Both the position numbers and the translations under genes were made by a program. The notes beneath the pieces are model-generated. The model worked only from the letters and a program-made list of their open reading frames with translations. It did not search any database and was not told the origin of the DNA. Below are positions 1 to 64,000 of a stretch of 64,000 bases of DNA, one piece after another. How positions within the stretch are numbered: the stretch's first letter is position 1; each line of letters opens with the position of its first letter. Source of the DNA: Psychrobacillus soli (GTDB lineage: Bacteria > Bacillota > Bacilli > Bacillales_A > Planococcaceae); contig NZ_VDGG01000021.1 in assembly GCF_006861775.1 (NCBI RefSeq), positions 1 to 64,000 of the forward strand. The letters are read 5' to 3'.

Positions 1-29
1 TCTTTCTCTGTAAAAACTATTTTACTCAT
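1..29 (-). CDS. 5' end of an unidentified gene running off the left edge
   Basis: On the minus strand an AGGGGA ribosome binding site is followed at a normal distance by ATG at position 29. The reading frame stays open to the window edge and gives MSKIVFTEK as the first residues. This is the expected layout for a gene downstream of the phn operon, separated from it by the terminator at about 70-121. Too little is visible to name a product. Confidence 0.45.
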
Positions 30-69
30 AATCTTCCCCTGTATTTTCTTTATTTTTTCTAATTATACA

Positions 70-121
70 AAAAAGTACCCTATAGGTAGACCTTTTTTTA
101 AGTGTCTACTCTATAGGGTAC
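70..121 (-). terminator. Terminator of the phn operon
   Basis: An inverted repeat with arms GTACCCTATA and TATAGGGTAC, continued by GGTAGAC/GTCTAC, lies just after the last phnE. On the minus strand it is followed by a run of six T. This is a strong intrinsic terminator ending the C-P lyase operon. Confidence 0.85.
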
Positions 122-147
122 ATTTTACAAGGAAAGCCTTTTTCTTG

Positions 148-999
148 TTATCTACTTGCTTTTGCTGGAAAATAGCGATTTTTCAATCGAGTAGACATAA
201 TCTCCAAAACAACTGCTAGCAATAAAATCATATAGGTAATTAACCCAACTTCACGCATGTCAAAGTAGAATCCAGATGCCATGAACAATTCAAATCCAAT
301 TCCTCCTGCTCCAGCTGCTGCTCCCATTGCGACTGCTACAGAGAAATTAATCTCGAATCGCAAGAACGTCCAAGATAACAAATAAGTAAAAGTAGATGGT
401 AAAACCGCATGTGTGACGATATGCCACCAGTTAGCACCGGTCGCAGTCAGAGCTTCCAGTATCCCTTTATCTACTTCTTCAAAAGCCTCTGAAAATGCTT
501 TGACCAAGTAAGCGATGGAATGGAAAAGCATACCTAGAACAGCTGCTTCACTTCCGAGTCCTGCTGCGATTGCAAAAATAAGAACCCATAAAACAGTCGG
601 TACCGCACGAATGAAGGCTACGACAATTCGTACCGTCTTGGAAATCCATGGATTAGATAGATTCGTTGCCGCCATTAAGGCTAGAAAGAATGCGATAACT
701 GCGCCAAGAATCGTTGCTAGGAAAGCTAACCCAAGGGTAATCCCTACTTGATATATTGCTTCACCCCAAGTGAAATGGCTTAAAGCAGGCTCTAAGAACA
801 TTGTTTTCAAGTTATAAGCCGTTTCTGGGATAGCTTTAGTTACATCCAGTCCTGCATAATTGAAGAAGAAAAAGGCTAGTATTGTTAGAATCGATAGAGT
901 GATGATTGTCCCGGTCATCACTTGCTCCACTTTATTCCCCGATTTAATCGAAATTCGACCGTTTGCTCTTCGTTTGACATAAGAGGTAGTGGCTTCCAT
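148..999 (-). CDS. phnE: Phosphonate ABC transporter permease (second PhnE)
   Basis: This is an inner-membrane permease of a phosphonate ABC importer, 283 residues with about six membrane segments. The cytoplasmic EAA loop that contacts the ATPase is visible near residues 183-203 (EALTATGANWWHIV, then a conserved Pro). It begins in a TAATG overlap with the stop of the upstream phnE, so the two are translationally coupled and probably form a heterodimer. It is the last gene of the operon before the terminator at 70-121. Family assignment is secure; which phosphonates it carries is not visible. Confidence 0.93.
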   Translation of the reverse strand: MEATTSYVKRRANGRISIKSGNKVEQVMTGTIITLSILTILAFFFFNYAGLDVTKAIPETAYNLKTMFLEPALSHFTWGEAIYQVGITLGLAFLATILGAVIAFFLALMAATNLSNPWISKTVRIVVAFIRAVPTVLWVLIFAIAAGLGSEAAVLGMLFHSIAYLVKAFSEAFEEVDKGILEALTATGANWWHIVTHAVLPSTFTYLLSWTFLRFEINFSVAVAMGAAAGAGGIGFELFMASGFYFDMREVGLITYMILLLAVVLEIMSTRLKNRYFPAKASR

Positions 1000-1787
1000 T
1001 ATAGGATCACCTTCCGTATTCTGTTTGACATAAGCTCAATAATAATTACGGAGATGACGATTGTAAAAGTAACAAGTGCTACTGCATTATAGTTAAGCGT
1101 CTTATAATACAAATCAAAAGAATATCCAATTCCCGTCCCTGTTAAAATGCCAACTAGTGTGGCGCTTCGGATGTTCGTTTCAATCATAAACAAAATCCAA
1201 CTGATCAATTGAGGTAGACATTGAGGAATAACCGCTTTGAAGACGATCTGAAAGTAAGTAGAACCTGTAGCTCGGAGCGCCTCCACTGCACTATGACTAG
1301 CTTCATCTATCGTTTCAATAAATGCTCTCGTTAAAAAGCCTAAGGAACCTACAAATAGTGCCAAATATCCTGTCATCGAATTTTGACCAAATGATAAAAG
1401 GAGTATTAATGCCCAAGCGACTACTGGAATATTTCGTGCAACAGAAGCAACAAATCGAGCAAATACACCTAGAATACTACTAGTACCAGTCGTTTTAGAG
1501 CCCATTAACCCTAAGAACAAAGAAAAGACTGTCGCTGTTGTTGTTGCTGCAATAGACATGAGAATAGTTTCGGCTAATTTCTCTAGTATTTTCGGCAATC
1601 TCTCAAACGTTTCTGGAGTTACATACAAATTGGAAAATATCCATGTAATGGCATTCGGTAATGTTGCAATCCCATGAACAATGTTAAAATTCGTAATGTC
1701 AGATGCTAAATACGTAAAGACAATAATAATCGCTACCCAAATAATTGTTTGCCATTTTCGCTGGCTCCGCATTGCTTTTTCATTCAC
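999..1787 (-). CDS. phnE: Phosphonate ABC transporter permease (first PhnE)
   Basis: A 262-residue membrane protein of the same permease family as its downstream neighbour. It has a long N-terminal membrane helix (about residues 12-30) and an EAA loop reading EALRATGSTYFQIV followed by AVIPQ. It likely starts at GTG, 13 nt after phnC, and shares its stop codon region with the next gene. Two adjacent phnE genes are common in Gram-positive phosphonate importers. The pair would form the channel fed by PhnD and powered by PhnC. Confidence 0.93.
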   Translation of the reverse strand: MNEKAMRSQRKWQTIIWVAIIIVFTYLASDITNFNIVHGIATLPNAITWIFSNLYVTPETFERLPKILEKLAETILMSIAATTTATVFSLFLGLMGSKTTGTSSILGVFARFVASVARNIPVVAWALILLLSFGQNSMTGYLALFVGSLGFLTRAFIETIDEASHSAVEALRATGSTYFQIVFKAVIPQCLPQLISWILFMIETNIRSATLVGILTGTGIGYSFDLYYKTLNYNAVALVTFTIVISVIIIELMSNRIRKVIL

Positions 1788-1800
1788 GTTTAGTTGCCCC

Positions 1801-2574
1801 TCACACAGTGACTAGCTTTCTAGTCTCTACCGTTTTTGTTCCATAAATTTCATCTGTATTGTCAGCAGTAAGCATGAAGCTTGGACCATCAAATACAACG
1901 TTGCCTTTACTTAAACCAATAATTCGATCCGAATAACTACATGCGATTTCTACTTGATGGAGATTTACGATACACGCAATATTTAATTCTTTCGTAATCG
2001 ATTTTAAGTAGTCCATAATAACTTCAGAAGAGTTTGGATCTAGTGAAGCGATTGGTTCATCACAAAGCACAACTTTTGGTTCCTGAATGAGAGAACGGGC
2101 GATACCAACTCGTTGCTGTTGGCCACCACTTAACTGATCGCATCTTTTATATGCATGATCTGCAATACCTAACTTTTCTAATAGAAAAAATGCATGCTCT
2201 TTTTCAAACTCAGTAAATCGATTAAATACACCTTGTAGCGTCGTTTTATATCCTAAACGACCATGTAATACATTTTCAATAACGGATAAGCGTGGTACGA
2301 GGTTATAATGTTGGAAAATCATTCCGATATTTGTGCGCATTTTACGTAATTCTCTTTTGTTTAAACTTCCCACATCAAGGCCATCAAAAATGATATTTCC
2401 TTCATCGATTTCAACCATTCGATTAATGCATCGTAGTAATGTCGATTTTCCTGCTCCAGATAGACCAATAATCGAAACGAATTCTCCAGCTTCTACTTCA
2501 AAACTAACATTCTTTAACACTCTCGTTTGTGGATTATAAGATTTACCTAGGTTTTTCACTTGTACTAACGCCAC
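1801..2574 (-). CDS. phnC: Phosphonate ABC transporter ATP-binding protein PhnC
   Basis: A 257-residue ABC ATPase. It has Walker A GLSGAGKST at residues 37-45, the signature LSGGQQQR, Walker B ending in LCDEP and the switch His in VNLHQVE. An AGGAGG site lies 8 nt before the GTG start. It sits between the binding-protein gene phnD and the two permease genes, the usual phnDCEE order. It energises phosphonate uptake at the cytoplasmic face. Homology and context agree, so confidence is high. Confidence 0.95.
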   Translation of the reverse strand: MALVQVKNLGKSYNPQTRVLKNVSFEVEAGEFVSIIGLSGAGKSTLLRCINRMVEIDEGNIIFDGLDVGSLNKRELRKMRTNIGMIFQHYNLVPRLSVIENVLHGRLGYKTTLQGVFNRFTEFEKEHAFFLLEKLGIADHAYKRCDQLSGGQQQRVGIARSLIQEPKVVLCDEPIASLDPNSSEVIMDYLKSITKELNIACIVNLHQVEIACSYSDRIIGLSKGNVVFDGPSFMLTADNTDEIYGTKTVETRKLVTV

Positions 2575-2652
2575 GCTATTTACCTCCTTTTTTGTAAATT
2601 AGAGCATGCACTGTATAACATGCATGCTCTAATTTTTCAAAAATATCGTTCA

Positions 2653-3693
2653 TCAGTTAGAAAGTTCCCGGATTGGATTGAACCATGCATCTTCCACTTC
2701 TGCGAATCTTTCATTTTCCGTTTTGAAGAATAAACCTGGTTCACCAGAATCTTTTGGAACAAAGATTTGTTTATTGTTTGCAATTTCATCAGAAGAGAAT
2801 AATTTTTTTAATGTATCGTAATCTTCTTGACCTAATGCATCTAAGTTCGCTGCGAATGGTGCGTTTAGTACTGGTGTCACGGACATTAAGATAAATTCTT
2901 TTCCAGTTACTGTGTTAAAAGGTTCTGCTGCATCGTCTTTTACTTTATAAACAGCTCCTACTTTATTTTCTTCTCCTTCTACAACTTCTACATAGTTTCC
3001 TACGCAAGTGTCACAGAAAGCCGCTACTTCTGAATTATTACTTAATAAGTTTACTGCCGAACCTTGATGTGAGTTACCGAATAATACTTGCGAGAAAAGC
3101 GGTCCGCCTTCCATTAAATCTTCCGGAACTAAATCCTCAAAGCCCGATTTTTCTGCATAATATCCAATAATTGATGAAGTTGGAACAACAAATCCTGATG
3201 TTGAACTATTCGATACGAAAGACATACTTTTTTGTTCTAACGTATCCAATGAAAATTCTCCGTCTACTTTAAAATCGTCTTGTGCATCTACATTTACAGC
3301 TAACCAGCTGTGGTATAATGCATCATCTAACGTACCTGATTTACCAGTAGGTACTACTAATGGTTGAATAGAATCATTTCCATTTTTTGCTTCAATATAT
3401 CCTTGTGCTCCCATAAAAGCAAGGTCTGCATTATTATTGATTAATGTTTCAATCGCAATCGCATAATCTGTTGTTAATTGGTGTTCTACTGTTTTGCCTG
3501 TTGCTTCTTCAATTACTCGACCGATTTCATCACGTGATGATTTCATATCTGTCCCAGATTCATTTGGGTACCAAGCAATTTTAATAACGTCATCCACTTT
3601 TGCATCCTTAGCTCCAGCTGTTCCTTCTGAGCATGCTGATAATAATAGAGCAACTACTAAAAACAGGGTAATTCCAATCCAACTCTTCTTCAT
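2653..3693 (-). CDS. phnD: Phosphonate-binding lipoprotein PhnD
   Basis: This is the substrate-binding protein of the phosphonate importer, anchored to the outer face of the membrane. The start chosen is the ATG at 3693, which follows GAAAAGGAGA at good spacing; a longer reading frame from 3732 adds residues before a normal signal peptide. The lipoprotein signal ends in LLLSAC, with the lipid-modified Cys at residue 21. The body is a type II periplasmic-binding fold of the PhnD/PtxB family. The mature protein has two close cysteines (CDTCVG), which could form a disulfide outside the cell; that is an inference. Confidence 0.93.
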   Translation of the reverse strand: MKKSWIGITLFLVVALLLSACSEGTAGAKDAKVDDVIKIAWYPNESGTDMKSSRDEIGRVIEEATGKTVEHQLTTDYAIAIETLINNNADLAFMGAQGYIEAKNGNDSIQPLVVPTGKSGTLDDALYHSWLAVNVDAQDDFKVDGEFSLDTLEQKSMSFVSNSSTSGFVVPTSSIIGYYAEKSGFEDLVPEDLMEGGPLFSQVLFGNSHQGSAVNLLSNNSEVAAFCDTCVGNYVEVVEGEENKVGAVYKVKDDAAEPFNTVTGKEFILMSVTPVLNAPFAANLDALGQEDYDTLKKLFSSDEIANNKQIFVPKDSGEPGLFFKTENERFAEVEDAWFNPIRELSN

Positions 3694-3818
3694 TAATAAT
3701 TCTCCTTTTCGCAAAATAAAATGGCAGTGCAAAGTTGTTAGTTCACCTTACTGTTACATTGAACCATATTATTTTTTACAATTGTGGGAATTTACAGTAA
3801 CTTTATATACTATTAACT

Positions 3819-4643
3819 TTATTTACACCAACTTTTTATAACTTTAAGAAGATTAGATGGGCTAGTAATCTCTCCAAGTTCGATGTTTGCTCCATATGTC
3901 CCGTGGAAATCCGTACCACCTGTCATGAACAGACCAAATTGCTGTGCTAAAGCTTCCACCTTTTGATGATCTTCGGTCGTGTGATCCGGATGATTTCGCT
4001 CGATTCCCCCTAAACCATAGGGCACAAGTTCTGGAATCAAATCATATGAATTTAGCTGACCAGGGTGTGCCAAAACAGCAATTCCCCCGTCTGCGACAAT
4101 TGCTTTCACAGCGTCAACCGCATCGATATACACAACGTCCCCTGACGCCACACCATCACCCTTAAACAAGCTTTTATACAATTGCTTATACGCAGGTGAT
4201 GTATAGTCTGAATCTATTAAATGATGCATAATATGCTGCTTATAAATAGTCTCTGATGGCCTAGCAGTTTCTGCAATTGCACTCAAATCTAGTTCGTATC
4301 CAGTTGCTTTAATTTGTTCGATTTGCCAAAGAGAATGCGCTTGACGTCGTTTCAGTAGCTCCTCACAAATAGTTTGGATATGCACTGCATCTGGATGGTA
4401 GTTATAGCCAAGTACATGTACTTTCCGATCTCTTTTAAAGTCATACGCTGAAATTTCAATACCAGCTATGACTTCAACTCCATATTTTTCACCGAGTTTG
4501 AGTACTTCAGATAGTCCTTTAACCGTATCATGGTCGACAAAACTAATTTGGGTGACGCCTCGTTCCTTTGCAAGTTTCATCACGGTTTCAGCAGTTTCTG
4601 ACCCGTCAGAGTAACTACTATGCACGTGTAGATCAACTTTCAT
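3819..4643 (-). CDS. PHP-domain phosphoesterase, PhnPP type (5-phosphoribosyl 1,2-cyclic phosphate hydrolase)
   Basis: A 274-residue PHP-superfamily metal hydrolase. The N-terminal motif HVHSSYSDGS (residues 6-15), VDHDTV, AHPGQL, ERNHPDH and the C-terminal GGTDFHG supply the metal ligands. It overlaps the end of phnL by 11 nt inside the C-P lyase operon. No phnP or phnN homologue is visible. PHP enzymes in this setting (cyclic phosphate dihydrolase, PhnPP, first characterised from Chromobacterium and Eggerthella) convert 5-phosphoribosyl 1,2-cyclic phosphate to ribose 5-phosphate and phosphate. That role is inferred from family plus context; substrate specificity is not proven by sequence. 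Confidence 0.82.
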   Translation of the reverse strand: MKVDLHVHSSYSDGSETAETVMKLAKERGVTQISFVDHDTVKGLSEVLKLGEKYGVEVIAGIEISAYDFKRDRKVHVLGYNYHPDAVHIQTICEELLKRRQAHSLWQIEQIKATGYELDLSAIAETARPSETIYKQHIMHHLIDSDYTSPAYKQLYKSLFKGDGVASGDVVYIDAVDAVKAIVADGGIAVLAHPGQLNSYDLIPELVPYGLGGIERNHPDHTTEDHQKVEALAQQFGLFMTGGTDFHGTYGANIELGEITSPSNLLKVIKSWCK

Positions 4644-5355
4644 AACTTACTACTTCTTTCGTAGTCGTTAGTTGTCTTTTCTGCATGTCATACACTTTGT
4701 CACATAAACCGTCCATAAATTCGATATCGTGGAAGATTCCAACTAAAGTGGTGCCTTGGTTTTTAAGTTTCTCGATGATTTCTCGAACTTTTATTTTGGA
4801 TTGTTGGTCTAGACTCGCAGTAGGTTCATCTAGAAGTAATAATCTAGGTTTCTTCACAGTTGCCATCGCGATGTTTAGTCGTAACTTTTCCCCACCGGAA
4901 AAAGTATTTGGATAACTATCCCATAGTTTTGGGTCCAATTCAAAATGAGCTAATGCTTTTTCTGCTTCTTCAAATGCAACTGCTTCCGACTCGCCCATTT
5001 CTAATAATGCATTCGTTACGAGCTGGCGGCATGTCGTTCTAGGCATCACACTTAAAAACTGGGATACATAGCCAATTTCGTATTTTCTCAAATACAACAT
5101 TTGTCTTTCTGAAACCTGTGCCAAATCAATTTCCCCAAAGCGTTCGGAGTCGTACATAATTTTCCCTTCGTCAGGCAAATACGTTCGATAAATACTCTTT
5201 AGTATGGTGGACTTTCCACTACCACTCTTACCGACAATTCCGATGAATTCTCCTGCTTCCAACGAAAGATTAATACTTTGGATAGCATTCATCGTTTTTC
5301 CTAAATGATGAATGGTGAAACGCTTGCCAAAATCCACTATTTCTAGCATCGCCAT
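4633..5355 (-). CDS. phnL: C-P lyase ABC-type subunit PhnL
   Basis: A 240-residue ABC-family ATPase with Walker A GKSGSGKST at residues 42-50, signature FSGGEKLRLN, Walker B LLLLDEPTAS and a late His (IFHDIEF). PhnL proteins are not transport ATPases. They work with PhnGHI in attaching the phosphonate to ribose. The position between phnM and the PHP gene, plus the characteristic KRFTIHHLGK start, supports PhnL rather than a transporter subunit. The start follows GAGGAG with normal spacing, 20 nt after phnM. Confidence 0.93.
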   Translation of the reverse strand: MAMLEIVDFGKRFTIHHLGKTMNAIQSINLSLEAGEFIGIVGKSGSGKSTILKSIYRTYLPDEGKIMYDSERFGEIDLAQVSERQMLYLRKYEIGYVSQFLSVMPRTTCRQLVTNALLEMGESEAVAFEEAEKALAHFELDPKLWDSYPNTFSGGEKLRLNIAMATVKKPRLLLLDEPTASLDQQSKIKVREIIEKLKNQGTTLVGIFHDIEFMDGLCDKVYDMQKRQLTTTKEVVSYES

Positions 5356-5375
5356 ATGGCTATCTCCTCATTTCA

Positions 5376-6557
5376 TTATTTAATCCGGTAATTGGTCGTC
5401 GTGATTAACACACCATTGACCATTGTTGCAGTCAGCATTGGGTACCCATCTTCCATTCTTTCAATGACAAGAATGTCAGCTTTTTTCCCAACTTTTATCG
5501 AGCCTAGTTCATCATCCATACGTACTGCTTTCGCAGGATTAAGCGTAACCATCATGAACATTTTGTGTAAATCATTCCCGTATTTTTCATGCAAATCAAA
5601 TATGGCATGGAGTAGCGCTGCAGGGTAATAATCACTGCAAAGAATATCCACACAATCATGCGAAATAGCTTCTGCAGCAGATAAGTTTCCTGAGTGCGAG
5701 CCTCCAAGTAATACATTTGGTGCACCCGCAATTGTGTGTAAGCCGATTTCTTTTGCTTTTCTAGCAACTTCCAGCGTAATAGGAAATTCACTAATCGTGG
5801 TTCCGAATGATTGCACTAATGCTAATTTTTTTATGTCATCATCGTCATGAGAGGCAACCGCAATCCCCTTAGATAAAGCAATATCCGCCACTTCTTTTAT
5901 CTTTTCAATCGTTAAAAATTCTGTACTTTGTCGTTCCGCAATGAGCACATTTACATCATCATCTGATATATTGCGATACCCTTTTAATGTTTCACGGTAC
6001 ACTTCTAAATTACGATATTGCCCCTGACCAGGAGTGTGGTCCATAAAGGATAGTAAATGCACTTTGCCATCTTCGATATTTTGGACAAGACTATCCACTT
6101 CATCAATATTGTCTATTTCAAAACGCGCATGTAACCGGTGTCGTATTAAATGCAATTCATTATGCGTCGCATCAATTGCATCTACCATTCGTTGAATATT
6201 TTTCGGATTTCGCATCGGTTTATGGGTAAACACATCTTCTTTGTAAAAAGAAAGAGAATGGAACATCGTTGTAATTCCGTGACTGATCAATATCTTTTCT
6301 GCTTCTCTTAAACTAATATTGAAATCCATCATGCTCGTTGGTCTTGGTGATGCAATCGTTTCAATATAATCCGAATGAATATCAATGAAACCAGGAGAAA
6401 TATACCCACCTCTTGCATCAATCAGTTCTGCATTAGAAAAACCGGATACTTCTTCCTGAGGAATAATCGCCTCAATGATCTCTCCCACAACTACGACAGC
6501 TTTCCCTTCAATAATTCCTTCTTCTGTTATAACTTTTCCGTTATGAATAATATACAA
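5376..6557 (-). CDS. phnM: Alpha-D-ribose 1-methylphosphonate 5-triphosphate diphosphatase PhnM
   Basis: A 393-residue amidohydrolase-superfamily enzyme. It removes pyrophosphate from ribose-1-phosphonate 5-triphosphate to give the PhnJ substrate. The metal motif IDIHSD has H61 and D63. Further ligands are suggested by FMDHTPGQ, ASHDDDD and SDYYPAALL. Translation begins at TTG 6557, about 10 nt after AGGAGG, 14 nt beyond the stop of phnK. In this operon phnM precedes phnL, unlike the phnL-phnM order of E. coli. Confidence 0.94.
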   Translation of the reverse strand: MYIIHNGKVITEEGIIEGKAVVVVGEIIEAIIPQEEVSGFSNAELIDARGGYISPGFIDIHSDYIETIASPRPTSMMDFNISLREAEKILISHGITTMFHSLSFYKEDVFTHKPMRNPKNIQRMVDAIDATHNELHLIRHRLHARFEIDNIDEVDSLVQNIEDGKVHLLSFMDHTPGQGQYRNLEVYRETLKGYRNISDDDVNVLIAERQSTEFLTIEKIKEVADIALSKGIAVASHDDDDIKKLALVQSFGTTISEFPITLEVARKAKEIGLHTIAGAPNVLLGGSHSGNLSAAEAISHDCVDILCSDYYPAALLHAIFDLHEKYGNDLHKMFMMVTLNPAKAVRMDDELGSIKVGKKADILVIERMEDGYPMLTATMVNGVLITTTNYRIK

Positions 6558-6571
6558 AGTAGTCGTTCCTC

Positions 6572-7411
6572 CTATAATAATGAGTAAACTAATTGTTGTG
6601 TATACTCATGTTGTGGGTCTTCTAACACTTGATCTGTTAAGCCTTCTTCGATAATTTTTCCGTTCAGTAAAACAACAGTCCGGTCTGCTAGCATGCGAAT
6701 AACAGCTAAATCATGCGATACGACAATCATACTAATACCTAAATCACGTTGGATTACTTTGATTAAATCGAGTACATTCGCTTGTACAGATAAATCTAGT
6801 CCTGTCGTTACTTCGTCTAAAAACAGAATAGGTGGATTGTTTGATAATGCTTTCGCAATTTGAACACGTTGCTGCATCCCACCAGAGAAGTTTCTCGGTT
6901 CTTCTTTCATACGATGCAACGGGATGTGCACATTTTCTAACAGCTTTTTGCTCGTCTCTTCCATTTGTCCAACATTTCGGTTTCCTGCCGCGATTAGTTT
7001 CTCAGCGATATTACCGACTGAAGAAAAATTCATTTTCAAACCTTGCACTGGATTTTGATAAACCATGCCATACACATGATTTCGGATGGAGCGCTTTTGC
7101 TGAGCAGACATTTCAAATACATTATTGCTCACCAATTCGGGTGTGTTGATATATGCTTCTCCTGATGAAACTTCGCTATCAAAATACAAGCATTGCATCA
7201 TCGTCGACTTTCCACTTCCACTTTCTCCGACAATCCCTAATATTTCTCCTGGATACAAGTCGAATGAAATATTTTGGCAAGCATATACAGTGCCACAACT
7301 TTTGCAAAAGTTTTTCACTAGTTTTCTAGTTTCCATTTGCCGGCATTCTACACACCCTGTACCGAATTGCTTCTGTAGATTTCTAACTTGTAATATTGGT
7401 TCTTCATGCAT
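6572..7411 (-). CDS. phnK: C-P lyase ABC-type subunit PhnK with a four-cysteine insertion
   Basis: A PhnK-type ABC protein of about 279 residues. The start chosen is ATG 7411, preceded by GAGGTGCAG and overlapping the end of phnJ. Walker A is GESGSGKST, the signature FSGGMQQR and Walker B LFLDEVTTG. PhnK docks on the PhnJ surface of the C-P lyase core. Between the first beta strand and the NISFDLYPGE segment there is an extra stretch containing C20, C23, C36 and C39 (CX2C-X12-CX2C), which looks like a zinc knuckle. The E. coli protein, as I recall its sequence, lacks this insert. Confidence 0.92.
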   Translation of the reverse strand: MHEEPILQVRNLQKQFGTGCVECRQMETRKLVKNFCKSCGTVYACQNISFDLYPGEILGIVGESGSGKSTMMQCLYFDSEVSSGEAYINTPELVSNNVFEMSAQQKRSIRNHVYGMVYQNPVQGLKMNFSSVGNIAEKLIAAGNRNVGQMEETSKKLLENVHIPLHRMKEEPRNFSGGMQQRVQIAKALSNNPPILFLDEVTTGLDLSVQANVLDLIKVIQRDLGISMIVVSHDLAVIRMLADRTVVLLNGKIIEEGLTDQVLEDPQHEYTQQLVYSLL

Positions 7412-8270
7412 AGCTCGTCTGCACCTCAACTTCTTCTTTCTTATTCAACTGATCTATACAGAAGCTTGTATCATTGCATTGATAAATCGTTTCTCCTGTT
7501 TGCGGATCGATAAGTTCGTCTAAAAAGACATCCGTTGAACCGCATAAGTGACAATCCTTACCTTCGAAAGTTTCAACCGCAAATGGATAATCTTCAAAAG
7601 CAAGCGATTCTACATTCGTATAAGGTGGTACTGCATAAATTTTCTTTTCTCGCCCTGCTCCAAGCAGTATTAACGCTTCCGATTCGTGCATTTTTGGGTT
7701 ATCGAATCGCGGTATGGGACTCGGAGCCATTACATATCGATCATTTACATAAACCGGATGGTCTGCTCCAGTAGCTGTTTTGCCATACTTCATAATTTGT
7801 TCGAATAACATGAGCCAAACTCCACTATAATCATCTTCTGCATGCATGCTCTTTGTCTTTAACTCGCTTGCTTCCACTGGGCGAAGGGGTTCGGGCATTG
7901 GCACTTGCAAGACGATAATTTGGTCTTCGGTTAGCGCCACTTCAGGTATACGGTGTCTCGATTGGATAATGCTCGCTTTATCCGTTTGTTCAGTTAGCTC
8001 TACACCGGTTGTTTCATAAACTAGTTTTTTTATGCTAACGGCGTTCACCGACTCATCTGCACCTTGATCAATTACTTTCAGCACATCGGATTTTCCGATG
8101 ATGGAAAGCGTAATTTGCAAACCACCTGTCCCCCAACCTCTTGCAATCGGCATTTCCCTAGAAGCAAATGGCACTTGATACCCAGGAATTGCGACAGCTT
8201 TCATAATCGCACGGCGAATTTCTTTTTTAGATCCTTCATCGAAAAAAGCAAAATGCGTATTAGGCTTCAA
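7404..8270 (-). CDS. phnJ: Carbon-phosphorus lyase PhnJ (radical SAM)
   Basis: This is the catalytic subunit that cleaves the C-P bond of ribose-1-phosphonate 5-phosphate. The C-terminal cysteine pattern CHLC, then 21 residues, C, five residues, C is exactly the CX2CX21CX5C spacing that holds the 4Fe-4S cluster and the catalytic Cys in E. coli PhnJ. Other hallmarks are AVAIPGYQVPF, GWGTGG, KVIDQGAD, SRHRIPE, PSPIPRFDNPKM and GAGREKKIYAVPP. Its start overlaps phnI by 11 nt and its end overlaps phnK by 8 nt. All key residues are present, so it should be functional. Confidence 0.97.
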   Translation of the reverse strand: MKPNTHFAFFDEGSKKEIRRAIMKAVAIPGYQVPFASREMPIARGWGTGGLQITLSIIGKSDVLKVIDQGADESVNAVSIKKLVYETTGVELTEQTDKASIIQSRHRIPEVALTEDQIIVLQVPMPEPLRPVEASELKTKSMHAEDDYSGVWLMLFEQIMKYGKTATGADHPVYVNDRYVMAPSPIPRFDNPKMHESEALILLGAGREKKIYAVPPYTNVESLAFEDYPFAVETFEGKDCHLCGSTDVFLDELIDPQTGETIYQCNDTSFCIDQLNKKEEVEVQTSYA

Positions 8271-9363
8271 CTTCCTGCACCCCTTTCTTCACTTGACGCA
8301 CACTATCCAGTTTGGATTGGAACGTCACATAATGTGGTAATTTCAAATGGGAAATAAACCCTGTCGACTCTACAGAGTCAATATGCAATAAAACAAATTC
8401 CTCATCATGTGTAGGAAAATCAGCTTCCGGATGCTCAAGGCATTGATCTAAAATACTCATCGCAATCGCCTTCGTTTCATTTTGCCCGTAGCAAATACCG
8501 TAGCCAATTTCAAATTGTAGTTCATATTCATTGTTGGCATTTTTCACTTGCGTTGGGACGAATGATTCCACTTCGGTTACTTTAATGTCTCCGATATAAT
8601 AGTCATCCTCCATGTCATCTGGATGCCCTACATAAATTGGAACAGCACCGACTCGCACTTCCCCAACTGTTGGGTGCACTTGCCCGTATCCTCTGAGCGA
8701 GGCATACCCAAGAGACGTGACAGCTCCTGTTTGTCCTCTTGTCATCACTTGCAGTCGCTCACTTCTAGTGGAAGGAAATTGTAAACTTTGTTTAGTAATA
8801 TCTTTAGGAGCTGTATTGTTTTCCTCGTATTTTTCAAACAGCCCTTCTTCGCGTAAATAATCGACTACTTTAGGGAAATATTTCACTTCATCGAAATTTT
8901 CTACCTGCTGCAATTCCATTTCATAATTGTGTAACCACCGCTCAACACTTTCCGAACTTTCGTCTATCAAATCAAAATCTAATAATCTATGCGTATAATC
9001 ATAAGTCGCACCTAATAGTTGGCCACCCGGGATATCTTTAAAGCTTGCGGAAATACGACGTTCAACTAGCATTGTTTCCGGTTCCACCGTCTTACTGTAA
9101 TAAGGGCGAGGCAATGTAGATCGATGTGCTCGCATAAGGAAAACGGCTTCTTCCATACTTCCTTCCGCTTGTTTAATCGCAAGTGCCGCTAAGAAAGGTG
9201 AATATAAACTGCTTTCGGACATTACTTGATCAATCATTCCACGCATCGTGGATATAATTGTCTGGATTTCTATTATTTCATTTCCTTTAAGACGCTCGTA
9301 TTTTAAACGTTTGATAGAAGCATCAATTGCTTCCGTACCACCTTTTACTGGAACGTAACCCAT
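8260..9363 (-). CDS. phnI: C-P lyase core subunit PhnI
   Basis: A 367-residue PhnI protein. It is the nucleosidase-like subunit that swaps the adenine of ATP for the phosphonate together with PhnGHL. Recognisable blocks are the N-terminal VKGGTEAIDAS, VERRISASFKDIPGGQLLG, TYDYTHRLLDFDL, RGYGQVHPTVGE and the C-terminal EFVLLHIDSVESTGF with HLKLPHY. It starts directly at the stop of phnH and overlaps phnJ. Length matches the family. Nothing is missing that I can see. Confidence 0.96.
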   Translation of the reverse strand: MGYVPVKGGTEAIDASIKRLKYERLKGNEIIEIQTIISTMRGMIDQVMSESSLYSPFLAALAIKQAEGSMEEAVFLMRAHRSTLPRPYYSKTVEPETMLVERRISASFKDIPGGQLLGATYDYTHRLLDFDLIDESSESVERWLHNYEMELQQVENFDEVKYFPKVVDYLREEGLFEKYEENNTAPKDITKQSLQFPSTRSERLQVMTRGQTGAVTSLGYASLRGYGQVHPTVGEVRVGAVPIYVGHPDDMEDDYYIGDIKVTEVESFVPTQVKNANNEYELQFEIGYGICYGQNETKAIAMSILDQCLEHPEADFPTHDEEFVLLHIDSVESTGFISHLKLPHYVTFQSKLDSVRQVKKGVQEVEA

Positions 9364-9959
9364 TAGCGCACCTCCTTCATTTCCACTGAAGTTGTACGAG
9401 GAATGCAGACAACTTGGCCGCTCTCATCCGTAATAATCAAGTCAATGCCTAGTGGATATTCCTTCGTTCGTACGTTTCTTGCTTGCCACAATGACGAGGT
9501 TAAACTCGTATGTAATTCGGCTGTATTTTGTATGCCAGGTCCAGTTAATGTTAGTTCGCCCACATTAGATAGGGGTGAACTTTCCATAATCCAAATCGAC
9601 GACTGTTGTGGATCTATGAGTGTGCCATTTTTACATTGAGAAAATGCATGTTGAATGGACTCTTCTGTATCTTCCCGTAAAATAATGATAAAATCTGCTT
9701 CGTTAATCGGTGCAAATTTTGAAGATGTGTATGCGGAAATTTTATCTATTAAGTTTTGTTGGTCTGTTGAAAGAATATGAAAAGTCACTTCCGCATCTAA
9801 AAATGTCATTGCACTTAAGAATGTTGCATGAAAGCACGAGAGGTCGAAATCTACTTTTCTTGTGTTATCAGCTAGCGAAGAAATTGTGCCTGGTCGCGAC
9901 ATACTATGCAATATTTTTCTGTAAACTTGTTGCAAATCATGTACTTGATCAATAGCCAT
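9363..9959 (-). CDS. phnH: C-P lyase core subunit PhnH
   Basis: A PhnH-family protein of 198 residues, part of the GHIJ core complex. The start chosen is ATG 9959 (MAIDQVHDLQQ), which follows GGAGGG at good spacing; the longer frame to 9998 would overlap phnG. The N-terminal HDLQQVYRKILHSMSRPGTI block is the usual PhnH opening, and GPGIQNTAEL and LGIDLIITDESG match the C-terminal half. It lies between phnG and phnI as in other C-P lyase operons. Confidence 0.94.
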   Translation of the reverse strand: MAIDQVHDLQQVYRKILHSMSRPGTISSLADNTRKVDFDLSCFHATFLSAMTFLDAEVTFHILSTDQQNLIDKISAYTSSKFAPINEADFIIILREDTEESIQHAFSQCKNGTLIDPQQSSIWIMESSPLSNVGELTLTGPGIQNTAELHTSLTSSLWQARNVRTKEYPLGIDLIITDESGQVVCIPRTTSVEMKEVR

Positions 9960-9978
9960 ACTATCCCTCCTTATTTCG

Positions 9979-10401
9979 TTAGACTTCCATCGTTTCAAAG
10001 TTAACTTTCGTTTTGAAAAGCTCTGCTTGTTTTCTCACAAGCTCTTTTGTGATTTGTTTTTCCGCTTCGATTAGCTGCGGTTGCCACGTAATGGTTTCTG
10101 GTAATTCTGCTTTATATGCTGCATCGATTATTGCGAGATGTTTGGCAAGTTCATCTTCCATGCCTGCAACGATTCCTATTCCGATGCAATTATTTATCTC
10201 CACTTTTGCTTCCGTTATAAGGACTTCCCCTATATAAAATAAGGAGTTTTTAGCGGACTCTCGCATTTTGATCATCGTTAATCCATATTGCGGTGCGAGA
10301 ATTTCTTTGCATTCATATACATCTATAATTGTTTCCGCTAGCTTTTCTGCTAAGTGGCCATTTTCTTGAATGAGAATTTCGGTTCGTCTTCTTCTTTTCA
10401 T
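9979..10401 (-). CDS. phnG: C-P lyase core subunit PhnG
   Basis: A 140-residue PhnG protein, the first structural gene of the C-P lyase operon. Diagnostic segments are TMIKMRESAKNSLFYIGEVL, the AIIDAAYKAE helix and the C-terminal RKQAELFKTKVNFETM. It joins PhnHIJ in the core complex. AGGAGG stands about 5 nt before the ATG. Upstream lies a 400-bp region holding an inverted-repeat cluster (10421-10448), a tandem repeat array and the phnF terminator, so the operon must have its own promoter. Confidence 0.93.
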   Translation of the reverse strand: MKRRRRTEILIQENGHLAEKLAETIIDVYECKEILAPQYGLTMIKMRESAKNSLFYIGEVLITEAKVEINNCIGIGIVAGMEDELAKHLAIIDAAYKAELPETITWQPQLIEAEKQITKELVRKQAELFKTKVNFETMEV

Positions 10402-10420
10402 AAAGTTGAATCCTCCTTTG

Positions 10421-10448
10421 CAAGTTCATCTTAACTTGTCGCCAAGTT
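10421..10448. promoter_or_regulatory. Candidate operator for PhnF upstream of phnG
   Basis: Three alternating hexamers, CAAGTT-N6-AACTTG-N4-CAAGTT, form two overlapping inverted repeats 20-47 bp before the phnG start. GntR-family regulators such as PhnF bind short palindromes near their target promoters, so this is a reasonable operator. A TTTACA direct-repeat-like stretch further upstream could be a PhoP site, but it is weak. No experimental support can be read from the sequence. Confidence 0.4.
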
Positions 10449-10583
10449 GCTGTGTTTTAAGGTATCGTAAATGTTTGTAAATTTGCTTAATAATTGGACT
10501 TGGTAGGTTGGCGTAATTGCCGTTATTTAGGGAAAATACTTCATATACATCGTCATCTCACTTCAAGTAAACCTTTTTCATTG

Positions 10584-10690
10584 AGAATTGGTTGCTTTCA
10601 ACAGTAATTTGATTGCTCTCAGGATTGATTTGATTGCTTTTCAACTAGAATTGGTTACTGTTAATGACTTGTTGGTTGCCCTAAGCCATT
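10584..10690. repeat. 21-bp tandem repeat array A1 (five units)
   Basis: Five units of about TTGGTTGCTTTC plus 9 nt start with the GTTGC (or ATTGC/GTTAC) core at 10591, 10612, 10633, 10654 and 10675, exactly 21 bp apart. The last unit ends in GGTTGCCCTAAGCC. The flanks (AAGTAAACcTTTTT before, CATTTAcTGGATTCA after) match array A4 at 49 kb, so the whole element is about 150 bp. The rest of the 10402-10806 gap holds the phnG leader and the phnF terminator. Confidence 0.85.
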
Positions 10691-10761
10691 TACTGGATTC
10701 ATCAATAGAGAAACTACACATTTTTTTAGGACTTATTAACAACGATTTGCTACACAACGTT

Positions 10762-10803
10762 AAAAAGCAGGTAAAGGAATAATTTCATCCTTTACCTGCT
10801 TTT
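10762..10803 (-). terminator. Terminator after phnF
   Basis: AAGCAGGTAAAGGA and TCCTTTACCTGCTT form a 14-bp perfect stem next to the phnF stop, with a T run on the minus strand. It separates phnF from the phnG operon. Confidence 0.85.
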
Positions 10804-10805
10804 GG

Positions 10806-11510
10806 TCAATCCATCGTAATATCATATTTAAATTTATCGCTTCGATACAGTATTTTCGTATGTTCGAGCACTTTGTTTGAAGCTAAGTCGATACAATCAC
10901 TTTCCACGACGATGAGCGGCACCATACTTTTACAAGAGAGTAATTGTTGTTCATCCGAAGTTGGAAACGTAATACTTAACAAGCTTTTTTTACTGGCAAA
11001 TTCGTTGTATCCGAGCTTTCGATAGTAAGTAAACATCGACTCGATCTTTGGACCATCTTCCACAATTTCCGGGAACATCTTATCACACACATAGGAAATG
11101 TGAATGGCAATTGGATCTCCGTTAATATAGCGAATTCTACCTATTTTATAGACGTTATCCTTTTTGCTTGCGTTTATATTTTGAAAGAGTTGATCATTAT
11201 ACGCTATTTTTTCGCAGAATATATTCTCTGTTTTTAAATCATATCCTGCTTCTTTCATTTTATCTGTAAAACTCGTTTTTCCTGTTAAATGCAATTGGAT
11301 TTGAGTGGATGCTTCTTTTAAATATCGACCTTTTCCATGCACCGAGTAAATATATCCACGTTCTTCTAGTTTTGTTAGAGCATTTCTTACCGTCATTCTT
11401 GGCACTTTATATTTGGTCGTGAGTTCGTTTTCAGAAGGTAGTTTTTCTCCATGCTTCATTGTTTTTGAAACGATCTGATGCATGATGTCGTCGATAATTT
11501 GTGTCTCCAT
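10806..11510 (-). CDS. phnF: GntR-family regulator of the phn operon (PhnF-like)
   Basis: A 234-residue GntR/HutC regulator. It has an N-terminal winged helix (GEKLPSENELTTKYKVPRMT, residues about 21-40) and a C-terminal UTRA ligand domain with KIGRIRYINGDPIAIHISYV. It sits directly upstream of the phosphonate genes on the same strand, so it most likely senses a phosphonate or pathway intermediate and represses them. Oddly, the strong GGAGGAG site lies about 20 nt before the first in-frame ATG, with no canonical start at optimal spacing. ATATAAGA/TCTTATAT arms at 11519-11526 and 11548-11555 flank that site. Confidence 0.85.
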   Translation of the reverse strand: METQIIDDIMHQIVSKTMKHGEKLPSENELTTKYKVPRMTVRNALTKLEERGYIYSVHGKGRYLKEASTQIQLHLTGKTSFTDKMKEAGYDLKTENIFCEKIAYNDQLFQNINASKKDNVYKIGRIRYINGDPIAIHISYVCDKMFPEIVEDGPKIESMFTYYRKLGYNEFASKKSLLSITFPTSDEQQLLSCKSMVPLIVVESDCIDLASNKVLEHTKILYRSDKFKYDITMD

Positions 11511-11579
11511 ATCTGCTGATATAAGAATCTCCTCCCTATGGATGATATCTTATATTTTACTACAAAAAACACTATATTA

Positions 11580-11918
11580 TCATTCTTCTATCGTGTACAT
11601 CAGTATCATTTCAATTAATACAACAACACCAAATATAGTTGCAAGCTTTCCTTTATCTGAAAAATATAAAGCTGCTACGGCTAGAGCAAATATAATAGAT
11701 TGAAGAATAATTCTTAATGGAATTGACACTGGAATGGAAGCTTTTGGAGCAATAAAAGTACCCCAAAAAACCGCTATTAGAAGTGGTGTTCCTAATCCTA
11801 GTAAACTATTTATAAGCAATCCACGATTCATTTGAAAACCCCAATAGGAAAAGGCAGCAAGTGCACATAATTCCATTAGAAAAAACAGTCCAAATACCGT
11901 ATATTGAACAATTAGCAC
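11580..11918 (-). CDS. DUF2568 (YrdB-like) membrane protein
   Basis: A 112-residue protein with four hydrophobic segments and the family hallmark FWGTFIAPKA in the second half of the chain, typical of DUF2568/YrdB proteins. Function is unknown. It starts 2 nt after the MBL hydrolase stop and would be co-transcribed with the TetR regulator and that hydrolase, so it belongs to the small TetR-controlled operon. Confidence 0.8.
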   Translation of the reverse strand: MLIVQYTVFGLFFLMELCALAAFSYWGFQMNRGLLINSLLGLGTPLLIAVFWGTFIAPKASIPVSIPLRIILQSIIFALAVAALYFSDKGKLATIFGVVVLIEMILMYTIEE

Positions 11919-11920
11919 GA

Positions 11921-12604
11921 TTAAATCCCTCCGTGTTTTTTCTCTGCTTTTCGAACATATTCTTCTAACTGTTCAGCAGGGTTAAACACTGAGCTACCAT
12001 GGCATACTTCTAATCGTTTCGGTTTTAATTTCTCTACAATGGCAGCACTATTTACTGCTTCATCCATGAAAGGGGTGAACATAGGAGGATGTAGCTTTCC
12101 TTTTTTAGAATTAAAAAGGTCACCAGCTAACAGCACTTGATCCTTTTCGTGATAATATACAACATGACCCGGGGAATGCCCTGGAGTCAAATATGGTATC
12201 AGTCCATCAACTGATTGCAAGTTTCCAAACTCGTCTTCTGAGAGCGGTTTAGTTAATTGTTTAGGTAAATTGTATTCCATTTTTTTTCGTTTTGGATATA
12301 GAAGTTCCCCTTCCAAATGAGGAATTTCAATTTGGTGCGCATATACCGGCACTTCATTTTCAGTCAAGATCGTCTTTACCGCTCCAACATGATCTACATG
12401 ACCATGAGTCAGGAGAATTCGTTTCAAAGGTCCGGCATTCAGTTGTTTAATAAATTTCATTATTCCTTTTGCCATCATCGGCATCCCGGCATCTACTAAC
12501 GTCACCCCGTCCTCATCTACGACTACCCACACATGAATAGGAATTATCATCCACGTTTTTAAACTCCAAATATGTTCAGAAATCTTTTCTGCTTTCATTG
12601 TCAT
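11921..12604 (-). CDS. Metallo-beta-lactamase-fold hydrolase
   Basis: A 227-residue MBL-fold hydrolase. The zinc-binding motif THGHVDHVG near residue 65 is complete. Later ligands are in TPGHSPGHVVYY and LLAGDLFN, and the C-terminal His lies in EVCHGSS. It lies 6 nt after the TetR gene and 2 nt before the DUF2568 gene, so it is probably induced with them. This broad family includes glyoxalase II-like and lactonase enzymes, and the substrate cannot be read from sequence. Confidence 0.88.
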   Translation of the reverse strand: MTMKAEKISEHIWSLKTWMIIPIHVWVVVDEDGVTLVDAGMPMMAKGIMKFIKQLNAGPLKRILLTHGHVDHVGAVKTILTENEVPVYAHQIEIPHLEGELLYPKRKKMEYNLPKQLTKPLSEDEFGNLQSVDGLIPYLTPGHSPGHVVYYHEKDQVLLAGDLFNSKKGKLHPPMFTPFMDEAVNSAAIVEKLKPKRLEVCHGSSVFNPAEQLEEYVRKAEKKHGGI

Positions 12605-12610
12605 ATCCCC

Positions 12611-13231
12611 TTACTTTAATTTTTCTTTGAAGCCTAATAAAAGAATTTCAATAGCAATGTCAAACGTTGGCGTCAATCGCTCCATTAATACATCGAGCGG
12701 TTCATGCTGATACGAATAAGTACTTAAAATACCATTCAACTGATAGTAATAAATGCGAGATAAGGTCAATAATTGTTCCTCATTTGAAATAGAAAGGCAT
12801 TCTCGAATAATTAGCTTCATAAGTGAAAAAATTTCCAATCGTAGTTTGTTGATTGCCAGTTCTGGCACCTCTTCATCTACCCTTGAAGACTTTGCGTTGA
12901 AAAAAATATCGTACATATTTCGATTCTGTAGGCAAAAGTGAATATACTCTAGACTAATTTTTTTTAATTTATCTTCCGCAGATAACGTATTCATCTTTGA
13001 AATTTGTTGTAATTGCTGATTTAATTCCAGCAGAGATGGCATCGATAGCTCGTGAAGCAATGCTTCCTTGTCTTTAAAATAAAGATAAATGGTTGTATGT
13101 GAACAACCCGCATCCTTTGCAATTTCCCGTATTGTTACAGCATCGTATCCTTTTGTAGCAAATAATTTTCCGGCTGATTCTAATATTTGTTTTTTTGTTT
13201 CTTCAGAACGTTGCTCTTGTTTACTTTTCAT
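12611..13231 (-). CDS. TetR-family transcriptional regulator
   Basis: A 206-residue TetR regulator. Its N-terminal helix-turn-helix (about residues 27-46) reads TIREIAKDAGCSHTTIYLYF, followed by KDKEALLHE, as is standard for the family. The C-terminal helices form the ligand pocket and are variable. It heads an operon with the MBL hydrolase and the DUF2568 protein. Its own promoter is covered by a perfect 21-bp-arm palindrome (13247-13293), so it is almost certainly autoregulated. The neighbouring ABC exporter may be part of the same response, though it has a separate upstream region. Confidence 0.93.
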   Translation of the reverse strand: MKSKQEQRSEETKKQILESAGKLFATKGYDAVTIREIAKDAGCSHTTIYLYFKDKEALLHELSMPSLLELNQQLQQISKMNTLSAEDKLKKISLEYIHFCLQNRNMYDIFFNAKSSRVDEEVPELAINKLRLEIFSLMKLIIRECLSISNEEQLLTLSRIYYYQLNGILSTYSYQHEPLDVLMERLTPTFDIAIEILLLGFKEKLK

Positions 13232-13246
13232 TTACATCACCCTCCC

Positions 13247-13293
13247 CTCAATACTAACCATTGGTTATATAGTAACCAATGGTTAGTATTGAG
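13247..13293. promoter_or_regulatory. Palindromic TetR operator
   Basis: CTCAATACTAACCATTGGTTA and its exact reverse complement are separated by five bases. The palindrome spans most of the promoter of the TetR gene, from the -10 to the edge of the -35 hexamer. Such near-perfect symmetry at an autoregulated TetR promoter is strong evidence for an operator. Confidence 0.85.
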
Positions 13294-13297
13294 TCAA
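13269..13297 (-). promoter_or_regulatory. SigA-type promoter of the TetR operon
   Basis: On the minus strand, TTGACT (13297-13292) and TACTAT (13274-13269) are separated by exactly 17 bp. The TetR start codon follows about 38 nt after the -10, with GGAGGGTGA as ribosome binding site. Repressor bound to the palindrome would block both hexamers. Confidence 0.75.
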
Positions 13298-13492
13298 TAT
13301 ACATGCATTTTTTGGATTTTCTCATTAATCCAATTTGAAATATAGATCCCGAAACTGGACCTCTTCATCAAACCTTCCAGAATTACCTTCAAAGATCATG
13401 TAAAAAAGGCGTTACCATGAGCATATTCCGAATAGGAATACTCGATGACAACACCTTACATTTTGATAAATTTAAATAAATTCTTATTTCTA

Positions 13493-15097
13493 TCAACCTA
13501 TAATATCCCTTCTATTATAAAAGACGAACCCCACAATCATTAAAGCCACCGCAACAATTATCAACATGGAGACCGTCATAACATTCATCTCCTCCACTGG
13601 AATCCGTGGAATATACCCAAATGGTGTGAGTTTACTCATCCAATCGGGTAACTGAAGTAAACCTCCAAGATAAACGACAACAAATGAATAAACAAAAAAT
13701 ACCCAAGTGAAGCCTGTGAATTGAGGAAATAAGCCTACCAATAATACAGCAAGGCCAATCATCGTCCACATGGCTGGCAAATAAACAAACGCTGTTTCTA
13801 ATATTGTACTAATCGGAATAGCATTATCCATTACTCTAGTACTTGCAGACCATAATCCAATTACTGCCAACAATAACATCCCCAAGCTAATAACCATCGA
13901 TATTACAAAGTAACTTCCGATTACCTTCGTTCGTGATACTGCTCGACTTAGTAAATGCTCCGTATGATTCTTCTTCTCCTCACCCTTTAACTTGAAAATT
14001 GCCATAAGTGAAGGAATCGTACAAAACATTGCCATTACCATCATTAACACAGGAATAAACTGTTCTATTAATGAAAAACCTTCCACTGGTTTTATTAAAG
14101 CATCCATTATTTCTATATCTTTATAAAATGATTCCAAGTCCCCCAATACAGAGCCATAAGAAGCACCTAATATAAATATCCCAATTCCCCAAGCTATTAT
14201 TCCTGTACGTTGGATTCTTAGAGCGAGACCAATCGGACTTTGCAAAAAGGGCGATGCATGAATTCTTCCTGGCTTTGATGGAAGAAATCCTGAATTTAAG
14301 TCACGAATAGAGTTCAAATAGAATGCAAGTATTATTAAAAGCAACGCTAAACCAACCAATAAAAAAATCGGTGACCAGTAATTGTGCACATAAGCTTCGG
14401 TTTTCACTACAATTCCTAGTGGTGAAAACCAAGAGAAGGTTTCATTTCCAACATCACCTATTGCTCGAATTAAATATGAAAGAACTAGTACCCCAAAACC
14501 TAGCCCTATCGTCCCGCGCGAATTCTCGGATAGTTGTGCAAATACTGCAGTGGCTGCTGCGAAGAAAATTCCGGTAACACCTAAAGCTGCTCCATATAAT
14601 AACGATCCTTCTAAATCCATACTCTCGATCCCTAATATATACAATCCAAAACCTATTAGGATTGACAACAACATATTTGTTCCAATAACAACTAGAACAG
14701 TTGCACTTAAATTCGACAAACGTCCTACAGGTAGGGAACGGACCATTTCAATCTGACCATCCTCTTCCTCTGTTCGGGTATGCTTTGCTACAAATAAAAC
14801 GCTCATGATGGCCACGGTTATGGCTGTAAAAAGCAGCATTTGATGAGCCATCATTGCTCCATTTGTATAGTTATCTAAGCCATTACTAGGACCGACCATT
14901 GCTGTCATTGCAGGGTTCAACATAGTTTGTGCAATCGCCTGTCTTTCTTCCAAATTTTTGTACAAATTCGAAAATGCGGAAGCTGTGCTACATGTTATTA
15001 GTACTAATGCTACAATCCAAATAAGTATCCGTAAACGAGCCTGACGTAATTGAAATCGTCCGAGCATCCATGTATGTTTGAACTGCTTTTTTGACAT
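13493..15097 (-). CDS. ABC exporter permease (polyketide/drug exporter type)
   Basis: A 534-residue membrane protein with about 12 hydrophobic segments in two similar halves. It matches the COG3559-type exporters first named for tetronasin and other polyketide resistance. The opening MLGRFQLRQARLRILIW and the RTEEEDGQIEMVRSLPVGR loop are characteristic. It begins at the stop of the ATPase gene, so the two form one exporter. The actual substrate is unknown. The 200 bp between its end and the TetR operator shows no gene. Confidence 0.85.
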   Translation of the reverse strand: MSKKQFKHTWMLGRFQLRQARLRILIWIVALVLITCSTASAFSNLYKNLEERQAIAQTMLNPAMTAMVGPSNGLDNYTNGAMMAHQMLLFTAITVAIMSVLFVAKHTRTEEEDGQIEMVRSLPVGRLSNLSATVLVVIGTNMLLSILIGFGLYILGIESMDLEGSLLYGAALGVTGIFFAAATAVFAQLSENSRGTIGLGFGVLVLSYLIRAIGDVGNETFSWFSPLGIVVKTEAYVHNYWSPIFLLVGLALLLIILAFYLNSIRDLNSGFLPSKPGRIHASPFLQSPIGLALRIQRTGIIAWGIGIFILGASYGSVLGDLESFYKDIEIMDALIKPVEGFSLIEQFIPVLMMVMAMFCTIPSLMAIFKLKGEEKKNHTEHLLSRAVSRTKVIGSYFVISMVISLGMLLLAVIGLWSASTRVMDNAIPISTILETAFVYLPAMWTMIGLAVLLVGLFPQFTGFTWVFFVYSFVVVYLGGLLQLPDWMSKLTPFGYIPRIPVEEMNVMTVSMLIIVAVALMIVGFVFYNRRDIIG

Positions 15098-15990
15098 CAG
15101 AGTGCACCTCCTGCTCCCTCGTAATGGCGCATAAACAATTCTTCTAATGTAGGTGGTGCACTTTCTAATCTCACAATGCCAAACTGGCTAATATGTCTAA
15201 TTACACTATCCAAATATTCTGCATCTACTTGCAATGAAAGTGATTGATTCTTTTCTTCCATTGCATAAACCCCAATAAACTCACTTAATCCATGAATCGG
15301 TATTTTCGTTTCGACAAGTAAATTTGTTCGAGTTAAATGACGTAAATTATTTAAGGTACCTGTTTCGATAATTTTACCTTCACGAATGATCCCTACTCTG
15401 TCACATAATTTTTCAACTTCCGATAAAATGTGACTGGATAGTAGTATACTTTTCCCATCATCTTTGGCATCCATAACACATTCTTGAAATACTCTTTCCA
15501 TCAGCGGGTCAAGTCCTGATGTCGGTTCATCTAATATAAATAAATCCGCATCTGATGCGAATGCGGCAACTAATGCAACCTTTTGTCTATTCCCTTTTGA
15601 GTACGTTCTACATTTTTTAGATGGGTCTAATTTGAACTTTTCAATCATTTCTTCGCGTCTGCTTTTATTTCCAGTTCCACGTAATTTCATAAATAGGTCA
15701 ATTACTTCTCCACCTGTTAAGTTCGGCCATAAGTTAACATCTCCGGGCACATATGCAATTCGCTTATGAATATCAACAGCATCACTCCAGGCATCTAGTC
15801 CAAAAATTTTTGCTTCACCCTCAGTTGCCTTAATCATACCGAGTAGTAGACGAATAGTTGTGGATTTACCTGCCCCATTTGGACCGATAAAACCGTACAC
15901 TTCCCCTTCATTCACATCGAGATTCACATAATTTAAAGCAGTAAACTTCCCAAACTTTTTGGTTAAGTTAGTCATTTTTACAATCGTCAC
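15097..15990 (-). CDS. ABC exporter ATP-binding protein
   Basis: A 297-residue ABC ATPase with Walker A GPNGAGKST (residues 36-44), Q-loop, a signature reading YSKGNRQKV, Walker B LFILDEPTSGLDP and the switch His in LLSSHIL. The C-terminal 80 residues are the extension typical of drug-exporter ATPases. It is joined to the permease downstream by overlapping stop and start. The signature motif departs from LSGGQ (YSKGN), which is common in this exporter group. Confidence 0.9.
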   Translation of the reverse strand: MTIVKMTNLTKKFGKFTALNYVNLDVNEGEVYGFIGPNGAGKSTTIRLLLGMIKATEGEAKIFGLDAWSDAVDIHKRIAYVPGDVNLWPNLTGGEVIDLFMKLRGTGNKSRREEMIEKFKLDPSKKCRTYSKGNRQKVALVAAFASDADLFILDEPTSGLDPLMERVFQECVMDAKDDGKSILLSSHILSEVEKLCDRVGIIREGKIIETGTLNNLRHLTRTNLLVETKIPIHGLSEFIGVYAMEEKNQSLSLQVDAEYLDSVIRHISQFGIVRLESAPPTLEELFMRHYEGAGGAL

Positions 15991-16168
15991 GTTTCTTTCC
16001 CTCCCCTTACATGTGAAAACAGGTTCGCATCATGTAATAACTAAAAAGTATTCCTTTTCCGATTCCTTTACTATTTAATTCGTGGAAGCTACCCCAAAAT
16101 CCTTTACCTAGATTGACCAATTGTTATAAGCTTATAATATTAGGAGTATCGAAAAAGGGGTGCGTTAT

Positions 16169-16657
16169 ATGAGTAAACTATTTCAAGTAGACTATCGAAC
16201 TCCCATTGGGGTTTTGGAAATCGTCGGTACTGATGAAGCAGTCCATTCTATCCTGTTTGCAGAGCAAGGTGTGGTAGTACATTCATTAACGGAGGAAACT
16301 CCTACGGTACTTAAAGAATGCTACGTTCAGATGGATGAATATTTTAAAGGGGAGCAACGAGAATTTTCATTTCCTTCTATTAGCGTTGGTACAGAATTTC
16401 AAAAAAATGTGTGGAATGCTTTAACAACTATTCCTTATGGAGAAACTGGATCTTATAAAGACATTGCGATTAGCATTGGAAATGAAAAAGCGATTCGTGC
16501 AGTAGGAAGTGCAAACGGCAAAAATAAGCTAAGTATCGTAGTTCCTTGTCATAGAATTATCGGTTCTGACGGGAAACTAACTGGATATGCAGGTGGCTTG
16601 TGGAGAAAAGAATGGTTACTTGCGCATGAAAAAGGTATTACTAGACTTCCAATATGA
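16169..16657 (+). CDS. ogt: Methylated-DNA--protein-cysteine methyltransferase
   Basis: A repair protein that removes alkyl groups from O6 of guanine. The active-site motif PCHRIIG is present, with acceptor Cys at residue 127. The helix-turn-helix region PYGETGSYKDIAISIG and the arginine finger in KAIRAVGSANGKN are intact. I chose ATG 16169 because AAAGGGG precedes it at normal spacing; the in-frame GTG at 16160 lies too close to that site. It is transcribed alone, divergent from the ABC exporter. Confidence 0.93.
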   Translation: MSKLFQVDYRTPIGVLEIVGTDEAVHSILFAEQGVVVHSLTEETPTVLKECYVQMDEYFKGEQREFSFPSISVGTEFQKNVWNALTTIPYGETGSYKDIAISIGNEKAIRAVGSANGKNKLSIVVPCHRIIGSDGKLTGYAGGLWRKEWLLAHEKGITRLPI

Positions 16658-16697
16658 TTGGGGGGGTTTTTTTGATTCCGTTGCTGATTTACCCTCA

Positions 16698-17624
16698 TTA
16701 GCGATATGGAATATGTGAAATTTTTATTGGTACGGTTGGATATCCAACATTTTTTAAATAATAGTTAAGGCTTCTTGCCGTGAACTCATTCGTTCCAGAG
16801 GGACCTACTGTTATTTGATTGATTGGGAGTTTGTTATCATTTTGCGTTACTTTGTTATGTGTTAATAATTCGATATAAGGCAAAATAATATTATCGCGGG
16901 CACGGAATTTCAATTCGTGTTGATAGGGCATGCTTTTGGAGTTTGTTACGATGATCCGCCATTCTTTTTCTTCGGAAAACGTAGAATGCTTAAAGAGAGG
17001 TAAGAAGTATCCAATAGTTCTTGCTACTTCTTTCGGTGTATATGCCGTTTTGTCGGCATTCATTTCTATACTAGCTAATGCAACTTCGATAATGCGATGA
17101 ATAATTTGCTGTTGTAGTTGATGATTGTAAATTACTTTTCTTGGAAAAAAATTTTCTTCACTTAGATGAAAGGATACGTCAAAAAGAGCAACATAGTCAA
17201 AGCCAATAGATACACCATGTTTGCTACGACTATAGCCTCTCCATTGACTAAGTAAATCTTCTCTTTCACAAAAAGATACGACAAAAATATCGGTATCTTG
17301 TTCCTCTAAAATTGTAAATACTTCTTCCAAATAGGCACGCCTTGGATTTTCTTTCGGAAACTCCTGTATTAAGTTTTGTACAATCGCTTCACATATTTCT
17401 AAGCCGTGGCTATATTCTTTGGAATCATTCATAAACTTTATATGGGAAGCCCAAAAGGTTTTATTGCTAATAATCCCTTGGGCTCCTTCTAGATTCGTGT
17501 AATGATACAACGCCGTAATATTTTTCGTAAAATGGGTTTTGAACTCTTTGCTAATGAATGGAATAAGTGACCTTGAATCGATTGGGTGACTATTCATTTC
17601 TGATTCAAACTGTCCTTTCGACAT
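16698..17624 (-). CDS. DUF2971 protein
   Basis: A 308-residue protein of the DUF2971 family. It is recognised by LYHYTNLEGAQGII, NDSKEYSHG, the SFCEREDLLSQWRGYSRSKH block and the KEEKEWRII-type motif (EEKEWRIIV here). The biochemical role of the family is unknown. Members occur scattered in accessory regions and some near defence genes, but nothing defence-like adjoins this one. It sits alone and faces the c-di-GMP gene fragment. Confidence 0.8.
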   Translation of the reverse strand: MSKGQFESEMNSHPIDSRSLIPFISKEFKTHFTKNITALYHYTNLEGAQGIISNKTFWASHIKFMNDSKEYSHGLEICEAIVQNLIQEFPKENPRRAYLEEVFTILEEQDTDIFVVSFCEREDLLSQWRGYSRSKHGVSIGFDYVALFDVSFHLSEENFFPRKVIYNHQLQQQIIHRIIEVALASIEMNADKTAYTPKEVARTIGYFLPLFKHSTFSEEKEWRIIVTNSKSMPYQHELKFRARDNIILPYIELLTHNKVTQNDNKLPINQITVGPSGTNEFTARSLNYYLKNVGYPTVPIKISHIPYR

Positions 17625-17683
17625 CTTTAATCCTCCATTCTTGTAATTGCTCTGGCATCATCGTTTAATGTATGCTTTCATAC

Positions 17684-17805
17684 TTCTAATAACCTCCGTG
17701 AAGTGACATACTGACCCGGAATATTAATCGTCACTTGAACAAATAAGGTCTCTTCAAAGTTCCAAATAGGAATAAATATACCCGGAGAAAGCATTCCATT
17801 CAAAC
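17684..17805 (-). pseudogene. Decayed EAL-domain fragment
   Basis: On the minus strand this stretch encodes GLNGMLSPGIFIPI followed about 13 residues later by INIPGQYVTSRRLLE. This matches two separated parts of the EAL domain of the gene just upstream (SPGVFIPI and INIPGQYVTSSRLF). About 30 residues between them are lost and a stop follows. It is a remnant of a tandem duplicate, not an active gene. The rest of the 17625-17881 gap shows nothing else recognisable. Confidence 0.8.
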
Positions 17806-17881
17806 CTTTACGTATCATAGGCAACTACTTCATGAGCATATTGAAAAGCTATGTGCATATTTTGTTTAGACTGTTCCTCTA

Positions 17882-19963
17882 TTAAGTAAATTGAGGGCTT
17901 TTATTTTCAACTTCACTATTCGAACTTCTAAAAAGTTGGATCCATTTGATTAGTTCATTTGGTTTCATCGGTTTAGCAAAGTAGTAACCTTGTATTACTG
18001 GGGTTCTACATGCAGTCTTTAGAAACTCTAATTGCCCTTTTGTTTCCACTCCCTCAAAAATAATCGCTAATTCTAAAGATTCTCCGAGTCCTATAATTGC
18101 TTGAATAATAGAAGAGTCTTTTTCTGAGTGCGGTACTTCGTCGATAAATGACTTGTCTATTTTCAAGGTAGATATGGGTATTTGTTTTAAATAAGATAGC
18201 GAAGATACACCAGTTCCAAAATCATCGAGTGCTACGGAGAAACCTGCTTGGCGGAATTTACGAACTGCTTTCATCGCTTCCTCCATATTTTTCATAAAGC
18301 TTGTTTCGGTAATTTCTAACTCTATTTGCTGTGGTTTCGTCTTATAATTCGAAATAGTATTTTGCAAAACTGTAAATAACCTCGAGGAAGTGACATATTG
18401 ACCTGGTATGTTAATCGCGACTTTCGGTAAGAACATCCCCTCTTTTTGCCATTCTGAAATTTGTTTACATACAGCATCCACAATCCAATCTGTTACCTCT
18501 ACCATTCCATTATATTCTTCCAAAATAGGGATAAACACGCCGGGCGAAATAAACCCATGGGTCCGATGATTCCACCTAAGTAATGCTTCGAACCCAGTAA
18601 TTTCATTTGTTTTTCCATTTACTTTTGGCTGGTATAAAAGAAAAAGCTCTTCTTCCTGCATTGCACGTGTAATATCTTCTGCGATTTCACGTTCGAATGT
18701 ATATGTATGTATAGACGAATCATAATGGATTACGTCGTGATTATACAGGATCGATCGATGGTTTAATACAGCAAGTGCATTAGTATAAATATTTTCGACT
18801 TCCTCGTAATTATTTGCTTTCGATATTGCGCATACTGCTTGTAGTAAAACTTCCTTCCCGTGAACGACGAGCGGTTGACGAAGCACATCAGAAATACTAT
18901 CCATTGATTGTTGTAAGTGAACATCAACTGAACTTTTTACCAAAAAACCAAATCTATGTCCTTCTATTCGGTAAATTTCCGTCTTGGGAGGTACTAGCGT
19001 TTTTAAAATAGAAGCAATATGCTGAATCACTTCGTCTCCAAATTGGTAATCATGCTCTCTATTTACATGATCTAAATCATGTATATGCCAAATAGCTAGA
19101 TATTGTGGAAATTCAGGTTTTTTTAGTTTTAGTTCAAATAAACGTCGATTTGGAAGGTTGGTTAATATATCAAAATTCACTGCCTTATATTCTATATATT
19201 TATCAATAACAGTCGATAATATTAATATTCCAAGTAAAATAATCATTCCTATCGTAATATTAACTACTAGCAAATCCATATTAACCATCTGAAAAGTTCT
19301 GGAAGTTGGCGAATAGTAATCGGGAATATAAAAACCGATCGATCCTACACCAATGTAATGCATACTACCGACAGCTATGCTTAGTACAATAGAAGCTAAT
19401 AGCTGAGTCAATCGAGTCCGTTTAACATTTCTATATATCCGGTTTGAAACAATTGAAAAAATAATAGTCGCAATTATTGCAAGTGATAGTACTCCTAAAT
19501 TTACTGTATAATACGCTTCTGTTTTCATAGCAAGAATAACAACATAAAAGGTTATAACCGTTCCTATACCTGTTATTACACCTGGAATATGCTTATACCA
19601 CGATGACCTGGTCGTTCGATTTGCTATATAAAATGAAAGAAATGAAGCGAGGAGTGCTGGAACAATAGAGATTACTGTTAGAAAACGATCGAAACGAATA
19701 GCAATGGGTAAAGTAAAGGCGAACATTCCTACAAAATGCATGGACCATATTCCAAAACCTAATGCAATGGCACCTAGTACAAACCACACGTTTTGAGGAA
19801 AAATAGTGTGATATTCCGTACGATTGTTCATCTCTAATGCTGTATACGAAGCGATACAAATAAGAAAGAATGACAAGATTACGATTGGTATAGAGTACTC
19901 AACATCCAGGCCGATTACATTCGATAGATCGCCATTTCGAAACACAATTGCCACCTCTTCCAT
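17882..19963 (-). CDS. MHYT - degenerate GGDEF - EAL c-di-GMP phosphodiesterase
   Basis: A 693-residue membrane signalling protein. The N-terminal 240 residues form an MHYT sensor with seven hydrophobic helices and MHFVG and MHYIG motifs. A GGDEF domain follows (about 265-425), but its active site reads EGHRF, so cyclase activity is unlikely. The C-terminal EAL domain (about 430-680) keeps GFEALLRW, LDDFGTG, KIDKSFI, EGVET and GYYFAKPM, so it should hydrolyse c-di-GMP. MHYT domains are thought to sense gases or copper. A remnant of a second EAL domain lies just downstream. Confidence 0.92.
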   Translation of the reverse strand: MEEVAIVFRNGDLSNVIGLDVEYSIPIVILSFFLICIASYTALEMNNRTEYHTIFPQNVWFVLGAIALGFGIWSMHFVGMFAFTLPIAIRFDRFLTVISIVPALLASFLSFYIANRTTRSSWYKHIPGVITGIGTVITFYVVILAMKTEAYYTVNLGVLSLAIIATIIFSIVSNRIYRNVKRTRLTQLLASIVLSIAVGSMHYIGVGSIGFYIPDYYSPTSRTFQMVNMDLLVVNITIGMIILLGILILSTVIDKYIEYKAVNFDILTNLPNRRLFELKLKKPEFPQYLAIWHIHDLDHVNREHDYQFGDEVIQHIASILKTLVPPKTEIYRIEGHRFGFLVKSSVDVHLQQSMDSISDVLRQPLVVHGKEVLLQAVCAISKANNYEEVENIYTNALAVLNHRSILYNHDVIHYDSSIHTYTFEREIAEDITRAMQEEELFLLYQPKVNGKTNEITGFEALLRWNHRTHGFISPGVFIPILEEYNGMVEVTDWIVDAVCKQISEWQKEGMFLPKVAINIPGQYVTSSRLFTVLQNTISNYKTKPQQIELEITETSFMKNMEEAMKAVRKFRQAGFSVALDDFGTGVSSLSYLKQIPISTLKIDKSFIDEVPHSEKDSSIIQAIIGLGESLELAIIFEGVETKGQLEFLKTACRTPVIQGYYFAKPMKPNELIKWIQLFRSSNSEVENKSPQFT

Positions 19964-20120
19964 TGGATAATTATACTAAAACTATACCATATTTTCGAAA
20001 TACTCATACCAAAATATGTGTAAAGTACGAAGTGCTAATTGGGACAATAGTAGTTTCAAAAGGAAATCGAAATAGGCATTCTTACATTGATAACTTTTCA
20101 ATGCAAGAACGCCATTTAGG

Positions 20121-21080
20121 TTAAACTACTCTATTTTCCGGTTCTTTGTCTTCTAATACGGCTTCAATATCCTCAGCATTCATCTGCATCATTGCCATTC
20201 TAGTATGAATACTAGCACTTCCAATATGAGGTAGCACCGTTACATTCGGTAATGTGAGTAATGGATGATCCATTGGCACTGGTTCTACTTCAAATACATC
20301 GAGTCCTGCCGCCCATATTTTATTTGTCGTTAGCGCTTCATACAAAGCTTGTTCATCAACAACACCACCACGTGCGACGTTAATAATGGCGGACGTTTCT
20401 TTCATAAGCTCCAATTCACGCTCACCGATTAACCCCTTCGTTTCAGGTGTTAGGGGAGTTAATAAAACAACAAAATCTGACTCTTGCAGAAGTGTGTCCA
20501 GTTCAACATACGTGAAGCCGAATTTTTCTTCTGCTTCCACTTTACGAGAACGATTGTGATACAAGACTTTCATTCCAAATCCTTTTGCTCGTCTTGCCAC
20601 AGCTTCTCCAATACGCCCCATGCCGATAATTCCAAGCGTTGCACCAAAAACATCCATACCGGTTAGCCCCATCGGCGTCCATGATTTCCATTTACCTGCA
20701 CGAAGATCACGTTCTGCCTCCGTCACACGACGTGCAGTAGCAAGAAGCAAGGAAAATGTAAGATCCGCTGTTGTTTCCGTTAATACACCTGGTGTGTTTG
20801 TTACGACGATACCACGCTCTTTTGCTGCTTCGACATCAATATTATTGTAGCCAACTGCTAAGTTACTAATTACTTTTAAGTTCGGTAGACTTTCCATCAA
20901 TTCACGATCTACTTTATCTGAAAGCACCGTCCAAAGTGCATGTGCCTCTTTTGCTTCCGTTTTTAACTCCTCATATGTCATTTGAATTTCTTCACTATGC
21001 CACATCTTTACCTCGAATTTTTCTTTTAATGGATTTACTATTTCATCTGGTAATTTACGAGTGATAAATATTTTTTTCAA
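20121..21080 (-). CDS. D-2-hydroxyacid dehydrogenase (glyoxylate/hydroxypyruvate reductase type)
   Basis: A 319-residue NAD(P)-dependent dehydrogenase. The start chosen is TTG 21080, seven nt after GGAGGT; upstream in-frame Met codons lack this site. The Rossmann motif GIIGMGRIGEAVARRAKG, the catalytic Arg in NVARGG, Glu in DVFEVEP and His in PHIGSA are all present. It most resembles glyoxylate or hydroxypyruvate reductases (GyaR/YvcT type). It is divergent from the thiamine transport operon and has no obvious partner. Confidence 0.88.
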   Translation of the reverse strand: MKKIFITRKLPDEIVNPLKEKFEVKMWHSEEIQMTYEELKTEAKEAHALWTVLSDKVDRELMESLPNLKVISNLAVGYNNIDVEAAKERGIVVTNTPGVLTETTADLTFSLLLATARRVTEAERDLRAGKWKSWTPMGLTGMDVFGATLGIIGMGRIGEAVARRAKGFGMKVLYHNRSRKVEAEEKFGFTYVELDTLLQESDFVVLLTPLTPETKGLIGERELELMKETSAIINVARGGVVDEQALYEALTTNKIWAAGLDVFEVEPVPMDHPLLTLPNVTVLPHIGSASIHTRMAMMQMNAEDIEAVLEDKEPENRVV

Positions 21081-21207
21081 ACCTTTTACCTCCATATATC
21101 TTAATGATTTAAGCATGGACGAGTTAATGAAATTTTTCAACTATATTTACAATAATATTTTCGTAGGGTATACTGGGGGCACATTTAAAAAACTACATAC
21201 CGTTTTT

Positions 21208-21298
21208 CGCACTAGGGGTGCCCATTATGGCTGAGATGCGAGCATTTGCTCCGATCCCTTATAACTCGATCAGGATAATACCTGCGTGAGGAAGTGCG
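21208..21298 (+). ncRNA. TPP riboswitch
   Basis: The THI-box core is present: GGGGTGCCC, GGCTGAGATG, CGATCCCTTATAACTCGATC, then AGGATAATACCTGCG with GTGAGGAAGTGCG. The closing stem pairs CGCAC with GTGCG. It lies in the leader of ykoFEDC and should lower expression when thiamine pyrophosphate is plentiful. Confidence 0.95.
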
Positions 21299-21330
21299 GT
21301 GACTTTCCGAATTTTTCATATTGGATAAGT

Positions 21331-21361
21331 GGCTGCATCTTCACGGATGTAGTCTTTTTTT
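21331..21361 (+). terminator. Regulated terminator of the TPP riboswitch
   Basis: GGCTGCATC and GATGTAGTC form a 9-bp RNA stem (with G-U pairs) followed by a run of T. It lies between the riboswitch and ykoF, as expected for transcriptional control. Confidence 0.8.
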
Positions 21362-21389
21362 ATGAAAATTTATCGGGAGGTTTTTTATT

Positions 21390-21971
21390 ATGCAATGTGG
21401 TTTAAGCCCTATCGTCGGATTTCGTTTTTCATTACATCCGATGACAAATGATTTTATTTCGGTGATTAAAGGAGCACTTCAAGAAACGGATACCTCGAAT
21501 GTTTGGATGCATACAGATGATGTGTCGACAGTTATTCGCGGGAAACAGGTGCATGTGTTTAACGTCGCAAAAGCACTTACGCTACATGCTGCCAAAACTG
21601 GTGAGCACGTTGCGTTATCAGGGACTTTCTCTGCCGGTTGTCCCGGGGATACTTCAGGAGATGCGTATTTAGATAAAGGTGATAACGTCGCAAATACGGA
21701 TACGACGAAGCAATACGTATCTTCTCAATTTGCACTATATCCAATGAATAATCCGAATTATATGGACGTCATTTACAGAGAAGTAGAACGTGCAAAAGAG
21801 CTTGGTGTCTTCAATGAATCCATGCATTATGCAAGCGGTATTCACGGAGATATACATGATGTGTTTGCATTTTATGAAGAGACATTTACGCACGCCCGTT
21901 CTGAAGAACATAAACACTTGGTCATGACAGTTTCGATGAGTATTAATAGTCCTTCGCACGGAGGTCTTTAA
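21390..21971 (+). CDS. ykoF: Thiamine/HMP-binding protein YkoF
   Basis: A 193-residue protein with two tandem YkoF domains (about 1-90 and 100-190), each related to the thiamine-binding fold. Family features include GLSPIVGFRFSLHPM, WMHTDDVSTVIRG and TFSAGCPGD. The B. subtilis homologue binds thiamine in the cytoplasm and is co-expressed with an ECF-type importer. Here it is the first gene after the TPP riboswitch and is followed 1 nt later by ykoE. Confidence 0.92.
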   Translation: MQCGLSPIVGFRFSLHPMTNDFISVIKGALQETDTSNVWMHTDDVSTVIRGKQVHVFNVAKALTLHAAKTGEHVALSGTFSAGCPGDTSGDAYLDKGDNVANTDTTKQYVSSQFALYPMNNPNYMDVIYREVERAKELGVFNESMHYASGIHGDIHDVFAFYEETFTHARSEEHKHLVMTVSMSINSPSHGGL

Positions 21972-21972
21972 T

Positions 21973-22554
21973 ATGTTGAAATCTTGGAAGTTAAAAGAGA
22001 TTGTTCTAATGTCTTTATTTTCTGTAGTGTTTGGAATCGTGTATTTATTGTTTGTACATGTTGGTAATATTTGGTCAGGTTTTATTGGTCCAATTGCGTA
22101 TGAATGGATTTTCGGTATTTGGTTTATCGTCTCAATTATTTGTATGTATATTATTCGTAAACCTGGTGCTGCAGTCGTTTCGGAGACGATCGCTGCTGCA
22201 ATTGAAGTTTTACTCGGCAATGCAGTTGGACCACGTTTAATACTTTCAGGTCTCGTGCAAGGTTTAGGGGCGGAAGCTGTGTTTGCTGCTACTCGTTATA
22301 AACGCTTTGATCTATGGGTACTGATGCTTGCTGGAGTCGGTTCTTCGGTATTTAGCTTTGTTTATGGGTACTTTTTAGGTGGATTTTCAGTGTATAGCAC
22401 TGGATATGTGGCGTTAATGCTTGGCATTCGTATAGCAAGTGGGGCAATGATTGCCGGAGTAGGTGGTAAAGCAGTAGCAGATGGATTACTTGCCACTGGT
22501 TCTCTCCGTGGATATGCGATTTCACGCTCCAAAAAGGGTGAGGCTCGTGCATAA
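21973..22554 (+). CDS. ykoE: HMP/thiamine ECF transporter substrate-binding membrane subunit YkoE
   Basis: A 193-residue S-component membrane protein with five or six helices. FIGPIAYEWIFGIWFI and RKPGAAVVSETIAA are hallmarks of YkoE. It captures a thiamine precursor (hydroxymethylpyrimidine) or thiamine and passes it to the energising module YkoDC. It overlaps ykoD by 8 nt. TPP riboswitch control and the ykoFEDC order support the assignment. Confidence 0.93.
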   Translation: MLKSWKLKEIVLMSLFSVVFGIVYLLFVHVGNIWSGFIGPIAYEWIFGIWFIVSIICMYIIRKPGAAVVSETIAAAIEVLLGNAVGPRLILSGLVQGLGAEAVFAATRYKRFDLWVLMLAGVGSSVFSFVYGYFLGGFSVYSTGYVALMLGIRIASGAMIAGVGGKAVADGLLATGSLRGYAISRSKKGEARA

Positions 22555-23917
22555 AATTATTCAATTTGAGCAAGTGAGTTTTCGGTATCCGGATGAGGAA
22601 AAATGGATACTTGAGGATCTTTCACTTACCGTTTTGCGCGGTGAACGGGTAGTTATCAACGGTCCAAGTGGATGTGGGAAAACAACTTTGCTTTATTTAT
22701 GTAATCGATTGTATCCAGATAATTGCGATGGTGTTTTGAATGGTTCGATAAAAATTTTCGGGAAAGATAGCTCTTCTTTTATTCCCGGGGAAATAAATCA
22801 CCGAATTTCTACAGTTTTTCAGGACCCCGACTCGCAGTTTTGCATGCAAACAGTCGAAGAAGAACTCGCTTTTACACTTGAAAATTTGCACGTGAGGCGA
22901 GAAGAAATGGAGAAAAGGATTTCTGAAGTGTTGACACTGACGGACTTGAGTGAGTTTCGCCACTCAGTTATCCAAAAACTTTCTGGTGGTCAAAAACAAC
23001 GTATTGCTACTGCATGTGCGCTCATAATGCAACCGGAAGTGCTATTATTGGACGAACCGCTTTCTCATCTAGACCCATATACGGCTAAAAAGTATGTTGA
23101 GTGGTTAGATGAGCTACAGCAAAAGCGTTCGATGACCATAGTTGCTATTGAGCATAGACTCGATTTATGGGGAGATTTTTTTGATAGAAGCATTTCTTTA
23201 AAGGAAAACAAGGAGCCCCCTCCCTTTGACAAGAGAAAAAGTAGTAAACAAGACGACGTTTCTTTAGTAGTGAATAAAGTAAGCGCAAAGTCTTTTTTAC
23301 AAGAAACTACTTTTTCGTTAAATCGGGGTGAGATAGCAGTGCTTGCCGGGCCAAATGGAAGCGGAAAGTCCACGCTGTTGAAAGCATTATGTCAGCTAAT
23401 TCCTTCTAGCGGGTCTGTAGAGCCTAAGTTACTAGGGTATGTTCCACAGTCTCCTGAGTTTTTATTTCTAACTAAAAGCGTGCAAGATGAAGTTGGATTT
23501 GGCGGTGGAATAAATGTGGATGAAATGATGACTCGATTGCAGTTGTTCCCTATTGCGGATGCACATCCCTTTGCAGTGAGTCACGGGCAAAAACGTCGTG
23601 TGGCGATTGCAGCCATGCTCTCCGACGGTCGAGAAGTAATTTTAATGGATGAACCTACTTCCGGTCAGGATGCTGCAGCTTTAGCTGAGTTATTTCAATT
23701 GATTGATGAGCGTGCTTGCGAGGGAACGACATTTTTAATCGTCACGCATGATATGGAATTTGCATATTGTTTGGCGGATTCTGTGTTATTGATGAGGGAT
23801 GGGTGTTTGACTGGGAAGTTTGAAGCTGGGGCTATGTGGAGTGATGAGCAATTGTTGTTGGACCATCATCTGCTTCCTCCGAAAGAGGTGATGCATCGTG
23901 AAGCATGCTTTGCATAA
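22547..23917 (+). CDS. ykoD: ECF transporter double ATPase YkoD
   Basis: A 456-residue protein with two fused ABC ATPase domains (about 1-220 and 235-450). Walker A motifs are GPSGCGKTT and GPNGSGKST. The first signature is LSGGQKQR, the second is SHGQKRRV. Walker B motifs are LLLDEPLS and ILMDEPTS. I chose GTG 22547, preceded by AGGGTGAGG; the longer reading frame overlaps ykoE too deeply. It powers uptake through YkoE with the YkoC scaffold. Confidence 0.93.
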   Translation: MHKIIQFEQVSFRYPDEEKWILEDLSLTVLRGERVVINGPSGCGKTTLLYLCNRLYPDNCDGVLNGSIKIFGKDSSSFIPGEINHRISTVFQDPDSQFCMQTVEEELAFTLENLHVRREEMEKRISEVLTLTDLSEFRHSVIQKLSGGQKQRIATACALIMQPEVLLLDEPLSHLDPYTAKKYVEWLDELQQKRSMTIVAIEHRLDLWGDFFDRSISLKENKEPPPFDKRKSSKQDDVSLVVNKVSAKSFLQETTFSLNRGEIAVLAGPNGSGKSTLLKALCQLIPSSGSVEPKLLGYVPQSPEFLFLTKSVQDEVGFGGGINVDEMMTRLQLFPIADAHPFAVSHGQKRRVAIAAMLSDGREVILMDEPTSGQDAAALAELFQLIDERACEGTTFLIVTHDMEFAYCLADSVLLMRDGCLTGKFEAGAMWSDEQLLLDHHLLPPKEVMHREACFA

Positions 23918-24653
23918 GATGAATCCATCCGTAAAGTTTTTGGCAATTACTGTTTGTATGTTCACGATGGCGTTTTTTTTCGATCCTTGGACGCCGTTTG
24001 TATTTTGGATTGCTGTGTTAGTGCTACAAGTTTTCTTAAGCCAGATTAACTGGAAAAAATGGTTGTTGTTTATGCTGCCGTTTTTCGTGACGGCTTTCGG
24101 TTACTTTTGGACGACGCTTGTTTTTGCCGAGGAGCAATCAGGACCTGTTGTGTGGTCTATTTGGAATATGCATATTACGGAAGTACAGTTAAATCATGCA
24201 CTTTCGTTGAGTTTTCGGGTTTTAGCATTTTCTAGTTTGTCTTTATTATTTGCTTTCACAACGAATCCTGTGACGTTTATTTTAAGTTTAATGCAACAAT
24301 TAAAGCTTTCTCCTAAAATTGCTTATGGTGTGATGGTCGGTTATCAGTTCCTTCCTGTTTTAAAAGATGAATTTGTGCAAATCCAACAAGCTCATCGACT
24401 TCGAGGTGCTGCTCAGGAGAAAAATGCTTTGCAGCGGTTGCTTGGTATCCGTCGTATACTAATTCCTATGCTTGCTGGTGCTGTTAGAAAGGCTGAGCGT
24501 GCAGCTTTTGCTATGGAAGCAAGAGGCTTTACGGGAGAGCGTAGAAGTAGTTATTTCCAAGTGATCTCGATTGGAAAAGTAGATGTAGTATTAGTCGTTT
24601 TGTTTTTAATTGTATTAGTTTTAAGCTGTACGAATGGGCTGTGGCTTAGTTAA
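23898..24653 (+). CDS. ykoC: ECF transporter transmembrane (T) subunit YkoC
   Basis: A 251-residue CbiQ-family membrane protein with about five helices and the coupling motif AMEARGFTGE (A-x-x-x-R-G) near residue 212 that contacts the ATPases. It begins at GTG 23898 after GAGGTGATG and overlaps ykoD by 20 nt. It completes the YkoFEDC thiamine/HMP importer. Confidence 0.92.
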   Translation: MKHALHKMNPSVKFLAITVCMFTMAFFFDPWTPFVFWIAVLVLQVFLSQINWKKWLLFMLPFFVTAFGYFWTTLVFAEEQSGPVVWSIWNMHITEVQLNHALSLSFRVLAFSSLSLLFAFTTNPVTFILSLMQQLKLSPKIAYGVMVGYQFLPVLKDEFVQIQQAHRLRGAAQEKNALQRLLGIRRILIPMLAGAVRKAERAAFAMEARGFTGERRSSYFQVISIGKVDVVLVVLFLIVLVLSCTNGLWLS

Positions 24654-24687
24654 TATAGAAATAGATATTAACTAAGGGGTGATGAGT

Positions 24688-25188
24688 GTGTCTTTTGTTG
24701 CTTTACTTCGTGGGATTAATTTGGGCGCTAAAAATAAAGTCGATATGAAGTCATTAAAGGCGTTGTTTGAAGAAATGGACTATGAAAATGTGCGGACGTA
24801 TATTCAAACTGGGAATGTGATTTTTGATAACGCAGCGTATGACATTCTACGATTGGAAAATGCGCTTCGTGAAACGTACGGCTTTGATATACCAGTCGTT
24901 GTCCGGTCAAATGAAGAACTAGAAGAGATTCAGCAACATCCCATTTTCTTGAAAGATCAAGTGTACGTCATGTTTTTAGCACATGAAGTTTCCGACGAGC
25001 AATTAGCATTATTAGATAGTTTAATAGATGATGAGTTTGTAGTATGGAATCGTCGAAATGTCATTATTAGCTTGTCGAAAAATTATCATCAGACAAAATT
25101 TACGAATGCTTTTTTTGAAAAGAAACTTGACATGGCATCTACCGCTCGAAATAAGAATACGGTAAATAAAATAGTGATGAAAATGTAA
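24688..25188 (+). CDS. DUF1697 protein
   Basis: A 166-residue protein of the DUF1697 family, recognised by FVALLRGINLG at the start, YIQTGNVIF and the C-terminal TARNKNTVNKI. Function is unknown. The start chosen is GTG 24688, eight nt after AAGGGG; the ATG at 24682 would be too close to that site. It follows ykoC by 34 nt and ends at a terminator, so it could be read with the thiamine operon. Confidence 0.85.
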   Translation: MSFVALLRGINLGAKNKVDMKSLKALFEEMDYENVRTYIQTGNVIFDNAAYDILRLENALRETYGFDIPVVVRSNEELEEIQQHPIFLKDQVYVMFLAHEVSDEQLALLDSLIDDEFVVWNRRNVIISLSKNYHQTKFTNAFFEKKLDMASTARNKNTVNKIVMKM

Positions 25189-25191
25189 TTG

Positions 25192-25224
25192 GTTTCCACC
25201 TTGTTTAGAGGTGGAAACTTTTTT
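25192..25224 (+). terminator. Terminator after the DUF1697 gene
   Basis: GTTTCCACC and GGTGGAAAC form a perfect stem around TTGTTTAGA, followed by TTTTTT. It is directly abutted by repeat array A2. Confidence 0.85.
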
Positions 25225-25330
25225 AGTTGCTTTCAATGGTGAATTGGTTGCTTTCATTGTAGATTTGGTTGCCCTTGCTTCTTAATTGATTGCTCTCACT
25301 AGCCTGTTAGTTGCTCTTCACCATTTAATG
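25219..25330. repeat. 21-bp tandem repeat array A2 (five units)
   Basis: Units with GTTGC/ATTGC cores at 25226, 25247, 25268, 25289 and 25310 are exactly 21 bp apart and read TTRGTTGCTTTC or close variants. The array starts inside the T run of the preceding terminator. From 25331 to the VOC gene at 25468 only an AT-rich probable promoter region is seen. Confidence 0.85.
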
Positions 25331-25467
25331 TTAAAAGTTTAAAATACTTTAATGGGAAATCCAACTGGTCATTAGTTTTATTTATTCCAATCTATAATTA
25401 TAATAAAATTTTCAAATGACTCACTTTAGGTTAAGCTTAAACTAGAACAAAACAAGGGGGATTTATC

Positions 25468-25842
25468 ATGTCATTTATTTTTAAATCAATCGATCATGTT
25501 CAATTAGCAGCTCCTAAAGGTTCAGAAGCAATTGCAAAGCAGTTTTTTAGTGGAATACTAGGGTTTCAAGAAATCGAAAAGCCAGAGTCATTAAGAAAAA
25601 AAGGCGGAGTCTGGTTCACATTTGCAAATTATCAAATTCATATTGGCATTGAAGAACCATTTGCGCCCGCTAAAAAAGCACACCCAGCTTTTCAAATAGA
25701 AAATTTGGATGCGCTGAAAACACATTTAACGGAAAATGAAGTTAGCTACATTGTAGATACCGATTTACCAGGGGCTAATCGAATATATTTAAATGATCCA
25801 TTTGGTAATCGGATTGAAATTTTAGAATGGAATAAAGTATAA
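25468..25842 (+). CDS. VOC-family (glyoxalase-like) protein
   Basis: A 124-residue single VOC domain with an N-terminal IDHVQLAAPKG metal-ligand His, a VWFTFANYQIHIGIEE strand and the C-terminal YLNDPFGNRIEILEW carrying the Glu ligand. Such small VOC proteins include glyoxalases, dioxygenases and resistance proteins. No partner gene points to a substrate. AAGGGGG precedes the ATG. Confidence 0.87.
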   Translation: MSFIFKSIDHVQLAAPKGSEAIAKQFFSGILGFQEIEKPESLRKKGGVWFTFANYQIHIGIEEPFAPAKKAHPAFQIENLDALKTHLTENEVSYIVDTDLPGANRIYLNDPFGNRIEILEWNKV

Positions 25843-25888
25843 AAATAAGCGCTTGATCAGTCATCCATAACTGATCCAGCGCTTATGC
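25843..25888. terminator. Bidirectional terminator between the VOC gene and nrdF
   Basis: TAAGCGCT(TG)GATCAGT pairs with ACTGATC(CA)GCGCTTA across a short loop, between two convergent genes. It can serve both strands. Confidence 0.75.
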
Positions 25889-25891
25889 TTA

Positions 25892-26923
25892 TTACAAATC
25901 ATCAAATCCATTGTCAATCGCATTCACTTTAACGTATTGGCGAGATTTTTGTTCAAAGAAATCTGTTTTCGTACCATCTATATTGTCCGCATATGCACGA
26001 ATCCATTTCATCGGATTTTCTACATATTCAGGGTAGATTTCATTAAGCCCGAGCAGACGCAGCATTTTATTTGCACGATATTTGATATAGCCTTCCATAT
26101 CATCTAAATCGATTCCTTCGATGTCCTTTAAAACATAATTAGACCATTCGATTTCGTGCTCGACCGATTCTTTGAATTGGTCGTAAACCCAGCCTATTAG
26201 TTCTTCGTTATTAAGCTCTGGATTTTCGGATAACGTAGCTCTAAACAATTCGGAGATAAAGCGACCATGCTCCAGTTCATCCCGGTTGATATAGCTAATC
26301 ATAGTAGATGTACCAACCATCTTATTGTAACGGGCTAAATTGTAGAAAAATGCGAAACCGGAATAGAAAAATAAGCCTTCTAATAATGTTGTATATGTTA
26401 ATGTTTTGACTATATTTTCAGTTGTAGGGTTTTCCACAAATTCATTATAGTATTTAACAATATTTTCATTTCTTTTCAACAAAATAGCGTCAGTTCTTCC
26501 AAACTCAAATGATTTATTTTGTTGGTCTAGTGATACAACGGATGATAAAACATATGAGTAACTTTCGTTATGAACCGCTTCTTGCTGTGCGATTACAGCC
26601 ATAATGGATTGAACGGAAGGATCCGTTGCATATAACGACAGTAATAATGCTGTTCTTGTTTGTGGCGCATCAAGCGTTGCAAGTAACCCGATAACCTTTA
26701 AATAAGCATCTTGCTCTGGCTTCGTTAAATTTTTGAACTGTTTTACATCACTCGACATATTCACTTCGTCTGCTTGCCAGTAATTTCCCAGTAATCGCTT
26801 ATATATTTTATACCAGTGTGGATAAGCGATATCATTCCAATTTAAAATACCACTTGATTTGCCGTTAAAAATTCCTGTCGATTTATTAGGATTTCTAGGG
26901 TCTAATGTTTTTGCTTTCTCCAT
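25892..26923 (-). CDS. nrdF: Class Ib ribonucleotide reductase small subunit NrdF
   Basis: A 343-residue ferritin-like protein that carries the dimanganese or diiron tyrosyl-radical cofactor. Metal ligands are visible in AQQEAVHNESY and RDELEHGRF. It ends with the C-terminal tail used to dock on NrdE. It overlaps nrdI by 29 nt and is the last gene of nrdEIF. Together they make deoxyribonucleotides aerobically. Confidence 0.95.
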   Translation of the reverse strand: MEKAKTLDPRNPNKSTGIFNGKSSGILNWNDIAYPHWYKIYKRLLGNYWQADEVNMSSDVKQFKNLTKPEQDAYLKVIGLLATLDAPQTRTALLLSLYATDPSVQSIMAVIAQQEAVHNESYSYVLSSVVSLDQQNKSFEFGRTDAILLKRNENIVKYYNEFVENPTTENIVKTLTYTTLLEGLFFYSGFAFFYNLARYNKMVGTSTMISYINRDELEHGRFISELFRATLSENPELNNEELIGWVYDQFKESVEHEIEWSNYVLKDIEGIDLDDMEGYIKYRANKMLRLLGLNEIYPEYVENPMKWIRAYADNIDGTKTDFFEQKSRQYVKVNAIDNGFDDL

Positions 26924-27338
26924 TTTCTAAAACTCCTTCTATCCATTTACTTACTATTTTCTCCTGGCTTCCCCTTGGGGATTGCTCTATCTTTAAGCCG
27001 TCGTAGTTACAGTTATAGAACTTCACTAATCTATCCACAGCTCCACAAAATAAGTCATCTCCGCCAAATTGGGTATCCCCAGAACCAAATACATATACAT
27101 TTTCCGGTTTATAGCCAACTTCCCGAGCGAAGTCTTTCATTTCATCCGGTGTGCTTCCTCTATCCCATGTAAACGTTCCAAAAAACAACTTGTCATATGT
27201 GGATAGGTCCGGCACTGCGCCGAATCCTATCATATACATATCCACAACATATCCACTTGTTTCGAGATGATCCTTTATTAATTCAGCTATTTCTTCTGTG
27301 TTACCGCTATAGCTTAAGTAACAAATGATTGCTTTCAT
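26895..27338 (-). CDS. nrdI: Flavodoxin-like NrdI
   Basis: A 147-residue flavoprotein that activates the manganese cofactor of NrdF. The FMN phosphate loop reads SYSGNTEE near the start, and FGTFTWDRGSTP and FGSGDTQFGG form the flavin loops. I chose ATG 27338, which overlaps the nrdE stop as TAATG; four upstream residues in the longer frame are inside nrdE. No nrdH glutaredoxin gene is present here. Confidence 0.93.
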   Translation of the reverse strand: MKAIICYLSYSGNTEEIAELIKDHLETSGYVVDMYMIGFGAVPDLSTYDKLFFGTFTWDRGSTPDEMKDFAREVGYKPENVYVFGSGDTQFGGDDLFCGAVDRLVKFYNCNYDGLKIEQSPRGSQEKIVSKWIEGVLENGESKNIRP

Positions 27339-29563
27339 TAGCTTGAGCAAGAGTCACAATCTACTAATTCAACGGAAGTAGAACGAACGTAATAAGTCGT
27401 TTTCAGCCCGCTGTTCCAAGCTTCTAAGTGTAAGTCTAGTAATTCTTTTGCTTTAATGGTGTTTTGCACGTATAAGTTTAGCGAAACACCTTGGTCGATA
27501 TGACGTTGGCGTGCCGCATTTTGTTTTAATGTCCAATGTTGATCGATGAAATAAGCTGATTTATAAAACCATGTTGTCTCTGAATTCAAATCTGGCACTG
27601 TTACTGGAATTTTATAATCCTTCTTCTCTTCGGAATAGAATTTTTGGAAAATCGGATCAATGCTCGCCGTACTTCCAGCTAGAATAGATGTTGATGAGTT
27701 CGGTGCAACTGCCATTAAATAGCCGTTTCGAATACCATTTGTAGCTACTTCATGGCGCAGTTCATTCCACTGATCGCTCTCGTAGTTGCGATTTTCAAAG
27801 TAAGCTCCTGTTTGCCAATCCGACCCTTCAAATAAAGGATATGCCCCTTTTTCTTTCGCAAGCTCATTAGATGCTTGAATCGTTAAGAAAGCGACTTTTT
27901 CGTATAACTTATCTGCGAACTCTACTGCTTCGTTTGATTCCCAGCGAATGCTATTTAAAGCAAGTAAATGATGCCATCCAAAAGTACCTAAACCGATTCC
28001 ACGATATCTTGCATTCGTGCGCTGCGCTTGCGGAACTGGAATCATATTCAAGTCAATTACATTATCAAGCATGCGCACTTGTATTTTGATAAGACGTTCC
28101 AAAACATCTGCTGGAACTGCTCGTCCAAGATTAATAGAAGATAAGTTACAAACAACGAAATCTCCAGGTTTACGACGAGTTACAATAATATCGTCTTCTA
28201 ATTGAATCGATTCGAAAGAAGTAGCGCTTTGGTTTTGGAAAATTTCCGTACATAGATTACTGCTGTACACCATACCTGCATGCTTATTTGGATTGCTTCG
28301 ATTTACTTCATCGCGATAAAACATAAAAGGTACACCCGTTTCGAGTTGAGAGCGCATAATACGTTTCATCAAATCGATTGCCGGCACTGTTTCACGAGAT
28401 AAACGACTGTCGTTCACACATTCCTCGTACTTTTCGCGGAATGACCCGTCGCCACGTTTTTCATCGTAAAAGTCTTCTAATGAATAACCTTTTAACTGGC
28501 GAACTTCATGTGGGTCAAATAAATGCCATTCTTCACGTGCATCTACCTTTTCCATGAATAAATCTGGTAGGCATACCCCTGTGAAAATATCATGTGCGCG
28601 AAGACGATCATCTCCATTATTTAATCGCAAATCTAAAAATGTGAAAATATCTTTATGCCAAACATCCAAGTAGACAGCAATTGCCCCTTGACGTTGACCA
28701 AGCTGGTCGACACTTACTGCCGTATTATTTAATTGTTTGATCCATGGCAATACCCCGCTTGATGCTCCGACAAATCCACGAATCGACGAACCTCTACTTC
28801 TTACTTTCCCCATATATACGCCGATTCCACCGCCAAATTTTGAAAGGGTCGCAACGTCTGTATTGCTATCATAAATTCCTTGTAAACTATCATCGACTGT
28901 ATCAATGAAACAACTTGAAAGCTGCCCATGAGGTTTCCCTGCATTCGATAAGGTTGGAGTTGCAACAGTCATATATAAGCTGCTCATTGCCCAGTAAGAC
29001 TCTTTTACTTTGGCAAGACGATTTTCTTTTTCGTCTTTCATTAGCGTCATAGCAATCATCATCCAGCGTTCTTGTGGAAGCTCGACAGTTGACTTATCAA
29101 AGTCTTTTGCAACATATCGATCTAGCAATGTTTTCAATGCGATATAGGTGAATAAATAATCACGCTCTGGCACGATTATTTCCGCTAGCTGTTGTAATTC
29201 CTCATCTGAGTACGCTTCAGCAATGCGCTTGTCGTAAAGTCCTTTGGAAATGAGTTTTTGCACATTGCTTGCAAATTTTCTATATACTGCGTCGGGAGTT
29301 GTCCCTCTATTCATCGCTATTTCTTCATACACATCTGCTAAATGGATACGAGCTGCGACAAACGTCCAATACGTTTCTTGTTCGTCTAAATAGCTTAGTG
29401 CTTCTAGCGACATCGACTTGGACCATTCCGAAATTGTCCCTTCTGGAAATTTCATTGTCCATCTTTCGTGTGCTTTTATAAGTGGTGCTATTTTTTCTTC
29501 TCCAAATTCTTGGATTAGTTTATGTAATACCTCTTGTTTTTCTGTGTTTGAAATAGTTGTCAT
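27338..29563 (-). CDS. nrdE: Class Ib ribonucleotide reductase large subunit NrdE
   Basis: A 741-residue catalytic subunit, slightly longer than the usual 700-720. Active-site features include PTLSNAGKPHGQLSSCF, FGGGIGVY, the NLCTEIFQN loop, VCNLSSINL and MAVAPNSSTSIL. The C-terminal redox pair is CDSC, five residues from the end. It lacks an ATP-cone at the N terminus, as expected for class Ib. Its leader carries a cobalamin riboswitch, a terminator and two NrdR boxes, so expression should fall when B12 is available. Confidence 0.95.
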   Translation of the reverse strand: MTTISNTEKQEVLHKLIQEFGEEKIAPLIKAHERWTMKFPEGTISEWSKSMSLEALSYLDEQETYWTFVAARIHLADVYEEIAMNRGTTPDAVYRKFASNVQKLISKGLYDKRIAEAYSDEELQQLAEIIVPERDYLFTYIALKTLLDRYVAKDFDKSTVELPQERWMMIAMTLMKDEKENRLAKVKESYWAMSSLYMTVATPTLSNAGKPHGQLSSCFIDTVDDSLQGIYDSNTDVATLSKFGGGIGVYMGKVRSRGSSIRGFVGASSGVLPWIKQLNNTAVSVDQLGQRQGAIAVYLDVWHKDIFTFLDLRLNNGDDRLRAHDIFTGVCLPDLFMEKVDAREEWHLFDPHEVRQLKGYSLEDFYDEKRGDGSFREKYEECVNDSRLSRETVPAIDLMKRIMRSQLETGVPFMFYRDEVNRSNPNKHAGMVYSSNLCTEIFQNQSATSFESIQLEDDIIVTRRKPGDFVVCNLSSINLGRAVPADVLERLIKIQVRMLDNVIDLNMIPVPQAQRTNARYRGIGLGTFGWHHLLALNSIRWESNEAVEFADKLYEKVAFLTIQASNELAKEKGAYPLFEGSDWQTGAYFENRNYESDQWNELRHEVATNGIRNGYLMAVAPNSSTSILAGSTASIDPIFQKFYSEEKKDYKIPVTVPDLNSETTWFYKSAYFIDQHWTLKQNAARQRHIDQGVSLNLYVQNTIKAKELLDLHLEAWNSGLKTTYYVRSTSVELVDCDSCSS

Positions 29564-29625
29564 GTAAATTCCTCCCTATTTATTGGGTTAGTGGGTTGGT
29601 ATGAGGAGTGTGCACTTTTGTGGAT

Positions 29626-29666
29626 ATAAAAAGCGATGTCTCAAACCTCTTCGGCTGAGCCAACGC
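29626..29666 (-). terminator. Riboswitch-controlled terminator in the nrdE leader
   Basis: On the minus strand GCGTTGGCTCAGCC pairs imperfectly with GGTTTGAGACATCGC and is followed by five T. It stands between the cobalamin riboswitch and nrdE, the position of an expression platform. The pairing is read by eye and includes mismatches. Confidence 0.6.
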
Positions 29667-29776
29667 TCAAAATGTAAAGTAGGAAACAACAGGACAATTA
29701 AATCGGAAAGATTAAGAGAGTGTCCTTCGCTTCCACCTCTCAACCCCCGAAGAAAGTGTTGCTTTGTACGATAAAA

Positions 29777-29906
29777 AGGCAGGTCTACTGGCTCATGCTT
29801 CATCCTCCTGCTGTCCTTCCCACGATTGCTCGCAGTGGTTATTTCAACAGTCGTCCACATTTACAGTTGCGGGGACAGCTTCGGTATTTTACCGAATTCC
29901 CTTTTA
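29777..29906 (-). ncRNA. Cobalamin (B12) riboswitch upstream of nrdE
   Basis: On the minus strand the conserved cobalamin core is clear: GGGAA, CGGTAAAATACCG, CTGTCCCCGCAACTGTAA, GGGAAGG and the terminal ATGAGCCAGTAGACCTGCC. It points towards nrdE, and no other gene follows it. B12 riboswitches usually repress when cobalamin binds. Control of a B12-independent reductase implies that a B12-dependent class II enzyme exists elsewhere. Confidence 0.92.
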
Positions 29907-29935
29907 ATCCATAAAGGTACCTAATTATCGCTCAC

Positions 29936-29983
29936 ATACTACATATAGTGTTTCATTTCTTTATATAGCCTAACATATTGTGT
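29936..29983 (-). promoter_or_regulatory. Pair of NrdR boxes in the nrdE promoter
   Basis: On the minus strand ACACTATATGTAGTAT (29951-29936) and ACACAATATGTTAGGC (29983-29968) match the NrdR consensus and lie 32 bp centre to centre, the usual three-turn spacing with a 16-bp linker. A TATATAAAG stretch between them may be the -10. The NrdR repressor would act here. Confidence 0.82.
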
Positions 29984-30050
29984 TTAGGCTTGTACAGTGG
30001 AAAGAATCAATTGCATCAAAAGAATCATTTTAACAGTTATTTGATCAAAT

Positions 30051-30085
30051 AAAAAGATGGACATCTACAAATGTCCACCTCTTTT
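30051..30085 (-). terminator. Terminator after uppP
   Basis: GTGGACAT and ATGTCCAT form the stem and TCTTTTTATTT follows on the minus strand, 3 nt beyond the uppP stop. Confidence 0.8.
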
Positions 30086-30087
30086 CA

Positions 30088-30915
30088 TTACATAAAAACG
30101 ATAATTGCTAACACTGCCGCTAACACTAAACGATAAATAGCAAACGGCATTAGTTTAATACGTGAAATAAGCTTTAAGAAAAATTTGATCGAAATTAGAG
30201 CGAATACAAATGCACTTATAAAACCTACTACATAAAATCCCATATCATCCATACTAATATGTTCCCAGTTTTTCAGTACGGACACTAAGCTTGCTCCAGC
30301 CATAATTGGCACAGCCATGATGAATGTAAAATCTGCTGCTGTTTTATGACTCATTCCAAACAAAACACCACCAGAAATCGTTGCACCTGAACGGGAGAAA
30401 CCTGGCCATAATGATAGACATTGAACCAATCCTACTTTAAATGCTTGTGCATATGTAATTTGGTCCAGACTAACGATTTTCGGCTTTTTGGGTCCGAGCT
30501 TATCTGCAATTATCATTAATATAGATCCTGCTACAAGACTAAATATAACTGTTTTTACACCAAATAAATTATCGTCGATAAAATCTTTAAGCGCGAATCC
30601 TAAAATAACTGCAGGAAGCATCCCAACAATTACATGCAACAAATTAAACTGTTTACTCGATTGTTCACTATCTATTTTATACAATCCTACTAGACTAAAT
30701 AAACGTTTCCACATAACAACGACTACAGCTAAAATCGACCCCAATTGTACGACAATCTTAAACGTATTTGCAGAATACATTCCTAAAAAGCTCTCTGTTT
30801 TCAGCCACATATCATCCACAATAATCATATGACCAGTGGAAGAAACAGGTGCAAACTCCGTCATACCTTCAACAAACCCTAATATTAATGCTCTTAATAA
30901 TTCTAGAAATTCCAT
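30088..30915 (-). CDS. uppP: Undecaprenyl-diphosphatase UppP (BacA)
   Basis: A 275-residue integral membrane enzyme that dephosphorylates undecaprenyl pyrophosphate to recycle the cell-wall lipid carrier. It also gives bacitracin tolerance. The motif EGMTEFAPVSSTGH (E16, E20, H29) and PGFSRSGATISGG around residue 170 are intact. AAGGAGATCTT precedes the ATG. It follows dedA by 9 nt, and the lia envelope-stress operon lies nearby on the other strand. Confidence 0.95.
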   Translation of the reverse strand: MEFLELLRALILGFVEGMTEFAPVSSTGHMIIVDDMWLKTESFLGMYSANTFKIVVQLGSILAVVVVMWKRLFSLVGLYKIDSEQSSKQFNLLHVIVGMLPAVILGFALKDFIDDNLFGVKTVIFSLVAGSILMIIADKLGPKKPKIVSLDQITYAQAFKVGLVQCLSLWPGFSRSGATISGGVLFGMSHKTAADFTFIMAVPIMAGASLVSVLKNWEHISMDDMGFYVVGFISAFVFALISIKFFLKLISRIKLMPFAIYRLVLAAVLAIIVFM

Positions 30916-30924
30916 AAGATCTCC

Positions 30925-31527
30925 TTAGTCACGTTTTTTAAAATACCAAACAAGAAATGCGATACCTACAATTGCTAAAATAGCATACACAATATTGGAG
31001 TAAATATCCATATACCCTACAATTTCATCCCAATTCTCACCGACTGCTGCTCCAACTGAAACTAAAACCGTATTCCAAATAAGTGTTCCAAGCGTGGTGA
31101 ACAATAAAAACAAGCTAAACTTCATATTCGACATACCAGCTGGAATGGATATTAGACTTCTAACAAGCGGAACTAGTCTCCCGAAAAATACCGCCCACAC
31201 TCCATACTTGTCGAACCAAGCGTCTGCTTTATGAATATCTTTAATCGTCAGTCGTAAAAACTTCCCATACTTCTGCACTATTTTCTCTAAACGCTCTACA
31301 TCTAACAGTGTACCGATCCAATATAAAATAGCTGCTCCACTAACCGAACCAGCAGTCGACGCAACAATTATACCAAACTTGGTCATCAATGTTGTTGTCG
31401 TCATAAATCCTCCGAGTGTTAAAATTACTTCTGAAGGAATTGGTGGGAAAATATTTTCTACTAATATTAATAAAAATACACCCAGGTATCCAAACTGGTT
31501 CATCCAGTCTGCAATCCATGCTTCCAT
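30925..31527 (-). CDS. DedA-family membrane protein
   Basis: A 200-residue DedA/SNARE-associated protein. Conserved features are ENIFPPIPSEVIL, the GRLVPLVRSLISIPAGMSNM block and the last-third GTLIWNTVLVSVG. Members are lipid-carrier or phosphatidylethanolamine translocases, and some return undecaprenyl phosphate to the inner leaflet (UptA type). Location next to uppP makes a role in undecaprenyl phosphate recycling attractive, but this is inferred. It is translationally coupled (TAATG) to the metallophosphoesterase. Confidence 0.87.
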   Translation of the reverse strand: MEAWIADWMNQFGYLGVFLLILVENIFPPIPSEVILTLGGFMTTTTLMTKFGIIVASTAGSVSGAAILYWIGTLLDVERLEKIVQKYGKFLRLTIKDIHKADAWFDKYGVWAVFFGRLVPLVRSLISIPAGMSNMKFSLFLLFTTLGTLIWNTVLVSVGAAVGENWDEIVGYMDIYSNIVYAILAIVGIAFLVWYFKKRD

Positions 31528-32615
31528 TATACTCCCACGTCCTCTAACTTAATGTTTACTATCCAAAATTCTGATTGACTCCCTAAACGAATTGGTGGTC
31601 CCCAAAAACCAAAACCGGATGATACGATTGCATGCAAGCTTCCTTTTTGCTTATATCCATAATCGAGTTCAAATAATTTCCGTGTAAAAAGATGGTTTGG
31701 CCACATCTGTCCTCGATGTGTATGTCCAGATACATGAAAATCGACTCCTTCTTTTTCTGGAATGAATAAATTCGAAGGCGTATGATCCATCACAAACCAA
31801 GGAAGATTCTGTTTAAGTGGAACTAGCTCTGAAAGTTGCTTTCTTTCTTTATTCGTCAAGTCTTCCCTACCAGTTAAATAGAACGAATCCGCTACTAAAA
31901 TAGTTTCATCTAATAGCATTTGCACATTAGACGCATCCATCTCCTCTACTAGTAAGGGAATTTTCTTGCCATAGTACTCATGATTTCCAAGTACCCCGTA
32001 ATTACCATACGTAGAAGTAAGTTGTTTCATCACTTCGGACATCCCTTTTTTCACAAACCAAATCGGATCGTCATCCACTAAATCCCCTACTAATAATACG
32101 ACATCTGGTTGCTGTTCATTCGATTTTTTCACAAAACGTTGTAAATGCGCCTTATTGGATAATAAACCAAGATGGAAATCAGAAGCAACTACTACTTTTA
32201 ACTCTTCCAACTTCGAATCTTTTTTTGGCAATGTAATCGATAGCTCGCGAACGACTGGCGTGTAGGCATTGTACGAACCTACGACAATACTTATTATAAA
32301 TAGCAAAAGAACTATCGAACCAATAACTATTAGTTGTGACGGGAAAATCCACGTGCAAATAGTCGCTATTGGAAAAAGGATAATTCCATATTGCATAATA
32401 ATCATCCAGTAGGAGCCTACTATATGAAATAACCGTAATCGGTGGTCGATTCTTGCGATAAATAAGGCATATCCAATGAGTGTCCATACAATGGAGAAAA
32501 TCACCTTATTCACTGGTAAGAATACTTCCAACCATGTGAAAACACACCAACCAAAATAAAACACAATGGCAGTATAAACAACAATTGCTAGTACAATAGC
32601 GCCCACTCTCTTCAT
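31527..32615 (-). CDS. Membrane-anchored metallophosphoesterase
   Basis: A 362-residue protein with four N-terminal membrane helices (about residues 1-125) followed by a calcineurin-like phosphoesterase domain. Metal motifs are SDFHLG, GDLVDD, GNHEYY and the VSGHTHRGQ block. I chose ATG 32615, preceded by GGAGAG; the longer frame adds 44 residues without a ribosome site. Similar YkuE/YaeI-type proteins have been proposed to act on lipids or cell-wall intermediates. It heads the operon with dedA and uppP. Confidence 0.86.
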   Translation of the reverse strand: MKRVGAIVLAIVVYTAIVFYFGWCVFTWLEVFLPVNKVIFSIVWTLIGYALFIARIDHRLRLFHIVGSYWMIIMQYGIILFPIATICTWIFPSQLIVIGSIVLLLFIISIVVGSYNAYTPVVRELSITLPKKDSKLEELKVVVASDFHLGLLSNKAHLQRFVKKSNEQQPDVVLLVGDLVDDDPIWFVKKGMSEVMKQLTSTYGNYGVLGNHEYYGKKIPLLVEEMDASNVQMLLDETILVADSFYLTGREDLTNKERKQLSELVPLKQNLPWFVMDHTPSNLFIPEKEGVDFHVSGHTHRGQMWPNHLFTRKLFELDYGYKQKGSLHAIVSSGFGFWGPPIRLGSQSEFWIVNIKLEDVGV

Positions 32616-32679
32616 TTTTGCTCTCCATTTTATGTATTTTTCATTAGTATAACAGATTCCAACTTGCTTCTGCGTAAGC

Positions 32680-32795
32680 AAGTTAAGCCTCCGGCGGATG
32701 TCACAAATTTTGAAAGGAGTTAATTGTAATTCAAAATTTGGACTCAATCACTCCAAGGCGTGATTGATCTAACTACTACTAAGTCTCTAGACCGA
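32680..32795. repeat. Degenerate intergenic repeat, family C copy 1
   Basis: Contains AAGCCTCCGGCGGATGTCAC, whose reverse complement matches CATCCGTCGGAGGCTT in the copy at 56.5 kb. An AAATTTTGAA/TTCAAAATTT inverted repeat lies inside. It occupies the divergent region between the phosphoesterase and lia genes. A GTCTCTAGAC palindrome at 32783-32792 in the same region might be a LiaR site. Confidence 0.6.
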
Positions 32796-32877
32796 TACGA
32801 AAATCAATTCTAAGCCCGTTTGGAGAAGTTCGTGGAATTGGTAAGCTATAACTACAAACGAGAGGAGGAACACTCAC

Positions 32878-33231
32878 ATGAAAAAATTTGGTTTATTAGT
32901 ACTCGGTATTACTGCAGGAATCGTAGCTCTTGCTAACTTAGGTTCCCTATTAGGATTAGGTGTGTCAGCGTTAATCGTATTCGCAGGAATGCACTTCTAT
33001 TTAAAGAGTGAATCTACTTTTTTAAAAATCTTTTGGGCAAGCGTTGGTATTCTAGGATTAATCTCTGCGGTAGTGAACGTACCTGGTTTCTTCGGAATTT
33101 TAGCAATCGTAGGTGTCTGGTACGTAGTTAAAAAGTGGAATAACGAATCCGTAAGCTTTTCCAAACCAGTAGTAAAATCAGATGACCCATTTGTCAATTT
33201 CGAAAAACAATGGAACGAACTTTCAAAATAA
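32878..33231 (+). CDS. LiaI-like membrane protein
   Basis: A 117-residue protein with three or four hydrophobic segments in the first 85 residues and a polar tail ending FVNFEKQWNELSK. Position directly before a PspA/LiaH gene and upstream of liaFSR fits the membrane anchor LiaI. GAGAGGAGG precedes the ATG. Sequence conservation of LiaI proteins is low, so the name rests partly on context. The tail may recruit LiaH to the membrane under envelope stress. Confidence 0.75.
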   Translation: MKKFGLLVLGITAGIVALANLGSLLGLGVSALIVFAGMHFYLKSESTFLKIFWASVGILGLISAVVNVPGFFGILAIVGVWYVVKKWNNESVSFSKPVVKSDDPFVNFEKQWNELSK

Positions 33232-33244
33232 GGAGGAAACAAAC

Positions 33245-33883
33245 ATGACATCATTATGGAATCGATTCAAATATTCAGTAGAGGCAGATTTACACAAACT
33301 ATTCGATAAAAAAGAAGAAAAAAACCCAATCGCAATGCTAAACCAATACATTCGTGAAGCAGAAAAACAAACAGAGCAAACTGGTAAATGGTTAGAACGC
33401 CAAGGCCAATTAAAACAACAGCTTGAAAAAGAACTGGAAGAAACTACTCAAATGGTAGAAAAACGAAGCTCTCAAGTAGAGCTTGCAACTGCAAGCGGTG
33501 AAGAAGATTTAGTTGCTTTTGCACAAGCAGAAGTAGATGCTTATAGCGAAAGAACCGCTGTACTAAAAAATAGTATTTTACAAACGACAGAAGAACTTTT
33601 CGGTTTAGAACGTAAATACGAAGAGATGAAGCACAAGATTAAAGACATGAAAGTTCGCCAATTACAATTAATGGGCAAAGAAAATGTCACACGTGCACAT
33701 CACCAAATGGATCGCGTGCTACAACCGGAACAAAAAGAAAAAAACTTCGGCACTTTCCAAGAGATGGAACATTATATTGAACGCCTAGGACAAAAGATTG
33801 AAAAAGAACATGAAGTAACTTCAATGGAGCAACGTTTAGTAATGTTAGAAAAAAACGCACAAACTAAGCAGGAAATTGTGTAA
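33245..33883 (+). CDS. liaH: PspA/LiaH-family phage-shock protein
   Basis: A 212-residue, almost wholly alpha-helical coiled-coil protein of the PspA/IM30 family. The start chosen is ATG 33245 after AGGAGG; the longer frame overlaps liaI. Opening residues (SLWNRFKYSVEADLHKLFDKKEEKNP) are typical, though long stretches are given here only as family landmarks up to residue 20 or so. It oligomerises on the inner membrane face during cell-wall antibiotic stress. A hairpin terminator follows, so liaIH can be expressed apart from liaFSR. Confidence 0.9.
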   Translation: MTSLWNRFKYSVEADLHKLFDKKEEKNPIAMLNQYIREAEKQTEQTGKWLERQGQLKQQLEKELEETTQMVEKRSSQVELATASGEEDLVAFAQAEVDAYSERTAVLKNSILQTTEELFGLERKYEEMKHKIKDMKVRQLQLMGKENVTRAHHQMDRVLQPEQKEKNFGTFQEMEHYIERLGQKIEKEHEVTSMEQRLVMLEKNAQTKQEIV

Positions 33884-33900
33884 ACTATAGATAATGATTG

Positions 33901-33927
33901 GAGGAGAAGTAATCTTCTCCTTTCTCT
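33901..33927 (+). terminator. Terminator/attenuator between liaIH and liaFSR
   Basis: GGAGAAG and CTTCTCC form a stem with a TAAT loop, followed by TTTCTCT. It likely reduces read-through from the strongly induced liaIH unit. Confidence 0.65.
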
Positions 33928-34005
33928 ATATCATAACGAACAATAAGCTATGTACTTAACGTCTTAAGTCTGTATCTTACTGTTTGTAAAAAGGGGGGAA
34001 ACGTT

Positions 34006-34707
34006 ATGAAGGAAAACCAAACGAACAAGCTTGCCTTTATTCTCATCTGTTTTGTTTTTCTTATGTTCATTGAGGCTACAGTTTTTGGAAACGGTAGTAT
34101 TGTATTAGCCCTTCTTGGCATTGGAATGATCTACTTTAGCCTTCGTAAACAACGTCGTTTTTTATTTTGGTCTGGGGTTATCTTTCTGCTTATTGCTGTT
34201 TTTTCTATGTGGAGTTTACGACTTTTATTGATGGCTATTATGTTGTACATCCTTTATAAACTATGGAAAAATGAACCGATTCGTAACGTAGTGCGCCCAT
34301 TTGGGAATGTATATGAAGAAACGCCAAATAGTATCATTCAGAATAAGTTATTTTCCGCTCAGACGACTCCTTTTCAAGCATATGAATGGCAGGATGTTCA
34401 TGTACAAGGTTTTTACGGGGAGCATGTGATTGATGTAACGGAAACAGTTTTACCGAAAGGCACTTCTTTTATTTCTATTCGCCAAACGCTCGGAAAAGTG
34501 GTCATTTATGTGCCGTATGAAATTCCTGTGCGACTCCATTATGCAACCATTATTGGAGAGGCGAATATTTTCGGACGTGGCGCTCAGCGCTTATGGAACC
34601 AATCAATCGTATTAAAGGATGGTTATTTGGATGGTGTGACATATGCTGCAGAGTTAGTGATCACTGTATCTACTTGGATTGGGGATATCGAGGTGATTCG
34701 CAAATGA
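34006..34707 (+). CDS. liaF: LiaF-type inhibitor of the LiaRS system
   Basis: A 233-residue protein with three or four N-terminal membrane helices (about 1-90) and a C-terminal beta-rich DUF2154 domain carrying DVTETVLPKGTSFISI and the TIIGEANIFG repeat. LiaF keeps LiaS in the phosphatase state without stress. Its stop overlaps the liaS start (ATGA), so production is coupled. GGGGGG-type ribosome site precedes the ATG. Confidence 0.9.
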   Translation: MKENQTNKLAFILICFVFLMFIEATVFGNGSIVLALLGIGMIYFSLRKQRRFLFWSGVIFLLIAVFSMWSLRLLLMAIMLYILYKLWKNEPIRNVVRPFGNVYEETPNSIIQNKLFSAQTTPFQAYEWQDVHVQGFYGEHVIDVTETVLPKGTSFISIRQTLGKVVIYVPYEIPVRLHYATIIGEANIFGRGAQRLWNQSIVLKDGYLDGVTYAAELVITVSTWIGDIEVIRK

Positions 34708-35792
34708 AGATATTTCTAGGGCAAGGATTTTCTATATTTATTATTTTACTGGCACTCGCAGCACTTCTTTTATATGTCGTTTGGGGTTGGCCAAACGATT
34801 TAATGTGGTGGTCTTTACTGGAGAATACGTATGCGGAAATACCTCTTGGAGTTTGGATTATTATTGTTTTAGCATTTATGAGTTTTAGTTTTTCATTAAA
34901 TACACTCCAAAAGGTACGAGACCAAGAAAAAAAAATCGAATCCAGCTTACGACCACTATTAGAAGCAGAAACTTATGTTCCTAACAAGAAAAAGTATATG
35001 TATTCCAAGCGACTACATGTTACAGCTACTCAATTAGAACAACTTATATTAACGCAACGAAAAACATTACAACGAATTACAAATGAAAAAGCAGAAGCAC
35101 AAGATAAGCTTATTCAAGAACGAATCATCCAAGAAAGACAAAGACTAGCACGAGAATTGCATGATTCAGTTTCACAACAATTATTTGCGGCATCGATGCT
35201 TCTTTCTACAATGGTAGAAATAGAGGAATCGCAGCACGGAAAAGCCTCCAAAACATTAATGCAAACGGAAAAAATTGTACAACAAGCCCAGCTCGAAATG
35301 CGGGCATTACTTCTCCATCTTCGTCCAGCAGCATTGCATGATAAATCATTGAAACAAGGTATGGAAGAGCTTTTAGTCGAGCTACAACAAAAAGTCTTTT
35401 TTACTATACGTTACCGATTAGAAGAAGTGGTGCTACCAAAAGGAGCAGAAGATCATTTATTCCGCATTGCGCAAGAAACTCTGTCAAACACGTTGCGTCA
35501 TGCAAAAGCTACAGAGGTCGATATATTGTTTGTTGAACGTGATGGTCTTGCTATTTTCAGAGTACAAGATAATGGTGTTGGATTTGAATTGACAGATGCA
35601 AAAACAGGCTCGTACGGCTTGGAAAATGTAAAAGAACGAGCAGTCGAAATTGGTGCTACTTGCAAAGTCGTTTCGGTTCCTTCTCAAGGGACGATTGTTG
35701 AAGTGAAATTACCGATTGAGAAAAGTGAAATACTGACGGAAACGAACCGTGAAAAGGAGATAGAAAATGATTCGAATATTATTAGCGGATGA
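34704..35792 (+). CDS. liaS: Sensor histidine kinase LiaS
   Basis: A 362-residue NarX/DesK-type histidine kinase. Two N-terminal membrane helices (about 6-28 and 47-67) leave only a short outer loop, typical of intramembrane sensors. The phosphoacceptor motif is RELHDSVSQQLFAA, and the ATPase has VQDNGVGF and SYGLENVKERA. I chose ATG 34704 at the liaF overlap; the longer frame is inside liaF. It detects envelope stress such as bacitracin through LiaF. Confidence 0.92.
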   Translation: MKIFLGQGFSIFIILLALAALLLYVVWGWPNDLMWWSLLENTYAEIPLGVWIIIVLAFMSFSFSLNTLQKVRDQEKKIESSLRPLLEAETYVPNKKKYMYSKRLHVTATQLEQLILTQRKTLQRITNEKAEAQDKLIQERIIQERQRLARELHDSVSQQLFAASMLLSTMVEIEESQHGKASKTLMQTEKIVQQAQLEMRALLLHLRPAALHDKSLKQGMEELLVELQQKVFFTIRYRLEEVVLPKGAEDHLFRIAQETLSNTLRHAKATEVDILFVERDGLAIFRVQDNGVGFELTDAKTGSYGLENVKERAVEIGATCKVVSVPSQGTIVEVKLPIEKSEILTETNREKEIENDSNIISG

Positions 35793-36408
35793 TCATGAAA
35801 TGGTTCGAATTGGCGTATCTGCTTATTTACAAGCGCAGCCTGATATGGATGTTGTCGCAGAAGCAGTAAACGGGCAAGAAGCAGTAGAAATGGCACTCCA
35901 GCATAAACCGGATATCATTTTAATGGATATGGTCATGCCCATTATGAATGGTGCAGAAGCGACACGTGAAATCGTACAAAAGTGGCCGGAAGCAAAAGTA
36001 ATGATTGTCACAAGCTTTATCGATGACGATAAAGTATATCCCGCGCTTGAAGCCGGTGCAATCAGTTATTTGCTGAAGACGTCCAAAGCATCCCATATAG
36101 CCGACTCCATTCGTAAAACACTTAGTGGTGATGCCGTTCTAGAACCTGAAGTAACGAATAAAATGATGAAGCGCATGCGCCAAGGTTCTGAACATGCATT
36201 GCATGAAGATTTAACGGACCGTGAAGTTGAAGTATTGCTCCTTATGGCGGAAGGAAAAACAAATCAAGACATTGCGGACACCCTTTTTATCGCATTAAAA
36301 ACAGCGAAAACGCATGTTAGTAATATTTTATCGAAACTGGAAGTAAGTGACCGAACGCAAGCGGTTATTTATGCATTTGAACATCAGCTTGTTACACCGA
36401 AAAAATAA
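35767..36408 (+). CDS. liaR: Response regulator LiaR
   Basis: A 213-residue NarL/FixJ regulator. The receiver has DD at residues 8-9, the phospho-acceptor Asp in IILMDMVMP and Lys in LLKTSKA. The C-terminal LuxR-type helix-turn-helix has LTDREVEVLLLMAEGKTNQD. The ATG lies inside the end of liaS after AAGGAGAT. It should activate liaIH upstream. Confidence 0.93.
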   Translation: MIRILLADDHEMVRIGVSAYLQAQPDMDVVAEAVNGQEAVEMALQHKPDIILMDMVMPIMNGAEATREIVQKWPEAKVMIVTSFIDDDKVYPALEAGAISYLLKTSKASHIADSIRKTLSGDAVLEPEVTNKMMKRMRQGSEHALHEDLTDREVEVLLLMAEGKTNQDIADTLFIALKTAKTHVSNILSKLEVSDRTQAVIYAFEHQLVTPKK

Positions 36409-36427
36409 CCGATAATGGATATTTGTC

Positions 36428-36467
36428 ATATGCTAATGAAAAGACGAAGAAAAGGATGTTAGCATAT
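36428..36467 (+). promoter_or_regulatory. Inverted repeat enclosing the ribosome site of the next gene
   Basis: ATATGCTAA (36428-36436) pairs with TTAGCATAT (36459-36467); the right arm ends at the ATG, and the AAAGGATG ribosome site lies in the loop. It could be an RNA hairpin that tunes translation or a protein-binding palindrome. Confidence 0.4.
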
Positions 36468-36758
36468 ATGAGACCTGACGAACCGAATGATGATGGATTA
36501 CCACCTAACTTTGGCTTAACTGTTGGGTTTATAGCATCTGTCATTCTTTCGATTGGATATGTTGTAGATACCATCGGAACAGGTATTGCGTTGTATGAAG
36601 CAAATCGTGATTTTAAGGAAGTTGAGAAGGCAGCGCAAGATCAGCAACAACAAATTACTGACATTCAAAATAAGCTCGATCAATTGTTAGGCCAAATGGA
36701 AGAGTTAAAGAAAGAAAAAGATGAATCCAGAAACCGTTATAGACATAAAAGAGGATGA
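36468..36758 (+). CDS. Small membrane protein with C-terminal coiled coil
   Basis: A 96-residue protein I do not recognise. It has a short acidic N terminus (RPDEPNDDG), one membrane helix (about 15-40) and a charged, Gln-rich coiled coil (about 45-90, with ITDIQNKLDQLLGQMEELKK). I chose ATG 36468; a TTG at 36423 would extend it but lacks a ribosome site. It lies 60 nt after liaR and might be part of the envelope-stress group, but that is only position. Confidence 0.7.
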   Translation: MRPDEPNDDGLPPNFGLTVGFIASVILSIGYVVDTIGTGIALYEANRDFKEVEKAAQDQQQQITDIQNKLDQLLGQMEELKKEKDESRNRYRHKRG

Positions 36759-36860
36759 CCTGCTGCATGATGGGGAGTTCTCTTTTTTGTTTTTGCTAGC
36801 TTTTCCTCTGTTTTTTATGGGTATTTTTTATGCCCATAAGGTTTTCTGGGTTGAATGACA

Positions 36861-36958
36861 GTTTTCCAACTAAACGCTCGTTTTTTCCAACTAAACTATG
36901 AAAAATTCCAACTAAATGCTCCAAAATTCCAACTAAAACTCTTGTTTTTCCAACTAAG
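36861..36958. repeat. 21-bp tandem repeat array B1 (five units)
   Basis: Five units TTCCAACTAAA plus 10 nt have CCAAC at 36866, 36887, 36908, 36929 and 36950, exactly 21 bp apart. The middle 50 bp is nearly identical to array B2 on the other side of the NERD gene. No gene is seen in 36759-36987. Confidence 0.87.
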
Positions 36959-36987
36959 TATTTACACCTTGCTTATTTTCTAATGAA

Positions 36988-38004
36988 ATGGTATTTTCAA
37001 TACAATATACAATACTATTTTGTCTAAAAGGAGGAATTCTCGTAGATAATCCACGAATATTACCCAAAACTGTTCAAGTGTATAAACGTTTGCTACACCG
37101 TATATCTAAGAACCAAAGCCTTTATCTCGAAATAGAAAAAAAGATTCGAGCCATCGAAGCTGGATATAGCGGAGAAAGCTACGTCGACAACTTTCTCAAA
37201 CAAGTAAACTTTCCGAAGCATTATGCTATTTTGAAAGATCTCCACATCCAAATAGATGAAAATAATTACCTTCAAATCGACACGCTTATTCTAACCAAAA
37301 AATACTTCGCAATATTAGAAATTAAAAATATCCGTGGCAAAATATACTTCCAACGAAATCCCAACCAATTAATTCGAGAAATCGACGGCGAAACGACGCC
37401 ATTGAAATGCCCCGAACAGCAATTAAAACGACATGTACAAAAACTGAAACTTCTATTGCAACAATACAAAGTGAACATCCCAATAAAAAGTCTCATAGTG
37501 CTTGCCTATTCTAAAACACATGTTGTACTTCCCCCACAGTATGCCAACATTACGATGGGCTGCGATATTTCCCACCATATCGAAGAATACAACCAACTCC
37601 CTGATGCTATTTCAACTCAAAAATTTCATCAATCACTTACTAATCTATTATCGAGATCGAATGAATTCATCCCTAAGCCATTAGCCAAAGTCTATCCATT
37701 AGAACTTTCTCACATAAAAATAGGATTATTTTGCCCAAACTGTCATGTCAAAATAAACAACCAAAGAAACTGCATAAATTGCAATACACCTAAAAAGATA
37801 ATGCAACAACAAGCTATTGAAGATTGGTTCTACCTTGTCAAAGATACTATTTCCAATAGTGAATGCGTCTACTTTCTCGAACTCAAAGACAAGTTTGCAG
37901 CAAACTACCTGCTAAACAAAATGGCTCTTCATCCCGTCAATCATCATAAATCTCGTTATTACATCATGCAAAAAACCAAAGCGTTATCGGAGCTACAAGA
38001 ATAA
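36988..38004 (+). CDS. NERD-domain nuclease-like protein
   Basis: A NERD (nuclease-related) protein of 320-338 residues. The catalytic pattern is seen in AGYSGES, DTLILTKK and AILEIKN (E-x-K), and a C-terminal zinc ribbon has CPNC and CINC (about residue 250-275). The first ATG (36988) gives an atypical N terminus overlapping a promoter-like TATACAAT. The strong AAAGGAGG site instead points to codon GTA at 37042, seven nt away, which is where homologues begin. The true start is therefore uncertain. It is flanked by repeat arrays B1 and B2, and function is unknown. Confidence 0.85.
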   Translation: MVFSIQYTILFCLKGGILVDNPRILPKTVQVYKRLLHRISKNQSLYLEIEKKIRAIEAGYSGESYVDNFLKQVNFPKHYAILKDLHIQIDENNYLQIDTLILTKKYFAILEIKNIRGKIYFQRNPNQLIREIDGETTPLKCPEQQLKRHVQKLKLLLQQYKVNIPIKSLIVLAYSKTHVVLPPQYANITMGCDISHHIEEYNQLPDAISTQKFHQSLTNLLSRSNEFIPKPLAKVYPLELSHIKIGLFCPNCHVKINNQRNCINCNTPKKIMQQQAIEDWFYLVKDTISNSECVYFLELKDKFAANYLLNKMALHPVNHHKSRYYIMQKTKALSELQE

Positions 38005-38024
38005 CTATTTCTATTAAAGAATAG

Positions 38025-38058
38025 AGCCACTGTTAAAAACGAACAGTGGCCCTTTTTT
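38025..38058 (+). terminator. Terminator after the NERD gene
   Basis: GCCACTGTT and AACAGTGGC form a perfect stem around AAAAACG, followed by seven T. Confidence 0.88.
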
Positions 38059-38070
38059 TGTGAAATTTGC

Positions 38071-38168
38071 GTTTTCCAACTAAAGTGTGTTTTTTTCCAA
38101 CTAAACTATGAAAAATTCCAACTAAATGCTCCAACATTCCAACTAAACGCTCTTTTTTTCCAACTAAC
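38071..38168. repeat. 21-bp tandem repeat array B2 (five units)
   Basis: CCAAC cores at 38076, 38097, 38118, 38139 and 38160 repeat at exactly 21 bp. Same orientation as B1, so the two arrays form direct repeats around the NERD gene. Confidence 0.87.
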
Positions 38169-38183
38169 CACCAAACACCCCAT

Positions 38184-38220
38184 AAAAAAGCAGGAAATCC
38201 TCCATTGGATTCCCCGCTCT
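38184..38220 (-). terminator. Terminator after the sensor kinase gene
   Basis: AGCGGGGAATCC pairs with GGATTTCCTGCT on the minus strand, followed by TTTTTT. Confidence 0.8.
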
Positions 38221-38222
38221 TG

Positions 38223-40409
38223 TTAAATCACTGCAATTTTCACGGTTACTTTAAACAAATCTCCATCTACTTCCATTCGTAAACTGCCGCCGTGTAAATC
38301 GACGATCGATTGCGCTATTGCCAGACCTAGTCCGGAGCCGTCTGTGTGGCGCGATGTGTCTGCTCGTTTGAATCGCTCGGTTAATTCATTCACATCATTT
38401 CCTAATTCATACTTCGCAATATTTTTGATAACGAAAACCGCTTCTCCATCGACTAGATCCAAGTTGATATACACTCTTGTGTTTGCCAGTGCATACTTCA
38501 ACGTATTGATGATTAAGTTATCAAGTACTCTCCACCATTTTTGTCCATCGACATAAGACATGATTGGTTTTATACCGATTGCCACTCGATATTCTAGCCC
38601 AGATTTATCAATTTCCTCTTGGTGTTCAGCTATAGCCTGTTGCAGTAATTGCGTTAAATCGACCTTTCTTTTATCTAATTCGATATTGCCCGATGCCATT
38701 TTCGACACTTCGAATAAATCCTCGATCAGTGTTTTTAAACGCATCGATTTTTTATCCAAAATTGCAATATAAGATGCTCGCTCTTCATCTGTTATACTTG
38801 GATTTTTCAACAAATCTGTATACGTAATGATAGATGTTAATGGCGTGCGAAGATCATGACTGACGTTTGTGATAAGCTCCGTTTTTAAACGTTCACTTTT
38901 TGCTTGCTCAGAATGAGAAGATTTGATTAGGTTGCGTATTTCATTTAAACGCTCCGCATGCTCAGCAATTGCTGACTTCCCTTTTATTTCAACTTCATTT
39001 CCAATAACACCTTTCGCCATTTCCTCTGTCTTCACGAAGATACGGTTTAAATACGACATTCTGGACATTAGAACAACAAGTACTGGGATTCCTATTAATA
39101 AAGTTGCTGGTATCCACACGATTAATGCCACTGGTAGCATGAGTACAAGTAACGTTCCAACGCCCCAGAAAAACACAACGATTAACATGATGAGCGTTTG
39201 AAGCCCGATAGACTGTTTCAAGAAAAACCCTTGTAATGATCTTCCCCAGCTATAAGTAAGGCTATTTTTCCAATCTACTGTACCAAAACCTGCGCGCATC
39301 CACTTCCATTGATATAGCGTGAACGCTGTAAAAATTATTGCAAAAATAAAAGTAAATACTTGCATGTCATAATCATTATATAAAACAAATCCCACTAAAC
39401 TTGTCGTGGTAGTAATAGCCAACAAAATACTTATTAGGAAAAATGCTAATTTTACATCGATCGGCAACTGACGATATTTTTCTTCCTTGCTTTTATGTCG
39501 AAACGTTTCGCTATTTTTTCTCCATAATAAAATAAATGCAACCGCCGCTAAAATTCCTGCTACGACTACTCCATAAAACTTGCGTTGGTTTGTTAAAAAG
39601 TATTGATATTCAGAAGCTCTATGTCCACTTAAAATACTCGATTCCGGAATAGCAATGGTTCCTTCAAAACGTGCAAATGGATTTCCCATCATATCAGTTA
39701 CTAGCCAGCTATCATCCACTTGTTGATAAACAGTGCGCTCTCTTAAATGTCCATACTTAGTGGAATACTCCTTTTTAAAAGCGTTTTTGGAGCTTATTTC
39801 TCCGTTCGTAAAGCGCTCTCCTGTTTCGACATTTTTTAAGTCATATACAAAGTCCTCTTTTTGACTTAATAAATCATTTTTTGCATGTTCGATGGCTTTG
39901 TAATAAGCATCTACCTGCGCTTCTTTTTCTGCTCGAATCTTTTGTTCTACATAGCTATCATCTGTGAAGTTTTTCGTGATATCCGCTAACTTTTTGTCAC
40001 GTTCTGCAAGTTTAGCCTCGTCCGGTGTTTGCACTGTCCTTACTTCTTCAGATGCACCTTCTTGTACTTCCTCTGTCGCTGTTTCTGTTGTTACTTCCCC
40101 TGTCTCACTTTGATATTGATTTCTGATGGAATCTAATTGGCTCTCTAGGTCCCCATATCTATAGCGGTATTCCTCTATTTCCTCTGGTGTCACCGTAATT
40201 TTTTTCTTCACTTCTTCTTTATCTGGCGGTGCTAAAAGTAGTGGGACTATGGATGATTCGAATTCAGATAGCTGCCACCCAAAATCATCACTATCGAAAT
40301 AGCTTGTACCGATAAAGTTTCGTCCTTGTTCGATTAGTATAAACAGCCCTAATATGGCGATTACCGCCAACGTGCTAAGTAATGTATTTCTTCCTATTGC
40401 ATGCTTCAT
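38223..40409 (-). CDS. Sensor histidine kinase with large extracytoplasmic region
   Basis: A 728-residue membrane kinase. One N-terminal helix (about 10-28) is followed by a long charged outer region (to about 275), then about five helices (about 275-455), a linker and a HisKA domain with VSHDLRTPLTSIITYTDLL near residue 520. The ATPase domain has an N-box NLIINTLKYA and a G-box SGLGLAIAQ, but the usual D-x-G box is replaced by VIKNIAKY, as in some VanS-like kinases. It starts with ATG overlapping the small ORF upstream. The stimulus is unknown. Confidence 0.88.
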   Translation of the reverse strand: MKHAIGRNTLLSTLAVIAILGLFILIEQGRNFIGTSYFDSDDFGWQLSEFESSIVPLLLAPPDKEEVKKKITVTPEEIEEYRYRYGDLESQLDSIRNQYQSETGEVTTETATEEVQEGASEEVRTVQTPDEAKLAERDKKLADITKNFTDDSYVEQKIRAEKEAQVDAYYKAIEHAKNDLLSQKEDFVYDLKNVETGERFTNGEISSKNAFKKEYSTKYGHLRERTVYQQVDDSWLVTDMMGNPFARFEGTIAIPESSILSGHRASEYQYFLTNQRKFYGVVVAGILAAVAFILLWRKNSETFRHKSKEEKYRQLPIDVKLAFFLISILLAITTTTSLVGFVLYNDYDMQVFTFIFAIIFTAFTLYQWKWMRAGFGTVDWKNSLTYSWGRSLQGFFLKQSIGLQTLIMLIVVFFWGVGTLLVLMLPVALIVWIPATLLIGIPVLVVLMSRMSYLNRIFVKTEEMAKGVIGNEVEIKGKSAIAEHAERLNEIRNLIKSSHSEQAKSERLKTELITNVSHDLRTPLTSIITYTDLLKNPSITDEERASYIAILDKKSMRLKTLIEDLFEVSKMASGNIELDKRKVDLTQLLQQAIAEHQEEIDKSGLEYRVAIGIKPIMSYVDGQKWWRVLDNLIINTLKYALANTRVYINLDLVDGEAVFVIKNIAKYELGNDVNELTERFKRADTSRHTDGSGLGLAIAQSIVDLHGGSLRMEVDGDLFKVTVKIAVI

Positions 40410-40573
40410 CCTGCAACTCCCCCTTTCATATTTCGTATAATTTGAACAAAACTTTCTTTAATTTCGATTAGTGGCATCCAGTTCGCTAGACAGTAGGTTA
40501 GACAAATGATGCCGCACGCAATTGCTAAAATTGACAGTAGTAAGCTCCATTTACTTGTCGATTTTATAGCCAA
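40406..40573 (-). CDS. 55-residue single-pass membrane protein overlapping both two-component genes
   Basis: A stop-free frame begins at TTG 40573, nine nt after AAGGTGG within the end of the response regulator gene, and ends at 40406. Its TGA overlaps the kinase ATG (ATGA). It encodes a basic start (AIKSTSKW), one hydrophobic helix (LLLSILAIACGIICLTY) and an amphipathic tail (EIKESFVQIIRN). Three Cys lie in or near the helix. It is short and has not been checked against databases, but the tight coupling to both neighbours and the good helix argue for a real gene. Confidence 0.62.
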   Translation of the reverse strand: MAIKSTSKWSLLLSILAIACGIICLTYCLANWMPLIEIKESFVQIIRNMKGGVAG

Positions 40574-41243
40574 CTCCCCACACCACCTTCACATATCTTG
40601 GGTTTTTCGGATCTGCTTCTATTTTTTCGCGTATTTTTCGAATATGCACTGCTACGATGTTCTCTGCGTTGTAGGCTGGTTCATGCCACACACGCTCGTA
40701 TATTTCATTAATGGAGAAAACTCGCCCTGCGTTCACCATGAGTAGCTCTGTTATTTTGAATTCAATTGGAGTAAGTTTCACCGATTCCCCTTCAACAGTA
40801 AGTTCTTTTGCTTCTTTGTTTAACACGAGTCCATCTACTTCAATAACCGCTTTCTGCCCTTGGTAAGTGCCAAGCTTCGTATAGCGTCTAAGTTGTGACT
40901 TCACACGTGCCACTAGCTCCATTGGATGGAAAGGTTTCGTTACATAATCATCTGCTCCAACGGATAATCCATGAATTTTATCCGAATCCTCTGCTTTCGC
41001 ACTCAGCATAATTATTGGGATATTTTTTTGCTCTCTTATTTTAAATGTCGCTGCTATCCCGTCCATTTTTGGCATCATAATATCTAATACAATGACATGT
41101 ACTTCATTTTCTTCTATTAATTGCAAAGCTTCTAGTCCATCTCCGGCTTTCAACACGTTGTAGCCTTCATTTTTCAAGTAAATTTCGATACCATCACGAA
41201 TATCTTGGTCATCATCAGTCACTAATACTGTAAACTGCGTCAT
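40551..41243 (-). CDS. OmpR-family response regulator
   Basis: A 230-residue response regulator. The receiver has DDDQD near the start, the phospho-acceptor in VIVLDIMMPKMDG and the Lys in DYVTKPFHP. The C-terminal winged helix contains LTPIEFKITELLM and the wing segment NIVAVHIRKIREKIE. It is first in a three-gene operon with the small membrane protein and the kinase. GGGAGG precedes the ATG. Its leader overlaps family C repeat copy 2. Confidence 0.93.
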   Translation of the reverse strand: MTQFTVLVTDDDQDIRDGIEIYLKNEGYNVLKAGDGLEALQLIEENEVHVIVLDIMMPKMDGIAATFKIREQKNIPIIMLSAKAEDSDKIHGLSVGADDYVTKPFHPMELVARVKSQLRRYTKLGTYQGQKAVIEVDGLVLNKEAKELTVEGESVKLTPIEFKITELLMVNAGRVFSINEIYERVWHEPAYNAENIVAVHIRKIREKIEADPKNPRYVKVVWGVGYKIDK

Positions 41244-41254
41244 CTGCTTACCTC

Positions 41255-41325
41255 CCGTGGGCCCGCACGATGCGGGTCATGCATCCGTTGCCACAGGATG
41301 TGGCGTACTTAGGATGCCTTCCTTT
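41255..41325. repeat. Degenerate intergenic repeat, family C copy 2
   Basis: GGGCCCGCACGATGCGGG is followed by TCATGCATCCGTTGCCACA and GGATGTGGCGTACTTAGG. It aligns with the 56.5-kb copy over about 55 bp (GCCC, GATGC, TCA, TTG, CACA, GGAT, CGTA and TTAGG in the same order). Locally GC-rich, with CCCGCA/TGCGGG hairpin. It forms the leader of the response regulator gene. Confidence 0.65.
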
Positions 41326-41468
41326 TTCTTCTTATGTTTCTTATTGTACCGTTCATTTCTTAACATTTCAGAAGGATAATTATGAAGAATTTCTTAAGAA
41401 AAAAGGAAAATGATGAGCATGTAACTTTCTACGAGGTAAACAGTCTAATCCTATAAAGGAGTGATTCC

Positions 41469-42338
41469 ATGAAAAAACTTATTTGGGGCCTATTTTCGAT
41501 TTTCATCATCTTGCTCCTAGCGAGCTGTGGAACAAGTAATGGAGATCCGACTACAGGTGGAGGAGACCCGCAACCGCAGGAAGACAAAACTATTTTAACT
41601 AAATTAGAAGTAAATGAGGACGGCAATGCCACTTTTACGATTAAAAATGACACAGAAGCCGAGAAGAGCTTAATATATCCAAGTGGACAGGAAATTGAAT
41701 ATCAACTTTTAGACAATGAAAATAATATTGTTTATACGTATTCAGCCAATAAAACGTTTGTCTTAATGCTTCAAGAAAAAGTACTAAAGCCAAATGAAGA
41801 AATAGTCATACCACTTGAGCTACAAACCGAGTTAGCAGAAGTACCTGCTGGTTCTTATACGCTCATTGCGTGGTCTACTTCTAATGAATTAAGTGAACAA
41901 AAAGAACAGACAGCTTATAAGTGGGCTGGAAATGAAGAACCAGGAAGCACTGTATCAACGGAAACAATTACCGTCTATCAAGCGGATGCGAATGCCGAGT
42001 ATGTAGAACCATATGAAATAACCATTGATCCTTCAGATGATATAGTCCGTCAAATTTTTGATAAGATTATGGTGCTGGAAGTTGGATTAATTGATTATCG
42101 TTTGGAGAATAATAACACGAAGCTAATATTAAATATGGACAGTGGATTAAGTAATGTACAAGGAAGTGCTGGGGAGAACATGTTCATCGGAACGATTGTA
42201 CGTTCCTATTTCGATAACTTTCCCGAGGTAGAAGAAATTTATTTTGAAAAGGAAGGTAAATCTCCAGTTACACTTGCACATCTCGTTGTGTCAGAGCCAT
42301 TTACACGAGATCAAGTCTATACTCATTCACCTAACTAA
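41469..42338 (+). CDS. Lipoprotein with BsuPI and GerMN-like domains
   Basis: A 289-residue secreted lipoprotein. The signal ends LLLASCG with the lipid Cys near residue 20, then a Gly/Pro/Asp-rich linker. Residues about 40-150 match the BsuPI (intracellular proteinase inhibitor) beta-sandwich, with TFTIKNDTEAEKSL and ELAEVPAGSYTLIAW. The C-terminal part (about 185-280) resembles a GerMN-type domain. This architecture is seen in Bacillales lipoproteins of unknown role. It is monocistronic with AAAGGAG before ATG. Confidence 0.8.
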   Translation: MKKLIWGLFSIFIILLLASCGTSNGDPTTGGGDPQPQEDKTILTKLEVNEDGNATFTIKNDTEAEKSLIYPSGQEIEYQLLDNENNIVYTYSANKTFVLMLQEKVLKPNEEIVIPLELQTELAEVPAGSYTLIAWSTSNELSEQKEQTAYKWAGNEEPGSTVSTETITVYQADANAEYVEPYEITIDPSDDIVRQIFDKIMVLEVGLIDYRLENNNTKLILNMDSGLSNVQGSAGENMFIGTIVRSYFDNFPEVEEIYFEKEGKSPVTLAHLVVSEPFTRDQVYTHSPN

Positions 42339-42431
42339 AATATTCTTTTATAATCCTAGCCCGAAATGCCTTTAACATATACACTTAGATATATATAGCA
42401 AAGTAAAATTATTTAACAAGGTGGGCTTCAC

Positions 42432-42779
42432 ATGACAAATAATGAAAAAACAAATTTACCTCCCAAAACTTGTTCAATTGAACGATTAATCACGAAGGAA
42501 TCCGATATAGAACTAGTATTACAGGGGAAAAAAACTGCTACCCGACGCAACGGACGTTATGCAGATATTGGGGAAATGATGGAACTTAATGGCCAGTCTT
42601 TTGTTATTGATGATGTGTATATTCAACCGCTCGGCGATTTGACTGATGCGCATGCACAACAAGAAGGCTTTGAATCGGTAGAAGACTATAAACAATCTAT
42701 TTTGTCTTATCATCCGGGTATGCCTTGGTTGCCTCATATGACTGTATGGGTTCATGAATTTAGTCCAGTAAAAGCTTAA
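42432..42779 (+). CDS. ASCH-domain protein
   Basis: A 115-residue protein. The motif GKKTATRRNGRYADIGE and a C-terminal TVWVHEF strand fit the ASCH (PUA-like) fold, which binds RNA or nucleotides; some members are amidohydrolases. No partner gene is present. A terminator follows at 42801. Confidence 0.78.
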   Translation: MTNNEKTNLPPKTCSIERLITKESDIELVLQGKKTATRRNGRYADIGEMMELNGQSFVIDDVYIQPLGDLTDAHAQQEGFESVEDYKQSILSYHPGMPWLPHMTVWVHEFSPVKA

Positions 42780-42800
42780 TTTCGGAAATTTTTCCGCACA

Positions 42801-42836
42801 ATAAAACCACCTGCCACTTTTTGGTCGGTGGTTTAT
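42801..42836. terminator. Terminator between the ASCH and YolD genes
   Basis: ATAAAACCACC and GGTGGTTTTAT form a long stem between convergent genes, so it may act on both strands. Confidence 0.8.
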
Positions 42837-42850
42837 TTTGCATCTTTTTG

Positions 42851-43222
42851 TTATAACAAAATCGTTACATCCACGATTTCATCTAGTTGCAATGTGAATG
42901 ATGTAAGAACGTCTTCCATTTCAATAGTTCTTCTATTTATATCCACCCAAGTTACCTTCCCTAAGTGAATATAAAACGCTCCGTTTCTCCATGTTTTTAT
43001 TTCAACTTCTACATTTCGTTTCATCGCTAGTTGAATATTTTCTTGAATGATATCTAAATCCCATTCATCTAGTACAGGGCGAGGAGCCTTCTTTTGTTCT
43101 TCCATGTATTCTCTAAGAAGTTTGACGTGTTCTGGCAGCATCATCGCAACCCATTTTTTACTTCCTCGATCCCGTACTTTCGATAAATCTAGTCTATCCA
43201 TCGCTTCATCCAAACTATCCAC
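42851..43222 (-). CDS. YolD-family protein
   Basis: A 123-residue YolD-like protein, identified by RDRGSKKWVAMMLPEHVKLL and the C-terminal VDINRRTIEMED. YolD proteins are usually encoded next to Y-family DNA polymerases of the UvrX type and are part of the SOS response, but no polymerase gene is present here. It starts next to the stop of the mini-WYL gene, so the two are coupled. Confidence 0.85.
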   Translation of the reverse strand: MDSLDEAMDRLDLSKVRDRGSKKWVAMMLPEHVKLLREYMEEQKKAPRPVLDEWDLDIIQENIQLAMKRNVEVEIKTWRNGAFYIHLGKVTWVDINRRTIEMEDVLTSFTLQLDEIVDVTILL

Positions 43223-43444
43223 CTAGATCACCTTGCTTTCTTTTTGACTAACAGGAGCGATTGCTAATACGTTCATTAGTAGAAATGTTCGTTTTGCCTT
43301 CCTTTTAAAGCAATACACTTGAAAAGAGTTTTCTTGTACGTTCAATATTTTAACTCTTCTCTTACTAATTTCATTCGATTTAGATAGGTATATTAATTCA
43401 ATATTCTGTCCTCGGATGAAATATTTCTCTAACAAATCACGCAC
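43223..43444 (-). CDS. Mini-WYL-like protein
   Basis: A 73-residue protein whose core (IELIYLSKSNEISKRRVKIL, then VYCFKRKAKRTFLLMNVLAI) resembles a single stripped WYL ligand-sensing domain without a DNA-binding part. WYL domains often sense DNA ends or nucleotides and control DNA damage genes. Coupling to yolD fits such a role, but this is an inference. GGGGGA-type ribosome site precedes the ATG. Confidence 0.68.
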   Translation of the reverse strand: MRDLLEKYFIRGQNIELIYLSKSNEISKRRVKILNVQENSFQVYCFKRKAKRTFLLMNVLAIAPVSQKESKVI

Positions 43445-43566
43445 AAATGTTCCCCCTTTTCGTTTAGTATATGAAACATATGTTCTTTTTACAACAAGAA
43501 AATACTGCTAATTTCATTTTATTTTATTTTATTTTACCTATCATAAACTTTATCGTTTCCTAAACC

Positions 43567-43600
43567 CTAAAAACCCCATCCTTCTTGTACAAGAAGGATA
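43567..43600 (-). terminator. Terminator of the aceA-aceB-yhfH unit
   Basis: ATCCTTCTTGTACAAGAAGGAT is a perfect palindrome and on the minus strand is followed by GGGGTTTTTAG. Confidence 0.8.
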
Positions 43601-43616
43601 GGGCTTTCATTTTGAC

Positions 43617-43739
43617 TTATTCTTCGTTCATGCCGATGCAACGTTCACATTCGTAAAGGGATGATTCTACTTTCTCATGAATCTCACATCCGCATTCACG
43701 ACAATGCTTTGTATTTACTTCTTGAGTAGTTGTTTTCAT
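43617..43739 (-). CDS. YhfH-like 40-residue zinc-finger protein
   Basis: A short frame of 40 residues. ATG 43739 follows AGGAGGTGAT at ideal spacing. It encodes C13-x-x-C16 and C31-x-x-C34, with G17-C18-E19-I20, the pattern of the YhfH family of small Bacillales proteins (CxECG and CExC). It begins 12 nt after the aceB stop and ends before a terminator, so it is the third gene of the glyoxylate operon. Function is unknown. Confidence 0.8.
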   Translation of the reverse strand: MKTTTQEVNTKHCRECGCEIHEKVESSLYECERCIGMNEE

Positions 43740-43751
43740 GCAAATCACCTC

Positions 43752-45344
43752 CTATAATTTTTCATAGCCTGGCAACGTGAGAAATTCAACAAAATCTTGT
43801 TCACTTATTAAGGAAAGGAAAAGCTCAGCTGCTTCGTTGTAACGACCATTTGCATAGTTTTCGTTGCCAAATGTTTTTTCTAGCTTCTCTAGTTCTTCTC
43901 GCAATGTTTCTCGTACTAAACTTTCCGTAACTTTACGGCCATCTTCTAGTTTCCCTTCTGGATGGCGAATCCATTGCCATACTTGTGTCCGCGAAATTTC
44001 AGCAGTAGCAGCATCTTCCATTAAATGATTGATCGGTGCTGCTCCGTTTCCGCGTAACCATGAAGCAATATATTGAACCCCTACACTACAATTTAAACGT
44101 AAACCATCTTCTGTAATGGAGCCTTGAGGGACTTCCAATAAGTTCCTTGCTGCCACCTTCACATCTTCTCGTTTCCGATGAATCTGATTAGGCGTAGGCA
44201 TATGCTCATTAAATTCACCTAAAGCTACAGAGACTAGACCCGGATGTGCTACCCACGTTCCATCATGCCCATCGGTTGCTTCTCTTCGTTTGTCTTCTCG
44301 CACTTTTGCAAATGCCGCTTCATTCGCCGCTTCGTCACCTTTAATCGGAATTTGTGCTGCCATCCCACCAATTGCTGGGGCATTTCTACGATGACAAGTT
44401 TGAATGCAAAGTTGCGTATACGCACGCATAAATGGTGATGTCATCGTTACTTGACCACGATCCGGTAAAATGACATCTGGTTGATTGCGAAGACGTTTAA
44501 TATAACTGAAAATATAATCCCAACGCCCACAGTTCAGCCCAGCCGAATGATCTCGCAACTCATATAATATTTCATCCATTTCGAATGCTGCCATAATGGT
44601 TTCGATTAATACAGTTGCTTTAATCGTTCCATTCGGAACACCTAACTGCTTTTGTGCAAATAGGAAAATGTCATTCCATAATCGTGCTTCTAAATGACTT
44701 TCTAGCTTTGGCAAATAAAAGTAAGGACCGGTTCCGCGAGCTAGCAATTCCTTCACATTATGGAAAAAGTATAATCCGAAATCGAAGAAGCTACCTGCAA
44801 TCTGTTCTCCATCAATGAGTACATTCTTTTCAAGCAAATGTAAGCCCCTTGGACGAATCATTAGTACAGCAGTTTCTTCCTTTAAACGATACTCCTTCCC
44901 GTTATCTTGCTTAAAAGAAATCGCTTTTCGAACAGCGTCTCGCATGTTCATTTGACCTTCAATCATATTTTCCCAAGTAGGTGAAGTGGCATCTTCAAAG
45001 CAAGCCATAAATGTTTTGGCACCAGAGTTTAACGCATTAATGACCATTTTGCGATTGACAGGACCTGTAATTTCAACTCGGCGGTCCTGAAGGTCTTTCG
45101 GAAGTGGAGCAATTGTCCAGTCCCCTTCTCGAATGGCTTTCGTTTCTTTTAAAAAGTCTAATGTTCCGCCATTATCAAGTTGCCTTTGACGTTCTTGTCT
45201 AGTTTCTAGAAGTTCTTTTCTTCTTTCATTAAACAAGCGGTGAATCGATGCTATGAAGTCTAGTGCTTCTGCTGTTAGAATTTCTCTACTTGCTGTTGTT
45301 TCTTTTCCAACTATTTCAATGTTTTTAGCAGTGGTTTGTTTCAT
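43752..45344 (-). CDS. aceB: Malate synthase A
   Basis: A 530-residue enzyme that condenses glyoxylate with acetyl-CoA to malate in the glyoxylate bypass. Recognisable blocks are [50 protein letters not shown], the acetyl-CoA region [14 protein letters not shown] and the [11 protein letters not shown] motif. The length is typical of the A isoform. It follows aceA by 30 nt with GGGAGG before ATG. Confidence 0.96.
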
Positions 45345-45374
45345 TTATTAATAACCTCCCATCCCCATGATTGA

Positions 45375-46658
45375 TTATATAAATTGTGCTACTTCTGTAG
45401 AACCTTTCATCGCTGTCGTAGACGAAGTTCCTCCAGAAATTACTTGTGAAATGTCATCGAAGTATCCAGTACCTACTTCACGCTGATGCTTCGTCGCTGT
45501 GTAACCCTTTTCTTCGTTTGCGAACTCTGCTTGTTGAAGCTTAGAGTAAGCTGCCATTCCATTTGTTTTGTAGTCATGCGCTAGTTCGAACATACTGTGG
45601 TTTAATGCATGGAATCCTGCAAGCGTTACGAATTGGAATTTGTAGCCCATTTTCCCTAACTCCACTTGGTATTTTGCAATTGTTTCATCATCTAAGTTTG
45701 CTTTCCAGTTGAAGGAAGGTGAACAGTTATATGCGAGTAATTTCCCAGGAAATTGCGCATGAATCGCATCGGCGAATTGTTTTGCTTCGTCTAGGCTCGG
45801 GTGCGACGTTTCACACCAGATAAGATCTGCATAAGGTGCATATGCTAAACCTCGTGCGATCGCCTGCTCGATACCTGGTTTTGTTCGGAAAAATCCTTCT
45901 GGCGTTCTTTCTCCTGTAATAAATTCTGCGTCTCGTGGATCGATATCACTTGTTACCATATCTGCCGCATCCGCATCTGTACGGGCGATTAATACAGTTG
46001 GAACACCGGACACATCTGCTGCTAGGCGAGCAGCGATTAAATTGCGAATCGCATTTTGTGTGGGAAGCAGTACTTTACCACCAAGATGACCACATTTCTT
46101 TTCAGAAGCTAACTGGTCTTCTAAGTGAACACCTGCTGCCCCTGCCTCAATCATGCCTTTCATTAGCTCAAATACGTTTAGCGGACCGCCAAAACCAGCT
46201 TCTGCATCTGCAATAATTGGTGCGAACCAATCGAAATGATCTTCTCTTCCTTCCGCTTGGTCAATTTGATCTGCACGTTGTAATGCTTGGTTAATACGTT
46301 TTACAACTGCTGGTACACTGTTTGCGGGGTAAAGGCTTTGGTCTGGATACATTTGACCTGACAAGTTAGCGTCTGCCGCAACTTGCCAACCACTTAAGTA
46401 AATCGCTTGAAGTCCTGCTTTTACTTGTTGTACTGCTTGATTTCCTGTTAGAGCTCCAAGCGCATTAACAAAATCTTCCTTATGAAGCGAATTCCATAAA
46501 CGCTCCGCACCTTTGCGAGCTAGCGTATGTTCAATTTGTAAGGAGCCGCGAAGTTTAATCACTTCTTCTGGTGAGTAAGGGCGTTCAATCCCTTTCCAAC
46601 GATTCTCTTGATCCCACTCTGCACGTAATTGTTCTACTTGTTGTTGTCTTGTTAACAT
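45375..46658 (-). CDS. aceA: Isocitrate lyase
   Basis: A 427-residue lyase splitting isocitrate into glyoxylate and succinate. The catalytic motif [11 protein letters not shown] is intact; other landmarks are [25 protein letters not shown] and [11 protein letters not shown] favour ATG 46658 (nine nt after GGAGAGG) over the two ATG just upstream at 46664 and 46667. It is the promoter-proximal gene of the bypass operon, with a divergent LytTR regulator. Confidence 0.95.
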
Positions 46659-46689
46659 ATTCATCATCCTCTCCTCATTTAATGTATGA

Positions 46690-46799
46690 AACAGTTAAAA
46701 ATATTACTTTTGCACTGTTCCATAACAGTTTGTTTTCTTGTAATCTACTATATAACAATATTCAGAATTTTGCATGGTTTTTCAGATAAACAACTGTTT
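46690..46799. promoter_or_regulatory. Cluster of AACAGTT motifs in the aceA/LytTR intergenic region
   Basis: AACAGTT occurs at 46690 and 46724 on the plus strand, and AACAGT(T) at 46714-46720 and 46792-46799 on the minus strand. ACAGTTTGT at 46725 fits the published LytTR core. These are candidate sites for the divergent LytTR regulator. Confidence 0.4.
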
Positions 46800-46860
46800 T
46801 TAGAGGATGAAATGGAAATAAGGCCGATGAACGAGGAATTCTTATAATGGAGGGGAATGG

Positions 46861-47517
46861 ATGGAAATATCGAAGGATGAACTATTACCATATATCGCCA
46901 TGTTGGAGGATTGGATTCCCAAAGAAGCTTCTATCGCTATCGCTGTAAGGGATGAGTACATTTATTGTGATGCCAAAAAACAAAATCTGCGGCTAGAGAA
47001 TGGGCAAAAAGTGAAAGAAGGGAGCATTACTGAAATAGCTATGCAGACCTGTTGTAGAACAGAGGGGATAGTAGAGGATTTCATTCTAAGCGAACCTTAT
47101 TATGGAATCGCCTATCCTATCAATATTTTAGAAGAAACTGGAGCTCTTATTGTTATACTGCCTTCAAAACAACCGGTTATAAATCCAACTCCCTATCGTT
47201 TCTTAACAGGGAAATTAGAAGAAGAATGGCGACCAATACCAATTGAGAAAATTGCATATATGGAGAGCCTTCAGAAAAAAACATGGTTTTACGCAGATAA
47301 AGAGCCTTACAAAACGAGTATTCCGCTGAAAGAATTACAACAACGACTACCAGAATCATTTTTACGCATTCACCGATCTTATATTGTCAATGTAGCTTTT
47401 ATCGATCGAATCATACGAGATTTCTCTTCTAATTTGCTTGTGCTACTCCAAGACGGCACGGAGCTACCAGTAAGCCAGACGTATACAGCAGATGTCAGGA
47501 GTGCTTTAGGATTTTAA
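46861..47517 (+). CDS. LytTR-family transcriptional regulator
   Basis: A 218-residue regulator. The C-terminal 100 residues are a LytTR DNA-binding domain (IPIEKIAYMESLQKKTWFYA, KELQQRLPESFLRIHRSYIVN). The N-terminal 110 residues resemble a PAS-like ligand domain, with GIAYPINILEETGALIVIL typical of a sensory fold; no receiver domain is present. It is divergent from aceA, and the shared upstream region has candidate LytTR sites. Control of the glyoxylate bypass is therefore likely but inferred. Confidence 0.86.
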   Translation: MEISKDELLPYIAMLEDWIPKEASIAIAVRDEYIYCDAKKQNLRLENGQKVKEGSITEIAMQTCCRTEGIVEDFILSEPYYGIAYPINILEETGALIVILPSKQPVINPTPYRFLTGKLEEEWRPIPIEKIAYMESLQKKTWFYADKEPYKTSIPLKELQQRLPESFLRIHRSYIVNVAFIDRIIRDFSSNLLVLLQDGTELPVSQTYTADVRSALGF

Positions 47518-47521
47518 TAGC

Positions 47522-47555
47522 GAAAAAAGCTATCTCAGATGAAGATAGCTTTTTA
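47522..47555 (+). terminator. Terminator after the LytTR gene
   Basis: AAAGCTATCT and AGATAGCTTT form the stem (loop CAGATGA region) followed by TTTTA. Repeat array A3 begins 8 nt later. Confidence 0.82.
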
Positions 47556-47562
47556 TTATGCG

Positions 47563-47665
47563 ATTTAGTTGCTTTCCGTTTACATCTGGTTGCTCTCGCA
47601 GGTGAATTAGTTGCTCTAGAGTTACTTTTAGTTGCTCTCGTGAGCCAATTAGTTGCCCTTACCTA
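47563..47665. repeat. 21-bp tandem repeat array A3 (five units)
   Basis: GTTGC cores at 47568, 47589, 47610, 47631 and 47652 repeat at exactly 21 bp. Units read TTAGTTGCTYTC or a close form; the last ends GTTGCCCTTACC. The array fills the gap between two convergent genes. Confidence 0.87.
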
Positions 47666-47676
47666 CTTATTGGTAA

Positions 47677-48561
47677 TTAAACAACTACTTCTTGCTTAGT
47701 AGACCTACTACCAACTGTTAAAACAACAATACTTCCAAGTAACAATAAAATCCCAATCCAAGACGTTGCGCTCAGAATTTCTCCTACGATAAATACCCCT
47801 AACAATGCAGCAGTGGTCGGTTCTGCGAGCGACAACGTTAATGCCGATGAAGAAGGGATTTTGTGAAGCCCTCTTCCATATAACACATACGCCACACTCG
47901 TCGTTGCCACCCCTAAGTAAAAAATAATCCCTACATTTCCTACGTTTTGCAACCAGCTAACATCATACAAAAACCAAAATGGCGATAATAATACGGCACT
48001 CACAGAAAAAGTCATAGCGACTACAGGAATGGCCTCTTCTTTTTGTAAAAGCGATTTACTAGACATCGTATATATCGCAAATCCAAGCCCGGCGATTAAT
48101 GAATACATGACGCCAATCGGATTGATCGTAATTTCTCCTTTATTCATAAATAAAAAAATGCATCCTAGTAACGCAAAAGCTGTCGATATTCTCCAAATTT
48201 TTGACGGTCTCAATTTTAAAAATACCCACTCGATTAGTCCTGAAAATACAGGAGCACTTCCTATGGCAACTACACTCGCAATAGCCACTCCTGTTAATTT
48301 AACCGATGAAAAAAATAATAATTGGAAAAGTGATATACAGATTGCAGCATAGATTGTCTCTCTCCAAGGCCAACTTTTAAACTTTATTTTCTTTAATAGA
48401 ATCATTACGATTAATAAAGAAAAACCACCAACCGCTGATCGCCCCGCACTAATAACGAAAGGATGTGCATTTTCTGGTAAAAACGTTTGCGCCGTTCCTG
48501 TCGTCCCCCATAAAATGGCACCAAGTAACACGAAAATGTATGGTATTACAGACAAACCCAT
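47677..48561 (-). CDS. EamA/DMT-family transporter
   Basis: A membrane protein of about 294 residues with ten helices in two EamA repeats (about 8-135 and 150-285), typical of RhaT/YdcZ-type metabolite exporters. GAILWGTTGTAQTF and the second-repeat ATTSVAYVLYGRGLH are characteristic. I chose ATG 48561 next to GGAGAGGTG; the longer frame adds 20 residues without a ribosome site. Substrate unknown. Confidence 0.85.
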   Translation of the reverse strand: MGLSVIPYIFVLLGAILWGTTGTAQTFLPENAHPFVISAGRSAVGGFSLLIVMILLKKIKFKSWPWRETIYAAICISLFQLLFFSSVKLTGVAIASVVAIGSAPVFSGLIEWVFLKLRPSKIWRISTAFALLGCIFLFMNKGEITINPIGVMYSLIAGLGFAIYTMSSKSLLQKEEAIPVVAMTFSVSAVLLSPFWFLYDVSWLQNVGNVGIIFYLGVATTSVAYVLYGRGLHKIPSSSALTLSLAEPTTAALLGVFIVGEILSATSWIGILLLLGSIVVLTVGSRSTKQEVVV

Positions 48562-48657
48562 CACCTCTCCTGAAAATTCTCGTTTTACTTTCAATATAGC
48601 ACATATTGAGATAGTGACCATCGTATCTTATACTTATATAGATAGGAGGCATTCCCC

Positions 48658-48888
48658 ATGTATATGACAGTAGAAGAAACTGCGAATTATTTATCTATGC
48701 CTATTGAACAAGTGAAACGCTATATTGCTGAAAAAAAGATTCGTGCAATCTTCGATGGTGAAGATTATTACGTTAATAGTGCACAATTCCACACACATTT
48801 GGAGCAAGTCGAAGAGTTAAAACGCCAAATTGATGAATGGCGAAACACGCCGATTCCTGATGATATTGATGTGAAAGATGAAGATTAA
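48658..48888 (+). CDS. Excisionase-type helix-turn-helix protein
   Basis: A 76-residue protein. Residues 1-45 form a MerR/excisionase-like winged helix (MTVEETANYLSMPIEQVKRY, then KKIRAIFDGEDYYV), and the rest is an acidic coiled coil ending DIDVKDED. GATAGGAGG precedes the ATG. No integrase or phage genes adjoin it, so it is more likely a small chromosomal regulator than a true excisionase. Confidence 0.75.
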   Translation: MYMTVEETANYLSMPIEQVKRYIAEKKIRAIFDGEDYYVNSAQFHTHLEQVEELKRQIDEWRNTPIPDDIDVKDED

Positions 48889-48906
48889 AGTTTAAATAGT
48901 TAAACG

Positions 48907-48945
48907 AAAAGGGGCTTTCTCCAGATGTGGGAAAGCTCTTTTGAT
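48907..48945 (+). terminator. Terminator after the HTH gene
   Basis: GGGGCTTTC pairs with GGAAAGCTC around a CCAGATGTG loop, followed by TTTT. Confidence 0.7.
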
Positions 48946-48989
48946 TTTTGGTGCCAAGATAATACACCGCATTCATTAGCGCCTCAATC

Positions 48990-49118
48990 CAAGTAAACTT
49001 GTTTTTTTAAGAATTGGTTGCTCTCGTGCTGATTTAGTTGCTTTCCGAGTAGAACTGGTTGCTTTCAATGATGGATTGGTTGCCCTAAGCCATTTATTGG
49101 ATTCACACAGTCGAAAAA
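48990..49118. repeat. 21-bp tandem repeat array A4 (four units)
   Basis: GTTGC cores at 49017, 49037, 49058 and 49079 are 20, 21 and 21 bp apart. Both flanks (AAGTAAACTTGTTTTTTTAA before, CCTAAGCCATTTATTGGATT after, GAAAAACTACA further on) match array A1 at 10.6 kb, so A1 and A4 are copies of one larger element. Confidence 0.85.
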
Positions 49119-49131
49119 CTACAGACATAAC

Positions 49132-49176
49132 AAAAAATAGGATGATACTCTACAAGTAGAGATCATCCTATTTTTT
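49132..49176 (-). terminator. Terminator after hom
   Basis: AAAAAATAGGATGAT and ATCATCCTATTTTTT are perfect arms with an inner CTCTAC/TAGAG pairing. Very strong; could act in both directions. Confidence 0.88.
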
Positions 49177-49189
49177 ACTTGTGTAGATT

Positions 49190-50176
49190 TTAGATCGTAA
49201 TAAAAAATCCAGCACGTTTTCCAATAATTTCAGCGTAATCCTCTACCATTACACTTGCAGTAGGATACATACCCGCTCCTGGTCCTACTAATGTTAGTGT
49301 TCCAATATAGTTTGTATCCAGTGATACAGCGTTATTTACTCCTTCTATCGCATACAAAGGATGATCTGGGCCTACAAGCTGCGGTCCAACTGATGCAAAT
49401 AGTTCTCCGTTTTCATCTTGTTCGATTTCTGCAACATGGCGGTAACGAAGACCTTCTTGCTTCGCTTTTCTAACATCCTCTAATGAAATTTCATCAATTC
49501 CTACTACCTTTACATCGTTCCAGTTTGGCTGTTTACCAAAAGCGAGCGCACTTAAAATCATTAATTTACGGAATGCATCTTGACCAGAGACGTCATTATA
49601 TGGATCTGCTTCTGCATAACCTAAGAGCTGTGCTTCCTTGAGGGCATCTTCAAACTGGCATTCATCTACACGCATTTGCGTTAAAATGTAATTCGATGTT
49701 CCATTTAAAATCCCTTGAATTTTCTTCACTGAATTGACTTGAAGTAAATTCTTCAATGTTTTAATAACAGGAACTCCACCAGCTGTAGTTGCTTCATACC
49801 CGACAAATACGCCGCGTGATTTCGCACGCTCTTGTAGAGGAATACTATATTTAGAGAACATCACTTTATTTGCCGTAATGACGTGACATCCTTTATCGAT
49901 CGCTCGACATAAATAGCCATACGCTGGTTCTTCATTGACGATTGCTTCAAAGACTACTTGAAGTCCTTGAATATTCATAATATCTTCAAAATCATCTGTC
50001 ACTAGCACACCAGGCGTTGCTATTCTATCTTTTGCTAAGTTATTGACAAGAATAGCGCTAATTTCAATGTCTAACCCTAACGATCTTTTCAAGTCTTCTC
50101 TTTTTTCGTTTACAATATTATATATCCCTTGGCCGACTGTTCCGAAACCTAAGATTGCTGCTTTTATTTTCGCCAT
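49190..50176 (-). CDS. hom: Homoserine dehydrogenase lacking the ACT domain
   Basis: A 328-residue NAD(P)-dependent dehydrogenase making homoserine from aspartate semialdehyde. GFGTVGQG near residue 10, TANKVMFSKY, GGVPVIKTLKNLL and NGTSNYILTQM mark the nucleotide and catalytic parts. The chain ends right after the catalytic domain, about 100 residues short of the usual Bacillus form, so the C-terminal threonine-sensing ACT domain is absent. It follows metY by 113 nt under the same SAM riboswitch, which suggests a methionine-dedicated enzyme. Confidence 0.92.
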   Translation of the reverse strand: MAKIKAAILGFGTVGQGIYNIVNEKREDLKRSLGLDIEISAILVNNLAKDRIATPGVLVTDDFEDIMNIQGLQVVFEAIVNEEPAYGYLCRAIDKGCHVITANKVMFSKYSIPLQERAKSRGVFVGYEATTAGGVPVIKTLKNLLQVNSVKKIQGILNGTSNYILTQMRVDECQFEDALKEAQLLGYAEADPYNDVSGQDAFRKLMILSALAFGKQPNWNDVKVVGIDEISLEDVRKAKQEGLRYRHVAEIEQDENGELFASVGPQLVGPDHPLYAIEGVNNAVSLDTNYIGTLTLVGPGAGMYPTASVMVEDYAEIIGKRAGFFITI

Positions 50177-50289
50177 ACTTTCTCCTCCAACTAAATCTGC
50201 ACAATTGAGCGTTTTTTTATATTCTGAGTAATTCGTGATTGACTATTTTATTTATTGTAGACTATTCCCGCTCAATAAACAACAAAATT

Positions 50290-51582
50290 CTATCTAGAGA
50301 GGACATTTGTTTTTTCTACGAGTACTTTATCCAAAGCATTTTGCAAATCTTCTACCGCTTCTAACCCTACAGATAAGCGGATTAAGTCCTCTGTAACGCC
50401 TGTTTTTAATAAGTCTTCTGGTGTTAACTGTTGATGTGTCGTAGAAGCTGGGTGAATGATTAGTGATTTCGCATCTCCTACGTTTGCTACATGTGACCAA
50501 ATTTCAATATTATCAATAATATGGCGACCAGCTTCTTTTCCACCTTTTACTCCAAAGTTTAAGATGGAACCAAATCCGTTTTGTAAATATTTTTTCGCTA
50601 ATTCATGAGATGGATGATCTTCAAGACCTAAGTAATTTACCCACTCTACTCCTTCATGGTTCACTAAGTATTCGGCAAGGATTTGTGCATTTTCATTGTG
50701 TTTTGGAACTCGAAGATGTAGTGTTTCTAACCCTTGTAAAAACGAAAATGCTGCTTCTGGACTTAATGAAGGACCGAAATCCCGCAAAAGCTGTACACGT
50801 AATTTAATCGCAAATGCGACGTTTGGTACATCAATTCCATATCTTAAACCGTGATATGTTACGTCCGGCTCTGTAAATCCTGGGAATTTGTCTGAGTTCC
50901 AGTCAAAATTTCCTCCGTCTACAACAATTCCACCAATTGTAGTTCCGTGACCGCCAATCCATTTTGTTGCAGAATGGATAACAATATGAGCACCGTGCTT
51001 GATCGGGTTCGTTCCATACGGAGTAGCGAATGTGTTATCTATTAAAAGCGGAACGCCTACTTCATTTGCAATTGCTGCTACTTTTTCTATATCTAATATA
51101 TTTAAGCTTGGGTTTCCGATCGTTTCTGCAAAGAAACCTTTTGTTTTATCTGTCACTGCAGCACGGAAGTTTTCCGGATTAGTAGAATCGACAAATCTTA
51201 CCGTAATGCCGTAACGAGGCAATGTATGTGCGAATAAATTAAATGTACCGCCGTATAAGTTTTCTGCTGCGATTATTTCGTCGCCTGCTCCCGCAATATT
51301 CAAAATGGAGAACGCAATTGCCGCCATACCAGAAGATAGTGCAACAGCAGCCGTTCCACCTTCAAGAAGAGCCACCCGTTGTTCAAAAACATCGACAGTC
51401 GGATTCATAATACGAGAGTAAATATTACCTGTTTCTTTTAATGCAAAAAGATTTTGTGCATGCTCTGTATCGCGAAAAACGTAAGAAGTCGTTTTGTGAA
51501 TAGGTACTGCCCGTGAACCTGTTACCGGATCTGGTTGTTGACCACCGTGCAAAAGAACTGTTTCTTTTTGAAGATTTGTCAT
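50290..51582 (-). CDS. metY: O-acetylhomoserine sulfhydrylase (MetY type)
   Basis: A 430-residue PLP enzyme of the Cys/Met metabolism family that makes homocysteine from O-acetylhomoserine and sulfide. The length (about 430, longer than MetB/MetC at about 380) and LHGGQQPDPVTGSRAVPIHKT favour MetY. The PLP Lys is in HSATKWIGGHG; YSRIMNPT and SLIIHPASTTHQQL are other landmarks. GAGGAATTC precedes the ATG. Its leader is a SAM-I riboswitch. Confidence 0.94.
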   Translation of the reverse strand: MTNLQKETVLLHGGQQPDPVTGSRAVPIHKTTSYVFRDTEHAQNLFALKETGNIYSRIMNPTVDVFEQRVALLEGGTAAVALSSGMAAIAFSILNIAGAGDEIIAAENLYGGTFNLFAHTLPRYGITVRFVDSTNPENFRAAVTDKTKGFFAETIGNPSLNILDIEKVAAIANEVGVPLLIDNTFATPYGTNPIKHGAHIVIHSATKWIGGHGTTIGGIVVDGGNFDWNSDKFPGFTEPDVTYHGLRYGIDVPNVAFAIKLRVQLLRDFGPSLSPEAAFSFLQGLETLHLRVPKHNENAQILAEYLVNHEGVEWVNYLGLEDHPSHELAKKYLQNGFGSILNFGVKGGKEAGRHIIDNIEIWSHVANVGDAKSLIIHPASTTHQQLTPEDLLKTGVTEDLIRLSVGLEAVEDLQNALDKVLVEKTNVLSR

Positions 51583-51645
51583 TTTGAATTCCTCCTAGAA
51601 AATAGTTTAGATGGACACATTGGGAGCAGATTTTTTTTAGGACAA

Positions 51646-51678
51646 ACAAAAACCCCACTTCGATTAAGAAGAGGGGTG
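51646..51678 (-). terminator. Terminator of the SAM riboswitch
   Basis: ACCCCTCTTC pairs with GAAGTGGGGT on the minus strand, followed by TTTTTGTTTG. It lies between the SAM-I aptamer and metY. Confidence 0.85.
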
Positions 51679-51693
51679 CAATTTCGCATGTTC

Positions 51694-51812
51694 CTCCTCT
51701 TATCTTCCAAATTCTCAGACCGAATTTGTAGGAATTAGCACCTTTCCAAGTTTAGAACTCGTTGGTTGCCGGGCATCGCAGGGCCTAGTCCCTCCGCCAC
51801 TCTTGATAAGAG
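51694..51812 (-). ncRNA. SAM-I riboswitch (S-box) upstream of metY-hom
   Basis: On the minus strand CTCTTATCAAGAGTGGCGGA, GGGACTAGGCCC, ATGCCCGGCAACC, GGTGCTAATTCC and AGATAAGAG give the full S-box in order. S-adenosylmethionine binding should end transcription before metY. Confidence 0.96.
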
Positions 51813-51958
51813 TATTAGATTAAGTTTTTCCATCTTGATACAAAGTATAAGATTCTATTAATCTGTTCGTCAAGTGTTTTTGTGAAAAATTCTGAAACTT
51901 CTTTATTATTCATACGTTAAATGTTATGTATATATTTATAAAGAGATGAGGTGATGTC

Positions 51959-52600
51959 ATGGTAATTTGGATATTGAGTATAATAATTATTAGCTATTTA
52001 ATCGGAGCAATTCACGGGTCCAAAGTTGCACAGGTTCTTAGCGGCGTTAATATTAAAAAAGAAGGGCTTAAAAATTCAGGAGCTTCGAATGCCGCGATCG
52101 TTTTAGGAATGAAGTACGGAATCCTCGTTGCAATAATTGATATTTTAAAAGGTGTATTCGTTATTTTAGGTGTGCGCTTTTTTATGCAACAGTATGGCTC
52201 ATTTACTGCTGTGGAACAGGATTTATTGCTTTATCTAGCTGGTGCTTCCATTATTTTAGGACATAATTTTCCGGTTTATACTGGCTTTAAAGGTGGAAAA
52301 GGGACTGCATCTATTATTGGTATTCTATTTGCTATTTATTGGCCTATTGGACTTATTGGACTTTTATTATTAATTGGTACGACTTTTTTAACGGACTTCT
52401 TATTAATCGGTGTATTTGTATTTTATGCCGTATTTATAGTTGCTTCCATTTGGTTTGCTGAAGGGGTTGCCCCTATTGCCGTCGCAATTTTTTTGTTGGT
52501 CATGGCACTTGTTTTACATATCGAAAACTTTCGTCGGTTAGTTCGAAAAGAAGAGCCACGAATATCTGCGTTTTTAAAGAAAAAGAAACCGTCTGTTTAA
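51959..52600 (+). CDS. PlsY-family glycerol-3-phosphate acyltransferase-like protein
   Basis: A 213-residue membrane protein with five or so helices. Family motifs are SYLIGAIHGSKV, GHNFPVYTGFKGGKGTA and a NSGASNAAIVLG motif where canonical PlsY has GSGNPGATN. The deviations suggest a paralogue rather than the housekeeping acyltransferase. It is followed 9 nt later by a YdcF-like gene. Confidence 0.83.
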   Translation: MVIWILSIIIISYLIGAIHGSKVAQVLSGVNIKKEGLKNSGASNAAIVLGMKYGILVAIIDILKGVFVILGVRFFMQQYGSFTAVEQDLLLYLAGASIILGHNFPVYTGFKGGKGTASIIGILFAIYWPIGLIGLLLLIGTTFLTDFLLIGVFVFYAVFIVASIWFAEGVAPIAVAIFLLVMALVLHIENFRRLVRKEEPRISAFLKKKKPSV

Positions 52601-52609
52601 ACGAAATGA

Positions 52610-53206
52610 GTGAGTCTTATGAAGAAAAAAACGAGGTGGATCATGCTTGTTCCTTTAGTAATTATCGCTACCGGTGGAATTGGCTTGTGGATGGTCACGA
52701 CTAAATGGCTAGAGGATGGGCTTGAGCCGAAAGCAAATGGATCCAATGAATATGCTATCGTGCTTGGTGCAAAAGTGAAAAAAGGGAATGTTCCTTCACT
52801 TGCATTACGTTATCGTTTAGAAGCGGCGCTTGCGTATTCAAAAAATAATCCACATGTGAAATTTGTCGTATCTGGTGGACAAGGTGCCGATGAAGATATA
52901 GAAGAAGCTGTCGTCATGAAAAATTTTCTTTTGGAAAATGGGTTAGCGGAAGAGAGAATCATCTTGGAAAACCGGTCAACCTCTACTTATGAAAACTTGT
53001 CATTTTCGCAAGAGTTATTGCCGGATAATGTGGAATCGGTGACAATTATTACGAGCGACTATCATTTGCAACGGGCAAAAATGCTTGCGCATAAGCTAAA
53101 CTGGGAAGTGGATGTTGTAGCTGCGGAAACGCCGAGAGTTGTGGAGGCGAAGGTACGGTTGCGTGAGCGCGCCGCACTTTTAAAGACTTATATTTCAGGA
53201 AAATGA
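52610..53206 (+). CDS. YdcF-like (DUF218) membrane-anchored protein
   Basis: A 195-198-residue protein with one N-terminal helix (about 12-30) and a DUF218 domain, seen from YAIVLGAKVKKG, VVSGGQGADE, RSTSTYENL and TSDYHLQRAKML. The family includes SanA/ElyC proteins linked to envelope integrity. The start could be GTG 52610 or ATG 52619. It is the second gene of a two-gene unit with the PlsY-like protein. Confidence 0.87.
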   Translation: MSLMKKKTRWIMLVPLVIIATGGIGLWMVTTKWLEDGLEPKANGSNEYAIVLGAKVKKGNVPSLALRYRLEAALAYSKNNPHVKFVVSGGQGADEDIEEAVVMKNFLLENGLAEERIILENRSTSTYENLSFSQELLPDNVESVTIITSDYHLQRAKMLAHKLNWEVDVVAAETPRVVEAKVRLRERAALLKTYISGK

Positions 53207-53322
53207 TGATTTAGTTATACAGTCTAAATGTAGCTAGGGATGGTTCAGTTAGCAGAGTCAATTCTTTAAAATACCAACAACACTGGGTTCATAGCATACA
53301 AAATTTTATACTTATTCTTTTA

Positions 53323-53370
53323 AAAAAGAGAGGCAGGTCGTGACTAACGTCATAACCAGCCTCTCTTTTC
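53323..53370. terminator. Terminator after the PlsY-like/YdcF unit
   Basis: AAAAGAGAGGC and GCCTCTCTTTT form a long stem. The 53207-53473 gap otherwise shows no gene, only the IclR leader. Confidence 0.8.
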
Positions 53371-53473
53371 TTTGGGAAACTAGGCATGGAGTTTCAAATA
53401 ATGAAACTCCGTCTGTTTATTTTGAGTCTAAAACATAAAGCATTTATACTTGCAGAAGACTGAGGTGAGCAAA

Positions 53474-54229
53474 ATGACAAAGAATGAAGTATCTACACTA
53501 AAAAAAGGACTTCAAATTTTAGAATTGGTAAAGAATCATCAAGGTATTACTTTAAGAGAAGTGATGGACAAACATAACTTAAGTAAATCTACAGCATTTC
53601 GTTTATTAACAACATTAGAAGAAATGGGTTACGTATATAAAATTCATACTCAGTATTTTATTAACCACAAAATGTTTTGTGAGAGTTTTGAAAAACGTTC
53701 TGCAATGGATTGGACTTCGTTACGTTCCATTTATCAAGCAGCGAATAACTTACAGATGAGTACGTATATAGGCAAAGTTGACGGCACAGACTTAGTCATG
53801 ACGCAAATTTTACATGCCCCATTTCAAGAACCCGCAGACACGGAAATTGGAAATCGTTCAAAACTACATCTTTCCGCTTTAGGTAAAGTAATCCTGGCCA
53901 ATTTAGCCGAAGAACCATTAGCGTCTTTACTCGATAAAATGTCACTTGAACGTGCAACGAAAAATACGTTTCAAGACTCACAACTATTTCGGTATCATTT
54001 AAAAGCGATCCATCAAGATGGCTTTGCTTTTGATGATGAGGAGCGAAACATTGGGACCCGTTGTATAGCCGTGCCTGTGTTTCGTAATATGGTAGTAATT
54101 GCTGCATTAGCAATTGCGGCACCTGCTGAACAAATTTCTCGGAGCAACATAAAACAAATTGTTTCGAAGTTGAATATTGGAAGCAAAGCCATTACGAAAG
54201 AAATAGAAACTTTAGTCAATATACATTAA
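53474..54229 (+). CDS. IclR-family transcriptional regulator
   Basis: A 251-residue IclR regulator: an N-terminal winged helix (LKKGLQILEL, HNLSKSTAFRLLTTLEEMGY) and a C-terminal effector domain with LHLSALGKVILA and GTRCIAVPVF. ATG 53474 is chosen after GAGGTGAG; the longer TTG frame has no ribosome site. It is directly upstream of the FMN reductase and the damaged OYE gene and probably controls them. Confidence 0.9.
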   Translation: MTKNEVSTLKKGLQILELVKNHQGITLREVMDKHNLSKSTAFRLLTTLEEMGYVYKIHTQYFINHKMFCESFEKRSAMDWTSLRSIYQAANNLQMSTYIGKVDGTDLVMTQILHAPFQEPADTEIGNRSKLHLSALGKVILANLAEEPLASLLDKMSLERATKNTFQDSQLFRYHLKAIHQDGFAFDDEERNIGTRCIAVPVFRNMVVIAALAIAAPAEQISRSNIKQIVSKLNIGSKAITKEIETLVNIH

Positions 54230-54246
54230 ACTTTGGAGGAATTCAC

Positions 54247-54789
54247 ATGAAAGTAGTAGCAATCGTAGGAAGTATTCGAAAAGATTCATATAATTTACAA
54301 CTGGCAAAGCATGTTCAAAAACGGTATGCTAGCCAATTTGATTTAGAAATTTTAGACTTATCTACTTTACCTATGTACAACCAAGATATCGAATTGGATG
54401 CACCAAAAGAAGTCCTTGACTTTAAAGCAAAAGTTAAAGATGCGGATGCAGTTCTTTGGGTAACGCCTGAATACAATTCAACTATTCCTGGTGTGTTAGG
54501 GAATGCGATTGACTGGTTAAGTCGAGTAGACAAAGTAATGAACGGTAAACCTTCTATTATTATGGGCTCATCAATGGGTATTTTAGGATCAGTTAAAGCA
54601 CAAATGCATTTACGAGATATACTATTTGCAAGTGGCTTAAACTCTCCATTATTACCAATGAATGAAGTATATGTAGGTGCAGTACATGAGAAGTTTGATG
54701 CAGAAGGTAACTTAACAGACGAATCGACTATCGATTTCTTAGACGCTGTCATTTCCAACTTCCAGGAATGGATGAAACAATACGTATAA
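54247..54789 (+). CDS. NADPH-dependent FMN reductase
   Basis: A 180-residue flavodoxin-fold reductase. GSIRKDSYN at the start binds the FMN phosphate, and TPEYNSTIPGVLGNAIDWLSR and GSSMGILGSVKAQ are family hallmarks. TTGGAGG precedes the ATG 17 nt after the IclR gene. Such enzymes reduce flavin, quinones or azo compounds. A terminator stands between it and the next gene. Confidence 0.9.
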   Translation: MKVVAIVGSIRKDSYNLQLAKHVQKRYASQFDLEILDLSTLPMYNQDIELDAPKEVLDFKAKVKDADAVLWVTPEYNSTIPGVLGNAIDWLSRVDKVMNGKPSIIMGSSMGILGSVKAQMHLRDILFASGLNSPLLPMNEVYVGAVHEKFDAEGNLTDESTIDFLDAVISNFQEWMKQYV

Positions 54790-54797
54790 AAAATAGT

Positions 54798-54831
54798 ACA
54801 CCTCTTCTCTTACTTGAAGAGGTGTTTTTTT
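54798..54831 (+). terminator. Terminator after the FMN reductase gene
   Basis: ACACCTCTTC and GAAGAGGTGT form a perfect stem followed by TTTTTTT. Confidence 0.88.
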
Positions 54832-54844
54832 AAAGGAGATTACA

Positions 54845-55976
54845 ATGAAAGCCAACTATCAAAATCTATTTCAAGATTATACATTTAAAAGTGGTGTCCA
54901 TGTAAAAAATCGACTCATGATGGCTCCAATGACAACCTTCTCCGCTGATGAGAACGACTATGTATTCGCAAGAAGAGCTTGATTATTACAGAGAACGTGC
55001 AAATGGTGTCGGTACAATAATAACGGCATGTGCATACGTTTCAAAAAGTGGAAAGGGATTCAACGGTCAAATGGGTATTGACCATGATGGAACAATTAAA
55101 GGGCTATCTCAATTGGCAGAGGCTATACATTCTGGTGGAGCTAAAGGTATTGTTCAACTTTATCATGGTGGTCGTTTAGCTGTCCCAAGACTCATCCCAA
55201 ATGAAGAAACAGTTAGCGCTAGCTCCATTGCCCCTCTTGAAGATCGTGGTTTTTATAGCATTAATAAGGCTCCAAGGGCATTAACAACTGAAGAAGTGTA
55301 TGAAACTATTACTAATTTTGGAGAAGCAACACGCCGAGCTATTGAAGCAGGTTTTGATGGCGTTGAATTACATGGAGCGAGCGGATATTTAATCCAGCAA
55401 TTTGTCTCACCACATTCTAATTATAGAACAGATGAATTTCAACATACGGCTCTATTCTCTTTAAAACTAATTGACGAAGTAAAAAAGGTAATTCAACAAT
55501 ATGCAACAAAACCATTTTTAATCGGCTATCGTTTTTCACCAGAAGAGCCAGAAACACCTGGTATTACAATGAAAGAAACCTTCTCTTTAATCGATGAATT
55601 AATCCAAGCAGATATTGATTATCTTCATATTGCAACAACGGACGCTTGGGCAAAACCACGTAGAGGTATCATAAGTGAAAAATCGCGTACTGAGTGTATT
55701 GCTGAATATATCAATAAACGTGTACCACTAATTGGTGTAGGGAGTGTTCATACACCTGATGATGCAGCACTATTGTTAGAAAAAGGCGCAACAGACTTTG
55801 TGGCAATTGGACGAGCACTAATTGTCGATCCACATTGGGTTGAAAAAGTAGAAAAAAGCGAAGTGGACACCATTTCTTTTCACTTAAAACACAACGACAA
55901 GTATCAGGCAGTTATTCCAACGCCTCTGTGGAAATTAATTTTAGAAATTGAAGGTTGGTTTCCCGTTGAACGGTAA
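54845..55976 (+). pseudogene. Frameshifted old yellow enzyme (NADH:flavin oxidoreductase)
   Basis: ATG 54845, after AAAGGAG, opens a typical OYE N terminus (YTFKSG, VKNRLMMAPMTTFS) but stops after 45 codons. The rest of the enzyme (EELDYYRERANGVG, HGGRL, DGVELHGASGYLIQQF, GVGSVHTPDDAALLL) continues to 55976 in another frame. Removing one T from the TT at 54965-54966 restores a single 376-residue frame. This is either a recent inactivating mutation or a sequencing error. As read, no full protein would be made. Confidence 0.9.
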
Positions 55977-55992
55977 GTGAATTTGTTTATAC

Positions 55993-56021
55993 AAAAAAGT
56001 AGCCTATTAGGCTACTTTTTC
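55993..56021 (+). terminator. Terminator after the OYE gene
   Basis: AAAAAAGTAGCC and GGCTACTTTTT flank a TATTA loop. It could act in both directions. Confidence 0.82.
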
Positions 56022-56086
56022 TGCACTAAGTGAACTCTACATTAGCAATAGATAAGCGTTTGAAGCTTTTCTTCTAGGCCTTGATC

Positions 56087-56437
56087 CTAGGACCTCTTGT
56101 GATAACCACCATCCCCGTATGGCTGCAATTGTTCCATCCACTTATCTAACAACTTTTCTAGTTCCTTCTTTTCATTCATATATTGGTTTTCTGGAATTTT
56201 TAATACTTCTAATCGCTCTATTTCAAATGAATCTTTTCCATATTCGTTCCACTCTTTTTGCAGCTCTTTATTTGTATGTAATCCATTTTCGAGTGTGAAT
56301 TTTGTGCCATTAAGTGTTTTAAAATTGCGTGTAGATGCAACAAATTTTTTACCGTTTTGTTTATTTGTAATCATATAAATGCCGCATTCTACTTTTACTT
56401 CTTTGTATGCTTGTTTTAGTTCTTTTTTTCTTTCCAT
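56087..56437 (-). CDS. GIY-YIG-family protein with altered second motif
   Basis: A 116-residue protein. VECGIYMITNKQNGKKFVAST carries GIY, but the YIG half reads FVA; an Arg (STRNFK) and Glu (DSFEIERLE) still match. LQKEWNEYG is characteristic of a Bacillales subgroup of standalone GIY-YIG proteins. Nuclease activity is uncertain. The start chosen is ATG 56437 after GAGAGG. It ends near the OYE terminator, and a family C repeat lies upstream. Confidence 0.75.
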   Translation of the reverse strand: MERKKELKQAYKEVKVECGIYMITNKQNGKKFVASTRNFKTLNGTKFTLENGLHTNKELQKEWNEYGKDSFEIERLEVLKIPENQYMNEKKELEKLLDKWMEQLQPYGDGGYHKRS

Positions 56438-56482
56438 TTTTCTCAATCCTCTCTTATTCAATATGCCTTGGCGAATTAAAAC

Positions 56483-56578
56483 TTAGCCCAGTAGTGATGC
56501 AGATCAATTAGCCATTGTCACATGGATACAACGTATTTAGGCTAACATCCGTCGGAGGCTTCAACTTTACTTAGTAGG
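56483..56578. repeat. Degenerate intergenic repeat, family C copy 3
   Basis: TAGCCCAGTAGTGATGCAGA aligns with the 41.3-kb copy, and ACATCCGTCGGAGGCTT matches the reverse complement of the 32.7-kb copy. It fills the gap between the GIY-YIG and DUF2087 genes. Confidence 0.65.
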
Positions 56579-56595
56579 CTTTTTGCTGAGTAATA

Positions 56596-57351
56596 TTAAT
56601 TTTTCACCCAGTATTCGCTACCGTCGTCTTTACGGTCTAAAAATCCATATTCGATTAAATAACGTCTTAAAGTAACGAAGTCTGCATATACATTTTTGAG
56701 TACTTCGTTTATTTCTTTTTCGCTATACACTTTTTCTTGTTCGAATCGCTTAATGATGACGCGCAATGTTGCTAATTTTTGTTTCTCTTTTTTCGGGAAT
56801 TTTACTAGCGGACCATCCGTACCTTCCAGAAAAAATTTCTTTTCCACTTCTTGTTGTTCTTCTTCCGTCATATTGTATCTGTCATCTACCATTGTCGCAT
56901 TTTTATGAACCGGTAAAAATGTTGGTGCATGTTCGTCTTTTTCCTTCAATAATTCCATCATCGTTAAAAAGATTTTCGCTTGGCGTTCTTTTTCTTTTAA
57001 TACGAACCGATGATTTCTTATAGTGGAACTGCTACCTATATTTAATTCGGCTTGAATTTCTGCATCGCTTTTCCCTTCGTAAAATAATCGGAGTAAACTA
57101 TTTTGATGGTCCGTTAACCCTGTTAGTTTTTTATTCAACCCGATTAAATATTGAAACATAGATCCATGCGCCTGTTCCATATGCAGCTTCATAAATCGCT
57201 CTGATTCCAATAAAACCTCTTCATGTGGATAAATAATACACTTTTCTACATTTTCACCACAAACTAAGCAAATAAAAGCTTCCTTTTCTTCCACATAACC
57301 TGCTTTTAATTGTTTTAAATCAGCGTTCCAAAATAATTCCGAAATCTCCAT
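56596..57351 (-). CDS. DUF2087 protein with zinc-finger and HTH segments
   Basis: A 251-258-residue protein in three parts. Residues about 20-40 hold C-x-x-C (CLVCGENVEKC), suggesting a zinc site. The middle (about 85-125) has a LuxR-like HTH (LLRLFYEGKSDAEIQAELNI). The C-terminal 90 residues are a DUF2087 domain (LVKFPKKEKQKLATLRVII, RRYLIEYGFLDR). This layout suggests a cytoplasmic transcription factor. The start is uncertain because no clear ribosome site is seen. Confidence 0.8.
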   Translation of the reverse strand: MEISELFWNADLKQLKAGYVEEKEAFICLVCGENVEKCIIYPHEEVLLESERFMKLHMEQAHGSMFQYLIGLNKKLTGLTDHQNSLLRLFYEGKSDAEIQAELNIGSSSTIRNHRFVLKEKERQAKIFLTMMELLKEKDEHAPTFLPVHKNATMVDDRYNMTEEEQQEVEKKFFLEGTDGPLVKFPKKEKQKLATLRVIIKRFEQEKVYSEKEINEVLKNVYADFVTLRRYLIEYGFLDRKDDGSEYWVKN

Positions 57352-57514
57352 AACACAAACACAACCATTCATTGTTTATTATTTTATAAACATAATATAA
57401 TATTATCTATAAAATATCAAATTATAAATTTCAGTTGCAATTTATCAGAAAATAATGAACAATGGAAAGGAAAACGTTTCGGATTTCGAAGAAGCGACCA
57501 GGAGGAGAATATCA

Positions 57515-59212
57515 TTGGTTACATTTAAAGACTATGCGTACAAACGTCCAAATTTGGAAGAAGACAAAGTAAAGTTTAATGAGGCTTTAACAAAATTTAA
57601 GCAAGCTTCTACTATGGAAGAGCAAAATGAGGCAATCCAAGAGCTTAATGCATTGCGCAACGACTTTTCGACGCAGGCAAACTTGGTGTACATTCGAGCA
57701 TCAATTGATACAAACGATGAATATTATCAAAAAGAACGGGATTATTTTGATGAAATCAGTCCCGAGGTAGATGAACTCGTTACGGAATACTATAAAGCGC
57801 TTGTAGCTTCCCCATTCCGAACTGAATTAGAAGAAAAATGGGGAAGTCAGCTATTTGATCTAGCAGACTTTCAAATTAAAGCATTTTCTTCTGAAGTAAT
57901 TTCTCTTATGCAAAAGGAAAACAAACTAGCTTCCGATTATTCTAAACTAGTTGCCTCTGCACAAGTAGAATTTAACGGAGAAACATTAACACTTGCACAG
58001 CTTGGACCTTACTCCGAATCGACGGATCGAGATGTACGTAAAAAAGCGACAGAAGTTAGATTCGGATTCTTCCAAGAACATGAAGAAAAATTTGATGATA
58101 TTTATGATCAACTCGTAAAAGTACGTCATGAAATTGCGACGAAATTAGGTTATAAAAACTTTGTGGAACTTGGATATGTACGTATGAATCGTATCGACTA
58201 CAATGCGGAAATGGTGAAAAAGTTCCGCGATCAAGTACGGGATTCTATCGTTCCTTTAGCTACTAAATTATTTGAACGCCAAGCTAAGCGCATTGGTGTA
58301 GATCAACTGAAGTTTTACGATGAATCGCTAAATTTCTTAACAGGAAATGCAACTCCACAAGGTTCACCAGAGTGGATTGTAGAAAATGGGAAGAAAATGT
58401 ATGACGAGCTTTCACCTGAAACAGCGGAGTTTTTCCAATTTATGATTGATCGTGATTTGATGGATTTAGTTGCGAAGAAAGGAAAAGAATCTGGTGGATA
58501 TTGTACGTTTATCGATGACTACGAGTCCCCATTCATTTTCTCGAACTTCAATGGAACTTCTGGAGATATCGATGTGTTAACACATGAAGCAGGTCACGCA
58601 TTCCAAGTGTATACGAGCCGCAACATTGGGATTCCGGAGTACATTTGGCCAACATTTGAGTCTTGTGAAATTCACTCGATGAGTATGGAATTTTTCACAT
58701 GGCCTTGGATGGAATTATTCTTTAAAGAGCAAACAGATAAATATAAATTTGCACATTTAAGCAGTGGTCTTCTATTCTTGCCTTATGGAGTTGCGGTAGA
58801 TGAATTCCAGCATGGTGTGTATGAAAATCCGGAAATGACTCCGGCTGAGCGAAAAGCTTCTTGGAAGAAGATTGAGGAAATTTATTTGCCGCATCGTGAT
58901 TATGATGGAAATAGCTATTTAGAGACGGGTGCTTTTTGGCAACGTCAGGGCCATATTTATGCTAGTCCGTTTTATTATATCGACTATACATTAGCTCAAA
59001 TTTGTGCGTTCCAGTTCTGGAAGCGTTCAAGAGAAGATCATGAAGCTGCATGGAAAGATTATTTACATCTATGTCAACTTGGAGGTTCGAAATCTTTCAC
59101 TAAATTAGTAGAGGAAGCAAATTTAATCTCGCCATTTGAAGAAGGTTGTGTGGAATCGGTTGTTGGTACAATTGAAGCGTATTTAAATAGTGTGGATGAC
59201 GCTGCTTTATAA
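57515..59212 (+). CDS. Oligoendopeptidase F (M3 family)
   Basis: A 565-residue zinc peptidase. The start chosen is TTG 57515 after AGGAGGAG, which gives the usual length; the longer ATG frame adds 20 atypical residues. The zinc motif HEAGH is at residues 357-361, and FESCEIHSMSMEFF supplies the downstream Glu. It degrades short peptides in the cytoplasm. It is divergent from the DUF2087 gene and followed by an RDD gene. Confidence 0.94.
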   Translation: MVTFKDYAYKRPNLEEDKVKFNEALTKFKQASTMEEQNEAIQELNALRNDFSTQANLVYIRASIDTNDEYYQKERDYFDEISPEVDELVTEYYKALVASPFRTELEEKWGSQLFDLADFQIKAFSSEVISLMQKENKLASDYSKLVASAQVEFNGETLTLAQLGPYSESTDRDVRKKATEVRFGFFQEHEEKFDDIYDQLVKVRHEIATKLGYKNFVELGYVRMNRIDYNAEMVKKFRDQVRDSIVPLATKLFERQAKRIGVDQLKFYDESLNFLTGNATPQGSPEWIVENGKKMYDELSPETAEFFQFMIDRDLMDLVAKKGKESGGYCTFIDDYESPFIFSNFNGTSGDIDVLTHEAGHAFQVYTSRNIGIPEYIWPTFESCEIHSMSMEFFTWPWMELFFKEQTDKYKFAHLSSGLLFLPYGVAVDEFQHGVYENPEMTPAERKASWKKIEEIYLPHRDYDGNSYLETGAFWQRQGHIYASPFYYIDYTLAQICAFQFWKRSREDHEAAWKDYLHLCQLGGSKSFTKLVEEANLISPFEEGCVESVVGTIEAYLNSVDDAAL

Positions 59213-59235
59213 AAACTGATTGAAGGAGTGTAATA

Positions 59236-59649
59236 TTGAACCCAGCTGGTTTTTGGGCTAGATTTGCTGCTGGTCTTTTAGATGGCTTAATCATTGGGAT
59301 ACCTTTATCGTTTATTAGTTATTTGATTGTCGGTGAATGGAATGAAACACCCCTTACAAGCTTTGGTAATATCCTTTACACAATCATTGTACCGGTTGTA
59401 TGGACTGGATATACAGTAGGAAAGCGGATTTTAGGCATTCGAATTGCAAAAGTAGATGGTTCGAAACTTGGCTACGGAACGATGCTCTTGCGCGTTCTTG
59501 TTGGAGGTCTTGTATACTTCGTAACTTTAGGAATTGCGTTGATAGTAAGTGCATTTATGGTCGGTCTGCGAGAAGATAAGCGCGCAATTCACGATTTAAT
59601 CGCAGGAACGTATGTGACATATGATTTGCCAGAAGAAAAAGAAGCTTGA
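59236..59649 (+). CDS. RDD-family membrane protein
   Basis: A 137-residue protein with three membrane helices. The RDD pattern is met by GFWARFAAGLLDGLII, TVGKRILGIRI and DKRAIHDLIAGTYV. TTG 59236 follows GAAGGAGTG at good spacing. Function is unknown; some members affect ion transport. It lies 23 nt after the oligoendopeptidase gene. Confidence 0.88.
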   Translation: MNPAGFWARFAAGLLDGLIIGIPLSFISYLIVGEWNETPLTSFGNILYTIIVPVVWTGYTVGKRILGIRIAKVDGSKLGYGTMLLRVLVGGLVYFVTLGIALIVSAFMVGLREDKRAIHDLIAGTYVTYDLPEEKEA

Positions 59650-59655
59650 AAATAA

Positions 59656-59692
59656 AGGCTACCGAAAATTTACCCTTTTCGGTAGCCTTTTC
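59656..59692 (+). terminator. Terminator after the RDD gene
   Basis: AAGGCTACCGAAAA and TTTTCGGTAGCCTT form a perfect 14-bp stem, followed by TTC. Confidence 0.85.
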
Positions 59693-59706
59693 ATATGGGA
59701 CTTAGG

Positions 59707-59759
59707 TTTTGTTGGAATAATGGAGAGTTTAGTTAGAAAATAGGTCGTTTTAGTTGTAA
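59707..59759. repeat. Degenerate 21-bp repeat array B3 (three units, opposite orientation)
   Basis: GTTGG, GTTAG and GTTGT cores at 59711, 59732 and 59753 are exactly 21 bp apart, with TTAGTTAGAA and TTAGTTGTAA as the second and third unit openings. It is family B on the opposite strand to B1 and B2. Confidence 0.6.
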
Positions 59760-59775
59760 TTGTAATTTGCTGGAT

Positions 59776-59810
59776 GAATTATTACGGGTGCCTGGCACCA
59801 GTAATAATTC
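59776..59810. repeat. Extended GGTGCC-GGCACC palindrome upstream of pepT
   Basis: GAATTATTAC pairs with GTAATAATTC, and inside them GGTGCC pairs with GGCACC around a single T, giving 16 of 17 possible pairs. No T run follows, so it is not a standard terminator. It may be a mobile palindromic element or a regulatory hairpin. Confidence 0.75.
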
Positions 59811-59874
59811 CGCAAGTCGAAAGAATCTGTTAAAATGATGGTATGGGTTTTAATTTGAAAGGGGAGTTTTTCTT

Positions 59875-61101
59875 ATGAAAGAAACATTAGTCGAGCGTTT
59901 AACTCGTTATGCAAAAATAGATACACAATCCGATGCTGCAAGTACGACTTGCCCTTCAACAGAAGGTCAATGGGATTTGCTACATCTATTAGAGAAAGAA
60001 CTTGCGGAAATTGGTTTAGAAGAAATCACTCTAGATGAAAATGGCTATTTGTTTGCTACATTGCCTTCAAATACAGATAAAGATATACCGACAATTGGAT
60101 TTTTAGCACATGTAGATACGGCAACCGATTACACTGGGAAAAACGTGAACCCGCAGCGTATTGATAACTATGATGGAAAAGACATCACGTTAAATGCATC
60201 GACTGTGATGGCTGTGAAGGATTTCCCGGAGCTTACAAACTATGTTGGTCATACTCTCCTTACTACTGATGGTACAACTCTTTTAGGTGCGGATGATAAA
60301 GCCGGAATTGCAATTATTATGACGGCAATGGAATATTTTGTTCAAAATCCAGATGTAAAACACGGAAAAATTCGTGTAGCATTTAATCCTGATGAAGAAA
60401 TCGGTCGTGGACCACATAAATTTGACGTAGAAAAATTCGGTGCGAAGTTCGCTTATACAATGGACGGAGGTCCTCTAGGTGAATTGCAATACGAAAGCTT
60501 CAACGCTGCTGGTGCACATGTCGTGACAAATGGTACTAGTGTACATCCTGGTTCGGCAAAAGACAAAATGGTGAACTCGATTACCATCGCAGCAAAGTTC
60601 CAATCGCATATGCCAGTAGATGCTGTTCCTGAAAAAACGGAAGGCTACGAAGGATTTATCCACCTAATGAATTTCAATGGAGACGTGGAAAAAACAGAGC
60701 TTAGCTATATTATTCGCGATCATGACCGTGAAAAATTTGAAGCAAAAAAGCAATTGTTCCTAGATACTGCTGAAAAAATCAAAGCAGAATACGGAGAAGG
60801 CGCTATTTCGGTTAAATTAGAAGATCAATACTACAATATGGGTGAAAAAATTACGCCTGTGATGGAAATTGTAGATGTAGCAAGAGACGTAATGGTTGCA
60901 CAAAATATCGAACCGCTTATTATTCCAGTTCGCGGCGGTACAGATGGTTCTCAGCTTTCTTACATGGGGATGCCGACTCCTAACATATTTACTGGTGGCG
61001 AAAACTATCATGGTAAATATGAGTACGTTTCAGTAGATGTTATGGAAAAATCTACTGAAGTTGTAAAAGGCATTATTCAAGCTTTTGAAAAACAAGCATA
61101 A
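59875..61101 (+). CDS. pepT: Peptidase T (tripeptidase)
   Basis: A 408-residue M20-family zinc aminopeptidase cutting tripeptides. Metal and active-site motifs are [44 protein letters not shown] and the C-terminal [21 protein letters not shown] precedes the ATG. It is followed 12 nt later by an exporter gene, so the two may be co-transcribed. Confidence 0.95.
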
Positions 61102-61113
61102 GTAGGTGAATTC

Positions 61114-62079
61114 ATGCGGGAAATATTACTAGGGGTTCTTGCCTCTTTGTTTTTTGCGGTAACATTCATTCTTAATCGTTCGATGGAAATATCGGGAGGA
61201 AGCTGGCTTTGGAGCTCTTCCCTCCGCTTCTTTTTCATGCTCCCTTTTCTATTTATCATTGTTTCTTATCGAAAAGGGTTAGCCAATACGTTTCATGAAC
61301 TAAAATCTGCTCCTGCTCCGTGGCTTATATGGAGTTTTGTGGGCTTTGTCTTGTTTTACGCACCACTTACATTTGCAGCCGCATATGGACCAGGTTGGCT
61401 GATCTCCGGTATGTGGCAATTTACAATTGTTGCCGGCGTATTACTTGCCCCACTTTTTTCTGTGCGAATAAAAGATCGTATAATTAAACAAAAAATTCCT
61501 GTCATTTCACTATTAATCTCACTCGTTATATTAATAGGTATTATTCTAATTCAAATTCCAAATACAGATTCTCTTTCGATGAGTGCTGTTTTTCTAGGTA
61601 TATTACCTGTAATAGTAGCTGCATTTGCGTATCCACTAGGTAACCGCAAAATGATGGAACATTTAGATGGTAAACTGGATACCTTTCAACGCGTGCTTGG
61701 AATGACGATTGCTTCTCTTCCCGCTTGGATTATTCTAGTAGTATTTGCGATTTTCACAGTTGGACTTCCTTCTATGAGTCAAGTCGTACAATCATTAATT
61801 GTAGCAGTTAGTTCCGGTGTCGTTGCTACTACCCTATTTTTTATGGCAACAGATCGGGTCCGCAATCACCAAGGAAAGCTTGCAGCTGTAGAAGCAACTC
61901 AGTCAACGGAAATACTATTTGTGATCGCCGGGGAAATGATCATTCTCCATATTCCATTGCCTACACCGATCGCTTTAATTGGGCTTGGTATTATTATTTT
62001 AGGAATGTTTTTACACAGCTATTATACGAAGGTTTTAAATACTAGATCAGTGGCATTAACTTCAAAAGAGACAGAATAA
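61114..62079 (+). CDS. EmrE-type multidrug exporter family membrane protein
   Basis: A 321-residue protein with about ten helices, belonging to the multidrug resistance efflux (EmrE) group within the DMT superfamily. SLFFAVTFILNRSMEISGG, AAYGPGWLISGMWQFTI and VEATQSTEILFVIAGE are recognisable. The substrate is unknown. A decayed copy of its last third lies about 550 bp downstream. Confidence 0.85.
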   Translation: MREILLGVLASLFFAVTFILNRSMEISGGSWLWSSSLRFFFMLPFLFIIVSYRKGLANTFHELKSAPAPWLIWSFVGFVLFYAPLTFAAAYGPGWLISGMWQFTIVAGVLLAPLFSVRIKDRIIKQKIPVISLLISLVILIGIILIQIPNTDSLSMSAVFLGILPVIVAAFAYPLGNRKMMEHLDGKLDTFQRVLGMTIASLPAWIILVVFAIFTVGLPSMSQVVQSLIVAVSSGVVATTLFFMATDRVRNHQGKLAAVEATQSTEILFVIAGEMIILHIPLPTPIALIGLGIIILGMFLHSYYTKVLNTRSVALTSKETE

Positions 62080-62128
62080 AAAGTACACGGTTATGAGTAA
62101 TATTCCTCGTAACCATGTGCTTTTTTTA
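62080..62128. terminator. Terminator after the EmrE-type gene
   Basis: AGTACACGGTTATGAG pairs with CTCGTAACCATGTGCT with few mismatches, followed by TTTTTTT. It may also serve the convergent DUF6054 gene. Confidence 0.75.
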
Positions 62129-62464
62129 CACCATATATCCCCCAAGAGCTTTTTCTACACTATTTACAAAATCTCCTCCTGCTCCCCAATCAAACCGAAA
62201 AATAGCCCCTGATCCCGCTCCTGATGAAGCAGCATGTACTTTAGTTTTGTTTTCTAAATTATCAATTGTAATAGTTAATGAAGCCCGATTACTTGTACGC
62301 ATATAATACTTCTCTAGTACGCACACCACAACTTGATGTTCGCCTACTGCTCGCTCGTACACATCTATAATCGTGCCTGAAATACTTCCTTGCACGATAT
62401 GTTGTTGCAAAACATCTAGTGCAGCTTTCGGAGCCAACGAAACGTAAAAATCGCGGATATCCAT
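62126..62464 (-). CDS. DUF6054 protein
   Basis: A 112-residue protein with no membrane helix. LEKYYMRTSNRASLTITIDN and the glycine-rich SSGAGSGAIFRFDWGAG segment match the DUF6054 family of Firmicutes. Function unknown. The ATG at 62464 follows a GGGGGA-type site. It lies alone between the exporter and its remnant. Confidence 0.72.
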   Translation of the reverse strand: MDIRDFYVSLAPKAALDVLQQHIVQGSISGTIIDVYERAVGEHQVVVCVLEKYYMRTSNRASLTITIDNLENKTKVHAASSGAGSGAIFRFDWGAGGDFVNSVEKALGGYMV

Positions 62465-62625
62465 TCCAATCCCCCATTTCCTCTAATACTTACTATTACG
62501 TTTGAAAAAGAAGATGGTTTCTAATGAATAGAAGAAAACAAAAAATATTCCATAGAGACGTTTTCTCCAGGAATACTTTTTTATCTTACACTTCTTTCAA
62601 TGCTGATTGGAATAAAGTCAAAACT

Positions 62626-62852
62626 CCCGCTTTGATATTCTAGTAGTATTTGAGATTTTCACAGTTGGACTTCCTTCTATTCATTAGTTGTAGCAGTTAG
62701 TTCTGGTGTCTTCGCTACTATTCTATTTGTGATCGTGAGGGGTAATGATCAGTCTCCATATTTCATTTCCTACACCGATCGCTTGAATTGGACTTGGCAT
62801 TATTATTTTAGGAATGTTTTTACACAGATATTATTCGAAAGTATTAAATACG
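62626..62852 (+). pseudogene. Decayed duplicate of the EmrE-type exporter 3' end
   Basis: This stretch matches 61726-62045 in order (CTAGTAGTATTTG, TTTTCACAGTTGGACTTCCT, GTAGCAGTTAGTTC, CTATTTGTGATCG, TTATTTTAGGAATGTTTTTA) but has lost about 18 nt and about 95 nt internally and contains stops. It is a remnant, not a gene. The rest of 62465-63038 shows no coding signal apart from a terminator. Confidence 0.87.
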
Positions 62853-62895
62853 AGGGCGACTTTACTAAAATCAAAGTAAATAAATTTAAAAGTAG

Positions 62896-62937
62896 AACGG
62901 GCTATACCAGTTTGACTTCGGTATAGCCCGTTTTTAT
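62896..62937. terminator. Terminator hairpin after the exporter remnant
   Basis: ACGGGCTATACC and GGTATAGCCCGT are perfect arms flanking AGTTTGACTTC, with TTTTT after. It is still intact although the gene before it has decayed. Confidence 0.85.
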
Positions 62938-63038
62938 TGTTAGTCGCATGCAAGTTTACTTCCCTTTAAGCGAGGACAAAATATTGTTATTTTTATCAAA
63001 TATTTTCCATTTTATTTTTTTAAAAAATTTCCTTATGC

Positions 63039-64000
63039 TTATTTCAACGCTGGTTGATATAAAGTAGAAACCCCTGTTTGAATAGCTGCTTCACTTACCG
63101 CTTTTGCAACGGTGTCTACAACCTGTTCATTAAATGCATCTGGAATAATATAATCCTCTCTAATTTCATGCTCCTCAATTAGAGATGCAATCGCATGGAC
63201 TGCTGCTAGTTTCATTTCTTCATTGATATCAGTTGCTCTAACATCCAGTGCTCCTCTAAAAATACCCGGGAATGCTAGCACATTATTTACTTGGTTTGGA
63301 TGATCGGAGCGACCAGTTGCAATAACCCTTACTCCCCACTCTTTTGCTAAATTATATGCCACTTCAGGGTTTGGATTCGCCAAAGCAAAAATGATTGGGT
63401 CACTATTCATAGAATCGATCATATCTCTCGTTAAAAGATTCGCTATAGAAACGCCAATAAATACGTCTGCACCTTCCATTGCGTCTTGTAAAGTTCCTTT
63501 TAAACCAAATGGATTCGTTGTACTAGCAATGGACTCCTTAACTGAGTTCATGCCTTCTTCGCGTCCTTCATAAATAATTCCTGTAGAATCGCACATAATA
63601 ATATTCGTATAACCTAATTGTTGAAGAATGCGTAAAATAGCCATTCCTGCTGCACCTGCACCGTTAATAACAACTTTTAGTGCTGGTATTTGTTTATTCA
63701 CAAGCTTCACTGCATTTTGAAGTCCAGCACCTACTACAATTGCCGTTCCATGCTGATCATCGTGAAATACTGGGATATTTAGCTCTGCGCGAAGACGATC
63801 TTCTATTTCAAAGCAACGTGGTGCAGAAATATCTTCTAAATTAATCGCACCAAATGTTGGGCTTATCGCTTTTACAATTTGGACAATTTCATCGACATTT
63901 TTTGTATCTAAACAAATTGGGAAGGCATCGACATTAGCAAATCTTTTTAATAGAATTGCTTTCCCTTCCATAACTGGTAACGCAGCTTCAGGTCCAATAT
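63039..64000 (-). CDS. NAD-dependent malic enzyme, 3' part (5' end outside window)
   Basis: The frame is open to the right edge of the window and gives IGPEAALPVMEGKAILLK at the boundary, so the N-terminal part is missing. About 320 residues are visible. FHDDQHGTAIVVGAG carries the metal and NAD binding region, NGAGAAGMAILRIL the Rossmann loop and ALANPNPEV the later motif. It decarboxylates malate to pyruvate and would link to the glyoxylate bypass products. No terminator was recognised right after it. Confidence 0.93.
   Translation of the reverse strand, partial: IGPEAALPVMEGKAILLKRFANVDAFPICLDTKNVDEIVQIVKAISPTFGAINLEDISAPRCFEIEDRLRAELNIPVFHDDQHGTAIVVGAGLQNAVKLVNKQIPALKVVINGAGAAGMAILRILQQLGYTNIIMCDSTGIIYEGREEGMNSVKESIASTTNPFGLKGTLQDAMEGADVFIGVSIANLLTRDMIDSMNSDPIIFALANPNPEVAYNLAKEWGVRVIATGRSDHPNQVNNVLAFPGIFRGALDVRATDINEEMKLAAVHAIASLIEEHEIREDYIIPDAFNEQVVDTVAKAVSEAAIQTGVSTLYQPALK

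Follow-up and report, generated by a model that had tools for sequence, protein, structure and literature searches.

In Streptomyces, the class Ia ribonucleotide reductase operon nrdABS is under a cobalamin riboswitch, reportedly demonstrated by experiment by Borovok and colleagues in 2006. The locus described here lies in a window (the whole stretch of DNA analysed, 64,000 nucleotides from Psychrobacillus soli) and resembles the Streptomyces system: a B12-independent class I operon is preceded by the switch, and the organism also carries a class II reductase and NrdR. The two systems nonetheless differ, since Streptomyces belongs to another phylum, its class Ia operon is said to include nrdS where the present one has a flavodoxin gene, and its regulation is said to rest on experiment whereas the regulation proposed here is inferred.

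The underlying logic, a B12 off-switch placed on a B12-free isozyme, was proposed two decades ago (PMC545781), and published accounts describe several bacterial examples. RNA-seq leaders of Bacillus methanolicus MGA3 place an AdoCbl riboswitch before nrdAB, with metE and a cobalamin operon likewise under switches (PMC4342826); the window shares with this system the order Bacillales and the riboswitch, and additionally has, relative to that account, NrdR boxes and a coupling to nrdJ. Priestia megaterium, also of the Bacillales, is described with NrdJ and with its B12-independent reductase switched, nrdEF being the operon under the cobalamin riboswitch; the genes are named nrdEF in that source, whereas the operon in the window is not class Ib (PMC8390425). 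In Cutibacterium (Propionibacterium) acnes, nrdAB combines an NrdR box at the promoter with a cobalamin riboswitch causing early termination, and nrdJ is NrdR-controlled with, as far as that account goes, no annotated switch; unlike the window, C. acnes has a single NrdR box at nrdAB, and nrdDG is switched too (PMC3848588). An earlier note on this DNA, whose author knew of little on such control of class Ib in Bacillales, understated what is in print, namely B. methanolicus nrdAB (PMC4342826) and P. megaterium nrdEF (PMC8390425). The logic found in the window is therefore already on record for Bacillales and, combined with NrdR, for Cutibacterium.

What is new here is the statistics of the coupling between switch and nrdJ, a decaying switch, a copied switch and a possible embedded operator. 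With the coupling, the long-proposed rule that a B12-free isozyme is silenced whenever its B12-using counterpart can function gains, for an essential enzyme, a pattern with almost no exceptions. Natural experiments are provided by the one decaying switch and by closely related species from which both switch and nrdJ have gone. Furthermore, a riboswitch appears to have been copied from gene to gene, still bearing a remnant of its former operator, and the class Ib leaders of relatives point to an operator embedded in an aptamer.

The operon comprises three genes:

27338-29563, minus strand: nrdA, class I reductase alpha subunit, 741 aa (NF006665, 1273 bits, cut-off 1057; TIGR02506, 598 bits, cut-off 341)
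26895-27350, minus strand: flavodoxin gene between nrdA and nrdB (an ORF starting with TTG, with an in-frame ATG at 27338)
25892-26923, minus strand: nrdB, class I reductase beta subunit, 343 aa (NF007184, 434 bits, cut-off 310)

Membership in class I is given by TIGR02506, NF007184 and PF00268 (258 bits for the beta subunit, cut-off 33.6), all over cut-off. The alpha subunit is 93% identical to the NrdA of two Psychrobacillus records, and the best solved relative of the beta subunit is 2rcc (E 1.5e-103). The flavodoxin is recognised by NF006747 (147 bits, cut-off 104) and scores slightly under cut-off with TIGR01754, the RNR-associated flavodoxin model (159.4 bits, cut-off 163.8). The earlier note had called the operon nrdEIF of class Ib, a reading that could draw on the flavodoxin gene within the operon and on an alpha subunit in which no ATP-cone model matched at E values up to 10. 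The class-specific models speak otherwise: alpha reaches 434 bits with the NrdE model TIGR04170 (cut-off 750), beta 162 bits with the NrdF model TIGR04171 (cut-off 355) and the flavodoxin 12.5 bits with the NrdI model PF07972 (cut-off 27), whereas among the proteins scanned from the class Ib operons of relatives these models were passed by eight of eight, six of six and seven of seven, respectively. A class Ib system is thus scarcely credible at this locus and was rejected; by its model scores, the operon is nrdA-flavodoxin-nrdB, of class I but not of class Ib. Class Ib operons do exist in the same family, where loci first assigned by NF006665 scores of about 365-410 bits were confirmed by the models in eight genomes only; five of these eight carry the switch, and class Ib operons with a switch were also found in the wider family sample.

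The regulatory elements all lie on the minus strand, in the gap between uppP (30915-30088) and the three-gene nrd operon; a further hairpin lies between uppP and the leader:

29983-29968, minus strand: predicted NrdR box 1 (upstream), ACACAATATGTTAGGC, 12 of 16 positions matching the consensus
29951-29936, minus strand: predicted NrdR box 2, ACACTATATGTAGTAT, 14 of 16, adjoining the 5' end of the aptamer
29939-29761, minus strand: cobalamin riboswitch aptamer (RF00174; cmscan 114.2 bits, E 7e-28, model positions 1-189)
29755-29736, minus strand: 5' arm of the predicted antiterminator, TTTCTTCGGGGGTTGAGAGG, complementary to CTCAGCCGAAGA of the terminator
29668-29628, minus strand: intrinsic terminator, a hairpin followed by a run of five T (-15.8 kcal/mol, z -2.8)
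30058-30077, strand unassigned (the scan listed the plus strand only): hairpin between uppP and the nrd leader

From the letters alone, the earlier note had picked out in this leader a pair of NrdR boxes at a distance of 32 bp, a complete B12 riboswitch and a terminator, and each of them held up. The boxes were scored against a general NrdR consensus. A score of 12 of 16 is by itself not rare, the window scan having returned 14 sites of at least 12, of which box 2 is the top one. The distance of 32 bp corresponds to a 16-bp spacer, and the usual NrdR spacer is given as 15-16 bp, or about three turns between box centres (PMC12051234). With integral-turn spacing and an nrdR gene in the genome (contig C75, 222 bits), the pair qualifies as a predicted NrdR operator. 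Both boxes are nearly invariant and in the same place in 12 aligned leaders of the genus, ACACAATATGTTAG of box 1 being identical in all of them, and the surrounding bases vary. Among 80 named relatives, 61 of the 62 switch-bearing leaders and all 18 switch-less ones have a best box pair that outscores at least 98% of Markov shuffles. A stricter pair score of at least 24 is attained in 51 of the 62 and in 15 of the 18, certain switch-less 'pairs' containing one poor box (7-8 of 16). No sigma-70-like promoter was found in 29500-30150, for which shuffles gave a mean of 2.0. The hairpin at 30058-30077, whose stem is followed by TCTTTTTATTT when read on the minus strand, is probably the end of the uppP unit.

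The covariance-model scan covered RF00174 over its full length with a score far above the gathering score of 31.5. A match upstream of nrdA is present in all 19 genomes of the genus (the placement of nrdA coming from the family survey for 17 and from the named loci L049 and L079 for two). Given the strong score, this occurrence across the genus and the conserved leaders, a chance match or a mis-called riboswitch was rejected. Downstream of the aptamer, a hairpin followed by 5-7 T can form in all 20 aligned leaders (19 nrd, 1 metE), at -15.4 to -26.1 kcal/mol, and its 5' half can alternatively pair with the arm TTTCTTCGGGGGTTGAGAGG in all 20, at -14.7 to -16.7 kcal/mol. The 3' arm of the terminator varies in sequence among leaders while the hairpin is kept; the antiterminator offers no usable covariation because its arm is invariant in the 20 leaders. 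An expression platform able to switch, made of terminator and competing arm, is thus predicted in every leader aligned. The layout is that of an off-switch, its direction and ligand being taken by analogy from the riboswitch family.

Could the aptamer be a relic that no longer responds, leaving NrdR as the only control of the leader? The terminator in the window is the weakest of the 20 (-15.4 against -19.7 to -26.1 kcal/mol), and a U in GAGCCAGUAGACC of the aptamer replaces the G of the Rfam consensus. The same U, however, is common to all 12 aligned leaders of the genus, core and expression platform are far more conserved than the flanks, and genomes without nrdJ show the switch missing or visibly decayed. 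We therefore regard a relic as very unlikely and a responsive riboswitch as the preferred reading.

Searching the whole genome (4.2 Mb, 101 contigs) with PF02867 returned the nrdA of the window and a single class II nrdJ, which is spread over two frames:

C14:173980-176263: nrdJ, class II reductase (its larger part scores 466 bits with TIGR02504, over cut-off)
C14:about 174385-174724 (L016:6386-6725): group I intron of about 340 nt in nrdJ (RF00028, 74.8 bits)

The class II reductase expected elsewhere in the genome is therefore present, and a B12-dependent isozyme is encoded in the same genome as the B12-independent one. The intron separates two parts of nrdJ, whose function therefore depends on splicing. 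Interruptions are also seen in relatives, many of which have an nrdJ broken near profile positions 155, 284 or 458; nrdA is split as well in some (G044, G057 and G137). The leader of nrdJ has two NrdR-like boxes (14 of 16 each, 33 bp apart), and none of the five cobalamin riboswitch matches of the genome lies there. A class III reductase as the partner of the switch in place of nrdJ was considered and rejected: NrdD had no match in this genome and was over cut-off in none of 45 genomes, which include all 23 switch-less ones, the search giving two weak matches of 19 bits. A working switch without nrdJ would therefore silence the only reductase found.

Taken together, these elements make it very probable that the B12-independent class I operon is under double control by NrdR and a cobalamin riboswitch, with a hand-over to NrdJ. 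More specifically, at high dNTP levels NrdR would repress initiation at nrdA from its two boxes, which are separated by about three turns of the helix, and transcripts that have started would next reach the riboswitch, so that NrdR would act at initiation and the riboswitch at elongation. When adenosylcobalamin is missing, the arm at 29755-29736 is expected to pair with CTCAGCCGAAGA and to prevent the terminator. When adenosylcobalamin is present, the arm would be taken up, the terminator at 29668-29628 would form and nrdA-flavodoxin-nrdB would not be made; NrdJ, which is B12-dependent and has NrdR boxes and no cobalamin switch, would then supply dNTPs. We infer ligand, response direction, NrdR binding and enzyme hand-over from the sequences. 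Several points weigh against the double-control model: the terminator in the window is weaker than all the others aligned, the promoter scan found no consensus promoter, the nrdJ of this genome is intron-interrupted, G119 and G148 have only one of two class I loci switched, and the coupling is not absolute in one direction, L084, L073 and L086 having nrdJ and no switch.

The family sample comprised 151 genomes of 19 genera, evenly drawn under a completeness requirement of at least 90; a profile derived from the riboswitches of this genome and of named relatives was used to score the switch. nrdJ was counted as present in 129 genomes (119 over cut-off and 10 by split matches, of which G108 and G112, read as split nrdJ from pieces, are a judgement) and as absent in 22 genomes with TIGR02504 matches of class I strength only. 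Switch and nrdJ occur together in 128 genomes, neither occurs in 22, nrdJ alone in one and the switch alone in none (Fisher p 1.5e-25, kinship ignored). The one genome with nrdJ alone, G097, is an assembly listed with 8% contamination. The 23 switch-less genomes contributed 24 leaders, every one of which was likewise negative with Rfam. Two class I loci were examined in four genomes, with both switched in G005, neither in G043 and one of two in G119 and in G148.

Named relatives, a set that overlaps the family sample, have the switch at 62 of 80 loci. Among the 50 loci tested for nrdJ, all 32 with a switch have nrdJ, compared to 3 of 18 without. These three are Sporosarcina quadrami (L084, with nrdJ in pieces under cut-off) and two metagenome assemblies (L073 and L086), Candidatus Kurthia equi and an uncultured Sporosarcina; RF00174 was negative by Rfam at these loci and at the 15 other switch-less named loci. 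What the sequences show directly is that the elements exist and are conserved, that the genome has nrdJ and nrdR, and that the switch is coupled to nrdJ; the prediction that nrdJ accompanies the switch has been borne out across the family.

A B12 response serving another end, such as redox or cobalt status or the supply of flavodoxin, would leave shared ancestry as the only source of the link to nrdJ; related genomes are indeed not independent, and most genera are uniform. Switch and nrdJ, however, co-vary inside four genera, in which 2 of 17, 1 of 3, 1 of 16 and 1 of 4 genomes are without both, and the chance of such a within-genus match is 3.8e-5. Genomes without nrdJ also keep other cobalamin switches (10 of 10 examined), which counts against this explanation, and the count of zero switch-only genomes fits essentiality. 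We consider it most unlikely. A switch never seen without nrdJ, with the reverse seen occasionally, is the asymmetry expected if B12 repression of the only reductase is lethal. Coupling to nrdJ is thus the reading we retain, and these genome comparisons lend strong support to a model in which B12 would turn the B12-free reductase off at times when NrdJ can work.

Individual leaders illustrate the loss. The NrdR boxes of Sporosarcina limicola (L074) are identical to those of Sporosarcina sp. JAI121 (L075); JAI121 has both switch and nrdJ, S. limicola neither. In G111, a genome without nrdJ, the leader of the class Ib genes (L254:about 40-420) aligns with the working switches of its genus, its core motifs being ruined (CCCCGCAACTGTAA to CCCTTTAACTTAAA, CCACTG to CCCCTG) and its score falling below the Rfam gathering score. 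By this alignment, the G111 leader is identified as a decaying cobalamin switch in front of class Ib genes. Because the switch is missing or decayed where nrdJ is missing, intact switches appear to be under selection.

A second cobalamin riboswitch of the genome looks like a copy of the nrd leader:

C1:540-362 (L002), minus strand: metE-linked cobalamin riboswitch at the contig end

Its aptamer is 88% identical to the nrd aptamer, compared to a range of 81-93% for the nrd switches of other species of the genus, and its platform is of the same kind as that of the nrd leader. The counterpart in G115 (L147:1313-1679) is preceded by a SAM riboswitch (94.6 bits) and the terminator of that riboswitch, and followed by metE. 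In the present genome, metE opens another contig (C28:1-520, L271) with the same start context as the metE of G115, so contigs C1 and C28 very probably join. A metE over the model cut-off was found in 3 of the 19 genomes of the genus; in the third of these, the cobalamin switch is of a different type. In a tree of the riboswitches, both metE copies are placed among the genus's nrd switches (fork 90/89, unstarred); the fork parting outgroups from genus is weak (70/82), one Sporosarcina outgroup row, with a very long branch, is drawn into the genus, and a long-branch warning applies. Both metE copies keep most of NrdR box 2 (ACAATATATAG.ATGT), in register before the aptamer, and this remnant has no evident use for metE. 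On the simplest reading of these sequences, a segment of the nrd leader that starts inside box 2 and ends with the terminator would have been copied to a site ahead of metE, and the copy would create the SAM/AdoCbl NOR arrangement, described as a known one (PMC9481103). The metE cassette may also have been passed between species of the genus.

The class Ib leaders of relatives differ from the window in the placement of the second box, which lies directly before the aptamer in the window and would lie within it in these relatives. In class Ib leaders, helix P3 of the cobalamin aptamer is made by the palindrome CTACTATATGTAG or a variant of it; in three cases for which the alignment was displayed, Rfam assigns this palindrome to the P3 pairs. 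Examples of such leaders are:

L239:189-374, L241:167-348 and L248:880-1060: class Ib leaders with the predicted box at P3

In class Ib leaders, the best pair places box 2 at P3 in all 37 usable cases, from at least five genera, 1 nt (35 leaders) or 4 nt (2 leaders) before AAAGGGA, with box 1 (13-15 of 16) lying 32 bp (21 leaders) or 31 bp (16 leaders) upstream. In nrdA-type leaders of the family sample, box 2 is upstream of the aptamer in 78 of 88 usable cases, inside P3 in 8 and in neither position in 2; in those of the named relatives, it is upstream in 58 of 60 and inside P3 in 2. A usable motif was missing from 1 of 38 class Ib riboswitches and from 4 of 92 and 2 of 62 nrdA riboswitches, respectively. 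An NrdR pair with a P3 box occurs in none of 26 riboswitches of other genes, a control that leaves out L304, the nrdE switch of G148. The P3 box scores 11-12 of 16 in class Ib leaders compared to 6-11 in 28 others, a moderate score in hairpins that resemble palindromic operators; the class Ib sequences are moreover related, with five P3 variants in all. We lean towards the view that in these relatives the second NrdR box may be the P3 helix itself, a single segment serving as repressor site and as part of the RNA sensor, so that dNTP and B12 sensing would be physically interlocked. NrdR sites downstream of the transcription start are described in M. tuberculosis (PMC4428469), and no report of an overlap between NrdR box and aptamer was seen in the openly available literature searched.

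The genome holds five cobalamin riboswitches, including the one at nrdA. One precedes genes resembling uptake genes, which score under the NCBIfam cut-offs, and a stretch containing a cobQ match that is over its cut-off. Two others are placed as follows:

C14:21758-21955 (L014:10758-10955), minus strand: cobalamin riboswitch before a citrate-synthase-like gene, prpD and prpB
C31, L012:9552-9782 and 10052-10242, minus strand: cobalamin riboswitch before a 76-residue ORF

At the C14 switch, prpD and prpB are over cut-off and the citrate-synthase-like gene is slightly below it (TIGR01800); this would be a B12-free propionate route under the same logic as nrd. For two of the small-ORF proteins, no Pfam or NCBIfam family was over cut-off; by eye, look-alikes of the 76-residue ORF stand behind cobalamin riboswitches in L150, L151, L152 and L154. 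The window itself also contains, above their gathering scores, a SAM riboswitch (51697-51812, minus strand), a TPP riboswitch (21204-21309, plus strand) and a Bacillaceae-1 RNA (41262-41328, minus strand).
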